IMG/VR virus record: IMGVR_UViG_3300021956_000004
Coordinates: 1 to 37,188 of that record
Length of the DNA stretch: 37,188 nucleotides
Strand: one strand, 5' to 3'
From: a virus
This document shows, one piece after another, positions 1 through 37,188 of this stretch. Both the position numbers and the translations under genes were made by a program. How positions within the stretch are numbered: position 1 is the first letter of the stretch; each line of letters opens with the position of its first letter. Under the pieces are notes generated by a model. That model saw only the letters and a list, made by a program, of their open reading frames with translations, ran no database searches and was not told the DNA's origin.

Positions 1-127
1 TTCAGGGACTGTCAGAGAAGCGTTTGCTAAACGCGGGCATGACGCATGGTCTTGTGATTTAGAACCTACAGATGTGCCTGGTAATCATTATCAAGGGTCA
101 GTGTTGGACATATTAGATAGGGGGGGG
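1..127. repeat. Terminal direct repeat, left copy
   Basis: Positions 1-127 are identical to 37062-37188 and both copies end in the same run of eight G. One open reading frame continues through the junction. The simplest reading is a circular assembly whose ends overlap by 127 bases, a common k-mer length, rather than a physical terminal repeat. The repeat lies inside a coding sequence and not at an intergenic packaging site, which supports the artefact reading. Confidence 0.93.
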
Positions 128-586
128 TGGGATTTGATGATCGCGCATCCACCATGCACTTACCTAACAGTTACAGGAAATAAATGGATGAAAGATGAAT
201 ATAAAGATAGATTTCCAACAAGACAACAAGATAGAAAAGACGCTATTGAATTTTTTATGTGTTTGGCAAACGCTAATATTCCTATGATTGCAATTGAGAA
301 TCCTATAGGAATAATGAGTACGACTTGGCGTAAGCCAAATCAAATTATTCATCCTTGGCAATTTGGGCATGAGGCAAGTAAGTCTACGTGTTTATGGTTA
401 AAAAATTTGCCTAAGTTAAGCCCTACTGAAGTAGTTGGAAAAGGCGAATTTATTCAGTATAAAAGTGGCAAACGAATGACCAAATGGTACGCAGATGCGG
501 CGTCTTTAAAACCTAAAGAACGCGCAAAAATTCGTAACAAAACATTTCAAGGAATTGCTGACGCGATGGCAGCGCAATGGAGTTAA
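1..586 (+). CDS. C5-cytosine methyltransferase-like protein, 3' part (gene spans the circle junction)
   Basis: This is the larger part of a 206-residue protein whose ATG is at 37027. The frame is open from base 2 upstream of the GTG at 74. Visible elements resemble C5 DNA methyltransferases: a motif-I-like N-terminus (VACEFSGTVREAF), a PPC with Cys64 in the catalytic position, and ENP at 111-113 where ENV is usual. There is no room for a normal target recognition domain, because classical enzymes exceed about 300 residues. The gene overlaps the nuclease before it by 32 nt and the helicase after it by 10 nt, so the three are probably translated together. It may be a compact methylase, a base-modification enzyme or a decayed relative. 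The fold is fairly sure, the activity is not. Confidence 0.7.
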   Translation, partial: SGTVREAFAKRGHDAWSCDLEPTDVPGNHYQGSVLDILDRGGWDLMIAHPPCTYLTVTGNKWMKDEYKDRFPTRQQDRKDAIEFFMCLANANIPMIAIENPIGIMSTTWRKPNQIIHPWQFGHEASKSTCLWLKNLPKLSPTEVVGKGEFIQYKSGKRMTKWYADAASLKPKERAKIRNKTFQGIADAMAAQWS

Positions 587-1929
587 GACCCTACCAAGAA
601 GACGCCGCCGACTTCTTATTTGAGCGCGACAGAGCCATGATCTTGGCGCCTGTGGGCGCGGGTAAGACGGCCATCACGCTGACCGCTATGGACGCGATGG
701 TTGCCAATGGTCACGTCAAGCGCTGGCTGGTTGTTGCGCCTAAGCGCGTCTGCACGGACGTGTGGCCAATCGAGATGCCTAAATGGAGCAAGCACCTAAA
801 AATAGCTATTGCGATTGGCACGCCTAAGCAACGCAACGCCGTCTTCAGTAGCGACGCCAACGTAATCGTTATCAACTACGACAACCTGCAATGGCTTGCC
901 GGCATTTGCGAAACGATGGGCAAAGGTTTGCCGGTGGATGGGCTAGTGTTTGACGAGCTCACCAAGCTCAAGAATCCATCAGGCGCGCGCTTTAAAGCGT
1001 TCGAAAAGATCATCAAAGACGTGTCTATTCGCTGGGGTTTGACAGGCTCATTCACCAGCAACGGCTTAGAAGATGTGTTTGGCCAGTGCAAGATTGTTGA
1101 CCAAAACCTGCTAGGCCGCGCTAAGGGCGCGTTTATGCAGCAATACTTTGTGCTGATCAATAAAGACTTTGGCGAGTGGGCGCCGCGTGTCGGCGCGCTG
1201 GGTCAAGTTATGGAGCGCATCAAGCCTGCGACGTATGTCCTAGAGGCTGGCGAGTACAAAGACAAACTGCCGCCATTGCACATCGTCGAGGTGCGGTGCG
1301 ATCTAGTAGACCGCGCGCCTTACGAGAAAATGAAAAAAGATTTTATGGTGGAGTTTCCAGACGCCAAAGCCATAGCGGCCAACGGCGGCGTAGTAACAGG
1401 AAAACTGCAACAAATGGCCAGCGGTTTTGTCTACGACACACGTAGAACGGCCTCCGCAAAAGCTGGTACGTTCATTGTCACACAGACACCTGTATGGTTT
1501 AGCACGCACAAATTTGACCGACTTGATGAACTGCTGGAGGAGAACCAACATGCCAATACTTTGGTGGCGTACACATACCAAGGCGAGCTCGCCGAGCTCA
1601 AGCGACGCTATCCTAAAGCCCAGACGCTCGACGATGACCGCGCCATTGAGCGCTGGAATGCGGGCGAGATCGAGCTCCTCTTGGTCCACCCAAAGTCAGC
1701 AGGCCACGGGCTCAATCTGCAACACGGTGGCTGTCGAATCGTTTTTGTGTCCTTGCCCTGGTCGCTCGAACTGTATGAACAAACCGTCGGGCGCTTGCAT
1801 CGTAGCGGCCAGCGGCATGACGTGTGGTGCTACGTGATGATGACGAATAAAACTATAGATGAAAAAATTTGGGCGGCGCTACACGACAAACGCGCCATAT
1901 CTGATATTGCAATGGAGGAACTTAAATGA
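577..1929 (+). CDS. SNF2-type DEAD/DEAH superfamily 2 helicase
   Basis: This 450-residue protein has the order of a two-lobed superfamily 2 ATPase. A Q-motif-like start (LRPYQ, 3-7) is followed by Walker A APVGAGKT (24-31) and Walker B FDEL with Asp126. The motif VI region GRLHRSGQ (405-412) has the form typical of SNF2 proteins. Phage relatives are translocases or helicases thought to act in replication, recombination or against host systems, and are often found close to VRR-NUC nucleases, as here. The start at 577 overlaps the end of the methyltransferase-like gene by 10 nt. The stop overlaps the next ATG by 4 nt. Family assignment is secure; the role is inferred. Confidence 0.93.
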   Translation: MELRPYQEDAADFLFERDRAMILAPVGAGKTAITLTAMDAMVANGHVKRWLVVAPKRVCTDVWPIEMPKWSKHLKIAIAIGTPKQRNAVFSSDANVIVINYDNLQWLAGICETMGKGLPVDGLVFDELTKLKNPSGARFKAFEKIIKDVSIRWGLTGSFTSNGLEDVFGQCKIVDQNLLGRAKGAFMQQYFVLINKDFGEWAPRVGALGQVMERIKPATYVLEAGEYKDKLPPLHIVEVRCDLVDRAPYEKMKKDFMVEFPDAKAIAANGGVVTGKLQQMASGFVYDTRRTASAKAGTFIVTQTPVWFSTHKFDRLDELLEENQHANTLVAYTYQGELAELKRRYPKAQTLDDDRAIERWNAGEIELLLVHPKSAGHGLNLQHGGCRIVFVSLPWSLELYEQTVGRLHRSGQRHDVWCYVMMTNKTIDEKIWAALHDKRAISDIAMEELK

Positions 1930-2093
1930 CACGCATAAACCTGTGGAAAGCGCAACTTAAAGCCGCGCGGTCCATACTAAAAATACACCAAAAAGACGCT
2001 AACGCGGCGCGGCGCACGTTATTGAAAACAATAGCAACAATTACTAAACTGGAGGTAAAAATTGGCACTTACATGGCGAAAATTAAACGCTGA
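1926..2093 (+). CDS. Small basic protein, function unknown
   Basis: A 55-residue reading frame starts at the ATGA overlap with the helicase stop and ends 32 nt inside the next gene. It is rich in Lys, Arg and Ala (about 13 Lys/Arg) and is predicted by eye to be mostly helical. No known motif is visible. The coupled start, and the fact that it fills an otherwise empty 130-nt gap, are the main reasons to call it. It could instead be a leader stretch for the following TTG-started gene. Confidence 0.55.
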   Translation: MTRINLWKAQLKAARSILKIHQKDANAARRTLLKTIATITKLEVKIGTYMAKIKR

Positions 2094-2253
2094 ACTTAGA
2101 ACTTTGGATGAGACCAAGGTGTTGGAGATGCTGACCGAAGAGCGGGCAGACGCCAAACGTGTGGCGGTGCTGGAGCGACTGCATCAGCGCTACACGACCT
2201 TGCGCGCCGCACGCGAGCGCATCGAGATACTTCAAGAGGCACGCCAACCGTGA
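2062..2253 (+). CDS. Small coiled-coil protein, unknown function
   Basis: A 63-residue protein with a TTG start at 2062, chosen because GGAGG lies at 2051-2055 at good spacing. It is rich in Glu, Arg and Leu with heptad-like spacing, so a short coiled coil is likely. It overlaps both neighbours in the early rightward operon. No function can be assigned. Confidence 0.65.
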   Translation: MALTWRKLNAELRTLDETKVLEMLTEERADAKRVAVLERLHQRYTTLRAARERIEILQEARQP

Positions 2254-2441
2254 AGTGCCCGATCTGCAATACCTGGTCAATCGTCAAGCAGACGAAAAAA
2301 TCCCCTACTTTCGGGTATACCCGCAGGCGCGAATGCGCGAATGAACATAGATTTACCACTCAAGAAGTGATAGTCCCACCAGAAGATATTAAAGAAGAAC
2401 AGCGAAAAAGACTTGATAGGAGTAAAAATGCCGACCTTTGA
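2250..2441 (+). CDS. Zinc-ribbon protein resembling the NrdR N-terminal domain
   Basis: The 63-residue product begins MKCPIC and carries Cys3, Cys6, Cys29 and His33, followed by RFTTQE. This closely matches the zinc ribbon at the N-terminus of the ribonucleotide reductase regulator NrdR (CPFC ... RRRREC ... RFTTYE). The ATP-cone domain of real NrdR is absent. The C-terminal 20 residues are charged. Stand-alone ribbons of this kind occur in phage genomes and may bind nucleic acid or modulate transcription. Calling it a regulator of host nrd genes would be speculation. The start overlaps the upstream stop by 4 nt. Confidence 0.75.
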   Translation: MKCPICNTWSIVKQTKKSPTFGYTRRRECANEHRFTTQEVIVPPEDIKEEQRKRLDRSKNADL

Positions 2442-2577
2442 GACATGGAGCCATGAGAACTTAGCCAAATTTGCTGTGGAAGCATACGTTAAGTTGCAAG
2501 AGCAGCAGGATTACATTCAGCAGTTGCAGAATGATTTGCAAGACGCGCTTAATGCCTATAGGAGGCTAAACAAATGA
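2428..2577 (+). CDS. Small acidic helical protein, unknown
   Basis: A 49-residue frame starts at ATG 2428 with a Shine-Dalgarno-like TAGGAG nearby and ends in an overlap with the next ATG at 2574. A Gln-rich central stretch with heptad spacing (LQEQQDYIQQLQNDL) suggests a short coiled coil. It overlaps the zinc-ribbon gene by 14 nt. Function unknown. Confidence 0.7.
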   Translation: MPTFETWSHENLAKFAVEAYVKLQEQQDYIQQLQNDLQDALNAYRRLNK

Positions 2578-2756
2578 TACAAATAGAAACACCGCAAGAG
2601 AAAGAAGTATTCAGCGCAATGGAGCAAAGCTCTGTGCGGAAAGAAGGCATTCGCCAGATGGATAAATACCAATCCATCATGGAAGAACTAGCCCTAGCCC
2701 GTATGTTGATACGCGAGTTGGGTGACAGATTGGCTAAGTTGGAAGGTAAAGAATGA
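2574..2756 (+). CDS. Small coiled-coil protein, unknown
   Basis: A 60-residue protein preceded by AGGAGG at about 2560-2565. Its second half is a regular amphipathic helix with Leu at i, i+3/i+4 spacing (MEELALARMLIRELGDRLAKLEG). It is translationally coupled on both sides by 4-nt overlaps. I do not recognise the family. Confidence 0.7.
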   Translation: MIQIETPQEKEVFSAMEQSSVRKEGIRQMDKYQSIMEELALARMLIRELGDRLAKLEGKE

Positions 2757-3088
2757 GACAAGCATTAGAAATGGCACTTGAGGCGTTGGATTTGTCCAAT
2801 CCTAGATTTGGAATTGGAACTGCAAAACATATTTCCGCAACAGCCGCCCTACGCCAAGCCATCGCAGAGGCAGAGAAGCAAGAGCCTGACAAATACGTAA
2901 TGGACATTGAATGTACCAAGTGTGGGGCACAGCAATCGGGAATTCTTACTGTCAACACCACATCACAACAACGCAAGCCGCTGACGGATGAGGAACTGGA
3001 AGAAATCGTGAAGCGCGGAGCAGAGAATAAACCTTTTCACCATTGGTTTGCCCGAGCCATCGAAGCCGCACACGGCATTAAGGAGTAA
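2753..3088 (+). CDS. Conserved phage small protein with Cys pair and LTDEE module
   Basis: The 111-residue protein has three parts. The N-terminal helix (RQALEMALEALD) and the C-terminal module (RKPLTDEELEEI ... FARAIEAAHGI) recur in many phages of beta- and gammaproteobacteria. Between them sits a Cys-x2-Cys pair (CTKC) that may be half of a metal site. The function of such proteins is unknown. The next gene has a shorter version of the LTDE segment, suggesting shuffling of a shared module. Confidence 0.75.
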   Translation: MRQALEMALEALDLSNPRFGIGTAKHISATAALRQAIAEAEKQEPDKYVMDIECTKCGAQQSGILTVNTTSQQRKPLTDEELEEIVKRGAENKPFHHWFARAIEAAHGIKE

Positions 3089-3091
3089 GAC

Positions 3092-3412
3092 ATGGAAAAT
3101 CAAGGAATAGTAAAAGTTAAATTTCCAAGAGAAACAGATACAAAATCTGGTTGGACTATTGACCATTCTTTTATTACAAGAGTTCGTCACTCAATTCCGC
3201 CAGATGAAGATGAGTGGATTTCAAGCCATGAAGAAGTTCAGGCAGTTTTACTTGCTCTTGAATGTATTCCCGCTGGCATCTACACCACCTCACCAAAGCG
3301 CCCGTGGGTTGGGCTGACGGATGAGGATTGGGATGAGATTTTTGGCAATGCGCTGACCATAGGCGAAGCCATAAAAGTAACAGAAGCCAAACTCAAGGAG
3401 AAGAACACATGA
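3092..3412 (+). CDS. Early protein with LTDED module, unknown
   Basis: This is a 106-residue protein starting 4 nt after the preceding stop, with AAGGAG upstream. Residues about 75-90 (GLTDEDWDEI) resemble the LTDEE region of the preceding gene. The first half has no motif I recognise. It ends in a 4-nt overlap with the next gene. Confidence 0.7.
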   Translation: MENQGIVKVKFPRETDTKSGWTIDHSFITRVRHSIPPDEDEWISSHEEVQAVLLALECIPAGIYTTSPKRPWVGLTDEDWDEIFGNALTIGEAIKVTEAKLKEKNT

Positions 3413-3594
3413 ACGCATTTCACCCAGACTTTATGGCTACGCATTACCCCAAGTTTTGGGATTTCTCAAAAAGCCAACAAGCGCTAACAGCAGAGCGTGA
3501 GATGGCTAAAAAGAGCGTAAAGCCCAAGCGGTTTTATGTATATGCTTTGGCAGACAGAATGAAACCATCTAAAAGGAACTATGCCAAGTTATGA
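3409..3594 (+). CDS. Small basic early protein, unknown
   Basis: A 61-residue protein rich in Lys and aromatic residues, with an AAGGAG site before the ATG and 4-nt overlaps with both neighbours. No motif recognised. Confidence 0.6.
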   Translation: MNAFHPDFMATHYPKFWDFSKSQQALTAEREMAKKSVKPKRFYVYALADRMKPSKRNYAKL

Positions 3595-3788
3595 CACAAG
3601 ATGAAATCATTGAACTGGCTAAACAATGTGGAATAGTTATTGGTTATCCAAAATATCAAGACATTGAAGCCTTTGCCAAACTTGTTGCAGAAAAAGAGCG
3701 TGAAAAAGTTACTAAAGAGCGTGATAGAATGTGCGAACATTGCAAATGGAGAAATAATGAAAACTCAACGCTCAATGAAACCAATTAG
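3591..3788 (+). CDS. Small early protein upstream of HNH gene, C-terminus possibly altered
   Basis: The first 45 residues (MTQDEIIELAKQCG ... FAKLVAEKEREK) resemble a family of small early phage proteins that usually continue into an EREACAKVCE helix. Here the frame instead ends in a Cys-x2-Cys stretch and an Asn/Thr-rich tail that overlaps the HNH gene by 32 nt. The gene at 4209 preserves the expected KEREACAKVCDE helix. The tail may therefore have been replaced when the HNH gene was inserted. Confidence 0.6.
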   Translation: MTQDEIIELAKQCGIVIGYPKYQDIEAFAKLVAEKEREKVTKERDRMCEHCKWRNNENSTLNETN

Positions 3789-4212
3789 TCAAAGATTTTG
3801 GGAAAAGGTAAACAAAACTTCCACCAATAATTGTTGGGAATGGACAAGTTCTATACGAGGAAACGGCTATGGTGCATTTTTTACTCATTTAATTGAAGAA
3901 GGTAGGAAATGCCACGGAGCGCATCGTTACTCTTGGGAATTAACTAATGGGCAAATACCAAGTGGTTTGTGGGTTTTGCATAAATGTGATAACAGAATTT
4001 GCGTAAATCCTGACCATCTTTTTTTGGGAAACAGAACTGACAACATGAAAGATTGCGCTACAAAAAGAAGGGTTTGCACAATCGGTAAATCAAATTTAAC
4101 TCATTGCAAACGAGGGCACGAATTTACATCTGAAAACACTTGGAAAACAAAACAAGGTTGGAGGTTATGTAAAGCGTGTGCAACATTAAGAAAAACAAGA
4201 GGTAAAGCATGA
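3757..4212 (+). CDS. HNH endonuclease
   Basis: A 151-residue protein with a clear HNH fold: His57 region (GAHRYSW), then VLHKCDNRICVNPDHLFLG with His75, Cys77, Cys82, Asn84 and His87. The C-terminal part has CKRGHEFT and CKAC, a second likely zinc site seen in many homing-type HNH enzymes. ATG 3757 is preferred because GGAG lies five bases upstream; an ATG at 3775 is possible and the frame is open further upstream to 3640. The gene is visibly more AT-rich than its neighbours, and sits as a cassette between two small related genes. Free-standing phage HNH enzymes are usually selfish homing nucleases. Confidence 0.88.
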   Translation: MKTQRSMKPISQRFWEKVNKTSTNNCWEWTSSIRGNGYGAFFTHLIEEGRKCHGAHRYSWELTNGQIPSGLWVLHKCDNRICVNPDHLFLGNRTDNMKDCATKRRVCTIGKSNLTHCKRGHEFTSENTWKTKQGWRLCKACATLRKTRGKA

Positions 4213-4409
4213 CCCATCAAGAGATAAAAGAACTTGCAGGGCACAGGGCTGTGTCACCTTGGGTGATGAAACTCGTTAATGATGCCGTGATGAAGGAAAG
4301 AGAAGCCTGTGCAAAGGTATGTGATGAATACGATGTAGCAGAGGATGTAAATACCTGCGATACGGCTGAAGGGATTGCCATCGCAATCAGAGCAAGGGGA
4401 CAAGCATGA
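4209..4409 (+). CDS. Small early protein of the EREACAKVC type
   Basis: A 66-residue protein with the helix KEREACAKVCDEY common in small phage early proteins, and an N-terminus (MTHQEIKELA) similar to the protein encoded at 3591. The two may be paralogues separated by the HNH gene. It is coupled to both neighbours by 4-nt overlaps. Function unknown. Confidence 0.65.
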   Translation: MTHQEIKELAGHRAVSPWVMKLVNDAVMKEREACAKVCDEYDVAEDVNTCDTAEGIAIAIRARGQA

Positions 4410-4621
4410 CAAACAGAGAAATATTCATCAATTTCATGCGCGATATGTTGCGCCCCAGAACTTTGGCTGAAATCATCAACAAAGAACTGCGTGAAGCATA
4501 TTTATCCAAGATGCAAGCAGAACAATCTCTAGAGTACGCCAACAGTATCGTTGAGTACAACCGCCAAAGAATCAGACGCTTAGAGGAACGACTTAAAGAA
4601 CTAGGAGACAACGATGCTTGA
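4406..4621 (+). CDS. Small coiled-coil protein, unknown
   Basis: A 71-residue protein whose last 45 residues form a highly charged helix with a heptad pattern (RRLEERLKELG). It overlaps the next tiny gene by 8 nt. Function unknown. Confidence 0.65.
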   Translation: MTNREIFINFMRDMLRPRTLAEIINKELREAYLSKMQAEQSLEYANSIVEYNRQRIRRLEERLKELGDNDA

Positions 4622-4718
4622 AAGTATCTTAATTATTATTGTTTTGTTACTGTCTGGCGCTGCCGTTGGCATTGGAATAATCGTCGCCGTCCTTTGGTTT
4701 AGCATGGACAAAGACTAG
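4614..4718 (+). CDS. 34-residue single-span membrane peptide
   Basis: ATG 4614 follows GGAGA at about 4604-4608. The product is nearly one membrane helix (about residues 4-29, Ile/Leu/Val/Gly) with a short charged end (SMDKD). It is the last gene of the rightward early operon and its stop overlaps the stop of the convergent endolysin by 4 nt. Small phage membrane peptides can inhibit host envelope proteins or take part in superinfection exclusion or lysis; nothing here decides between these. Confidence 0.6.
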   Translation: MLESILIIIVLLLSGAAVGIGIIVAVLWFSMDKD

Positions 4719-5371
4719 CCAATAACCGCCATAATCTTGTCGTACTTGGCTTTCCTTTCGGCATAGCCTATCAAACCACCGTTAATCTTCTTGGTCATAC
4801 CTTCGAGATCGCCCTTGTCTGCGAATACGGATAGGGAATTCGACTTCCAAAACCATCCTGCACTTCTTGCGGCGTAAGTAGGTTCAAGCAAAAGATCAGG
4901 ATTGCCCACAAGATCAATACCCAGATCACGCCCACATCTCGCATAGTTATCCTTGCCAGTTAATTGTTTAAGACCTCTGCCACGATACTTCCACCCTTCG
5001 CCAGACTCGGCAGGACCGTTGCCCATACGAGCCGAGTAAACCAAGTTAGCTATCAACTCAGGCTTACCCGCTATGCTGTTAGCCACAGCAGTTGGGATCA
5101 TTTTGCCCTTTTCGTCTTTTTTTGGTTTCTTGTCTGCCCCAAGCGTAGCAAAGCGGTTAGGCCAACAAGCAGCCAAGGTAGCCGCCCTGTAGTTTAGGTT
5201 TTCCGATAGCATGGTGTAACCACCAGACTCATGGGAGGTCTGGGCTAGAAACCCAGCAATGCGCTGTGGAGTATTGATCTCAAACTCAACGCAAGTCTCA
5301 ACAACCGCATCAAGCCATTTGGCTGGGTCTTTTACACCAGCCGCCACAAGAAGTGGGCTGTCTGGTGTCAT
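4715..5371 (-). CDS. Endolysin, glycoside hydrolase family 19 type
   Basis: The 218-residue protein matches phage GH19 lysozymes, which cleave peptidoglycan glycan strands to release progeny. Visible family hallmarks are AQTSHESGGY with Glu48, the SENLNY segment with Glu57 (the usual pair of catalytic acids), YRGRGLKQLTGKDNY and the KKINGG segment. There is no signal peptide or membrane anchor, so release probably depends on the holin candidate just upstream, whose stop overlaps this start by 4 nt. It is the last gene of the late operon, as expected for lysis. Confidence 0.93.
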   Translation of the reverse strand: MTPDSPLLVAAGVKDPAKWLDAVVETCVEFEINTPQRIAGFLAQTSHESGGYTMLSENLNYRAATLAACWPNRFATLGADKKPKKDEKGKMIPTAVANSIAGKPELIANLVYSARMGNGPAESGEGWKYRGRGLKQLTGKDNYARCGRDLGIDLVGNPDLLLEPTYAARSAGWFWKSNSLSVFADKGDLEGMTKKINGGLIGYAERKAKYDKIMAVIG

Positions 5372-5847
5372 TGCTGTTCCTTTTGCTTTTGGTCAACAGC
5401 CTCTTGACTCTTGTTGCTAGAGCCAAAGAAGAAACGGATCAAACTATTAACAGCAGTACCGATAAGAAAGCCTAAGATGATGTTGATAAAGTCTCGGTTG
5501 TGGTTGTCGATTGGTATGAACGACACAGCAAAGAAATAGATGAACGACACCACGGTCAAAAACCAAGCGTACATTTGGGTAAATCTCTTGGTGCTATCGT
5601 CATTCATATACATGTCCGTAGCGCGTTGAGTGGATTTTTCGTCCAGTTCAGCCATAAATTCAGAGTGACGGTTAGCCTCTTCTTGCAGTTTAGCGTTGTA
5701 TTCTGGGGTGGCTTCGCCTTGGGGTTTGAGTTCCATGCCCAACTTCTGCTGTACAGCGTCCACACCTTGCTCAATAACTTGGTCAGCAACTTTGTGCATC
5801 CCGTTGTCTATTAGGTTGGCTACGATTCCTGCAATCAAAGGTAACAT
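5368..5847 (-). CDS. Putative holin (3TM gene-transfer-agent holin-like)
   Basis: A 159-residue protein with a weakly hydrophobic N-terminus, a charged middle and two strong membrane helices at about 92-111 and 121-140, then a Gln/Lys-rich hydrophilic tail. Composition and order resemble the 'holin of 3TMs' family found in gene transfer agents and phages. Its position directly before the endolysin, with a 4-nt overlap, supports a role in timing lysis. The family call is from memory of its pattern, not a search. Confidence 0.7.
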   Translation of the reverse strand: MLPLIAGIVANLIDNGMHKVADQVIEQGVDAVQQKLGMELKPQGEATPEYNAKLQEEANRHSEFMAELDEKSTQRATDMYMNDDSTKRFTQMYAWFLTVVSFIYFFAVSFIPIDNHNRDFINIILGFLIGTAVNSLIRFFFGSSNKSQEAVDQKQKEQQ

Positions 5848-6011
5848 TATTTTTCCTTCAGTTCCTGTTTAAGTCTGCGAAGTTCTTTGATTTCGCGTTT
5901 GAGTTGGGCTTTCATATACAGAGTCTCTATGTATGCCATTGAAGTTACTCCAACAATTAGACATAGTGCAACCGCAGTCAGAATCCACCCGATAAGACGC
6001 GCAGTTGCCAC
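5847..6011 (-). CDS. Small membrane-anchored coiled-coil protein, possible i-spanin-like
   Basis: A GTG start at 6011 opens a 54-residue frame. It has one membrane helix (about residues 5-24, LIGWILTAVALCLIVGV) and then a charged helix with heptad spacing (KREIKELRRLKQELKEK). It overlaps the end of the upstream gene by 34 nt and the holin start by 1 nt. GGGTGG about 8 nt upstream may serve as ribosome site; an internal ATG at 5939 would lose the membrane helix. Topology and place in the lysis cluster recall inner-membrane spanin subunits, but it is short for one and I see no outer-membrane partner. Confidence 0.6.
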   Translation of the reverse strand: MATARLIGWILTAVALCLIVGVTSMAYIETLYMKAQLKREIKELRRLKQELKEK

Positions 6012-6673
6012 ATTAGCCACCCAAATAGTAAAGATATAAATACCACGGCAATCACCCCACTTGTTACTTCAATAAGCCAGATTTCTTCTTGCTCTTGCTT
6101 CCAACGCTGTTGTCTTAACTTTCTAACCTCTTCTGATCTAGCCCATTCTTGTTCTTGTTTTATCTTGGCATACATCTTTAAAAATCTGCTGTATATAGCT
6201 TTCAGTTCAGCAGGCGCATAAACGGTCATTTGCTCCCGAATTTCTGCATCAAGGTTTTCCATTTGGAGTTCCACCAAGGCGCGTTCAATAGCCTTTTTAG
6301 AAGTGTTTTGATTAGGGTCATAGTGTTCCTTAGATTCCGCTTCTAATGAGGCGTAATAGTTGTTTAACTGAGCCTGTATATCAAAAAAGTTGCCAAGTTG
6401 GATTCCCACATTCTTGATTGTTTCAAGTTCAAGGATTTCGTAGGATTGTTCTTTGGCTTTCGCTTTCGCCACAGGCTTTGTCTGCTCTGTATACTTATTT
6501 TCACGGACTTGATACTTAAACAGCCCCAAAAACCAATCAAAGATACCCTTGATGGCTTTGACATCAGAGAGTACGCCTTCGACAGTTTTCTTAGCCCCTT
6601 CCAGTTCCATGCGTCCTTCATGGAGCATTGCACACCCAGATTTAATGGCGCTGACAGCGCCTTGGGCAAGCAT
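5978..6673 (-). CDS. Late protein with C-terminal membrane helix, unknown
   Basis: A 231-residue protein, mostly charged helix and probable coiled coil (about residues 85-200), ending in one membrane segment (about 204-226). It lies between structural and lysis genes. The start is uncertain: ATG 6673 has no good ribosome site, and an ATG at 6696 begins a plausible MDPFSVSL N-terminus in another frame, which would need a frameshift near 6675-6690 to join. It could be a virion-associated or lysis-related membrane protein. Confidence 0.65.
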   Translation of the reverse strand: MLAQGAVSAIKSGCAMLHEGRMELEGAKKTVEGVLSDVKAIKGIFDWFLGLFKYQVRENKYTEQTKPVAKAKAKEQSYEILELETIKNVGIQLGNFFDIQAQLNNYYASLEAESKEHYDPNQNTSKKAIERALVELQMENLDAEIREQMTVYAPAELKAIYSRFLKMYAKIKQEQEWARSEEVRKLRQQRWKQEQEEIWLIEVTSGVIAVVFISLLFGWLMWQLRVLSGGF

Positions 6674-6697
6674 AAGGAGACTGAAAACGGGTCCATG

Positions 6698-6895
6698 TTA
6701 GATGCCAAATAACTTGTGAATGATGGTGGCAGCCACGCCTGGCCCCAGTAACACACACGCCATGACCGCATAGAGCAAATACTCTATCTTGGTCATGCGC
6801 TTCTCGCCTGTTGTCAGCGTTTCATCAATGCGTTGATATCTTTCCGCGCAAATCGCTTCGTGAACCGCTAGGCGTGTTTCAGTGGTATCACTCAT
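6698..6895 (-). CDS. Small protein with coil and C-terminal membrane helix
   Basis: A 65-residue protein: a hydrophilic helix with the AERYQRIDETL pattern, then one membrane helix (about residues 40-60) and a short end. The layout resembles small haemolysin XhlA-like or holin-accessory proteins often near phage lysis genes. It overlaps the upstream gene by 4 nt. The similarity is in topology only. Confidence 0.65.
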   Translation of the reverse strand: MSDTTETRLAVHEAICAERYQRIDETLTTGEKRMTKIEYLLYAVMACVLLGPGVAATIIHKLFGI

Positions 6896-7164
6896 GGCTT
6901 GGGATATTTAGCTTTGACCGCTTGGCAGTCGGCAATGTACTTGGCAATTTGCGCTTGGTCACCCTTAACCACACCATCAAGATAGTCGGTCATCGGTGGG
7001 TACTCACCTAAACGCTTTTCAGCGTAAGTTAATACTGGCGCATTGGCAGCGCGGATGGTAGCCACTTCTGCATCCGTGATCTGAACTGACCCACTAGGTA
7101 GTAGATGTTTGTATTCGTCAGAATTAAGAAAATGAACAGAATTGTCTGGTGATTTGTAATGCAT
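6892..7164 (-). CDS. Small tail-associated protein
   Basis: A 90-residue soluble protein with an N-terminal segment (LPSGSVQITDAEVATIRAAN) and a C-terminal YPPMTDYLDGVVKGD ... VKAKYPKP. Similar 'YPxxxDQLDAL ... AVKAKYPKP' endings occur in small proteins encoded next to tail fibres in many phages. It lies just after the fibre gene here, so a fibre assembly or accessory role is plausible, not shown. Confidence 0.65.
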   Translation of the reverse strand: MHYKSPDNSVHFLNSDEYKHLLPSGSVQITDAEVATIRAANAPVLTYAEKRLGEYPPMTDYLDGVVKGDQAQIAKYIADCQAVKAKYPKP

Positions 7165-7173
7165 TATCTATCC

Positions 7174-8445
7174 TTAACGAAGTTCAAGCCAAGTGCTAAT
7201 TGTTAGCGTACCAGATGCTGAGTATGAACCACTTGGCGGGACTATTGCTGTTAAAGGAACACCAAGTGTTCCACCAGTAGAATTAGTTATGGATTGAATT
7301 ACCAAACCATTTACAGTTAATGACGAAGTTAAGTTATTAGCACCGCTTACATTAATGCTTACGCTAATAGGTCTTCCTGTAGTGTTGTAATAAGTTGTGC
7401 TGTATGCCCTACTTGAAGTGACATTAGTCCAAACTTGTGAATAACCCAAGCTACTCATTGCAGTCAAAGCCTGACCACCACATCCTTGGATAGTGCTAGG
7501 TGCAGTTGCCCATGTGCCAGCAGTGGCTTGTGTGCTTTCAACATACCCAACAACACGGTAAGCCACGCTTGATCGAGCCGTAGTGGAATAAATGGTGGAT
7601 GCACTATCCGCCGCGCCAGCACCTCCTTCTGCTGTGGTGCTTATTAGCCCTGTTTCTGTCAAATCATTACCACCAGAAATGTTGACAACCGCTAGTTCTA
7701 CTGTGCCAGCATTGTCAAGCGCCAACACAACAATTCGACTTTGCTGTGCTGACACTGTGCCAAGAGTAGACCCTGACGATACGGTCATGGATATGGCAGA
7801 TGAAACCGCACGAGATACCACAGTTCCACTGGTTAAAGTAGAAGACCGAAACTCAAGAGTAGTTGGGTTTAACGTGACCGTAAGCGCATTAGCCGCAACG
7901 GTGGCAGTAATTGGCTGAATGCCAGACTCTGGTGCTTTGGTCAATGATCCGCCACCAGAAAAAGTCAAAGTGCCAGTAGTGGTCACACCGCTTGTAGTGC
8001 TAGTGGTGGCATTTACCGTAGTCGCATTGACCGTGGTGATGTTGCCAGTAGTGCTGTTTAGCGTGGTAATAGTGCCAGTCGTAGCACCCAGTGTAGTGAA
8101 TGCGCCAGTGTTAGGCGCAGTGCTACCGATGGGTGGGGGTGATGCAAGCGTGGTGGTTAATCCACCAGCATCAAGTGGTGCGTTGATGTTGTCCACGGTG
8201 TACAGCAGCACATCGGCAGATGTATACACGCTGAACTTGTACGAGGATGAACCTAGCCAAATATTGGCTTGTCCTAACGAATCCAAAATAATTGGATTAG
8301 TGTTGGCTGTACCAGCACCAACATCCGTGTAGGTTGCAAGAGGCGTTGTTGTGCCAGCCGAGTATGTGTAAATCTTGCCACCGACTAACGGTGCGCCATC
8401 GCTACCATAAATCTGTTGCTTGGGGGTGGGGGTTAGTGATGCCAT
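7174..8445 (-). CDS. Tail fibre or tailspike protein
   Basis: The 423-residue protein begins with a module typical of podovirus tail fibres and spikes (residues about 1-85: QIYGSDGAPLVGGKIYTY ... SYKFSVY), which attaches to the virion. Residues about 117-150 are Thr/Asn/Gly-rich short repeats (TTLGATTG, TITTLNSTTG, NITTVNATT), as in trimeric beta fibres. The C-terminal half is Ser/Thr/Gly-rich with no enzyme motif visible, so it more likely binds than degrades a receptor. Confidence 0.85.
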   Translation of the reverse strand: MASLTPTPKQQIYGSDGAPLVGGKIYTYSAGTTTPLATYTDVGAGTANTNPIILDSLGQANIWLGSSSYKFSVYTSADVLLYTVDNINAPLDAGGLTTTLASPPPIGSTAPNTGAFTTLGATTGTITTLNSTTGNITTVNATTVNATTSTTSGVTTTGTLTFSGGGSLTKAPESGIQPITATVAANALTVTLNPTTLEFRSSTLTSGTVVSRAVSSAISMTVSSGSTLGTVSAQQSRIVVLALDNAGTVELAVVNISGGNDLTETGLISTTAEGGAGAADSASTIYSTTARSSVAYRVVGYVESTQATAGTWATAPSTIQGCGGQALTAMSSLGYSQVWTNVTSSRAYSTTYYNTTGRPISVSINVSGANNLTSSLTVNGLVIQSITNSTGGTLGVPLTAIVPPSGSYSASGTLTISTWLELR

Positions 8446-8468
8446 TTTTTAATCCTTGCGTGATAATA

Positions 8469-10700
8469 CTATGGCCGGCCAGGCAGCATGTTGTTGAGCT
8501 CGATAACACGGGTATTAGCAAGCGCGTTCTGTGGCTCCTCTGTAGCCAATGCATTGACCGACGCGGCTGTTGCGCCGCCAGCCGCGCGGGCAGGCGATGT
8601 CTTCCACTCTTTAGGATCAGACAGCAGTTTCAGTACACGATTGCGCTCGGTTGCAGGTAAGGTGTTAAGCAAATCTGCGGTGCCTTGGGGCGTCTTAAAC
8701 GCCTCAGTTAGCGTGGCCATAGTCTTTGCACCGATTTTGTTTTCCAAAATCTGTACTGCTTTGTTGGTGGTTGCGGCTACAGCGGTGATATAAGACGGCA
8801 ACCGGAACTTAGACATGTTTTGCAAAAGCAACTCTTTAAGCGCTTCTTGGCCACCTGCGGCCTGTGTCTTGATGTTTAGGTCGCGCACGACTTTGGCGGC
8901 TTGGTCTTGCAAGACGTTAAGCGTGTTGTCGCTTACTTCTTTGGCTATGTTGTAACTGCCAGGACCAAGAATCTTTTCCACAGTTTCTGGGGATTCGCCT
9001 TGAACTAATTTTACAAAAGCATCTTTATTGGTTTTAAACAAGTTAAGCGCTTCGCCTGTAAGTTTTCGTTCAGCAATTTGTTGCATACCTTTGGCGTAAT
9101 CGGCAAGGTATTGCTTATAGCCCGTGCCACCTGCGGCTTCGATGGCGTCGTCAATTAAAGGCTTGACTTTGGTCAAGACCGACGACGCTAGGTTGCGTTG
9201 AGTGGTCGCGTCCGCGCCAGGGCGCAATTGCTGGATCGCCGCGTTAACTGAATTCTTACGAATGGCGTCAAGCGCTTTCAAGTCGATAACGCCACCGCTA
9301 CTAGTCCATTTGGCAATGTCGTCGGCCACAGTCTTAACTGCGCCAGCCAATATGTCGTTGCCCGCATACTCAGGTTTGTTGGCAATAGCGGTGATGCTCT
9401 TGACAAGAGGAGCGCCTTCTAATGGTTTGATCCCTACAGCGCGCATAGCATCAGCGGCAGATTGGGCAAACCTTGCGCCTTGGCCAAGATCAAGCGAACC
9501 TGTGGCGGCCTTGTTAGACCATTCACCAAAGGCTTTTTCAGCTAATTCGCTGCCGTAGGTGTATTTGGTAGCACCGACAGGTAGACCGCGTTTGATCAAA
9601 TCAAGTCGAGCCCATGCCTCGGCGGCTTTGCCGGCGCTTATCAGATCACGCACCTTTTGAACTTCAGCGGCGGCTTCGGTGCTCAACTTGCCTGCTTGGG
9701 CTTCGTATTCGGCCACAGACTTGCCTAAATTGCCACGATTGAGGGCAGCCTCACGCTGTGGCCCTGTCATGGCGTTAAGGGCGTTTTTAGACGCGTCAAG
9801 CGTTCCGCGCACCTCGCTGGCTGTCGAGCCACCTGCCAACTTGGCCAAAGCGTTGACGCCTTCGGCCTCGTTCATGTTTTTAAGATTTAAGACAAACTTA
9901 GGATCGCTGGCTAAACGGCGTTCGATCAATGCTTGCCATGTAGGGTTGGTTATGCTGGCCGTTGCTTGGGCTGCATTGACGCCGGCTGGCGCGGTACGCA
10001 AAGCGTTTAGTACTTCAGGCAAGTCTTTGCCTAAAGCGTTGCGAGCAATTTCAGCGGCTTTTTGTTCTGGTATTTGGCGCAGGTCAGCTATCTTGCCCGC
10101 TACTTTGCTAAGAACGCCTGCCGCCAAGCGGCCGCCGGTTTCGTACATTGACCCTTCGATTATGTTTTCTACTGGCTTGGTGACGTTTTCCATGCCTTGG
10201 CGAGGCTTCTCTACGCCCATAGCAACGTCAGCCGCTTGTAGCAACTCTTTGGCCATGCCATAGCCAAGACCAGCGCCTGCCACACCGCCTACTGCGGTGC
10301 CTACAGGGCCTGCACCAAAAGTGCCTGCTGTACCACCAAGTAAACCACCGCCAATCGCGCCGCCAGCTTCTACCAAAGGCGCCGCATAAGGACGCGCGGC
10401 TTGATAGATTTGCTGGCCGGTAGTTGGGCCTTGTTGCGGCGCTTGACGTGGGCCAGTAGGAATGCCAGCCTCTGACATAGCAGGTCTAACAGACATTTGC
10501 AATGACTGTGGAAGCGCAGGCATAGCCGGCGCAGGCGCGGGCATAACACCAAACTTTTGCATGATTGCCTGCTGAGTAGCAGGATTAGCATTAGCAAAGT
10601 TTGGGTCTTGCGGCGCCCATTTTTCAAAGATCGCTTGCTTTGTCGCAGGGTTAGCATTGACAAAGTTAGGGTCAGTAAGGACTGTGGCGAGATCGGCCAT
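8469..10700 (-). CDS. Large virion protein, probable DNA-ejection protein
   Basis: The 743-residue protein starts with a tandem repeat of period 22 (DPNFVNANPATKQAI at 10 and DPNFANANPATQQAI at 32), then an Ala/Pro-rich linker. A long Gly/Ala-rich hydrophobic stretch follows (about residues 112-150) that could insert in a membrane. The rest is Ala-rich helix. Large, helical, partly hydrophobic proteins in this position, between fibre and other ejection-type genes, are usually internal virion proteins injected with the DNA (P22 gp16/gp20 role). Sequence identity to those is not claimed. AAAGGAT precedes the ATG. Confidence 0.7.
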   Translation of the reverse strand: MADLATVLTDPNFVNANPATKQAIFEKWAPQDPNFANANPATQQAIMQKFGVMPAPAPAMPALPQSLQMSVRPAMSEAGIPTGPRQAPQQGPTTGQQIYQAARPYAAPLVEAGGAIGGGLLGGTAGTFGAGPVGTAVGGVAGAGLGYGMAKELLQAADVAMGVEKPRQGMENVTKPVENIIEGSMYETGGRLAAGVLSKVAGKIADLRQIPEQKAAEIARNALGKDLPEVLNALRTAPAGVNAAQATASITNPTWQALIERRLASDPKFVLNLKNMNEAEGVNALAKLAGGSTASEVRGTLDASKNALNAMTGPQREAALNRGNLGKSVAEYEAQAGKLSTEAAAEVQKVRDLISAGKAAEAWARLDLIKRGLPVGATKYTYGSELAEKAFGEWSNKAATGSLDLGQGARFAQSAADAMRAVGIKPLEGAPLVKSITAIANKPEYAGNDILAGAVKTVADDIAKWTSSGGVIDLKALDAIRKNSVNAAIQQLRPGADATTQRNLASSVLTKVKPLIDDAIEAAGGTGYKQYLADYAKGMQQIAERKLTGEALNLFKTNKDAFVKLVQGESPETVEKILGPGSYNIAKEVSDNTLNVLQDQAAKVVRDLNIKTQAAGGQEALKELLLQNMSKFRLPSYITAVAATTNKAVQILENKIGAKTMATLTEAFKTPQGTADLLNTLPATERNRVLKLLSDPKEWKTSPARAAGGATAASVNALATEEPQNALANTRVIELNNMLPGRP

Positions 10701-10709
10701 GTCTATCCT

Positions 10710-12029
10710 TTACTTTAACAACGGGTTGCTAGTGTCTACAGCACCGCCGCCAGTAGCGGCTGGCGCAGCGCCTGCACCGCCGCCAGCTTTCTGCTGCATT
10801 GTCTGCACACCCTTGCGGATGACGTCTTGATACTCACGCGCGGCCTTGGTAAATTCTGTCTCACTTTGGGCCAACGACATGCGGGTGCGCGCTGCAGTGG
10901 CTTTCGCGCCCTCTTTCTCAGTGATCGCGCCTGCGCCGCGCAAGACGTTAAAGGCTTCCAAGAACGCCGCGCCTTGAACTTGATCAAATGCAGCTTGGAA
11001 GTTGGCGGCGTCGGTGCCTGGCACAAAACGAACGCCTGGCAACCAAGTGGCGCCGACAGCGTTGGCAAACCCAGGGTGTTTTTTAGTACCTTGCTCAATG
11101 ACTTTACCCGACGCATCTTTAACCGTTGGCTTACCAACCAATTGGTCGATAAGGTTAACTGCCTCTTCAGCGTTAGCGATTGCGCCTGGCAAGGCTTGTT
11201 TGGCGGCCACATCACCTTTAGCGATAAGTTCACCAGTAGTTTTAGCGCTTTGCATTTTTTGTACAAATGCAGGATCGCCTTCGCGTCTGCTAGTTTCTTC
11301 GGCAAGCGCAAGCCGGCGGCCTTCATGGCCAAGACGGTCACCTTCTAACTTAATGCGTGTTAATTCACGGTTGTTAGTCATTATTTCGCCTGGAGTGGCG
11401 GTCTTTTTAGTTTCGCTAATTACGGTGCTAGGGCCACCAAACGCGGGGATTGCTGATGTGCGCGATGTGCCGCCTAAATTCTCTGTGACTATGTTAGGTT
11501 TTAAATCGCTAGGTTTTGCGCCTATTTGAGCAAGTGTTGATTGGCGTTCTGCAAACGGCAATTTAAGCAAATCTTCGCCTCTAGCCTTAATACCTGCTTT
11601 TTCAGCGTCGTCGTATAGCGGCGACAAAAGAATATCTTCTAAATGCGCGGTGATATTGGCGTCTGATGGCCGACTGCTAATGTCGCGCCATGCTTGCCCT
11701 AACATGTCTTGTTTTGCTTTTGCCGAAGTAACTTTACTTGCGGCGGTCGCCGCTCTGCTGGCCTCAGCCGCGCTTTGTTCTTTACGGTATTGAATACCAA
11801 GTTGCGGGTTGACTTTAAACAGTTGCGTTTCGTAATCAGGCGATGTTGGGTTCAATTGACGCAAAGCATTGCGCTCTTGCGCCGTCGCTTCTGCTTCGCG
11901 CATTTGCATCTGCTGCAATTGATTTTGCGTTTGATAATTCTGAAGTTGCGCCATTTGACCGTACTGAGCCAAAGGGTCAGCGATCTGTATTGGCTTAACG
12001 TTAAGAGATATGGATGGATCAATAGGCAT
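10710..12029 (-). CDS. Virion protein, probable DNA-ejection protein
   Basis: A 439-residue, Gln/Ala-rich, mainly helical protein with an N-terminal Gln-rich segment (about 25-50, QNYQTQNQLQQMQM) and an Ala/Gly-rich C-terminus. It lies between two other internal-virion candidates. The composition fits P22-type ejection proteins; no catalytic motif is seen. Its start at 12029 follows AAGGAAT. Confidence 0.7.
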   Translation of the reverse strand: MPIDPSISLNVKPIQIADPLAQYGQMAQLQNYQTQNQLQQMQMREAEATAQERNALRQLNPTSPDYETQLFKVNPQLGIQYRKEQSAAEASRAATAASKVTSAKAKQDMLGQAWRDISSRPSDANITAHLEDILLSPLYDDAEKAGIKARGEDLLKLPFAERQSTLAQIGAKPSDLKPNIVTENLGGTSRTSAIPAFGGPSTVISETKKTATPGEIMTNNRELTRIKLEGDRLGHEGRRLALAEETSRREGDPAFVQKMQSAKTTGELIAKGDVAAKQALPGAIANAEEAVNLIDQLVGKPTVKDASGKVIEQGTKKHPGFANAVGATWLPGVRFVPGTDAANFQAAFDQVQGAAFLEAFNVLRGAGAITEKEGAKATAARTRMSLAQSETEFTKAAREYQDVIRKGVQTMQQKAGGGAGAAPAATGGGAVDTSNPLLK

Positions 12030-12038
12030 ATTTATTCC

Positions 12039-12725
12039 TTAGTTTTGATCATAGCCATAGAAAGACGGTGTAGTTTGTACTTGTCTTCCTTTTAAAGCAT
12101 TAACCAAATTATTACCTTGGCTGTAATTTAAATACGTACCTAAACCACCAGTAAGCGCATTTGCTTCGCCGACGCGCCCCGCCGCGCTCGCCGCAGCTCC
12201 GCTAGTAGCGTAATTACCCATAGTGGCAGCGTTTTGCGCGCCCATTGTGCCTAAATTTGTTGCGGTGGTTTGACCGACGCCCGCCAATGATTGCAATGGG
12301 TTTAGTTGCGCGTTGCGTTCAGTCTGATAACGGTTAAAAGCGTTTGTGTATTCTTGGGAACCCATGTCTTGACCAAACCGAGTAGCCGCCTTGAGAGCGC
12401 TACCAGAGATTAAACCACCACGAGCCGCCGCGCTTCTTTCCAAAGCCTTTTGGCCTTCAGACAATCTGAACCCGTAACCAGGGTCTGCAGTCATAGCGCT
12501 ATAGTCAAAAGGCGTGTAATTTGTTGCCAAAGGTATCAACTTATTAAGCGCGGTTTTGCCTGCTTCCAAAAACGGCATTTGATCTTGACGTGTCTGTTGA
12601 TATTGCTCATTAGACAAAGCCATCGCGCGATTTGACGCGTCGGCTTGCGTATTTGCGGCGTCTTTTGCGGCTTGTGAACCAACCACGCCGCTTACTGCAA
12701 CGGCACCTGCTACCCATCCACTCAT
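12039..12725 (-). CDS. DNA transfer protein, P22 gp7-like position
   Basis: The 228-residue protein begins with a hydrophobic Gly/Ala/Val stretch (about 3-17), followed by a helical region (NTQADASNRAMALSNEQYQQ) and the segment MTADPGYGFRLSEGQKALERSAAARGG. The latter is widespread in phage proteins annotated as DNA transfer or injection proteins. Its end is Asn/Gln/Tyr-rich. With its two neighbours it forms a three-gene ejection set. It overlaps the upstream SET gene stop by 4 nt. Confidence 0.78.
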   Translation of the reverse strand: MSGWVAGAVAVSGVVGSQAAKDAANTQADASNRAMALSNEQYQQTRQDQMPFLEAGKTALNKLIPLATNYTPFDYSAMTADPGYGFRLSEGQKALERSAAARGGLISGSALKAATRFGQDMGSQEYTNAFNRYQTERNAQLNPLQSLAGVGQTTATNLGTMGAQNAATMGNYATSGAAASAAGRVGEANALTGGLGTYLNYSQGNNLVNALKGRQVQTTPSFYGYDQN

Positions 12726-13591
12726 GGCATTTCTCCTTGTAATACGAGGCCAAAGTTGACCCGCATTGATGCTCTGTAATCTACCAACAACTCATCGCCT
12801 GCGTTTATTTTACGCGAGGCAACGGCGTAAATGTCGTCGCCTTGTTTTTCTGGCTTGATATTGCAATTAAGCGAATGATTGATAAACCGCCCCCCAGGCG
12901 TTCTTTTCCCGTTTAACCTGCCAGGGCAAACAACTTCGCCCACTTCAAAATTTTTAGTGGCAAATAGCCCTTTGCCGTGAATCGGCGAGTCTCTCAATTC
13001 AACAGCAGTATTGTCAGGCATATCTATTAAATCATGCTCAATAAGGACAATCTTGTCAAGTTCATCTTGCGTCATGCCTATCTGATGAAGAAATGCGCCG
13101 TAGTCAATTTTTGCTTTTTGAACTTCTGTACGGCTATCGGCCAGCCCACATTCGGGCACTACATATAGCCTGTCTTCCAAGATTGCCATGTCAGTGCAGT
13201 TGTCTGGGTTATCGTATATATCCACCCAAACAACTTCATCATCAAAAACACGCCCCGCGCGTTGCATTCCAGCCTTTGCAGAAAATTCACACGGTGCGGT
13301 TAAAACTTTAACGCCGTCATCAGTGTTCACCGCAATAGTGCCCTTTTCTAAGCGAACGCGGTAGTCTGACTTATGCTCTGCTCCAGTTAATACCGTCCAC
13401 GCGGGAATGGTAATCTTTCGCTCATAAACCCCATCCATAAACAAATGCTCGGTCACAATATTTGCTTGGGGCATTTTTAGCAATTCTTTTTCTAACGCGC
13501 GTACTTTGCCAACCGTACACATTTCAGACGTTAAGTCAAAACTAAATGGAGACTTTTTGACTTCAAAACCTTTTCCGTAAGTAATTTTCAT
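12722..13591 (-). CDS. Cupin-like plus SET-domain protein (putative protein-lysine methyltransferase)
   Basis: ATG 13591 is chosen, giving 289 residues, because the longer frame to 13687 runs into the fibre gene upstream. Residues about 42-150 look like a cupin-type barrel found in phages (TEHLFMDGVYERKITIPAWTVL, then a KAG turn). Residues about 196-272 form a SET domain: DSPIHGKGLFAT, a charged insert, RFINHS with Asn238-His239, then ASRKINAGDELLVDY with Tyr272. These are the S-adenosylmethionine-binding and catalytic signatures of lysine methyltransferases. The usual pre- and post-SET cysteine clusters are absent. It is read with virion genes, so its target may be a virion protein or a host protein met on entry. 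Activity is inferred. Confidence 0.82.
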   Translation of the reverse strand: MKITYGKGFEVKKSPFSFDLTSEMCTVGKVRALEKELLKMPQANIVTEHLFMDGVYERKITIPAWTVLTGAEHKSDYRVRLEKGTIAVNTDDGVKVLTAPCEFSAKAGMQRAGRVFDDEVVWVDIYDNPDNCTDMAILEDRLYVVPECGLADSRTEVQKAKIDYGAFLHQIGMTQDELDKIVLIEHDLIDMPDNTAVELRDSPIHGKGLFATKNFEVGEVVCPGRLNGKRTPGGRFINHSLNCNIKPEKQGDDIYAVASRKINAGDELLVDYRASMRVNFGLVLQGEMP

Positions 13592-13595
13592 TAAA

Positions 13596-14219
13596 TTACT
13601 CCAAAAGCAGGTTGTTATTAGACGCAGCTTGCATGATGACCCAGTTGGTGCCGTCAGACACCATTGTTGCCCAGTTTCCCACAACATTTAAAAGAATCGC
13701 TGTTCCTGCCGAAGTGCTGTCAATTGGCACAACATTGCTTGAAGCGGACACCAAAAGCTGTGCTTGCATATTTTTAAAGGTAACTTGTCTACCAGTATAG
13801 GCAGATGCCGAAGGCAAAGTGACTGTGCAAGTTGAGCCTGACTTGTTGTTAATTACCCAAGATTCAGTAGAAGCTAAAGTGAAATCGGAAGTTTTGGTGA
13901 CTGGGGCTGAAGTAGTTGAAGACCCCCATGATGGAGCAGTATTTGCGCCATTTGAGGTTAATACTTGCCCAACAGTTCCAGAATGGAGTTTTGCCAATGT
14001 TGTTGTGGTATTGGCATACAGTATGTCACCTACCGAATAAGAACCAATCCCAGTACCGCCATTGATTGCAGGCGTTATGCCATCACCGCCGCCTGTAACG
14101 GTGTAAAGGTTGTAAAAGAACCGATACCATTCCCGCGACATCAATCCTGATTTTGAGTCAATCAAATCGACACGGGGGGCCGTGATCTGGGTAATGTTGG
14201 TTGTTTGGGTTGTAGCCAT
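13596..14219 (-). CDS. Tail fibre-like structural protein
   Basis: A 207-residue Ser/Thr/Gly/Asn-rich protein. The N-terminus (VDLIDSKSGLMSREWYRFFYNLY) is a known adaptor-like phage segment. It is followed by NGGTGI ... GDILYAN ... VGQVLTSNGANTAPSW, a motif typical of phage fibres. The C-terminal half (TCTVTLPSASAYTGRQVTFKN) resembles the protein encoded at 20720. It is probably a fibre or virion surface component. Confidence 0.75.
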   Translation of the reverse strand: MATTQTTNITQITAPRVDLIDSKSGLMSREWYRFFYNLYTVTGGGDGITPAINGGTGIGSYSVGDILYANTTTTLAKLHSGTVGQVLTSNGANTAPSWGSSTTSAPVTKTSDFTLASTESWVINNKSGSTCTVTLPSASAYTGRQVTFKNMQAQLLVSASSNVVPIDSTSAGTAILLNVVGNWATMVSDGTNWVIMQAASNNNLLLE

Positions 14220-15667
14220 TATGCGTTGGTGGGGCTAATCAATAGTTCAGCACCCATAATGACTGCTTTGACTGGATCGGTTTGCGATACCTCATAGACA
14301 CGGTCACGCAATTTCATAGTCATGCCAAGCCTGCGCCAAAAGACGCGCCTGTAATACTGACCAATTTTGCCCATTTTGCTTAAATGTTCATTTGACCATG
14401 TATGACCGCCATCATCAGACCAGCGCAACATGATCTCTGGGTCACTACCTTGACCCGTGTTTAGACCAGTGCCAGATTCACAATCAAGTTGAAGACTATG
14501 CTGTGCAGAACGTCTAAGATTATTAGTGCCAGTTGGCAATGCTCTCCATGACCGCAACCACTTCTGGATGCCACCATTGTCGGCATAAACATTTAGGTCA
14601 AGGGTATAGATGTTGCCGTTTAAATAATCACCTACTACCGTATTGCCACCAAAATTACATTGGCAGTTGCTACGGTGGCGAGTAAATTGTCCTAATGTAG
14701 TATCCCAACCAGCGCGTTCATGCCATGCTTGGGTAGATACATCGTAGACCCAAGTGGCGTTGCCAGTGGGAAATGTCAGGACATAGAAAGAATGACCTTC
14801 TTGCTGATAGGTGTAAGCCACAGCATCCGAAATGTTTCCATATTGAGCAATGGCGTATTCGACTGCATGGGTAGAAACTCTAATGCCAGAATAACCATTG
14901 TTACGATAAACAATTCCCTGACCACGGGCATCTGTGCCGAGCCAGAATAGGCCGTTGTCGAGCTTTGCGACAGAGAACGCCGCTACGCATCCAATTTCGT
15001 TAAAAGCACCTTGGATGCGCGTTAAAGGAAAGTCAGCCAATCCTGCGTCATACCAGACCTCAACCGAATCAGTGCCAAACAACCAAGCCTCGCGGTGATC
15101 CACATTAATGGCAACCAATCCATCGGGAGAACCTTCAGCAGATGCAAAGTCAAGAGGATCGACAGAAGTGCCGTCCAATAAGGCTGTTACCCACACTTTT
15201 TGTGAGTTGGGTTCGTTATAGACAAAGTATCCGTCTAAGTACGCCACAGTTACAGCACCCGTAAAGTCGGGGTCAGTAATCTTGGCAAACACATTAGTAA
15301 CTTCGTTATAAATGTACCCGTCAGGATTGCAAGCCAAAAAGATTTGTGTGCCATTGTCGGCAATTGAGACTGGACCAGTACCTGTGACATCACCTAATTT
15401 GGTAGGTGTGGCGGTTAATCCAGTGACTTTGTAGAACTCAGTACCACTGACAACGTAGAAATCGCTACCGTTGGTCTGGTGTGCCCACAGCGCTCGGATA
15501 GGACCTGTGCCTATGGTTTGTTGGAACTTTAGACCTGGTGCGCGGTTAAAAAACGCTGCTGTTTTTCCACCTTCTGGAACAATTTCTGGAAAAAGGTTAA
15601 CAAGTCGATTGTCTGCCGCATTGACACTGCGAGCGACATAAGACGCACCCAGAATCGGTGTTTGCAT
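14219..15667 (-). CDS. P22 gp10-like packaged DNA stabilisation / tail hub protein
   Basis: The 482-residue protein begins SYVARSVNAADNRLVNLFPEI and continues through APGLKF, WAHQTNGSDFYVVSGTEFYKV and many beta-rich segments, ending with RRVFWRRLGM. This is the pattern of the P22 gp10 family, which forms part of the tail machine that closes the portal and holds packaged DNA. It lies directly after the gp4-like gene with a 1-nt overlap, the same order as in P22. Confidence 0.88.
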   Translation of the reverse strand: MQTPILGASYVARSVNAADNRLVNLFPEIVPEGGKTAAFFNRAPGLKFQQTIGTGPIRALWAHQTNGSDFYVVSGTEFYKVTGLTATPTKLGDVTGTGPVSIADNGTQIFLACNPDGYIYNEVTNVFAKITDPDFTGAVTVAYLDGYFVYNEPNSQKVWVTALLDGTSVDPLDFASAEGSPDGLVAINVDHREAWLFGTDSVEVWYDAGLADFPLTRIQGAFNEIGCVAAFSVAKLDNGLFWLGTDARGQGIVYRNNGYSGIRVSTHAVEYAIAQYGNISDAVAYTYQQEGHSFYVLTFPTGNATWVYDVSTQAWHERAGWDTTLGQFTRHRSNCQCNFGGNTVVGDYLNGNIYTLDLNVYADNGGIQKWLRSWRALPTGTNNLRRSAQHSLQLDCESGTGLNTGQGSDPEIMLRWSDDGGHTWSNEHLSKMGKIGQYYRRVFWRRLGMTMKLRDRVYEVSQTDPVKAVIMGAELLISPTNA

Positions 15668-16383
15668 TAGTAGTTACCTGCGTAGATGTTAAAGCGTTGG
15701 CGTGTAGCCACAATTGCATATGGCATTGACATCACATCATCAGGATTGTTGATGCGCTTCAGATTGCGCTTGGATGTCATTGCAATGCGTTGTACTTGTG
15801 CGCTAGGTTCAACACCAAACTCAGGCGCAATTTCCATAGCCAAGTTGTATGTGAAGGCGCGGAGATAGCCTGGCGGGTAATACATTACCGTTGTCAAATC
15901 GGCTGGGCGATCTAACTCTTGCACACTAATAAAGTGCCATTCCAAATCCCGTGTAGGTTTTGGATAGATTGTTAAGGTAATGTCAGGAAACCCCATATTT
16001 ACCCAACAAACCTGTGGATAAGTGGAAGTTACCGTCTTAACAGCAATGCCATCATATTGCTGTTGATTAATAAATTTGATGCCAAACGATACATTCGTGC
16101 CAGGGTCTCTGTAGTAAGTAGCGTCATCCATCAAAATAGGACGCAATCCTACAAAGTCACCAGTTGGGCCAAGATCACGAGAAATGTACCCAGCAGGCCA
16201 AGTGAACACTTGATCTTGGGTTACAAAAGTAGAAAGACGCTCTGTATTCCAAGAGTCAATCATCTGGTTTAGCGCCATGAGCGAATCTTGCGAAACCGAT
16301 GCCGATGGGGTTTCACCTTCAGCCAATACACCGAGCAATCGTAATGCTCTATTGATTTGATCACCAGCCGTGTATGTAGCCAT
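15667..16383 (-). CDS. P22 gp4-like tail accessory / head completion protein
   Basis: The 238-residue protein starts with TAGDQINRALRLLGVLAEGE and SLMALNQMIDSWNTERL, the characteristic start of P22 gp4-type adaptors, and has MYYPPGYLRAFTYNLA in its second half. These proteins bind the portal after packaging and make the platform for the rest of the tail. Its neighbour is the gp10-like gene, consistent with function. P22 gp4 also has muramidase activity; no such motif can be confirmed here. Confidence 0.87.
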   Translation of the reverse strand: MATYTAGDQINRALRLLGVLAEGETPSASVSQDSLMALNQMIDSWNTERLSTFVTQDQVFTWPAGYISRDLGPTGDFVGLRPILMDDATYYRDPGTNVSFGIKFINQQQYDGIAVKTVTSTYPQVCWVNMGFPDITLTIYPKPTRDLEWHFISVQELDRPADLTTVMYYPPGYLRAFTYNLAMEIAPEFGVEPSAQVQRIAMTSKRNLKRINNPDDVMSMPYAIVATRQRFNIYAGNY

Positions 16384-16385
16384 TA

Positions 16386-16589
16386 CTACGCTCCTTGTTC
16401 GGTCACCTCTAAAGCGGGTCTTCCACGCTTGCGTTTAACTTCCAATGCATTTACAACAGGAGCCGCCTCTTCATCAGGCGTGTCCAAAGTATACCTTGTC
16501 CAACCATTTTTTTCATCAAATTCAGCCTCAAGTTCCATAGTGGCAACCTTGCGTCCGTGAATTGGGTGAGATAGATAAATAGTAGACAT
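16386..16589 (-). CDS. Small protein with AT-hook-like motif
   Basis: A 67-residue protein with an acidic middle and a basic KRKRGRPAL stretch (52-60) containing the RGRP core of AT-hooks, which bind the minor groove of AT-rich DNA. It lies 3 nt before the gp4-like gene in the head-tail block, so a role in head completion or in contact with packaged DNA is possible. Such short proteins are common beside phage head genes. Confidence 0.65.
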   Translation of the reverse strand: MSTIYLSHPIHGRKVATMELEAEFDEKNGWTRYTLDTPDEEAAPVVNALEVKRKRGRPALEVTEQGA

Positions 16590-16597
16590 AATTTAAA

Positions 16598-16620
16598 AAT
16601 GGGGGTTATTAGCCCCCATT
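16598..16620 (-). terminator. Stem-loop after surface-protein gene, probable (partial) terminator
   Basis: A perfect 8-bp stem (AATGGGGG / CCCCCATT) closes a 7-nt loop. On the minus strand it is followed by a run of five T that overlaps the stem end. It lies between the stop at 16624 and the gene starting at 16589, so it could lower transcription of tail genes relative to the coat gene. Confidence 0.7.
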
Positions 16621-16623
16621 AGT

Positions 16624-17034
16624 TTATTGATTGTGAATCAATGCAAAGTTTAAAACAACAGCTTCTGACAGCGAACCGCCAGAAATGTTGCGTAGTGTGA
16701 TGGATGCAGAGCCTGCGCTCAAACCAGACACCCAACAGTTGTATGCACCAGAAGTAGCGCCAGAACCCACATTCAAAATCAAAATGTCATTTGCGGAAAT
16801 GAAAGAGTTAGTCAATGTAAAAGTTACATTGGTAACACTTGCCAAAGCCGCGTTGTTCATCGTGATTTGACCAGCAGACTTGTTTAAAGTCACGCCAGTA
16901 GACTTGCTTGTGGCTTGCGTCACAGTGCCTTGTGCGTCAGTTGTATAGCCCAATTGCTCACCAGATAACACATATTGTGATCCGATAATGTCTTGGTCTG
17001 TAAAAGCAACACCGATTGGTTTTGTGTTTGACAT
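16624..17034 (-). CDS. Small virion surface or decoration-like protein
   Basis: A 136-residue protein. ATG 17034 is preferred over the longer frame to 17070 because AAGGAAT lies about 7 nt upstream and the longer version would run through a stem-loop. It is Ser/Thr/Gly/Asn-rich and apparently all-beta (VTNVTFTLTNSFISANDILIL). Small beta-rich proteins just after the coat gene are often decoration proteins; this is by position and composition only. Confidence 0.65.
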   Translation of the reverse strand: MSNTKPIGVAFTDQDIIGSQYVLSGEQLGYTTDAQGTVTQATSKSTGVTLNKSAGQITMNNAALASVTNVTFTLTNSFISANDILILNVGSGATSGAYNCWVSGLSAGSASITLRNISGGSLSEAVVLNFALIHNQ

Positions 17035-17048
17035 GTTTAATTCCTTAA

Positions 17049-17072
17049 AAATGGAGGCCGAAGCCCCCATTT
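17049..17072 (-). terminator. Stem-loop with TTCG loop, probable terminator
   Basis: On the minus strand AAATGGGGGC, TTCG, GCCTCCATTT forms a 10-bp stem with one mismatch and a stable UUCG-type tetraloop, followed by five T. It sits between two small structural genes and the next ribosome site follows at once, so it is likely an attenuating terminator or mRNA-stabilising hairpin. Confidence 0.72.
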
Positions 17073-17076
17073 AGGT

Positions 17077-17487
17077 TTAGGCCAAACGGTACAAAGACCA
17101 AGTGCCGTCACCAGTTTTAACTGCGCGGAACAAGCCAGTTGTGCCTGCGGTGGCGGCAACCGTTGCCAAACCAACCACAGTCCAACCTGTGCCAGCAGTC
17201 ATTGTGATAACGCCAGTGCTTGAACCGTTCACGTTACAAACGCTAAAGTCAAATGCACTATTGACCTTGGCACTAGAAACAGTTGCTTCCAAAGTTGCCA
17301 CTGCTGGCAAAGTGTAAGCAGATGCTGTCGTGCCAGGCGAACCCAACAAGATGCCAGAAGTGATCTGAGCAACAGTTAAGGTAGCGCCAGTAGTCGCTGT
17401 GGGAGGTGTAGGTTGAACGGTAAGATTAACTTCCGAAATATTGCCGTCACCAAGTTGGTAACCGCCTGCGCCATTAGGTAAAGCCAT
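17077..17487 (-). CDS. Small virion surface or decoration-like protein
   Basis: A 136-residue protein rich in Ala, Thr, Gly and Val with an all-beta look, directly downstream of the coat gene. TTTTTAAGGATATATATC precedes the ATG and contains an AAGGA site. The part ASAYTLPAVATLEATV ... FDFSVCNVNG recalls phage fibre and decoration modules. Role inferred from position. Confidence 0.65.
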   Translation of the reverse strand: MALPNGAGGYQLGDGNISEVNLTVQPTPPTATTGATLTVAQITSGILLGSPGTTASAYTLPAVATLEATVSSAKVNSAFDFSVCNVNGSSTGVITMTAGTGWTVVGLATVAATAGTTGLFRAVKTGDGTWSLYRLA

Positions 17488-17513
17488 GATATATATCCTT
17501 AAAAAGAGTTACG

Positions 17514-17538
17514 GAATGAAGCCCCCGAAAGGGCATTC
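17514..17538 (-). other. Stem-loop after coat gene
   Basis: GAATG plus GCCC pair with GGGC plus ATTC (a two-base AA bulge on one side) around a 6-nt loop. On the minus strand five T follow after an 8-nt gap. The form suits a weak terminator or a 3' stabiliser of the coat message. Confidence 0.5.
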
Positions 17539-17541
17539 AAT

Positions 17542-18750
17542 TTAGCCCCAAACGCGGCAAGCCATTTGTGGACGGATGGTGCTGTAGCCATACAGTACGT
17601 CAATACGGCAAGGCATACGGTCATTGTTGATGTCGTACTGGCGAACCACACGCAAAGAAATACCGTTGTGGACAGCACGAGCGGCCATGTCAACACCTTG
17701 TGGGAGCAACAAGTCAGCAGTAGCAAAGGTGATCGCATCCTTGTGGTAGACCAAGTTCTGTGCGTAAGCAGTAGAAGCTGAACCCAAGAAAGTAACAGCC
17801 TTGCTGTTTTGTGGCAATACATCCACAGTTGCCAATGCATGGTTAGCAGAGTACATAGGTGCAACAGTCACAGTCCAAGTACCAGACACAGCAGTAGCGT
17901 CAGCCAAAGCCACGAATTGGAACAATGAACCAGTAGTTTCACGAGTCTGTGGGTTAACTGCATAGCAAGAAGCGATAGTGAACACATCACCAGCCTTGAT
18001 GGTGGTAGTCACTGAGCCTTGTGTCAATGTCAGAGTAGAAGAACCCTCAGAGGTCACGGCAGCGCCAGTGGTGGTGGATGCAGAAGCATCGCGTGAACCA
18101 GTAGTGAACTGCTTGATAGACTGAGACATGTTGATCTCGTCAAAGCCCAACACGCCAGTACCCATCATGCCGTTCTTGAACTGCTTGCTGATAGTGTCGG
18201 TAGGATTGAACAGACCTTTCATGCCTTCAACCAAGCCAGCGTTAGCGGCGGGGTTCACTGTGGCGTAACGGGGTGACATCACTGCGGCGTTTTCGTTCAG
18301 TTTCTGTTGGGCTTGCAACAAGACCAAAGAGGTAGAAGGAGTGGTGCCAGGTGTGCCAACAGAGTTACCGATGGTCTTGAATGCATTAGCAACATCAGCA
18401 TCAATAGAAGATGCCAATTGGCTAATACGGGGCTTCAACACACGCTCTGCGAAGTCATCCAATTGCATGGTCAATTCAGCAGATGTGAAGTTGACACCGA
18501 TATGCTTTTGGCTTGCAACAGACAAGGTGGTGAATTGCTCGTTGTCATCTTGGACTTGGAGCGCTGCACCGTCAGTCACCAGAGCGCGGTCAGGTAAACG
18601 GATACGGAGAGTTGAACCGATCTTTGCACCTTCGACAGCGAAGCTATCGTCATACTGGCGGTTCACATTACGGGTGAGCACTAGGTTGTTCTCAAGAATT
18701 TCGAGAGCCTTTCTAGTGATCATGTCAATGGTTAAGATACTGTTAGACAT
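17542..18750 (-). CDS. Major capsid protein, P22 coat (gp5) family
   Basis: The 402-residue protein has the start (LTIDMITRKALEILENNLVLTRNVNRQYDDSFA) and later segments (IGSTLRIRLPDRALVTDGAALQ, VNFTSAELTMQLDDFAERVLKP, and a C-terminal VARQYDI-like VVRQYDINNDRMPCRIDVLYGY) of the P22-type coat family with HK97 fold. It forms the icosahedral shell. It is preceded by scaffold and portal genes as in P22. AAAGGAT before the ATG is a good ribosome site. The exclusion from the long Ig-like insert of P22 cannot be judged by eye. Confidence 0.92.
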   Translation of the reverse strand: MSNSILTIDMITRKALEILENNLVLTRNVNRQYDDSFAVEGAKIGSTLRIRLPDRALVTDGAALQVQDDNEQFTTLSVASQKHIGVNFTSAELTMQLDDFAERVLKPRISQLASSIDADVANAFKTIGNSVGTPGTTPSTSLVLLQAQQKLNENAAVMSPRYATVNPAANAGLVEGMKGLFNPTDTISKQFKNGMMGTGVLGFDEINMSQSIKQFTTGSRDASASTTTGAAVTSEGSSTLTLTQGSVTTTIKAGDVFTIASCYAVNPQTRETTGSLFQFVALADATAVSGTWTVTVAPMYSANHALATVDVLPQNSKAVTFLGSASTAYAQNLVYHKDAITFATADLLLPQGVDMAARAVHNGISLRVVRQYDINNDRMPCRIDVLYGYSTIRPQMACRVWG

Positions 18751-18773
18751 GGAAAAAATCCTTTAAAAATTGA

Positions 18774-19550
18774 TTAGCGGGTCTGCGCTTGCCACTTCTT
18801 CATCTGTCTTGCTCGTTCTGCTTCAATCCACTGCGAGTCCGTCATGGTCTTGGTAGACCTTGGGTCTGTAGTGTCATAAGCAGGCGATCCATTGGATCGA
18901 GCAGTGACAGGCGAAATAGGTGCTGGCGCTGACGTTGTTCTTTTGATCGGGGGGTTATCGACTAATTTAGCCTCAATTTTCCCAATCTCTTTAGCCTGTG
19001 CAAGCGTTGACATGCGTGAGATGCGATCCGCTTCTTTGGGGTTAGAACCGAGGTAGTAAGCTAACTCAGGACCAACATCAGAGAATTTGATCGTTTCAGC
19101 CATCACTTCTGTGATTGGAAGTTTTGGGTTGTACGCTACTTGTTCAAAGTCATCGTACTTACTCCGCGCTTCTTCTTCACGGTCATGGTAACTTTCAAGA
19201 ACTTCCGATCTTTGCTTTTCAGCCTCTCGCTGTGCGATTAGTTGTTGTGCTTTCTGAAGTGCTAATGCTTCCGCATAAGCCTCAGTAGACTCAAACTGAT
19301 CAAGAGATGCTACTGGCGCTGATCGCAGTGTCTGTTGTTCAGACTGACGCTGTGCCTGTTCTCGTTCCCACTTACGTTGCTCTCTTGCGAGGCGTTTGCC
19401 GATCGCAGCGTCTAACTCTTCTTGTGTGAAGGTCTTAGATACCACTTCTGGCGTTTCCGACACTTGAACTTCAGTCTCAGGGGTAGCCGTCACCTCAAGA
19501 GCTGGCGCGGAGTCAACTTCCGCTAGGTTTTGTTGGACTTCTTCAGTCAT
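18774..19550 (-). CDS. Scaffolding protein
   Basis: A 258-residue, Glu/Gln/Lys/Arg-rich, mostly helical protein with the segment TFTQEELDAAIGKRLAREQRKWERE (about 41-65), typical of phage capsid scaffolds of the P22 kind. The C-terminus is basic (RQMKKWQAQTR), suiting the helix-turn-helix coat-binding end of P22 gp8. It lies just before the coat gene. Hairpins at its ribosome site are listed separately. Confidence 0.82.
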   Translation of the reverse strand: MTEEVQQNLAEVDSAPALEVTATPETEVQVSETPEVVSKTFTQEELDAAIGKRLAREQRKWEREQAQRQSEQQTLRSAPVASLDQFESTEAYAEALALQKAQQLIAQREAEKQRSEVLESYHDREEEARSKYDDFEQVAYNPKLPITEVMAETIKFSDVGPELAYYLGSNPKEADRISRMSTLAQAKEIGKIEAKLVDNPPIKRTTSAPAPISPVTARSNGSPAYDTTDPRSTKTMTDSQWIEAERARQMKKWQAQTR

Positions 19551-19556
19551 TTCAAT

Positions 19557-19588
19557 GAATCCTTGGATTCCTCGGTGAACCTCACCGA
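19557..19588 (-). promoter_or_regulatory. Twin hairpins in the scaffold gene leader
   Basis: GAATCC-TT-GGATTC (19557-19570) and TCGGTGA-ACC-TCACCGA (19572-19588) are two adjacent perfect dyads. On the minus strand the first contains the AAGGA ribosome site of the scaffold gene, whose ATG is at 19550. They could form a translational switch. P22 scaffold is known to repress its own synthesis after transcription; a parallel here is inference. About 60 bases beyond (19589-19649) hold nothing I recognise. Confidence 0.5.
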
Positions 19589-19649
19589 TACGGTTTTTAC
19601 AAATGTATCAGATATTTAAATTAAATGCTAATTTCAATCTTTGTCAATG

Positions 19650-19832
19650 TTAATTTACTCCGCTTAATATAGGTTGTAAATTTAAGTCGGTATATGTTTT
19701 ATATACATCTGCTATTGCACCCTGTTCAAACAAACTATAAACATGGGTTTTAAATTCTTCTTTGCTTATTTGTGCATTTTCAAATGAACTTTTTAAAGTT
19801 TGTACTTGTGTTGCTAATTCTATTTGTGTCAT
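19650..19832 (-). CDS. Small helical late protein, unknown
   Basis: A 60-residue protein with no recognised motif, unlike its neighbours in having little Gly or Thr. It lies between a glycine-rich gene and the scaffold gene. The frame is AT-rich. Function unknown. Confidence 0.6.
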   Translation of the reverse strand: MTQIELATQVQTLKSSFENAQISKEEFKTHVYSLFEQGAIADVYKTYTDLNLQPILSGVN

Positions 19833-19850
19833 AAAAAATTATCCTATTTC

Positions 19851-20720
19851 TTACAGAATTATGGTTTGGTCTGCGCCTGTATAACTCAACACAATCCACG
19901 AACCGCCATTAACTCGATACACACACGCACCATTTCCACCTGCGGTTACGCCTCCCGCCGACAATCCTCCATTCCCACCTTTTCCCGTGTTAGCCTGATA
20001 CTGTGCATCGCCAGAATTTACTGCTGCACCACCAGCCCCCAAGAGACCATCATTTCCTACTGTATTTGTGGTTGATGTTGCTGTACCAACATAACTTGAC
20101 CCACCGCCTCCAGAACCACCAAAGTTTGGTGCAGGGCCTGTTAGACCAGCACCTCCACCTCCATAGTATCCTGCGCCTCCGCTTCCAGGTGTACCAGTCG
20201 CATTGTCTCCACCGCCATCAGGCCCACCGCCATAGACAGCACCTCCAGATGGGCCTAACGCACCTGCGCCACCTTGCAAAGCTGAACCAGCAGTTCCTAC
20301 ATTTGTTGTGCCTCCCGCCGCTCCACCTGCGCTTTGAGTGCCACCGAAACCATTAGTTCCAGTTCCATTTTTGCCTATTAATCCACCGCCACCCACGCCA
20401 GGGAATCCACTCCTTGCACCAGAAGAGCCAGCACCAGCAATTAGCAAAGCGTTTGCATGAGAAATTGATGTAAGAAATACTCCGCAGTAACCACCACCAC
20501 CACCAGCCCTACCACTAACGCCAGCAGAACCGCCAGCACCCACAACAACTTTTAATACCTGACTTACATTAAAAAACAATGTTCCCGCTACAAATCCACC
20601 GCTACCAGCACCATATCCATCTGCCGCAGCAGTTCCACCGCCACCGCCAGCCCATAGTTTAAATTCCACTGTGTATCCACTAGCGCCGCTAGTTAGCAAG
20701 GAGTTTTTAGCGGCAAACAT
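19851..20720 (-). CDS. Glycine-rich protein, possible receptor-binding adhesin
   Basis: This 289-residue protein is dominated by Gly runs (AGGGGG, GGGGYCGVF, VGGGGLIG, YYGGGGAG, GGSGGGGSSYVG) separated by short hydrophobic segments, with an N-terminal YTVEFKLWAGGGGG and an ALLIAGAGSSG segment. This matches glycine-rich phage domains. Comparable runs in T4-like gp38 adhesins form polyglycine type II helices at fibre tips. Its place between portal and scaffold genes is odd for an adhesin. It overlaps the neighbouring fibre-like gene by 1 nt. Confidence 0.7.
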   Translation of the reverse strand: MFAAKNSLLTSGASGYTVEFKLWAGGGGGTAAADGYGAGSGGFVAGTLFFNVSQVLKVVVGAGGSAGVSGRAGGGGGYCGVFLTSISHANALLIAGAGSSGARSGFPGVGGGGLIGKNGTGTNGFGGTQSAGGAAGGTTNVGTAGSALQGGAGALGPSGGAVYGGGPDGGGDNATGTPGSGGAGYYGGGGAGLTGPAPNFGGSGGGGSSYVGTATSTTNTVGNDGLLGAGGAAVNSGDAQYQANTGKGGNGGLSAGGVTAGGNGACVYRVNGGSWIVLSYTGADQTIIL

Positions 20721-21181
20721 TATGGGGTATACCCTTGGGCAATTGAACCGTACCAGTTTGTACCGTCAGCAATAAAAGTCAAAATGTCCATCTTGCCAGC
20801 AGTTGCTGTGATGGTTGGTGCGCCAGCCGTACCCCATTTAACCGAGGTAAATGTCGCTGTGCCGTTACCTGTGGTTGCTGCCTGTTTAAGTAGCAACACA
20901 AAAGATTTACCAGCCACATTTGCAGGCATTGTAAATGTGCAAGCTGTAGATGCTGTCAAAGTTGCAGTCTGCACCGTACCATTGGTCAATGCCAAAGTAG
21001 ATGCAGTAGTCACTGTGCCAATGGCAACAACTGCCTCAACATAATTGGTGACTGTTGGGTTGTTAAATAGTCCATTAGCGCTGACCTTAGTAGTTGTACC
21101 ACTTTGCACAATCGGCAATACCTCAGTACCCGCTAGGGGGACTGTTGCGCTCGGTAGAGCAGAGATTTTTGTATCAGCCAT
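20720..21181 (-). CDS. Fibre-like structural protein
   Basis: A 153-residue protein beginning ADTKISALPSATVPLAGTEVLPIVQSGTT, a start common in short phage fibre proteins. The C-terminal part (STACTFTMPANVAGKSFVLLLKQ ... FIADGTNWYGS) resembles the end of the protein at 13596. It probably pairs with the adjacent glycine-rich protein. Confidence 0.75.
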   Translation of the reverse strand: MADTKISALPSATVPLAGTEVLPIVQSGTTTKVSANGLFNNPTVTNYVEAVVAIGTVTTASTLALTNGTVQTATLTASTACTFTMPANVAGKSFVLLLKQAATTGNGTATFTSVKWGTAGAPTITATAGKMDILTFIADGTNWYGSIAQGYTP

Positions 21182-21184
21182 TTA

Positions 21185-21349
21185 TCACTCCAACAAAATT
21201 AGACCGCCATCCTCTTGCACGAGGTTGTCACCGATCTCAGTTAAAAGATTGCCCTGCACAGTTGCATCGGCATATCCAGACAAAAAGGAAATAATGCTTC
21301 CAATACCAATGGAAACACCGTTCCGAATAGGAATGCCAAAGTAACTCAT
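21185..21349 (-). CDS. 54-residue structural-cluster protein, unknown
   Basis: ATG 21349 overlaps the upstream stop by 4 nt (ATGA) and the frame runs 54 codons to TGA, filling the gap before the fibre-like gene. The product is Gly/Ile-rich at the start (FGIPIRNGVSIGIGSI) with an acidic hydrophobic end. Similar short proteins are found near phage fibres. Function unknown. Confidence 0.65.
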   Translation of the reverse strand: MSYFGIPIRNGVSIGIGSIISFLSGYADATVQGNLLTEIGDNLVQEDGGLILLE

Positions 21350-21648
21350 TGTGAGTTCATTGGTTTACAGTAAATCGTGCCACCAGTAGACACTTGAATC
21401 GCACTCACACGCCATTGACCGCTAACACTAGCGGGTACTTTAAATGGAATTGGTGTAAATGGTGGGATAGGAGTGCTAGATGTTGTGGCTGTTACGCCTT
21501 CACCAACTAACACATAGCAAGATTGGTCAGACCAAACTACCACGCCTTGAGCGCCAGCAGGCCAAGTACCAGTGCTTCCAGCAGTGCCAGTGTAAGTCAC
21601 AGACTTGGCTGGAAAATTACTATCTGCTAAAGGGTTTAAAAGTTCCAT
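21346..21648 (-). CDS. Small structural protein, unknown
   Basis: A 100-residue, Pro/Thr/Val-rich, apparently beta-strand protein (GTWPAGAQGVVVWSDQSCYVLVGEG). It is coupled to the small gene below. The sequence looks like a single-domain virion surface protein; there is no family I can name. Confidence 0.62.
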   Translation of the reverse strand: MELLNPLADSNFPAKSVTYTGTAGSTGTWPAGAQGVVVWSDQSCYVLVGEGVTATTSSTPIPPFTPIPFKVPASVSGQWRVSAIQVSTGGTIYCKPMNSQ

Positions 21649-21657
21649 GATGTGTCC

Positions 21658-22020
21658 TTATGCCAAGAATTTTAGTTTATACAATGTGCGGAGATAGATT
21701 TCAATGATATTGTCAATTAACTGTTGTAACGACATATCGGTCTTGTCCACCACTTCATATCGCGCATCTTCAATCTGTTTCAAAGAATCTTCCAAGAATT
21801 CTATGATGTTAGATGTTTTCTTTGCCGAATGCAAAGTGATTGGCCCAATTAGACCATGACGGCCTTGGTAGGACTCGGCAAAATCGTCCGCAGCGTCAAT
21901 GATGCGGTCATAAAAGATATTTAACGCTGTGTGCTTGCTGAAACTGCGAGTGTTCAGATGCACAGAATGCGCTACATCACGGGCTAGGAAAAGGATTCCT
22001 ATAAATTCATTGGCTTTCAT
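21658..22020 (-). CDS. DUF5856-like phage protein
   Basis: The 120-residue helical protein (FIGILFLARDVAHSVHLNTRSFSKHTALNIFYDRIIDAADDFAE in successive helices, then YQGRHGLI) matches my memory of DUF5856, a family encoded beside phage portal genes. Its helical pattern with conserved His and Glu resembles a ferritin- or Dps-like bundle, but no function is established. It overlaps the portal stop by 4 nt. Confidence 0.72.
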   Translation of the reverse strand: MKANEFIGILFLARDVAHSVHLNTRSFSKHTALNIFYDRIIDAADDFAESYQGRHGLIGPITLHSAKKTSNIIEFLEDSLKQIEDARYEVVDKTDMSLQQLIDNIIEIYLRTLYKLKFLA

Positions 22021-24224
22021 TGGGGCATTCCTTGTGGGGGCATCATCTCTGGTGGCATTTGGGGTTGCTGATATTCAGCAGATTCGGGCATCATTTCGTT
22101 CTGTTCACGGCCAGGCATCTCGCCCACCAAATCACCAGAAGTGATCATCCCATGAACCGTTCCCATGACAATATCTTGGATTTGCTCTGGTGACATACTG
22201 GCTTGAACGGCGGCAATACGCTTGGTTTCCGCTTCATAAGCCTTAACTTGAGCCTCAAAATCTTTGCGTTCTTGATCCTGCATTTCGATAGATTTACCAA
22301 CATTTTTAATCATGTTGTGCATGGCTTCCATCTCTTGACCCATAGCCTGCATTTGTTGCTGCGCGGCTTGCAATTCTGGATTGTCTTCGCCGTCTTGCAT
22401 TAGTTTAGGGTCAATAGTCTTAGCAAAACGTTTAGCCATTTCTTGAGCCCCTGGCCAATCCATGTTTTTAACAAACAGATCGCCGGCGACTTGCCACAGT
22501 TGTGGGTTGCCTTGCAGAAGTTGAGCCATTGCTTCCAATGCTTCTTGGCGTTTGGTGGCGTAGCCTGGGCCCGTAGTAGCGACCACATCGTACTTGCCGA
22601 CACCAGGGTTATAAACCTTCTCGATCACAATACCTTCTTGGTTCATAATCTTATTAACTGGTTGTGGCTGATCAGGGTTGATCTTGACCATTTTGGTCTC
22701 GCCATCTTCACCAATAATTCGGGCAATACGCTGGGTGTCGTAAATCTTAGGGATTAAGTCAATCAGCTGGCGCGCAATGTGGCGAACACCACGGGCAAGG
22801 TTGTCGCCGTAGTGGTAAGTGCCCACATCGCCTTCTCGTTGACGCGCAAGGATAGCTTTGCCTGAGCGCTCATTGCTTCCCATGCCCAAACTAGCGTTGT
22901 ACTGGCCAGTTGTGGACTTAATATCTTCAGATGCGCCAGCTTTTGCTTGCAGTAAGCCGCTTGAGGCCATTGGGGGTTGAGCTCTTTGAGGCAACGGCAA
23001 AATAGAACCTTGGCCGTCTGTTACATCGGGGTTTACCTCAAGGTAAGGCCAATTCGTGGTGTTGGCGGTCTTCCATTGGTTTTCATAACCTTCAAACTGA
23101 CCACCGTAACCAATGAATGGCGCTTTAGGAGCTAGGGCAAGCATCTCTGCTTCTTGGCTAACCCAGTAGTTGTACATGCGCTGTGCGTCTTTGGCGTTTC
23201 TCACCAAACCAGACACATACAAGCGTCCATCTACCTCAAATTCGTTGCCGACAATGCGGATAACGGGTATCCACTTGCCTGCCCACTCGCGTTGTTCAAG
23301 GATTTCGTAACCATTGATCTTGCAGTATTTGACTTTTGGACGGTCAGACTCGCGTGATTTGCTAGGTTTGCCAAAATGCTCTCTCAGCATCTTGTCTTCT
23401 GGTGTGCCAGCAAATGCGGTCTGGTTGCCAGGGTACAAATTCAACGTAGCGCGGTCAAAGTCAATGTAGTAGTAATCAGCGATGCGGATGGTGTCCTCAT
23501 TTAACCAATTACTGATGGATTGATCACCAACGCCCAATGATTGCAAAGTTGTAATGGGAGCAGCGTCTGGGTACATGCGCTCAAACTCTTCTTTGGTGAT
23601 GTCTTCGGTAATGAAGCACCACTTAGCGTCTGCGCCTGTTGGGTCTTGGATCGTTGGGTCCATGTAGACCGAGAAACTGTTACGAATACGCCCAATCTTG
23701 ATGTCTTGATCAAAGGTGTTGTCTTCGCAATACTCGGTCAACAGACGGATATAGCCTTCGCCATAAGCAACTTGGTTTTCACAAGCGGTGTCATAAGCAA
23801 CATCAGCGTCAGAGATGTACTCAATGTGGCGAATCATGCCATTGAAGATGTCTGCTACTTCAATGTCTGCGTTATCGTCTACGGGGATGACCTTCGCGCC
23901 AGGTCTATTCTGGCGTTGGTCATTTGTGACTTGGCGCACATGCTGTGGCAGTTTATTGATCGTCAGACAGGGACGGGCATTAATGGTTTGACCTTGTACA
24001 GCACCACGGGTGGCAAGTACATCGGCAGGCCATTGCCAGTGGTTGTCAGGTGAGCCAGCGTAGAACTTTAGGTCATCTGTCTCATCTTCACGGGATTCGA
24101 ATAGCGCGGAAACGGCTAAATCTAGCCTTGCTCTTGCTGTGGCCAAAACGTCGGAAGCGCTTTTCTTGGGTTTACCGCCTTCAGCTACTGCGCCAGCAGC
24201 CGCAATCCCTGTGTAATCTGCCAT
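22017..24224 (-). CDS. Portal protein, P22 gp1 family
   Basis: The 735-residue protein has the P22-type portal course: an N-terminal helical region (LFESREDETDDLKFYAGSPDNHWQW), the NDQRQNRPGAKVIPVDD segment, CENQVAYGEGYIRL, and a core with YWVSQEAEMLALAPKAPFIG and NERSGKAILARQREGD. A long C-terminal helical barrel ends in a Pro/Met/Gln-rich tail. It forms the dodecameric channel at one vertex through which DNA is packaged and ejected. Length is close to that of P22 gp1 (725). Confidence 0.93.
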   Translation of the reverse strand: MADYTGIAAAGAVAEGGKPKKSASDVLATARARLDLAVSALFESREDETDDLKFYAGSPDNHWQWPADVLATRGAVQGQTINARPCLTINKLPQHVRQVTNDQRQNRPGAKVIPVDDNADIEVADIFNGMIRHIEYISDADVAYDTACENQVAYGEGYIRLLTEYCEDNTFDQDIKIGRIRNSFSVYMDPTIQDPTGADAKWCFITEDITKEEFERMYPDAAPITTLQSLGVGDQSISNWLNEDTIRIADYYYIDFDRATLNLYPGNQTAFAGTPEDKMLREHFGKPSKSRESDRPKVKYCKINGYEILEQREWAGKWIPVIRIVGNEFEVDGRLYVSGLVRNAKDAQRMYNYWVSQEAEMLALAPKAPFIGYGGQFEGYENQWKTANTTNWPYLEVNPDVTDGQGSILPLPQRAQPPMASSGLLQAKAGASEDIKSTTGQYNASLGMGSNERSGKAILARQREGDVGTYHYGDNLARGVRHIARQLIDLIPKIYDTQRIARIIGEDGETKMVKINPDQPQPVNKIMNQEGIVIEKVYNPGVGKYDVVATTGPGYATKRQEALEAMAQLLQGNPQLWQVAGDLFVKNMDWPGAQEMAKRFAKTIDPKLMQDGEDNPELQAAQQQMQAMGQEMEAMHNMIKNVGKSIEMQDQERKDFEAQVKAYEAETKRIAAVQASMSPEQIQDIVMGTVHGMITSGDLVGEMPGREQNEMMPESAEYQQPQMPPEMMPPQGMPQ

Positions 24225-24370
24225 TATTTTTTCTTCATTGGTTTAGATTGCGCCGCGCGTTTTTCGCTGTAGGCAATTGCCACGGCTTGCTTAACTGGTT
24301 TGCCAGCGGCAATCTCAGCTTTTACATTTTTGCGAAATGCTTCTTTGCTTGCAGATTTAACGAGTGGCAT
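24224..24370 (-). CDS. 48-residue basic protein upstream of portal
   Basis: ATG 24370 opens 48 codons ending in a TAATG overlap with the portal start. The product is Lys/Ala-rich (KEAFRKNV ... AGKPVKQAVAIAYSEKR ... KKK). This 'AGKPxKQAVAIAY' protein recurs next to terminase and portal genes in many phages; its function is unknown, perhaps DNA or head binding. Confidence 0.8.
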   Translation of the reverse strand: MPLVKSASKEAFRKNVKAEIAAGKPVKQAVAIAYSEKRAAQSKPMKKK

Positions 24371-24519
24371 TATTTGGCTTTCTTTGCTGTTTTAGCAGAT
24401 TCTTTAAATGCTTTAGCAGTTGGAGCGCCTTTTGCACCTACGGGACGCATCTTCTCTTTACTGCCCGCTGCGATACGCGCTTGTTTAGCATGAATATTTG
24501 CGTAGAGTCCTGGCTTCAT
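24370..24519 (-). CDS. 49-residue basic protein of terminase-portal region
   Basis: ATG 24519 opens 49 codons, ending in a TAATG overlap with the next gene. The sequence (GLYANIHAKQARIAAGSKEKMR ... AKGAPTAKAF ... AKTAKKAK) is a widely conserved small phage protein pattern. It is very basic and likely contacts nucleic acid or capsid. Function unknown. Confidence 0.82.
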   Translation of the reverse strand: MKPGLYANIHAKQARIAAGSKEKMRPVGAKGAPTAKAFKESAKTAKKAK

Positions 24520-24521
24520 AG

Positions 24522-24779
24522 TCAACACTTCCATCGTTTAAGAGCTGCCTTGGCGCGTTCGCCGTTCTTGGCATTGGCCGCTACAGCCCCCATTCTTGCA
24601 CAAAATGAATCTTTGCGACCTTGATCTGCTTTGGTTTTGGGGTTTGGTGCTGGCGCTTTTAAGTGTGAACCAGTCTCACGGTTGTATTTCTCGCGCCCTT
24701 TTTCTGTCAGACCTGCGCCCTTAGAAACGGGGAGTTTTTCGCCTCTGCCTACTGACAAAGACACGCCTTTTTTTGCCAT
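24522..24779 (-). CDS. DUF6321-like small basic protein
   Basis: An 85-residue protein with SVGRGEKLPVSKGAGLTEKG, YNRETGSHLKAP and the ending RKDSFCARMGAV ... ALKRWKC. I recall this pattern as DUF6321, found just after large terminase genes. Two Cys and many Lys/Arg suggest a nucleic-acid or head-assembly role, unproven. It starts 1 nt after the terminase stop on the minus strand. Confidence 0.8.
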   Translation of the reverse strand: MAKKGVSLSVGRGEKLPVSKGAGLTEKGREKYNRETGSHLKAPAPNPKTKADQGRKDSFCARMGAVAANAKNGERAKAALKRWKC

Positions 24780-26303
24780 TTAAGCCCCCATCCAAGAAGT
24801 ATGCATTGCACTGCCTTGTGCATTAATGCGACGAGTAGGTTCAGTGTACTCTCTGTGCGCTACAGGAAAAGCAAAAGTGACAGCAATAGCGTCGGCAGCA
24901 TCTGGTGAAGCTAACCCCCGTGCTTTCATATCTTTTTTGCTTTCCAAGAAGATTGTTCCGCGTGAATCAGGCTTCATCATAGGCGAAATCAGATCAGTTT
25001 TCAAGAACCTATCGTTTGGAATACTAGCAAATTTCAACCATTCCCGCATTTCACCCCACATCTGCGCGCGCATATTGCCGTACATGATCGGATTCTTGGC
25101 CTTATTACCAAAGTTTACGCCTTTTATTTTGTAGCGTTGCTCCTTGAGCCGGTCTACGATGCCGGCGCCTAAGCCACCCTCGTCGATCACGACCAGTGTA
25201 GGCTTAAATTCATCAATCGCCTCGATCACATGCCCGACCACCGTCATAGTGTCGTCGCCTCGGTGGCGCATGATCTTCACTATATCGCGCCCTTGCCGCA
25301 CCGCGATCACCGTAGCGTCTGCGCCGAAGCGTGCAGGGTCCACGCCGATCACTATTGGCGCTGACTGATCCTTATATTTGGCTCGTTTCATGGCGTCGTC
25401 CACAATATCTGCGCCAATGAACTGATCATCGCCCGCGTTGGGGAACATGCCGTACACCTCGACGTGCGCTTGCGCTGAGTCTGGCCCATATTCGCCAATG
25501 ATTCGTTCGTAAACCGCCTTGTCCGTTCCTTCGACCGTGCGCGCGTCCACCACTTTGGTTTTCCAAAACTCGCGTTTGGAATTAAAGGCTTCGTAAAAGT
25601 ACCCAGTATTGCGGCGCGGGTTAGAGAAGGCCAGCCAAAAACGGTTTGGCGTGTTTTCAGTAAAAAATCCACCCGTCACCGCCCAGATTGAGTCGTCAAT
25701 ACCACTGGCTTCGTCGAATACCACCAGCACACCATCAAAGTTGTGCACACCCGCGTATGCGTCGGGATTCTCCGCTGACCAGAGCCGCCCCTCGACGCCC
25801 CAGTATCTTGTGCCCTTTTTCAAATCCCGTTCGACCAGCTCGGTCAGCCATTTGGCCGGCATGACGCGGGTTGCCGAGACTTCAAACCAATGGCTGTTAA
25901 GTGACATCGCCAGCCATTTAGTAATTTCAGCCCAAGTGATTGATCGCAGTTGGCTTTCCGAGTTAGCCGAGATGATGGTCGTCGAGCCAATTCGCGTGGA
26001 CACCATCCAAATTGTGATCCAACTCACTAACGCCGATTTGCCAATACCACGGCCGGACGAGATAGCTTCTTGCAATACATCGTAGTCCAGTTTGCCTTGG
26101 TTGGTCTTAATGTGTTCGGCCAAGTCGAGCAACACCTCGCGCTGCCATTTGCGTGGGCCGTCAAAGTTTTCCAATGGCGTACCCTTGACGCCCCACGGAA
26201 ATGACAGCATCACAAACGCCAGCGGGTTGTCCTTGATCTGCGGCGACCACAGCCGCGCCATCAGTTCTTGTTCGTCTTCAGCGCTGTAGATGGTGCTCTG
26301 CAT
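24780..26303 (-). CDS. Terminase large subunit
   Basis: The 507-residue protein has both terminase activities. The packaging ATPase shows Walker A SGRGIGKS (83-90) and Walker B VLVVFDEA with Asp197-Glu198. The RNase H-like nuclease shows GVDPARFGAD with Asp322, VVIDEGG with Asp374 and SPDAADAIA (Asp468/Asp471). It drives DNA into the prohead through the portal and cuts concatemers. The start overlaps the small subunit by 26 nt. Packaging strategy (headful or cos) cannot be told from motifs alone. Confidence 0.94.
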   Translation of the reverse strand: MQSTIYSAEDEQELMARLWSPQIKDNPLAFVMLSFPWGVKGTPLENFDGPRKWQREVLLDLAEHIKTNQGKLDYDVLQEAISSGRGIGKSALVSWITIWMVSTRIGSTTIISANSESQLRSITWAEITKWLAMSLNSHWFEVSATRVMPAKWLTELVERDLKKGTRYWGVEGRLWSAENPDAYAGVHNFDGVLVVFDEASGIDDSIWAVTGGFFTENTPNRFWLAFSNPRRNTGYFYEAFNSKREFWKTKVVDARTVEGTDKAVYERIIGEYGPDSAQAHVEVYGMFPNAGDDQFIGADIVDDAMKRAKYKDQSAPIVIGVDPARFGADATVIAVRQGRDIVKIMRHRGDDTMTVVGHVIEAIDEFKPTLVVIDEGGLGAGIVDRLKEQRYKIKGVNFGNKAKNPIMYGNMRAQMWGEMREWLKFASIPNDRFLKTDLISPMMKPDSRGTIFLESKKDMKARGLASPDAADAIAVTFAFPVAHREYTEPTRRINAQGSAMHTSWMGA

Positions 26304-26721
26304 TTAGCTTCTTTAGTGTGGGGCTTGGCTCATGTGCGATGACATCAATAACCCGCGACTCGGCGTCGCGCAGCGCTTGCGTGATCGAGATGCGCTGGTC
26401 CACGTCGATGCTGATGGATTGCTTGGCCACCCAACCGTGGACATTTTGCAAAATAGCCAATGCGGCTTTAGCGTCGCCTTCACTTGCTGCTTTATGTAAG
26501 CACATGGACATGTCGCGTTCGCCATCTGCGCGGCCTTTCATTTCGGCCATCTCGGCAACGGGGTCAAGTTGGCAAAGTTGACGATATTCGGTTGGCAGCA
26601 ATCCAGCCGCTAACGCTAAGGCGTCGCCTTTCAGTCCGAGTTTGGCCGCGTCATATATGCGTTGTAGGCGACTCTCGGTCGCTTCAATCTTACGCGCGGT
26701 AAATGGCAGGCTTTGAAACAT
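26278..26721 (-). CDS. Terminase small subunit (putative)
   Basis: A 147-residue helical protein immediately before the large terminase. Residues about 20-60 (YDAAKLGLKGDALALAAGLLPTEYRQLCQ) have the look of the helix-turn-helix DNA-binding part of small terminases, and the rest forms a helical oligomer-type region. It is the first gene of the leftward late operon. Confidence 0.78.
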   Translation of the reverse strand: MFQSLPFTARKIEATESRLQRIYDAAKLGLKGDALALAAGLLPTEYRQLCQLDPVAEMAEMKGRADGERDMSMCLHKAASEGDAKAALAILQNVHGWVAKQSISIDVDQRISITQALRDAESRVIDVIAHEPSPTLKKLNAEHHLQR

Positions 26722-26774
26722 ATGCCGAATATACCAAAAAAATTTAAAAAAATAGAGCCGGTTGGTTTTGAACT

Positions 26775-26801
26775 TTTATATAAAAAAATTTTGTTTGTGA
26801 A
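26775..26801 (-). promoter_or_regulatory. Possible late leftward promoter
   Basis: On the minus strand TTCACA (26796-26801) and TATAAA (26775-26780) are 15 nt apart in an AT-rich tract, about 50 nt before the terminase small-subunit start. The spacing is short of the ideal 17, so this is tentative. Confidence 0.35.
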
Positions 26802-26962
26802 CCCTCCGAAGCTGGGGGCCCATTGCGCGGGCCCTACCCCACCCCCTCAACCCGATGGATCAGGCCAGATCGGCCATGTGGCCACGTGGGCGCGCGGCCG
26901 TCGGCCGGCCAGCTGGCGCCAGGCAGGCGCGCGGCCACCGGCAGGCAGGCAGGCGCCGGCCG

Positions 26963-27369
26963 TGTGGACAATGTGGACAATGTGGACCATGCGGCGCGAG
27001 TCGCTGGCCGCTTTAAATAACTACTGGGTTTTTATCCATGTAATACTTTCGTGGTGGGTCATGGCGAGCCCAATAGGCATGCGGGTTCCCAAGGGTAGGG
27101 CTGGAGAGCCCCTATCCATGCGGGTTCCCACGTGGACAATTTGGCATTGTCCACAAAATTCGTCAAAATATTACATGGCGGCTTGTAGCATGGTCGCCAA
27201 ATAACTGTGTAATCCTATAGTTCTATATATTTATTAGGCTTATTAAGTACTAATCTAACCATTGTCCACATTGTCCACATAGCCCCGAAACCCGCGCCGT
27301 TGTTGACTATTCGTGTGGACAATTTGGCGTCGAAACCATAGTCCACACATAGTCCACGCATTGTCCACA
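26963..27369. repeat. Array of eleven DnaA-box-like nonamers (TTGTCCACA)
   Basis: Exact TTGTCCACA occurs at 27147-27155, 27262-27270, 27271-27279 and 27361-27369, and its complement TGTGGACAA at 26963-26971, 26972-26980 and 27314-27322. Near copies are at 26981-26989, 27131-27139, 27339-27347 and 27350-27358. Two groups are tandem with a 9-bp period, and 27132-27154 is a perfect inverted pair of 9-bp arms with a 5-bp spacer. TTGTCCACA is one base from the E. coli DnaA box TTATCCACA and equals the preferred box in high-GC actinobacteria. The array may be an origin (DnaA or phage initiator) or a set of operators. Confidence 0.75.
27078..27130 (+). repeat. 14-bp direct repeat pair flanking a small hairpin
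   Basis: CATGCGGGTTCCCA occurs at 27078-27091 and 27117-27130. Between them GGGCT-GGAG-AGCCC (27098-27111) can form a hairpin. The second copy runs straight into the inverted pair of nonamers. Purpose unknown; it may be part of an origin or a regulatory RNA. Confidence 0.6.
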
Positions 27370-27397
27370 CATAGGGAAACTACCTAGAAAATAATTG

Positions 27398-27425
27398 TTG
27401 ACAATGTAAGGAAAGGCCTTACAAT
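27398..27425 (+). promoter_or_regulatory. Sigma70-like rightward promoter with embedded operator dyad
   Basis: TTGACA (27398-27403) and TACAAT (27420-27425) are 16 bp apart, near consensus. The spacer contains a perfect dyad, TGTAAGG-AAAGG-CCTTACA (27405-27423), overlapping the -10. ATTGT-TG-ACAAT (27394-27405) overlaps the -35. Such placement is typical for operators that block polymerase. The first start codon is at 27478, giving a leader of about 45 nt. Confidence 0.72.
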
Positions 27426-27477
27426 ATATATACCGACGCAAGATCGCGCCGGCAACAAACTACAGTAAAGGCACACA

Positions 27478-27711
27478 ATGAAATTCACACATAAAGAACT
27501 CGCGCAAATTGAAACCACGGTCGCCAAATTCGACACGATCGCTAGAACACTGGCCGACTATGATTCGACCGTCGTCGCCGACGTGCGCGCGCTGGGTTAC
27601 ATCATTCAAGAGTTACGCACGACGGCCGGCCTTATGGCCGACGATGATCGCCAGGTGCAACAAGCCGGCATCGGCCGCGTGTTTAGCTTATTCGCTAACC
27701 TCCCACAGTAA
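27478..27711 (+). CDS. First gene of GC-rich early block, unknown
   Basis: A 77-residue helical protein (VAKFDTIARTLADYDSTVVADVRALGYIIQELRTTAGLM). No recognised motif. AAAGG about 8 nt upstream is its ribosome site. As the first gene after the strongest promoter it is probably made very early. It is a candidate for host takeover, by position only. Confidence 0.7.
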   Translation: MKFTHKELAQIETTVAKFDTIARTLADYDSTVVADVRALGYIIQELRTTAGLMADDDRQVQQAGIGRVFSLFANLPQ

Positions 27712-27720
27712 ACCCAAGCC

Positions 27721-27741
27721 GGCCAGGCGCGACGCCTGGCC
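27721..27741 (+). repeat. Intergenic hairpin-leader cassette, copy 1
   Basis: A perfect 9-bp stem, GGCCAGGCG / CGCCTGGCC, with a CGA loop lies 9 nt after a stop codon. It is followed by the leader CTAAACGAAAGTAAAAA (27750-27766) and an ATG. The same hairpin recurs at 27951-27971. With no T run it is more likely an mRNA processing or stability element than a terminator. Confidence 0.75.
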
Positions 27742-27766
27742 ACAATCAACTAAACGAAAGTAAAAA

Positions 27767-27940
27767 ATGTACTCTTCAATATACAAAGCGCGTAAGGAAA
27801 CCGGTTATAAATTCGAGTTACTGATTCACAGTTTGCCCAGTATTGCCGGCGACTCAGTAACGGCAAAATACTATTACCAAACTAAAAACGAAGCGATTAA
27901 AGCCGCCGCAATACTCGGCGCGAAGGCTTGGAACTATTAA
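27767..27940 (+). CDS. 57-residue early protein, unknown
   Basis: An ATG after the repeated leader opens 57 codons. The product is Lys/Tyr/Ala-rich and reads like a small alpha/beta domain (YKFELLIHSL ... TAKYYYQTKNEAIKAAAILGAKAW). It is flanked by hairpin cassettes on both sides. No homologue recognised. Confidence 0.72.
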   Translation: MYSSIYKARKETGYKFELLIHSLPSIAGDSVTAKYYYQTKNEAIKAAAILGAKAWNY

Positions 27941-27950
27941 AACCTAAACC

Positions 27951-27971
27951 GGCCAGGCGCGACGCCTGGCC
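27951..27971 (+). repeat. Intergenic hairpin-leader cassette, copy 2
   Basis: Identical 21-bp hairpin to that at 27721-27741, followed by ACAAATACAGTCAACTAAC and the leader CTAAACGAAAGTAAAAA (27991-28007) before the ATG at 28008. The shared leader and hairpin suggest duplication of a regulatory cassette. Confidence 0.75.
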
Positions 27972-28007
27972 ACAAATACAGTCAACTAACCTAAACGAAA
28001 GTAAAAA

Positions 28008-28667
28008 ATGCAAGTACATCTCACACTAAAAAGCGCAAACGTCAAAACCGGTCCGATACCCGTATCCACCACGGCGCGCGAGTCGTGCCCTTCAAATTGC
28101 GCCGTGCGCGACGCATGCTATGCGGCCAGCGGGCCGCTCGCGCTCCACTGGGCCGCCGTATCAAACGGCACGCGTGGGGCCGACTGGGCCACGTTTACAA
28201 AATCAATCGCACAATTACCCGACGGCCAGCTTTGGAGACATAACCAGGCAGGCGACCTACCGCAAGCCGGCGGCACAATCGACGCCGCGAAGCTGGGCCA
28301 GCTGGTCGCCGCGAATACTGGCCGCCGTGGCTTCACCTATACGCACCACCGTGACGCCGCGTCGATCGACTGGGTACGTCATGCGAACGCGTGGGGGTTT
28401 ACGGTAAACCTAAGCGCAAACGACCTACACGACGCCGACAAGCTGGCCGACTATGCGGCCGGTCCGGTCGTCGTCGTGTTGCCCAGCACGCAAACGAAGA
28501 ACACACGCACGCCGGCCGGCCGCGCCGTCGTCGTGTGCCCAGCTACACAACGCGACGACGTGTCGTGTGCGACGTGTCAACTATGCGCGCGCCAGCGCTC
28601 CACAATTGTCGGCTTTCCGGCTCACGGCACGCGCCGCCGTGTGATTGATATCAAGCTGGCCGCGTAA
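28008..28667 (+). CDS. Conserved phage/plasmid Cys-rich protein of unknown function
   Basis: The 219-residue protein belongs to a family I know from phages and plasmids: MxVHLTLKSANVKTGPIPVSTT, then CPSNCAVRDACYAASGPLALHW, a centre with GQLWRHNQAGDLP and GRRGFTYTHHRD, and an end CPATQRDDVSCATCQLCARQ plus VGFPAHGT. The Cys sets (Cys27, 31, 38 and four near the end) suggest a zinc or iron-sulphur site. No activity is established to my knowledge. It is the largest gene of this block and the most conserved-looking. Confidence 0.8.
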   Translation: MQVHLTLKSANVKTGPIPVSTTARESCPSNCAVRDACYAASGPLALHWAAVSNGTRGADWATFTKSIAQLPDGQLWRHNQAGDLPQAGGTIDAAKLGQLVAANTGRRGFTYTHHRDAASIDWVRHANAWGFTVNLSANDLHDADKLADYAAGPVVVVLPSTQTKNTRTPAGRAVVVCPATQRDDVSCATCQLCARQRSTIVGFPAHGTRRRVIDIKLAA

Positions 28668-28729
28668 GCGCTCGACTGTATGCGGCCGCCGCTGGCCGTA
28701 TACGGGCGCGCACTATCGCACGCTATAAC

Positions 28730-28748
28730 CTAAACGAAAGTAAATATG
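28730..28748 (+). repeat. Third copy of CTAAACGAAAGTAAA leader
   Basis: CTAAACGAAAGTAAATATG precedes the gene at 28746 and repeats the leaders at 27750 and 27991, here without the 21-bp hairpin. The GAAAG is only a weak match to a ribosome site, so the conservation suggests another role as well. The 78-bp gap 28668-28745 is otherwise GC-rich with no gene. Confidence 0.7.
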
Positions 28749-28979
28749 CAAAAAGTAATGAGAGCCAAATATGCCGGCCGCTGTAGTCGGACCGGCGCGC
28801 CGATACGGCCAGGCGACGAAATAGTTTATGACACGGCCACGCGTACCGCATGGATCACGTGTGAAGATGACGACCTAAACACAATCACGCTAAACGACCA
28901 GGGGCGCTACCGTACGTTTACACGTAACGCGCGCGGCCGCTGTATCGACGCGCCGTGTTGCGGCTGCTGCACTATTTAA
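28746..28979 (+). CDS. Small Cys-containing early protein
   Basis: A 77-residue protein. The start (KYAGRCSRTGAPIRPGDEIVYD) resembles small zinc-binding modules seen in phages, although only one Cys is in the usual place. It ends with a CCGCC cluster. Possibly a metal-binding protein; function unknown. Confidence 0.68.
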   Translation: MQKVMRAKYAGRCSRTGAPIRPGDEIVYDTATRTAWITCEDDDLNTITLNDQGRYRTFTRNARGRCIDAPCCGCCTI

Positions 28980-28988
28980 GGGGGAATT

Positions 28989-29183
28989 ATGTTTAGCACG
29001 TATTTAAGATTAAACCTGCCCGTATGGGCCAGCAGCCGCGACGTCATACGCGCGACTTACGGCCGGCTGCAGCCAGGGGCCCGAGCTCGCGCGCATCGGG
29101 CGCCGCGCCAGGCCATATTGCGCGACATGCTGGCCCAACACGCGGCCGCGCAGGACCTACACGCGAGGGTTACACATGTATAA
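28989..29183 (+). CDS. Small basic early protein, unknown
   Basis: A 64-residue Arg/Ala-rich protein with a strong AAGGGGG ribosome site just upstream. The LPVWASSRDVIRATYGRL start is J-domain-like in flavour but far too short to be called one. It overlaps the next gene by 8 nt. Confidence 0.62.
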   Translation: MFSTYLRLNLPVWASSRDVIRATYGRLQPGARARAHRAPRQAILRDMLAQHAAAQDLHARVTHV

Positions 29184-29379
29184 ATTAAATCAACGCGTTA
29201 TCACGCACAAATACGGGCCGGGGACAATTATTGTTTTTGAGCGCGTTACGTTTAACGCTGTGCAATCGGTTGACGAATACCAGGCGGGCGACCGGATAGG
29301 CGTGCAATTAGACACGCCTGAAAATTGGATGCTGCACTCGCGCGGCCTGCCGTATTTTGTGCCGGGAGATATAGCATGA
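29176..29379 (+). CDS. Small beta-rich protein with KOW/CarD-like start
   Basis: A 67-residue protein. LNQRVITHKYGPGTIIVFE resembles the beginning of KOW or CarD-type domains that touch RNA polymerase or RNA, and GDRIGVQLDTPENW fits a following strand pair. The similarity is weak and short. It is coupled by 4 nt to the next gene. Confidence 0.62.
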   Translation: MYKLNQRVITHKYGPGTIIVFERVTFNAVQSVDEYQAGDRIGVQLDTPENWMLHSRGLPYFVPGDIA

Positions 29380-29531
29380 CCTACTACACGACGAAAGCCG
29401 CCGCGCAGGCGCTGGCCGATACGCTGGCCATGCAGGACGCCGACGCCTGGCGGTACGAGGTCCAAGCTGGGCCGCGTGGCTTTTATGTGGCGGTATTTGA
29501 TTTTGACAATTATTTTTTAGGGAACCTATGA
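29376..29531 (+). CDS. 51-residue early protein, unknown
   Basis: ATG 29376 overlaps the upstream stop by 4 nt and is preferred over the longer frame from 29325, which would lie within the upstream gene. The product is alpha then beta (AAAQALADTLAMQDADAWRY, GFYVAVFDFDNYFLG). No family recognised. Confidence 0.62.
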   Translation: MTYYTTKAAAQALADTLAMQDADAWRYEVQAGPRGFYVAVFDFDNYFLGNL

Positions 29532-29605
29532 GACACATCACAATTTTTATTTATTTGGCCGCGCTGGCCGTGCTAGCGCTTGATTTATTTATTTGGAGAA
29601 TCTAA
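29528..29605 (+). CDS. 25-residue membrane peptide
   Basis: ATG 29528 is coupled by a 4-nt overlap to the preceding stop. The 25 codons encode almost only a membrane helix (IFIYLAALAVLALDLFIW) with Arg at both ends. The GGAGAA for the next gene lies inside its end. Coupling and composition suggest it is real; it may act on a host membrane target. Confidence 0.5.
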   Translation: MRHITIFIYLAALAVLALDLFIWRI

Positions 29606-29607
29606 CC

Positions 29608-29898
29608 ATGCAAACGATAACAATAGGGAAAACACGATATACGACTAACCGCACGGATATATTCGCGCACCACGCAAAATGCACCGGTAAGCATAAGCGC
29701 GTTAAATCTAAGGGACCGGAGCGCCGGTTTTATCCGGTTTACTTTGACGACATGAGCACGGCCGACTATGTGGCCAAATACGAAAGCCTAAACCATGTAA
29801 AACACTTGCTGCCGGTAGCTTGGGACCAGCTGCGCGCGCTGCCGTGCCTGGCGCCGGTAGGCGAAGACAGCTACAGCGAGGCGGCCGATAATGAATAA
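29608..29898 (+). CDS. 96-residue early protein, unknown
   Basis: ATG 29608 follows GGAGAA (29594-29599) at good spacing; a TTG at 29593 in the same frame lies before that site and is rejected. The product is basic in its first half (KHKRVKSKGPERRFYPVYFDD) and acidic at the end. No motif recognised. It overlaps the next gene by 8 nt. Confidence 0.65.
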   Translation: MQTITIGKTRYTTNRTDIFAHHAKCTGKHKRVKSKGPERRFYPVYFDDMSTADYVAKYESLNHVKHLLPVAWDQLRALPCLAPVGEDSYSEAADNE

Positions 29899-30118
29899 TA
29901 TACCTAAAATTTTGCAGGATGCATTAAGGCCCTTCGCGCCGCCTGCCCTTAGTACTAGCAGCGAGCGCGTGACGGCTGCGCTGGTCCTAGCGCTTACGGC
30001 GCCGGATGCGAAAGCCGCGCAGCAGTGCGCCGACATGGCCGAAGAATTCGCGCAGGGTTTAACTGATGACCAGGTCGAGCAGTGTAAGGCCGACGCCATG
30101 CGGAGGGCCGGTTTATGA
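29891..30118 (+). CDS. Small Ala-rich helical early protein
   Basis: A 75-residue, Ala-rich, acidic helical protein with ADMAEEFAQGLTDDQVEQCKADAMRRAG at the end. No known family. It is coupled by 4 nt to the next gene. Confidence 0.65.
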   Translation: MNNIPKILQDALRPFAPPALSTSSERVTAALVLALTAPDAKAAQQCADMAEEFAQGLTDDQVEQCKADAMRRAGL

Positions 30119-30336
30119 CACTAATTGATTTTTGCGGCCTGCCACGCACCATGCACGAATGCGAAGCGGAGGGGTACACACGCGACCAGGTATACGCGGC
30201 GGTTAAGCGCGGCGAGCTGGTAAACCAAAACCGGCGCGACGCCTGGGGCCGGATACGGCGCGGCGCTGGCCTGTTTACTGTGGCCGACACTAAGCCGGCA
30301 TATGACGCCGGCGCGCTGGTGGAGGTGTGGCGATGA
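30115..30336 (+). CDS. Small protein with helix-turn-helix-like segment
   Basis: A 73-residue protein. MHECEAEGYTRDQVYAAVKRGELVNQN looks like a winged-helix recognition unit of the kind found in small phage DNA-binding proteins, followed by RRDAWGRIRRGAGLFTVA where the wing would be. It could be a regulator of this block. This is a pattern judgement, not a match. Confidence 0.62.
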   Translation: MTLIDFCGLPRTMHECEAEGYTRDQVYAAVKRGELVNQNRRDAWGRIRRGAGLFTVADTKPAYDAGALVEVWR

Positions 30337-30386
30337 TTCTCGCTGTACTGATTGCCGCTATACTGGCGGTGCTGCTAAACATTTAG
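30333..30386 (+). CDS. Possible 17-residue hydrophobic peptide
   Basis: ATG 30333 is coupled to the preceding stop by 4 nt and GGAGGTG lies upstream at 30321. The 17 codons are entirely hydrophobic (Ile, Leu, Ala, Val) with a final Asn-Ile. It is the last frame before a strong terminator. Real translation is uncertain for so short a frame. Confidence 0.4.
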   Translation: MILAVLIAAILAVLLNI

Positions 30387-30403
30387 CAGTTGCCTAAAAC
30401 TTT

Positions 30404-30430
30404 AAAGCCCCTGCAAAGGGGCTTTTTTTT
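30404..30430 (+). terminator. Rho-independent terminator of the rightward early block
   Basis: AAAGCCCC (30404-30411), a 6-nt loop and GGGGCTTT (30418-30425) form an 8-bp stem followed by eight T in total (30423-30430). The T run overlaps the stop codon of the convergent primase-helicase gene. On the minus strand the tail is only TTTAAA, so it acts mainly rightward. Confidence 0.88.
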
Positions 30431-32690
30431 ATGTCTCGACTAGTCGGCGCAGGTCCGACTTTGCGACGTCCACCATATCAGGCGCGCAAAATATATGCTT
30501 TTTGGTGTCATAGTCGCGCGACTTCAAGCGGCCCATGTCCACCCAGCCGGCCTCCTTAAGCGCATGCAATAAAGCGGGCTGTACCACCTTCACGCCCTGG
30601 GGCGCCATGCCCTGCAGGCGGTCGCATATGGTGTGGAAGGGCGATCCGATGACACCACGGGCAAAGTCACCGGCACGGCGGCGCATTTGATCGACTAAGA
30701 ACGACTCGGCCGAGCTCATGCCGTGCTCGACCATGATGGCCTTGGCCTCTGTCATTGGCGGCGGCGCGTTGGGATTCCACGCCGACACGTCACGCGTGTG
30801 CAAGTAATGCGCGACTGCTTCAAAGCCTCCCCTGTGTTGATACCAGTTCCACAAGCTCACCGCCTGAGCCTCTGGTAGTTTAGACGCCTCGGCCCACACG
30901 CAAAACCAGCGGCGATCTTCTGAGGGAATCGATATGGCCACGCGCTCATTAGAAAATGCGACGACGAACACGCGATTGAGCGCCATGTATGGGTGCAAGC
31001 CCTTGCGATTAATTGGCAACATTTCAGGCGGCGCGGCGATGATGGGCTTTAGCACGTTCTCTAATGCGCGTCTGTCTTTTGCTTCTGCTTGGCGAAGCTC
31101 TGCGATTTCCATCACTTCGCACTCGAGCGCGTAGCCCCATTGGCTGGTTAAGTCTTCATTTTTGACCAGCGAGCAATTGGTCTTGGCCTTGCCTCCGATG
31201 GCCCAAAAAAACGGCGCGAATAATGTGTCCTTGCCTGAGCCATGATTGCCGCCCATAAGGATCGCGTGGTTAATCTTATGCGTTGGGAATTGCACTTTAT
31301 GAGCAAGCGCGTTCAACAAGTGCTCGCGCTCAAAATCAATCGGAACCATGCGCTCGACGTGTTTAAGCCAGAGCGATACATCGCCTGCAACGGGCTCCGG
31401 CCGCGCATCGCGCCAGCGATTGCCGTATACGAAACCATCGCGCGCCACTAAGATCGACTCGCCTGCGGCGTAGGTTATGCCGACCAGCGCCTTCGCGCCC
31501 TTGGCCTGTCTGTTCTCATCAAAGCTGATCGACGCCTCGACTTTGCGTTTGGTGTGCAATGACGTGCACCCGATGTGGCGAAACAAAGCATTGAAAGTGC
31601 CGCGCGACAGTTCGCGTCTGTCTTGCATGTCAAAGTAGGCGTCGTCGTCTTGAATGTAGGCGAAGCGGTCCCACCACTCTGCCTTTTCGATCCTGCCGAG
31701 CTCCTTGCGCTCGACCTCTGCAATAACACGCGCGGCCTCGTCTGGGTATTTCTCTGTAGGTGATAGCTTGGACAATGCCAAGTCCATCGCCTGCGCCAGC
31801 AACTCATCACGCAGGCCAGGGGTGTGTGCTGGCCCGCCGTTGTCTGCAACCCATGTCAAAAACGATTTGGAATCAAAGTCAACGCAATGCGAGTGCAGGC
31901 AACAGTACGCACGGTTGGCTGGCATGTAGCGGCCCTCTGGGTTGCCGTCGGTATGCTCTGCGTTGTTTGGGCAGACGATCCCCGCCCAGCCCTCTTGGTT
32001 GGGCCTGCTGAGTAACATGCCCTGCTCTGACAACCACGCCATGACGTCGTCTGCGCCGTCGTCTGATAGGCGAATTGGGCGCAGGGTGAGACTGTCGGCC
32101 TCTGCTGGCACGACACCCAGCGCGTCGCATATGTCTGTCAATGTGTATTCGCGCTCAGGATGGAACTCAACTAGTCGAGCGGCAAAGCTATCGCGCCCAG
32201 GCTTTAGGTTGACCGAGCCAGGCAAACGAAAATTGCGAACTGCGTTGCACGCACCAGGGTCGGTAAACCCTGCGTCTGCAATCGCGCGAATGGCGGCGCT
32301 GAACTCGCCCTTGGTCGGCTGATCGCTGAACGCATAGCCCCATTGGAACGAACCCTCGGATGTCTCCATGATCCACGTCGGGGCTAATGGTGGCGTCTTG
32401 GACTTGGTGCCAATGTCGTCGAGCATCATCACAAGGATGTACTCGCAGTTATCAGCGCGAGCGGATACGTGGCCGTCTGTGAAGCGGTCAATAATGAACG
32501 ACGCCGTGTTGCCGTACCATGCTTGCCCTGCCTTGACACCTTTGCTGGGCAAGTACGCTGGCCATGTGCACTTGACTGCGCCGTCTGCGTGCAATTGAAT
32601 CTGGCCGTCTTTCAACTGTGGTTTTTGTCTCACAATTAGCGCGGTCTCACCTTCAGGGGCTAATTTTGTGATAAATTCTAGAAATTCCAA
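30429..32690 (-). CDS. Primase-helicase (superfamily 3-type ATPase, primase-like N-terminus)
   Basis: The 753-residue protein starts with TTG at 32690, supported by AAAGGAG seven bases before it. The N-terminal third (YILVMMLDDIGTK, then WIMETSEGSFQWGY) resembles RepB-type/archaeo-eukaryotic primases with paired Asp. A Cys/His region (VCPNNAEH ... YCCLHSHC) could bind zinc. The C-terminal half has GGNHGSGKDT with Lys487, the Walker A of phage DUF5906/D5-like helicases, and FVVAFSNER. It would unwind DNA and prime synthesis for the neighbouring polymerase. Confidence 0.88.
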   Translation of the reverse strand: MEFLEFITKLAPEGETALIVRQKPQLKDGQIQLHADGAVKCTWPAYLPSKGVKAGQAWYGNTASFIIDRFTDGHVSARADNCEYILVMMLDDIGTKSKTPPLAPTWIMETSEGSFQWGYAFSDQPTKGEFSAAIRAIADAGFTDPGACNAVRNFRLPGSVNLKPGRDSFAARLVEFHPEREYTLTDICDALGVVPAEADSLTLRPIRLSDDGADDVMAWLSEQGMLLSRPNQEGWAGIVCPNNAEHTDGNPEGRYMPANRAYCCLHSHCVDFDSKSFLTWVADNGGPAHTPGLRDELLAQAMDLALSKLSPTEKYPDEAARVIAEVERKELGRIEKAEWWDRFAYIQDDDAYFDMQDRRELSRGTFNALFRHIGCTSLHTKRKVEASISFDENRQAKGAKALVGITYAAGESILVARDGFVYGNRWRDARPEPVAGDVSLWLKHVERMVPIDFEREHLLNALAHKVQFPTHKINHAILMGGNHGSGKDTLFAPFFWAIGGKAKTNCSLVKNEDLTSQWGYALECEVMEIAELRQAEAKDRRALENVLKPIIAAPPEMLPINRKGLHPYMALNRVFVVAFSNERVAISIPSEDRRWFCVWAEASKLPEAQAVSLWNWYQHRGGFEAVAHYLHTRDVSAWNPNAPPPMTEAKAIMVEHGMSSAESFLVDQMRRRAGDFARGVIGSPFHTICDRLQGMAPQGVKVVQPALLHALKEAGWVDMGRLKSRDYDTKKHIFCAPDMVDVAKSDLRRLVET

Positions 32691-32707
32691 ACTGATTCTC
32701 CTTTAAG

Positions 32708-32727
32708 AGCCCGCCTGCCAGCGGGCT
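32708..32727. other. Intercistronic hairpin between polymerase and primase genes
   Basis: AGCCCGC and GCGGGCT form a perfect 7-bp stem with a 6-nt loop. The T run (32727-32731) follows on the plus strand, although both flanking genes are on the minus strand. It may stop antisense transcription, and in the sense direction modulates the polymerase-primase boundary. Confidence 0.6.
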
Positions 32728-32729
32728 TT

Positions 32730-34703
32730 TTACTTACCGTACCTAGACATAATCGCCACCTCAGCGCCAAGAGGTAAACCCTCGGCCCATGCAGGTGGCG
32801 AGCACATCACACGTTCTAATTCGCCCGCCATTTCTTCTGGTCGGTCGGTCTCTAAAACTATCTCATCATGCACATGCAGCACCACGTCATCGAGTTGGCG
32901 TAGCGCGTAACGCAACAGATCATTGGCGGTGGCCTGCGTGATGTTCTCACACGCCAGCCCTTTCCAAAGCCTAGCCCGTGGCCACTCTTTTGCGTCTGCT
33001 GCCGGCTTCCATGCCGCCTTGGCGTAAGTCACGCCGTCGGTCTCCAGCTTGGCAAACGGATAGCAGAGCACACGCCCAGAGGGCAGAGCGTACCAAAGGT
33101 GCTGGCCATCATACATATAGGTAACCCGCCCCACACTGAACTCATGGCCTTTATTTCGCATAGCGCGGGTGTATGCCTCTTCGAGTTTCTGCCAGTAGGG
33201 TACCGACCACGGATTAGCCCTGCGCCATGCGTCCACCATGCGCTTGGCGTCTGACTCAGGCAAAAGCACGCCATAGACGCGGCCCATAGCGGCGAAGGCA
33301 CCAATACCACCGGCAAAGCCACACGCAAGCTCTTGGACCTTGCCGATCTGACGCTGGCGGTCGTCTACTGCATCGACTGCCACGCCAAAGGTGGCCGACG
33401 CGTTGACCTTGTAGACGTCCTCACCCTTAGCAAATATGGCCAGCTTGGCCTCGCCTGCTGGGCAGTTTGAGAGCCACGGATTAGCGCGCGCCTCAATAGA
33501 CGACCAATCAGCGACGACTAGGTGTTTTCCCTTAGCAGGAATTAATGCGGGCCTGAGCATTCCTTTAAGGACATCAGTAACACGCTTTCCAAATTTTGGA
33601 ACAATTGAATGACCTCGGACCATTGCAGTTCTAACGTCTTCGGGCGATTTGGCACATTTCCTAGTGAAATTATGAACTTGGGCTCCGTAGCTGCTGGCAC
33701 GACCCGTGGCAGACCCTCCAGCGAATACGAAGGCACCGCGCACCCTGTGATCTTCGACGTCTGCGAGGCTTGCAAGGCGGCTGAACTTCGCAACTGAAGA
33801 CGCCCATAGATCATCCGCGCATTGGATGACCTCGGCAACAGCGGGCGGTATCTCATCGGGGTCCTCCATCGCAAGCAGGTTAGCCCGCACGGTCTTGTCA
33901 ATCGAGTATTTTTTCTCGCCGTCCTTGTACGACTCCATCAGCTTCAAAGCCTGCGGGCCTACTCGATCAATCACCCACTGACGCATTTTAGGCGACCGGA
34001 CGCTGGTGATGGCGCCTTCTGTGACTTCAGCCACGATTTGCTCAATTTCGGTCAGCTCGTCGCTGGCGAACTTAACAGCGGCTTGGCATAAGGGCACATC
34101 GACCAACACGCCGCGGTCGTTGATACGCTCGTTGACGTGATAGTCGGCCAACTCGTCATCGCTCAACGGGCGCAGGGCTTGGCTGATCGAGCGCATGGCG
34201 CGCACGTCCTGCTCGCAATATTGGATCATCTCGGCCATAAGGTCGGCGTCGTTGCGGAAAGTGCCGTCTGGTTTGGGGATGCTAAGTAAGCGGATCAACT
34301 GCGAACCGCGATGGTCTTTTTTCATAGACGCGCCGGCAAAGCGGCCAACGTCCTCAAGTGAGCCAGGCGCGCAATTGGCGCGGCCCTGTGCTGCGGTGCA
34401 ATAAAACTGTTCCAGATCAAAATTAATCTGCAAAACGTACCAAAAAATTAAACGCTCAAAAGCGGCGTTGTGGGCGTAGATTAGTCCTTTGTGCTGGGCT
34501 ACAGCCGCAGGAAAAGGATCGGTGGGCAACCATGTTTGCACATCACCATCGCCAAAGGCGTAAGACATGCACAGCACTTCGGTGCTCGCGTCTTGCGCGT
34601 AGTTGTAAACGCCCGCGACTTTTAGGTCGCAGGCGCTACGGGTCTCAAAGTCTAGCCAAAGCATATATAGGCGGGGGTCTCGATTTAGTTGTTTTATATA
34701 CAT
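32730..34703 (-). CDS. DNA polymerase, family A, with 3'-5' exonuclease domain
   Basis: The 657-residue protein has a proofreading domain with LDFET (Asp18, Glu20), AHNAAFE (78-83) and YCEQDV. It is followed by polymerase motifs: A VADWSSIEAR with Asp399, B RQIGKVQELACGFAGG (the Lys-containing fingers helix in a phage variant), and C HVHDE with Asp613-Glu614. There is no 5'-3' exonuclease domain, as usual in phages. No clear ribosome site precedes ATG 34703; an internal ATG at 34664 would still keep Asp18-Glu20. It is the replicative polymerase. Confidence 0.93.
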   Translation of the reverse strand: MYIKQLNRDPRLYMLWLDFETRSACDLKVAGVYNYAQDASTEVLCMSYAFGDGDVQTWLPTDPFPAAVAQHKGLIYAHNAAFERLIFWYVLQINFDLEQFYCTAAQGRANCAPGSLEDVGRFAGASMKKDHRGSQLIRLLSIPKPDGTFRNDADLMAEMIQYCEQDVRAMRSISQALRPLSDDELADYHVNERINDRGVLVDVPLCQAAVKFASDELTEIEQIVAEVTEGAITSVRSPKMRQWVIDRVGPQALKLMESYKDGEKKYSIDKTVRANLLAMEDPDEIPPAVAEVIQCADDLWASSVAKFSRLASLADVEDHRVRGAFVFAGGSATGRASSYGAQVHNFTRKCAKSPEDVRTAMVRGHSIVPKFGKRVTDVLKGMLRPALIPAKGKHLVVADWSSIEARANPWLSNCPAGEAKLAIFAKGEDVYKVNASATFGVAVDAVDDRQRQIGKVQELACGFAGGIGAFAAMGRVYGVLLPESDAKRMVDAWRRANPWSVPYWQKLEEAYTRAMRNKGHEFSVGRVTYMYDGQHLWYALPSGRVLCYPFAKLETDGVTYAKAAWKPAADAKEWPRARLWKGLACENITQATANDLLRYALRQLDDVVLHVHDEIVLETDRPEEMAGELERVMCSPPAWAEGLPLGAEVAIMSRYGK

Positions 34704-34715
34704 TTACATGCATAC

Positions 34716-34744
34716 GTGTATAGGAAAGCCAGAAAACTATACAC
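34716..34744. promoter_or_regulatory. Inverted repeat before the polymerase gene
   Basis: GTGTATAG (34716-34723) and CTATACAC (34737-34744) are perfect 8-bp arms with a 13-nt spacer in the 81-bp gap between the upstream gene and the polymerase start. It may be an operator, or an mRNA hairpin near the start of the polymerase gene, which lacks a visible ribosome site. Confidence 0.5.
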
Positions 34745-34784
34745 ATGACATCCTCGAATGCTGACTTAACAACCCCCTATTTAC

Positions 34785-35423
34785 TTAGGCGGAGCGACGG
34801 CGACGACCAACGGGCGCAGGCGCTTCGACAGCTTCGGGGGCGGGCTCAGGCTCGCCGTCCATGCTGACCCATTCCACAACCTCAAAGACAGGCGTATAAA
34901 TCTTGCCGTAAGACTTGTGGGCGTAGTGGTCTTTCTTTAGACGCACGATTGCCACAGGCTTAGACTGATCTTTTTCTACCTGCTCTGCCAAGGCCACGGC
35001 CAAGGTTTGAACTGCACGCTTACCGCCTACTGACGTAGTGGTGAAACGCGCTTCCATGCCTTTGTCTTCGCCGCTGATGCACTTTAAAGACATACCGACT
35101 TGGGTTTCCCAACCCTTCTTGGCGCCTGGAGGCGCTTCGTCGAGCTCAGGCAATGGCTGGCTTACGCTCGCCATCTTCTCGGCCAATACTTCACCATCGC
35201 CCCAAGCAATAAAGCCGTGGACAAAAGAAAAAGGATTGATGGCCCAAGTCGAATCTTCTTCAACTTCGGTTTGATCCGCGCCAAAGACCCAGTGGCCAGT
35301 CTTATCCATTTTCAGGATGACTGTGCCGGCGGGGCCGACATCGGCTTGAATCGCGCGCAAAGCGGATGACAGGGTGGAGACTGCTGGCAAGCCAGCTTGA
35401 GAGAACGCTACTAGATTGGACAT
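34785..35423 (-). CDS. Putative single-stranded DNA-binding or replication accessory protein
   Basis: A 212-residue protein with an N-terminal AFSQAGLPAVSTLSSALRA, an apparent beta-rich core (TVILKMDKTGHWVFGADQ, NPFSFVHGFIAWGDGEV, VGMSLKCISGEDKG) and a Pro/Ala/Glu linker ending in RRRR. Similar proteins lie between RecB-like nuclease and DNA polymerase genes in other phages and are often suggested to be SSB or T7 gp2.5-like. Unlike classic SSB it ends basic, not acidic. Function inferred from place. Confidence 0.6.
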   Translation of the reverse strand: MSNLVAFSQAGLPAVSTLSSALRAIQADVGPAGTVILKMDKTGHWVFGADQTEVEEDSTWAINPFSFVHGFIAWGDGEVLAEKMASVSQPLPELDEAPPGAKKGWETQVGMSLKCISGEDKGMEARFTTTSVGGKRAVQTLAVALAEQVEKDQSKPVAIVRLKKDHYAHKSYGKIYTPVFEVVEWVSMDGEPEPAPEAVEAPAPVGRRRRSA

Positions 35424-35434
35424 TTCTGTTTCCT

Positions 35435-36562
35435 TTACATGATTTTAGAAAGGGCTGCAGTTAACTGCTTCCCGATTTGAACAACTTCGGGGCGCGGATC
35501 ATCCGCGCTGGCCAAAGTGTTACCTGAACTAACGGCGACGACTAAATCGTCTGGTAGGCCGAGCTTGCGCTTTTTGAGCACCTTCTCGGCCTTCGCAGGG
35601 GAGATCACAGACGACTCCATCACTTCAGATTCTGTAAGACCGAAAGCAAACAAAGCCACTTTGGCTTTCTCTTCATCGGTCCATTGACGGATGGCACGTT
35701 TGGCCACCAGTTTGTAATCGGGCAGCTTAGCACCAGAGTCAAGCATTTGGAGCGCAAGCGCGCGTAGATCAGTGATCCACTGCTCCAGCATATCAGCATT
35801 TTTAAGGTACGCACTGATTGTCGGCGCGTCCAAATTGTCAATGCTGGTCTTCAATGCGCGGTCTACGGCACCTGTCATTTGAGGGCAGATTGGCTTGGCA
35901 GCACACCAGCGGCAATGATCGCCTGTTTGCAGTTTAGCGTCTGGCTTTTGAGCTTCTTTGACAGCGTTAACTAATTGTTTCTCAAACTCAGCAATGCGCT
36001 TAGGTGTGGTCACCCAGCGCTTAACTGCGGGCGGCTGAACGATCACCATCTCAATCTCATCGACGCCTTCAAACGCCCACTTGGCCGCTTCGGTACGCAT
36101 AGACGCGGCGGCGTAGAACATGAGCTGTGGATTCTCTTCTACATCAACAGCGACACCATCACCAAACTTCCAATCCAAAACAATTGCGCGGTTGCCGATA
36201 CGCCCAATGAGGTCAGTGCTCCCGAATACGTCAGGCAACAGATCGCCAAAGCCAACGCGAGTTTCAGCTTCAATTTCCATCTCCTTATTTGGGTCTAGCT
36301 CATCAAGCGCGGCCAAGGCAGGCTTGAGTTTGGTATCGATCAATTCTTGCGTGAGCACTTGGTCTTCGTACTTGGTGCCTAGATAGTGCTCTGGTGGGTT
36401 GTCTGTCATCACGATCTCAGCGATGACGTTGTGAAGTAGCGTGCCTTCGTCAGCGTATTTGTTGCTGGGCTTAGGCGGCATCTTTTGTACCAAGACTACA
36501 GAGCCTGGGCAGTTGATGACGCGCTTGGCGGTCGAGCCGCCGACGATATTACTGTGTTGCAT
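35435..36562 (-). CDS. DUF2800 / PD-(D/E)XK nuclease with probable Fe-S cluster
   Basis: The 375-residue protein matches phage DUF2800 proteins. STAKRVINCPGS has Cys18, GSTDLIGRIGNRAIVLDWKFG has Asp117, Asp130 and Lys132, and QLMFYAAA has Gln146 and Tyr150. GDHCRWCAAKPICP has Cys217, Cys220 and Cys226. One early and three late Cys round a RecB-like nuclease core is the arrangement of AddB/Cas4-type iron-sulphur nucleases. It probably degrades or resects DNA in phage recombination. It overlaps a small upstream gene by 14 nt. Confidence 0.85.
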   Translation of the reverse strand: MQHSNIVGGSTAKRVINCPGSVVLVQKMPPKPSNKYADEGTLLHNVIAEIVMTDNPPEHYLGTKYEDQVLTQELIDTKLKPALAALDELDPNKEMEIEAETRVGFGDLLPDVFGSTDLIGRIGNRAIVLDWKFGDGVAVDVEENPQLMFYAAASMRTEAAKWAFEGVDEIEMVIVQPPAVKRWVTTPKRIAEFEKQLVNAVKEAQKPDAKLQTGDHCRWCAAKPICPQMTGAVDRALKTSIDNLDAPTISAYLKNADMLEQWITDLRALALQMLDSGAKLPDYKLVAKRAIRQWTDEEKAKVALFAFGLTESEVMESSVISPAKAEKVLKKRKLGLPDDLVVAVSSGNTLASADDPRPEVVQIGKQLTAALSKIM

Positions 36563-36707
36563 CTTTAATTTCCTCGTTAGTGAATGTGAATGTTTTACTG
36601 TAGCTGTAGTTATCGAACTCTACTGTATTGAACTGATTGGGGAATGTACGTTGCGCCCATTCAAGCAGGATTTTCTCTGCTTCGGCTTGCGTCATCATTA
36701 ACTTCAT
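36549..36707 (-). CDS. 52-residue first gene of the replication block
   Basis: ATG 36707 follows a strong AAGGAG, and the frame runs 52 codons into the start of the DUF2800 gene. The product is acidic and aromatic (EAEKILLEWAQRTFPNQFNTVEFDNYSYSKTF). No family recognised. Its good ribosome site and place at the head of the operon support it. Confidence 0.75.
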   Translation of the reverse strand: MKLMMTQAEAEKILLEWAQRTFPNQFNTVEFDNYSYSKTFTFTNEEIKDATQ

Positions 36708-36776
36708 TTGACTCTCCTTTAGTTGATTGAGACTGAACTATATCACAAAAAATAAAAGTGTGCTAAACTTTCGGAC
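36708..36776. promoter_or_regulatory. Short divergent promoter region
   Basis: Sixty-nine AT-rich bases separate the leftward replication block from the rightward VRR-NUC gene. On the minus strand TATAGT and on the plus strand TAAACT are possible -10 elements, but neither has a good -35 at 17 bp. No inverted repeat of note is seen. Promoters here are inferred mostly from the divergent gene order. Confidence 0.45.
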
Positions 36777-37058
36777 ATGAAAGAAAAAATAGTTGAAAAT
36801 CATTTCGTATGGGCTGTGGAGCGCATAGGCGGCAAGACATGGAAGTTCACGTCACCAGGGCGCAAAGGCGTCGCTGACAGGATTGCATGTTTACCCGATG
36901 GCGCTACATGGTTTGTGGAGTTGAAAACAAAAGGAGGCAGATTGTCTGAGCTGCAAAAAATGTTTATGTCAGACATGGCGCTATTGAAACAAAACTATGT
37001 GTGTTTATGGACTAAGGAGCAAATAGATGAGTGGATTAAAAGTGTTAGTGGCGTGTGA
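36777..37058 (+). CDS. VRR-NUC domain nuclease
   Basis: The 93-residue protein is a stand-alone VRR-NUC nuclease: FTSPGRKGVADRIA with Asp34, then WFVELKTKGGRLSELQ with Glu48, Lys50 and Gln60, the PD-(D/E)XK-type catalytic set. Phage versions are small Holliday-junction or flap nucleases that act in replication or recombination. It leads the operon and overlaps the methyltransferase-like gene by 32 nt; the SNF2 helicase is next, and such nuclease-helicase neighbours are common in phages. Confidence 0.92.
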   Translation: MKEKIVENHFVWAVERIGGKTWKFTSPGRKGVADRIACLPDGATWFVELKTKGGRLSELQKMFMSDMALLKQNYVCLWTKEQIDEWIKSVSGV

Positions 37059-37188
37059 ATTTTCAGGGACTGTCAGAGAAGCGTTTGCTAAACGCGGGCA
37101 TGACGCATGGTCTTGTGATTTAGAACCTACAGATGTGCCTGGTAATCATTATCAAGGGTCAGTGTTGGACATATTAGATAGGGGGGGG
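37027..37188 (+). CDS. C5-cytosine methyltransferase-like protein, 5' part
   Basis: ATG 37027 starts the frame that leaves the window at 37188 and continues at the left end (to 586) once the 127-bp overlap is merged. The first residues (GLKVLVACEFSGTVREAF) hold the S-adenosylmethionine-binding motif I. The start lies within the nuclease gene, so translation is coupled. See the left-end entry for the rest. Confidence 0.75.
   Translation, partial: MSGLKVLVACEFSGTVREAFAKRGHDAWSCDLEPTDVPGNHYQGSVLDILDRGG
37062..37188. repeat. Terminal direct repeat, right copy
   Basis: Exact copy of 1-127. Merging the two gives a 37,061-bp circle in which the coding frame of the methyltransferase-like gene is continuous. 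Confidence 0.93.

Follow-up and report, generated by a model that had tools for sequence, protein, structure and literature searches.

The window analysed here is the whole 37,188-nucleotide stretch of a viral record (IMGVR_UViG_3300021956_000004, positions 1 to 37,188), and on one strand of it lie, in this order, genes for a P22 gp4-like tail adaptor, a gp10-like head closure protein (Hc3), a putative small fibre, a cupin-SET protein, a gp7-like DNA ejection protein and the next ejection-type protein (Table 1). The original prediction had placed a SET-domain methyltransferase, fused to a cupin-like domain, among virion genes. This placement holds: the cupin-SET gene sits between the gp10-like and gp7-like genes and overlaps the latter. 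The reading frame is a real one, carrying a GGAG Shine-Dalgarno sequence and a stop codon that overlaps the start of the next gene. An alternative ATG upstream, at 13687, would give a longer ORF; the start at 13591 is preferred because of the Shine-Dalgarno sequence and the starts used across the family. Co-transcription of the gene with its neighbours, as originally proposed, is consistent with the gene order and the overlaps. At its far end (37181-37188) the record closes with eight consecutive G, which may have arisen in sequencing or assembly.

Table 1. Genes, domains and motifs at the cupin-SET locus, in positions of the window.
Feature	Position	Strand	Evidence or remark
P22 gp4-like tail adaptor gene	15667..16383	-	phrog_637, E 1.2e-10; phrog_12985, E 8.4e-46
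P22 gp10-like head closure (Hc3) gene	14219..15667	-	phrog_578, E 4.9e-131
Putative small fibre gene, 207 aa, directly upstream of cupin-SET	13596..14219	-	phrog_30390, weak, 48 aa; position
Shine-Dalgarno GGAG of cupin-SET gene	13599..13602	-	
Cupin-SET ORF, 289 aa	12722..13591	-	ATG 13591-13589; TGA overlaps ATG of next gene
Cupin double-stranded beta-helix domain, residues 41-145	13157..13471	-	AF2 model; VIA; PHROG 12032
Helical linker, residues 146-190	13022..13156	-	AF2 model; homologue comparison
Minimal SET domain, residues 191-275	12767..13021	-	Pfam PF00856; structure matches
Motif I HGKGLF, residues 205-210	12962..12979	-	G206 and G208 invariant
Motif III RFINHS, residues 235-240	12872..12889	-	N238 and H239 invariant; preceded by invariant R230 and near-invariant T231
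Motif IV ELLVDY, residues 267-272	12776..12793	-	E267 and catalytic Tyr272 invariant
P22 gp7-like DNA ejection protein gene	12039..12725	-	phrog_598, E 3.5e-40; overlaps cupin-SET stop
Next ejection-type protein gene, gp20-like by size and order	10710..12029	-	phrog_2534, E 1.3e-15

SET domains are used by eukaryotes for histone methylation. The C-terminal part of the phage protein matches the Pfam SET family (PF00856) with an E-value of 1.7e-10, scoring 41.7 bits where the cut-off is 22.4, the best stretch aligning to profile positions 61-104 of 105 only, that is, to the second half. An AlphaFold (AF2) model of the full protein, built on 69 natural homologues, reaches a mean pLDDT of 89.5 and about 97 in the SET part. 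In this model residues about 191-273 superpose on the SET domains of MLL1 and MLL3 with a Z of about 10 (1.6-1.7 Å over 78-80 residues, 34-40% identity). A second model, of the linker and SET alone (97 sequences, mean pLDDT 83.2), finds SET methyltransferases in all of its best 50 PDB matches, including MLL1 (Z 10.2, 1.6 Å over 78 residues, 40% identity) and vSET (Z 9.4, 2.2 Å over 75 residues, 32% identity). The RFINHS motif and Tyr272 are both present as first described. Structure prediction, proposed at the outset as a way to challenge the assignment, thus returned a SET fold, and the comparison of homologues found the catalytic residues kept.

The phage domain is a stripped-down SET, a point on which the first reading of the sequence did not remark. 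In MLL1, as read from the alignment, about 66 residues separate the first Gly of the GxG motif from the Asn of the NH motif; the same spacing is 32 in 166 of 172 family members, with a few at 36-37. The segment known as SET-I and the strand before it are absent. In known SET enzymes SET-I helps to form the lysine channel, and since this region is missing the lysine specificity of the phage enzyme is uncertain. A short segment takes its place, in which Pro223 and Arg225 are conserved, Arg230 is invariant and Thr231 nearly so. The domain has retained its SAM-binding and catalytic positions, and its substrate side is rebuilt around the Arg-Thr pair. Zinc-binding post-SET cysteines are a feature of the KMT2 and SUV39 classes; the protein of the window has no cysteine after Tyr272.

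The N-terminal part of the fusion is a cupin barrel. Residues 42-144 of the model superpose on cupins, the best VIA match being 4e2g (Z 11.4, 3.0 Å over 93 residues), and many other cupins match the barrel as a double-stranded beta-helix, which bears out the cupin-like domain suspected ahead of the SET. By sequence, this part matches PHROG 12032, annotated as short tail fiber, with an E-value of 1.2e-22, and searches of solved structures with the phage cupin protein gave weak, chance-level matches or none (E up to 10). Most enzymatic cupins carry an HxH...E...H metal-binding motif. No such conserved set was found in the phage cupin, whose conserved positions are H49, F51, Y56, R58, G70, G84, P100, G108 and W122, and a metal-dependent cupin enzyme was dropped from consideration for lack of the motif. 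The helical linker accompanies the SET in other proteins and is kept in relatives that have lost the SET.

Relatives are abundant: scans of IMG/VR recovered whole-protein relatives in at least 559 stretches and SET relatives in at least 388. A cupin is also present in 166 of the 172 SET ORFs at the loci fetched, which were picked by these domains. An alignment of 97 SETs has Ser202, Gly206, Gly208, Arg230, Gly234, Asn238, His239, Asn244, Glu267 and Tyr272 invariant. Among 57 SETs of less than 70% identity, Ser202, Gly206, Gly208, Arg230, Gly234, Asn238 and His239 occur in 57 of 57 and Tyr272 in 56, the sole exception being a truncated contig. A SET degenerated by loss of catalytic residues is ruled out by this invariance. 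Pairwise omega between close relatives is 0.069 for the cupin, 0.15 for the linker and 0.118 for the SET, values that are rough given the high dS; selection on the protein is purifying, with a SET omega of about 0.12. Across 51 proteins the cupin distances rise with the SET distances (Spearman 0.73, a value reached in 0 of 2000 permutations), and therefore the fusion is old and has been inherited as one unit. Chance or artefact as the source of the cupin-SET protein is ruled out by the profile scores, by the confidence of the predicted fold, by the omega values and by the hundreds of homologues.

Of 171 loci compared for the genomic slot, 139 carry a same-strand gp10-like gene upstream and 122 a gp7-like gene downstream, and no locus is inverted; the remaining loci gave no gp10-like or gp7-like hit, in some cases probably because of contig ends. 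Rhodoferax phage P26218, Pseudoalteromonas phage PH1, phage ct1fd225 and phage ctfPj964 carry a cupin-SET gene at the same slot. Cupins without a SET occupy it in BPP-1, BA3, VPMS1, DSL-LC05 and VAC_51. In T7 the corresponding position, before gp14, is held by gp13, a probable scaffold according to Pfam for which no modifying activity was found; this parallel, which the VAC_51 cupin at that place invites, was not used as evidence as it is positional only. In one relative (L028, 3385-4816; MW202557) the cupin-SET ORF is uncalled in the GenBank record. An opposite-strand CDS named 'contryphan-vn-tryptophan' (locus 3385-3951) ends there at the cupin-SET start, and the gap is probably an annotation error.

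Several relatives have lost or reshuffled parts of the protein. In four loci (L017-L020) the backbone, cupin and linker are kept, the Hc3 protein of L017 being 94% identical, and the proteins stop before the SET. Because the SET is missing from nearly the same backbone, it is not required. The SET is therefore an accessory, some relatives having lost it while keeping the cupin. Another locus (L022) has the same backbone and a different cupin of 40% identity. In L022 (2566-3876) the cupin is fused in frame to a gp7-like protein shortened by its first ~40 residues, either a deletion or an assembly artefact. In L139 (4893-5726) the order is reversed in the same slot, linker and SET coming before the cupin. 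Two further loci, L127 and L132, have the linker and SET without a cupin, the L127 gene lying between the portal and head scaffold genes. The proteins of L127 (2360-3013) and L132 carry a helical-looking C-terminal extension after the linker and SET.

A few other SETs are found away from virion operons. In Paraburkholderia ferrariae (L184) the cupin and SET are two adjacent genes by a helicase gene in an integrase island. The proteins tested from this island revealed no virion gene, and no gp7-like gene was detected in the genome. Separate adjacent cupin and SET genes are seen in L184 (4105-5537) and in L220/L221, the surrounding island carrying integrase genes together with O-like replication and helicase genes and no detected virion gene. 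The island may be what remains of a prophage, or it may be a phage satellite. In L187 and L191 the SETs lie near primase and helicase genes, and mini-SETs stand alone in cyanophages and one pelagiphage, that of P-SSM7 being close to nrdB. The fusion, the swapped order of L139 and the separate adjacent genes of L184 all tie the cupin to the SET, and the SETs in replication and head regions (L184, L187, L191, L127) together with the cyanophage stand-alones mean that placement in a virion operon is not universal.

The phage SET can be compared with several known systems. By sequence and structure its best match is to the MLL/KMT2 SETs (40% identity over 78 residues), from which it differs in lacking SET-I and the post-SET cysteines and in having half the GxG-to-NH spacing; there is no sign of a histone substrate. 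Another comparison is vSET, the PBCV-1 A612L protein (PDB 1n3j/3kma), a viral H3K27 methyltransferase. Both are small viral SETs without pre-SET or post-SET regions. Unlike the phage domain, which is fused to a cupin and has an invariant R-T before GR(F/Y)xNH, vSET stands alone in a virus of algae and is longer, 105 of its residues corresponding to an 82-column stretch of the phage profile. The mini-SETs of PHROG 28741 (P-SSM7, P-RSM6) share the SET-I-less core, with RTPLGGFxNHS and the catalytic Tyr, but are stand-alone proteins of about 99 residues without cupin or linker and with varied neighbourhoods. On the cupin side, members of PHROG 12032/24280 (short tail fiber / tail fiber adhesin; BPP-1 Bbp23, BA3, VPMS1) have the same cupin in the same slot but no SET, and their fibre label is an annotation only.

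The full-length cupin-SET family itself corresponds to PHROG 34170 (residues 24-282, E 1.9e-40), which is listed without a function, and NCBIfam gave no match above its cut-off. One relative, in MW202744, carries the name of vSET in its annotation. The family, already in PHROGs and with a relative annotated after vSET, is therefore not categorically new; what is new here is the SET-I-less form, the cupin fusion at an ejection locus and the abundance. Searches of an open literature library found no paper on PHROG 34170 and no functional study of a phage SET, of the cupin fibre or of the cupin-SET arrangement, and the text of the Shewanella X14 paper nowhere mentions a structural protein, a tail fiber or mass spectrometry.

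The phage SET domain is probably a working methyltransferase, a reading favoured because the SAM-binding and catalytic positions are all kept at about 30% identity. Action on or with the tail and ejection machinery is favoured because of the slot and the gene overlap. The most likely single reading, still tentative and with a reasonable but minority chance, is a minimal SET methyltransferase tethered to a cupin assembly or tail protein and methylating virion proteins during assembly. An enzyme delivered with the virion is a rather unlikely alternative: the cupin would place the SET in the tail or the ejected set, and the enzyme would enter the new host and methylate its proteins early in infection. 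The position of the gene directly before the ejection genes suits such an effector, as do the accessory and exchangeable nature of the SET and the phage SETs standing alone outside virion operons, which suggest cellular targets, but in many phages the cupin carries the annotation of an external short fibre, and the SET would then stay outside the cell and have no SAM. There is a similarly small chance that the protein is a late intracellular enzyme, no part of the virion, with host proteins or a small molecule as its substrate late in infection and nothing but the late operon in common with the virion genes. The cupin and SET genes of L184, separate and next to replication genes, and the SETs beside primase and helicase genes in L187 and L191 are in keeping with this, and loss of the lysine channel would permit a non-protein substrate, yet the slot between the tail-completion and ejection genes is highly conserved, over more than 120 loci, and cupin-only homologues hold it in T7-like and BPP-1-like phages. 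A catalytically dead SET, whose role would be structural, receptor-binding or that of a SAM-sensing switch, is improbable: the loss of SET-I and its preceding strand, the kinship of the cupin with tail fibre adhesin families and the exchange of the cupin locus between near-identical backbones (L022, L017) would agree with it, but the SAM-binding and catalytic residues are invariant in so divergent a family, and variation would be expected of a binding module at a phage tip, against an observed omega of about 0.12.

Returning to the tethered methyltransferase, activity, substrate, timing and virion association are what we infer. The protein would be a two-domain late protein of P22/BPP-1-like (short-tailed) podophages. 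Its conserved core would be the cupin barrel, an assembly protein or a component of the tail or ejection complex held at the fixed gp10-like/gp7-like slot, and the C-terminal minimal SET would be tethered to it as an accessory SAM-dependent methyltransferase. GxG and Asn238-His239 would bind SAM, and Tyr272 would be the catalytic tyrosine. With SET-I absent, the linker, the cupin or a partner would have to complete the substrate groove. Most likely a neighbouring protein of the tail, fibre or ejection apparatus would be methylated, on a lysine or some other nucleophile. More speculatively, and with considerable doubt, the family may be a widespread class, among the smallest SET folds, that modifies tail or ejection proteins, or envelope proteins of the new host, and so tunes infectivity.

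On this last reading, protein methylation would be part of phage virion maturation. The cultured carriers, Rhodoferax phage P26218 and Pseudoalteromonas phage PH1, make the cupin-SET protein testable. If active, it would represent a common phage SET methyltransferase within the tail and ejection block, built on a core without the usual holder of the substrate lysine. Such an enzyme would show the minimal requirements of a SET domain and bring methylation into phage assembly or infection.
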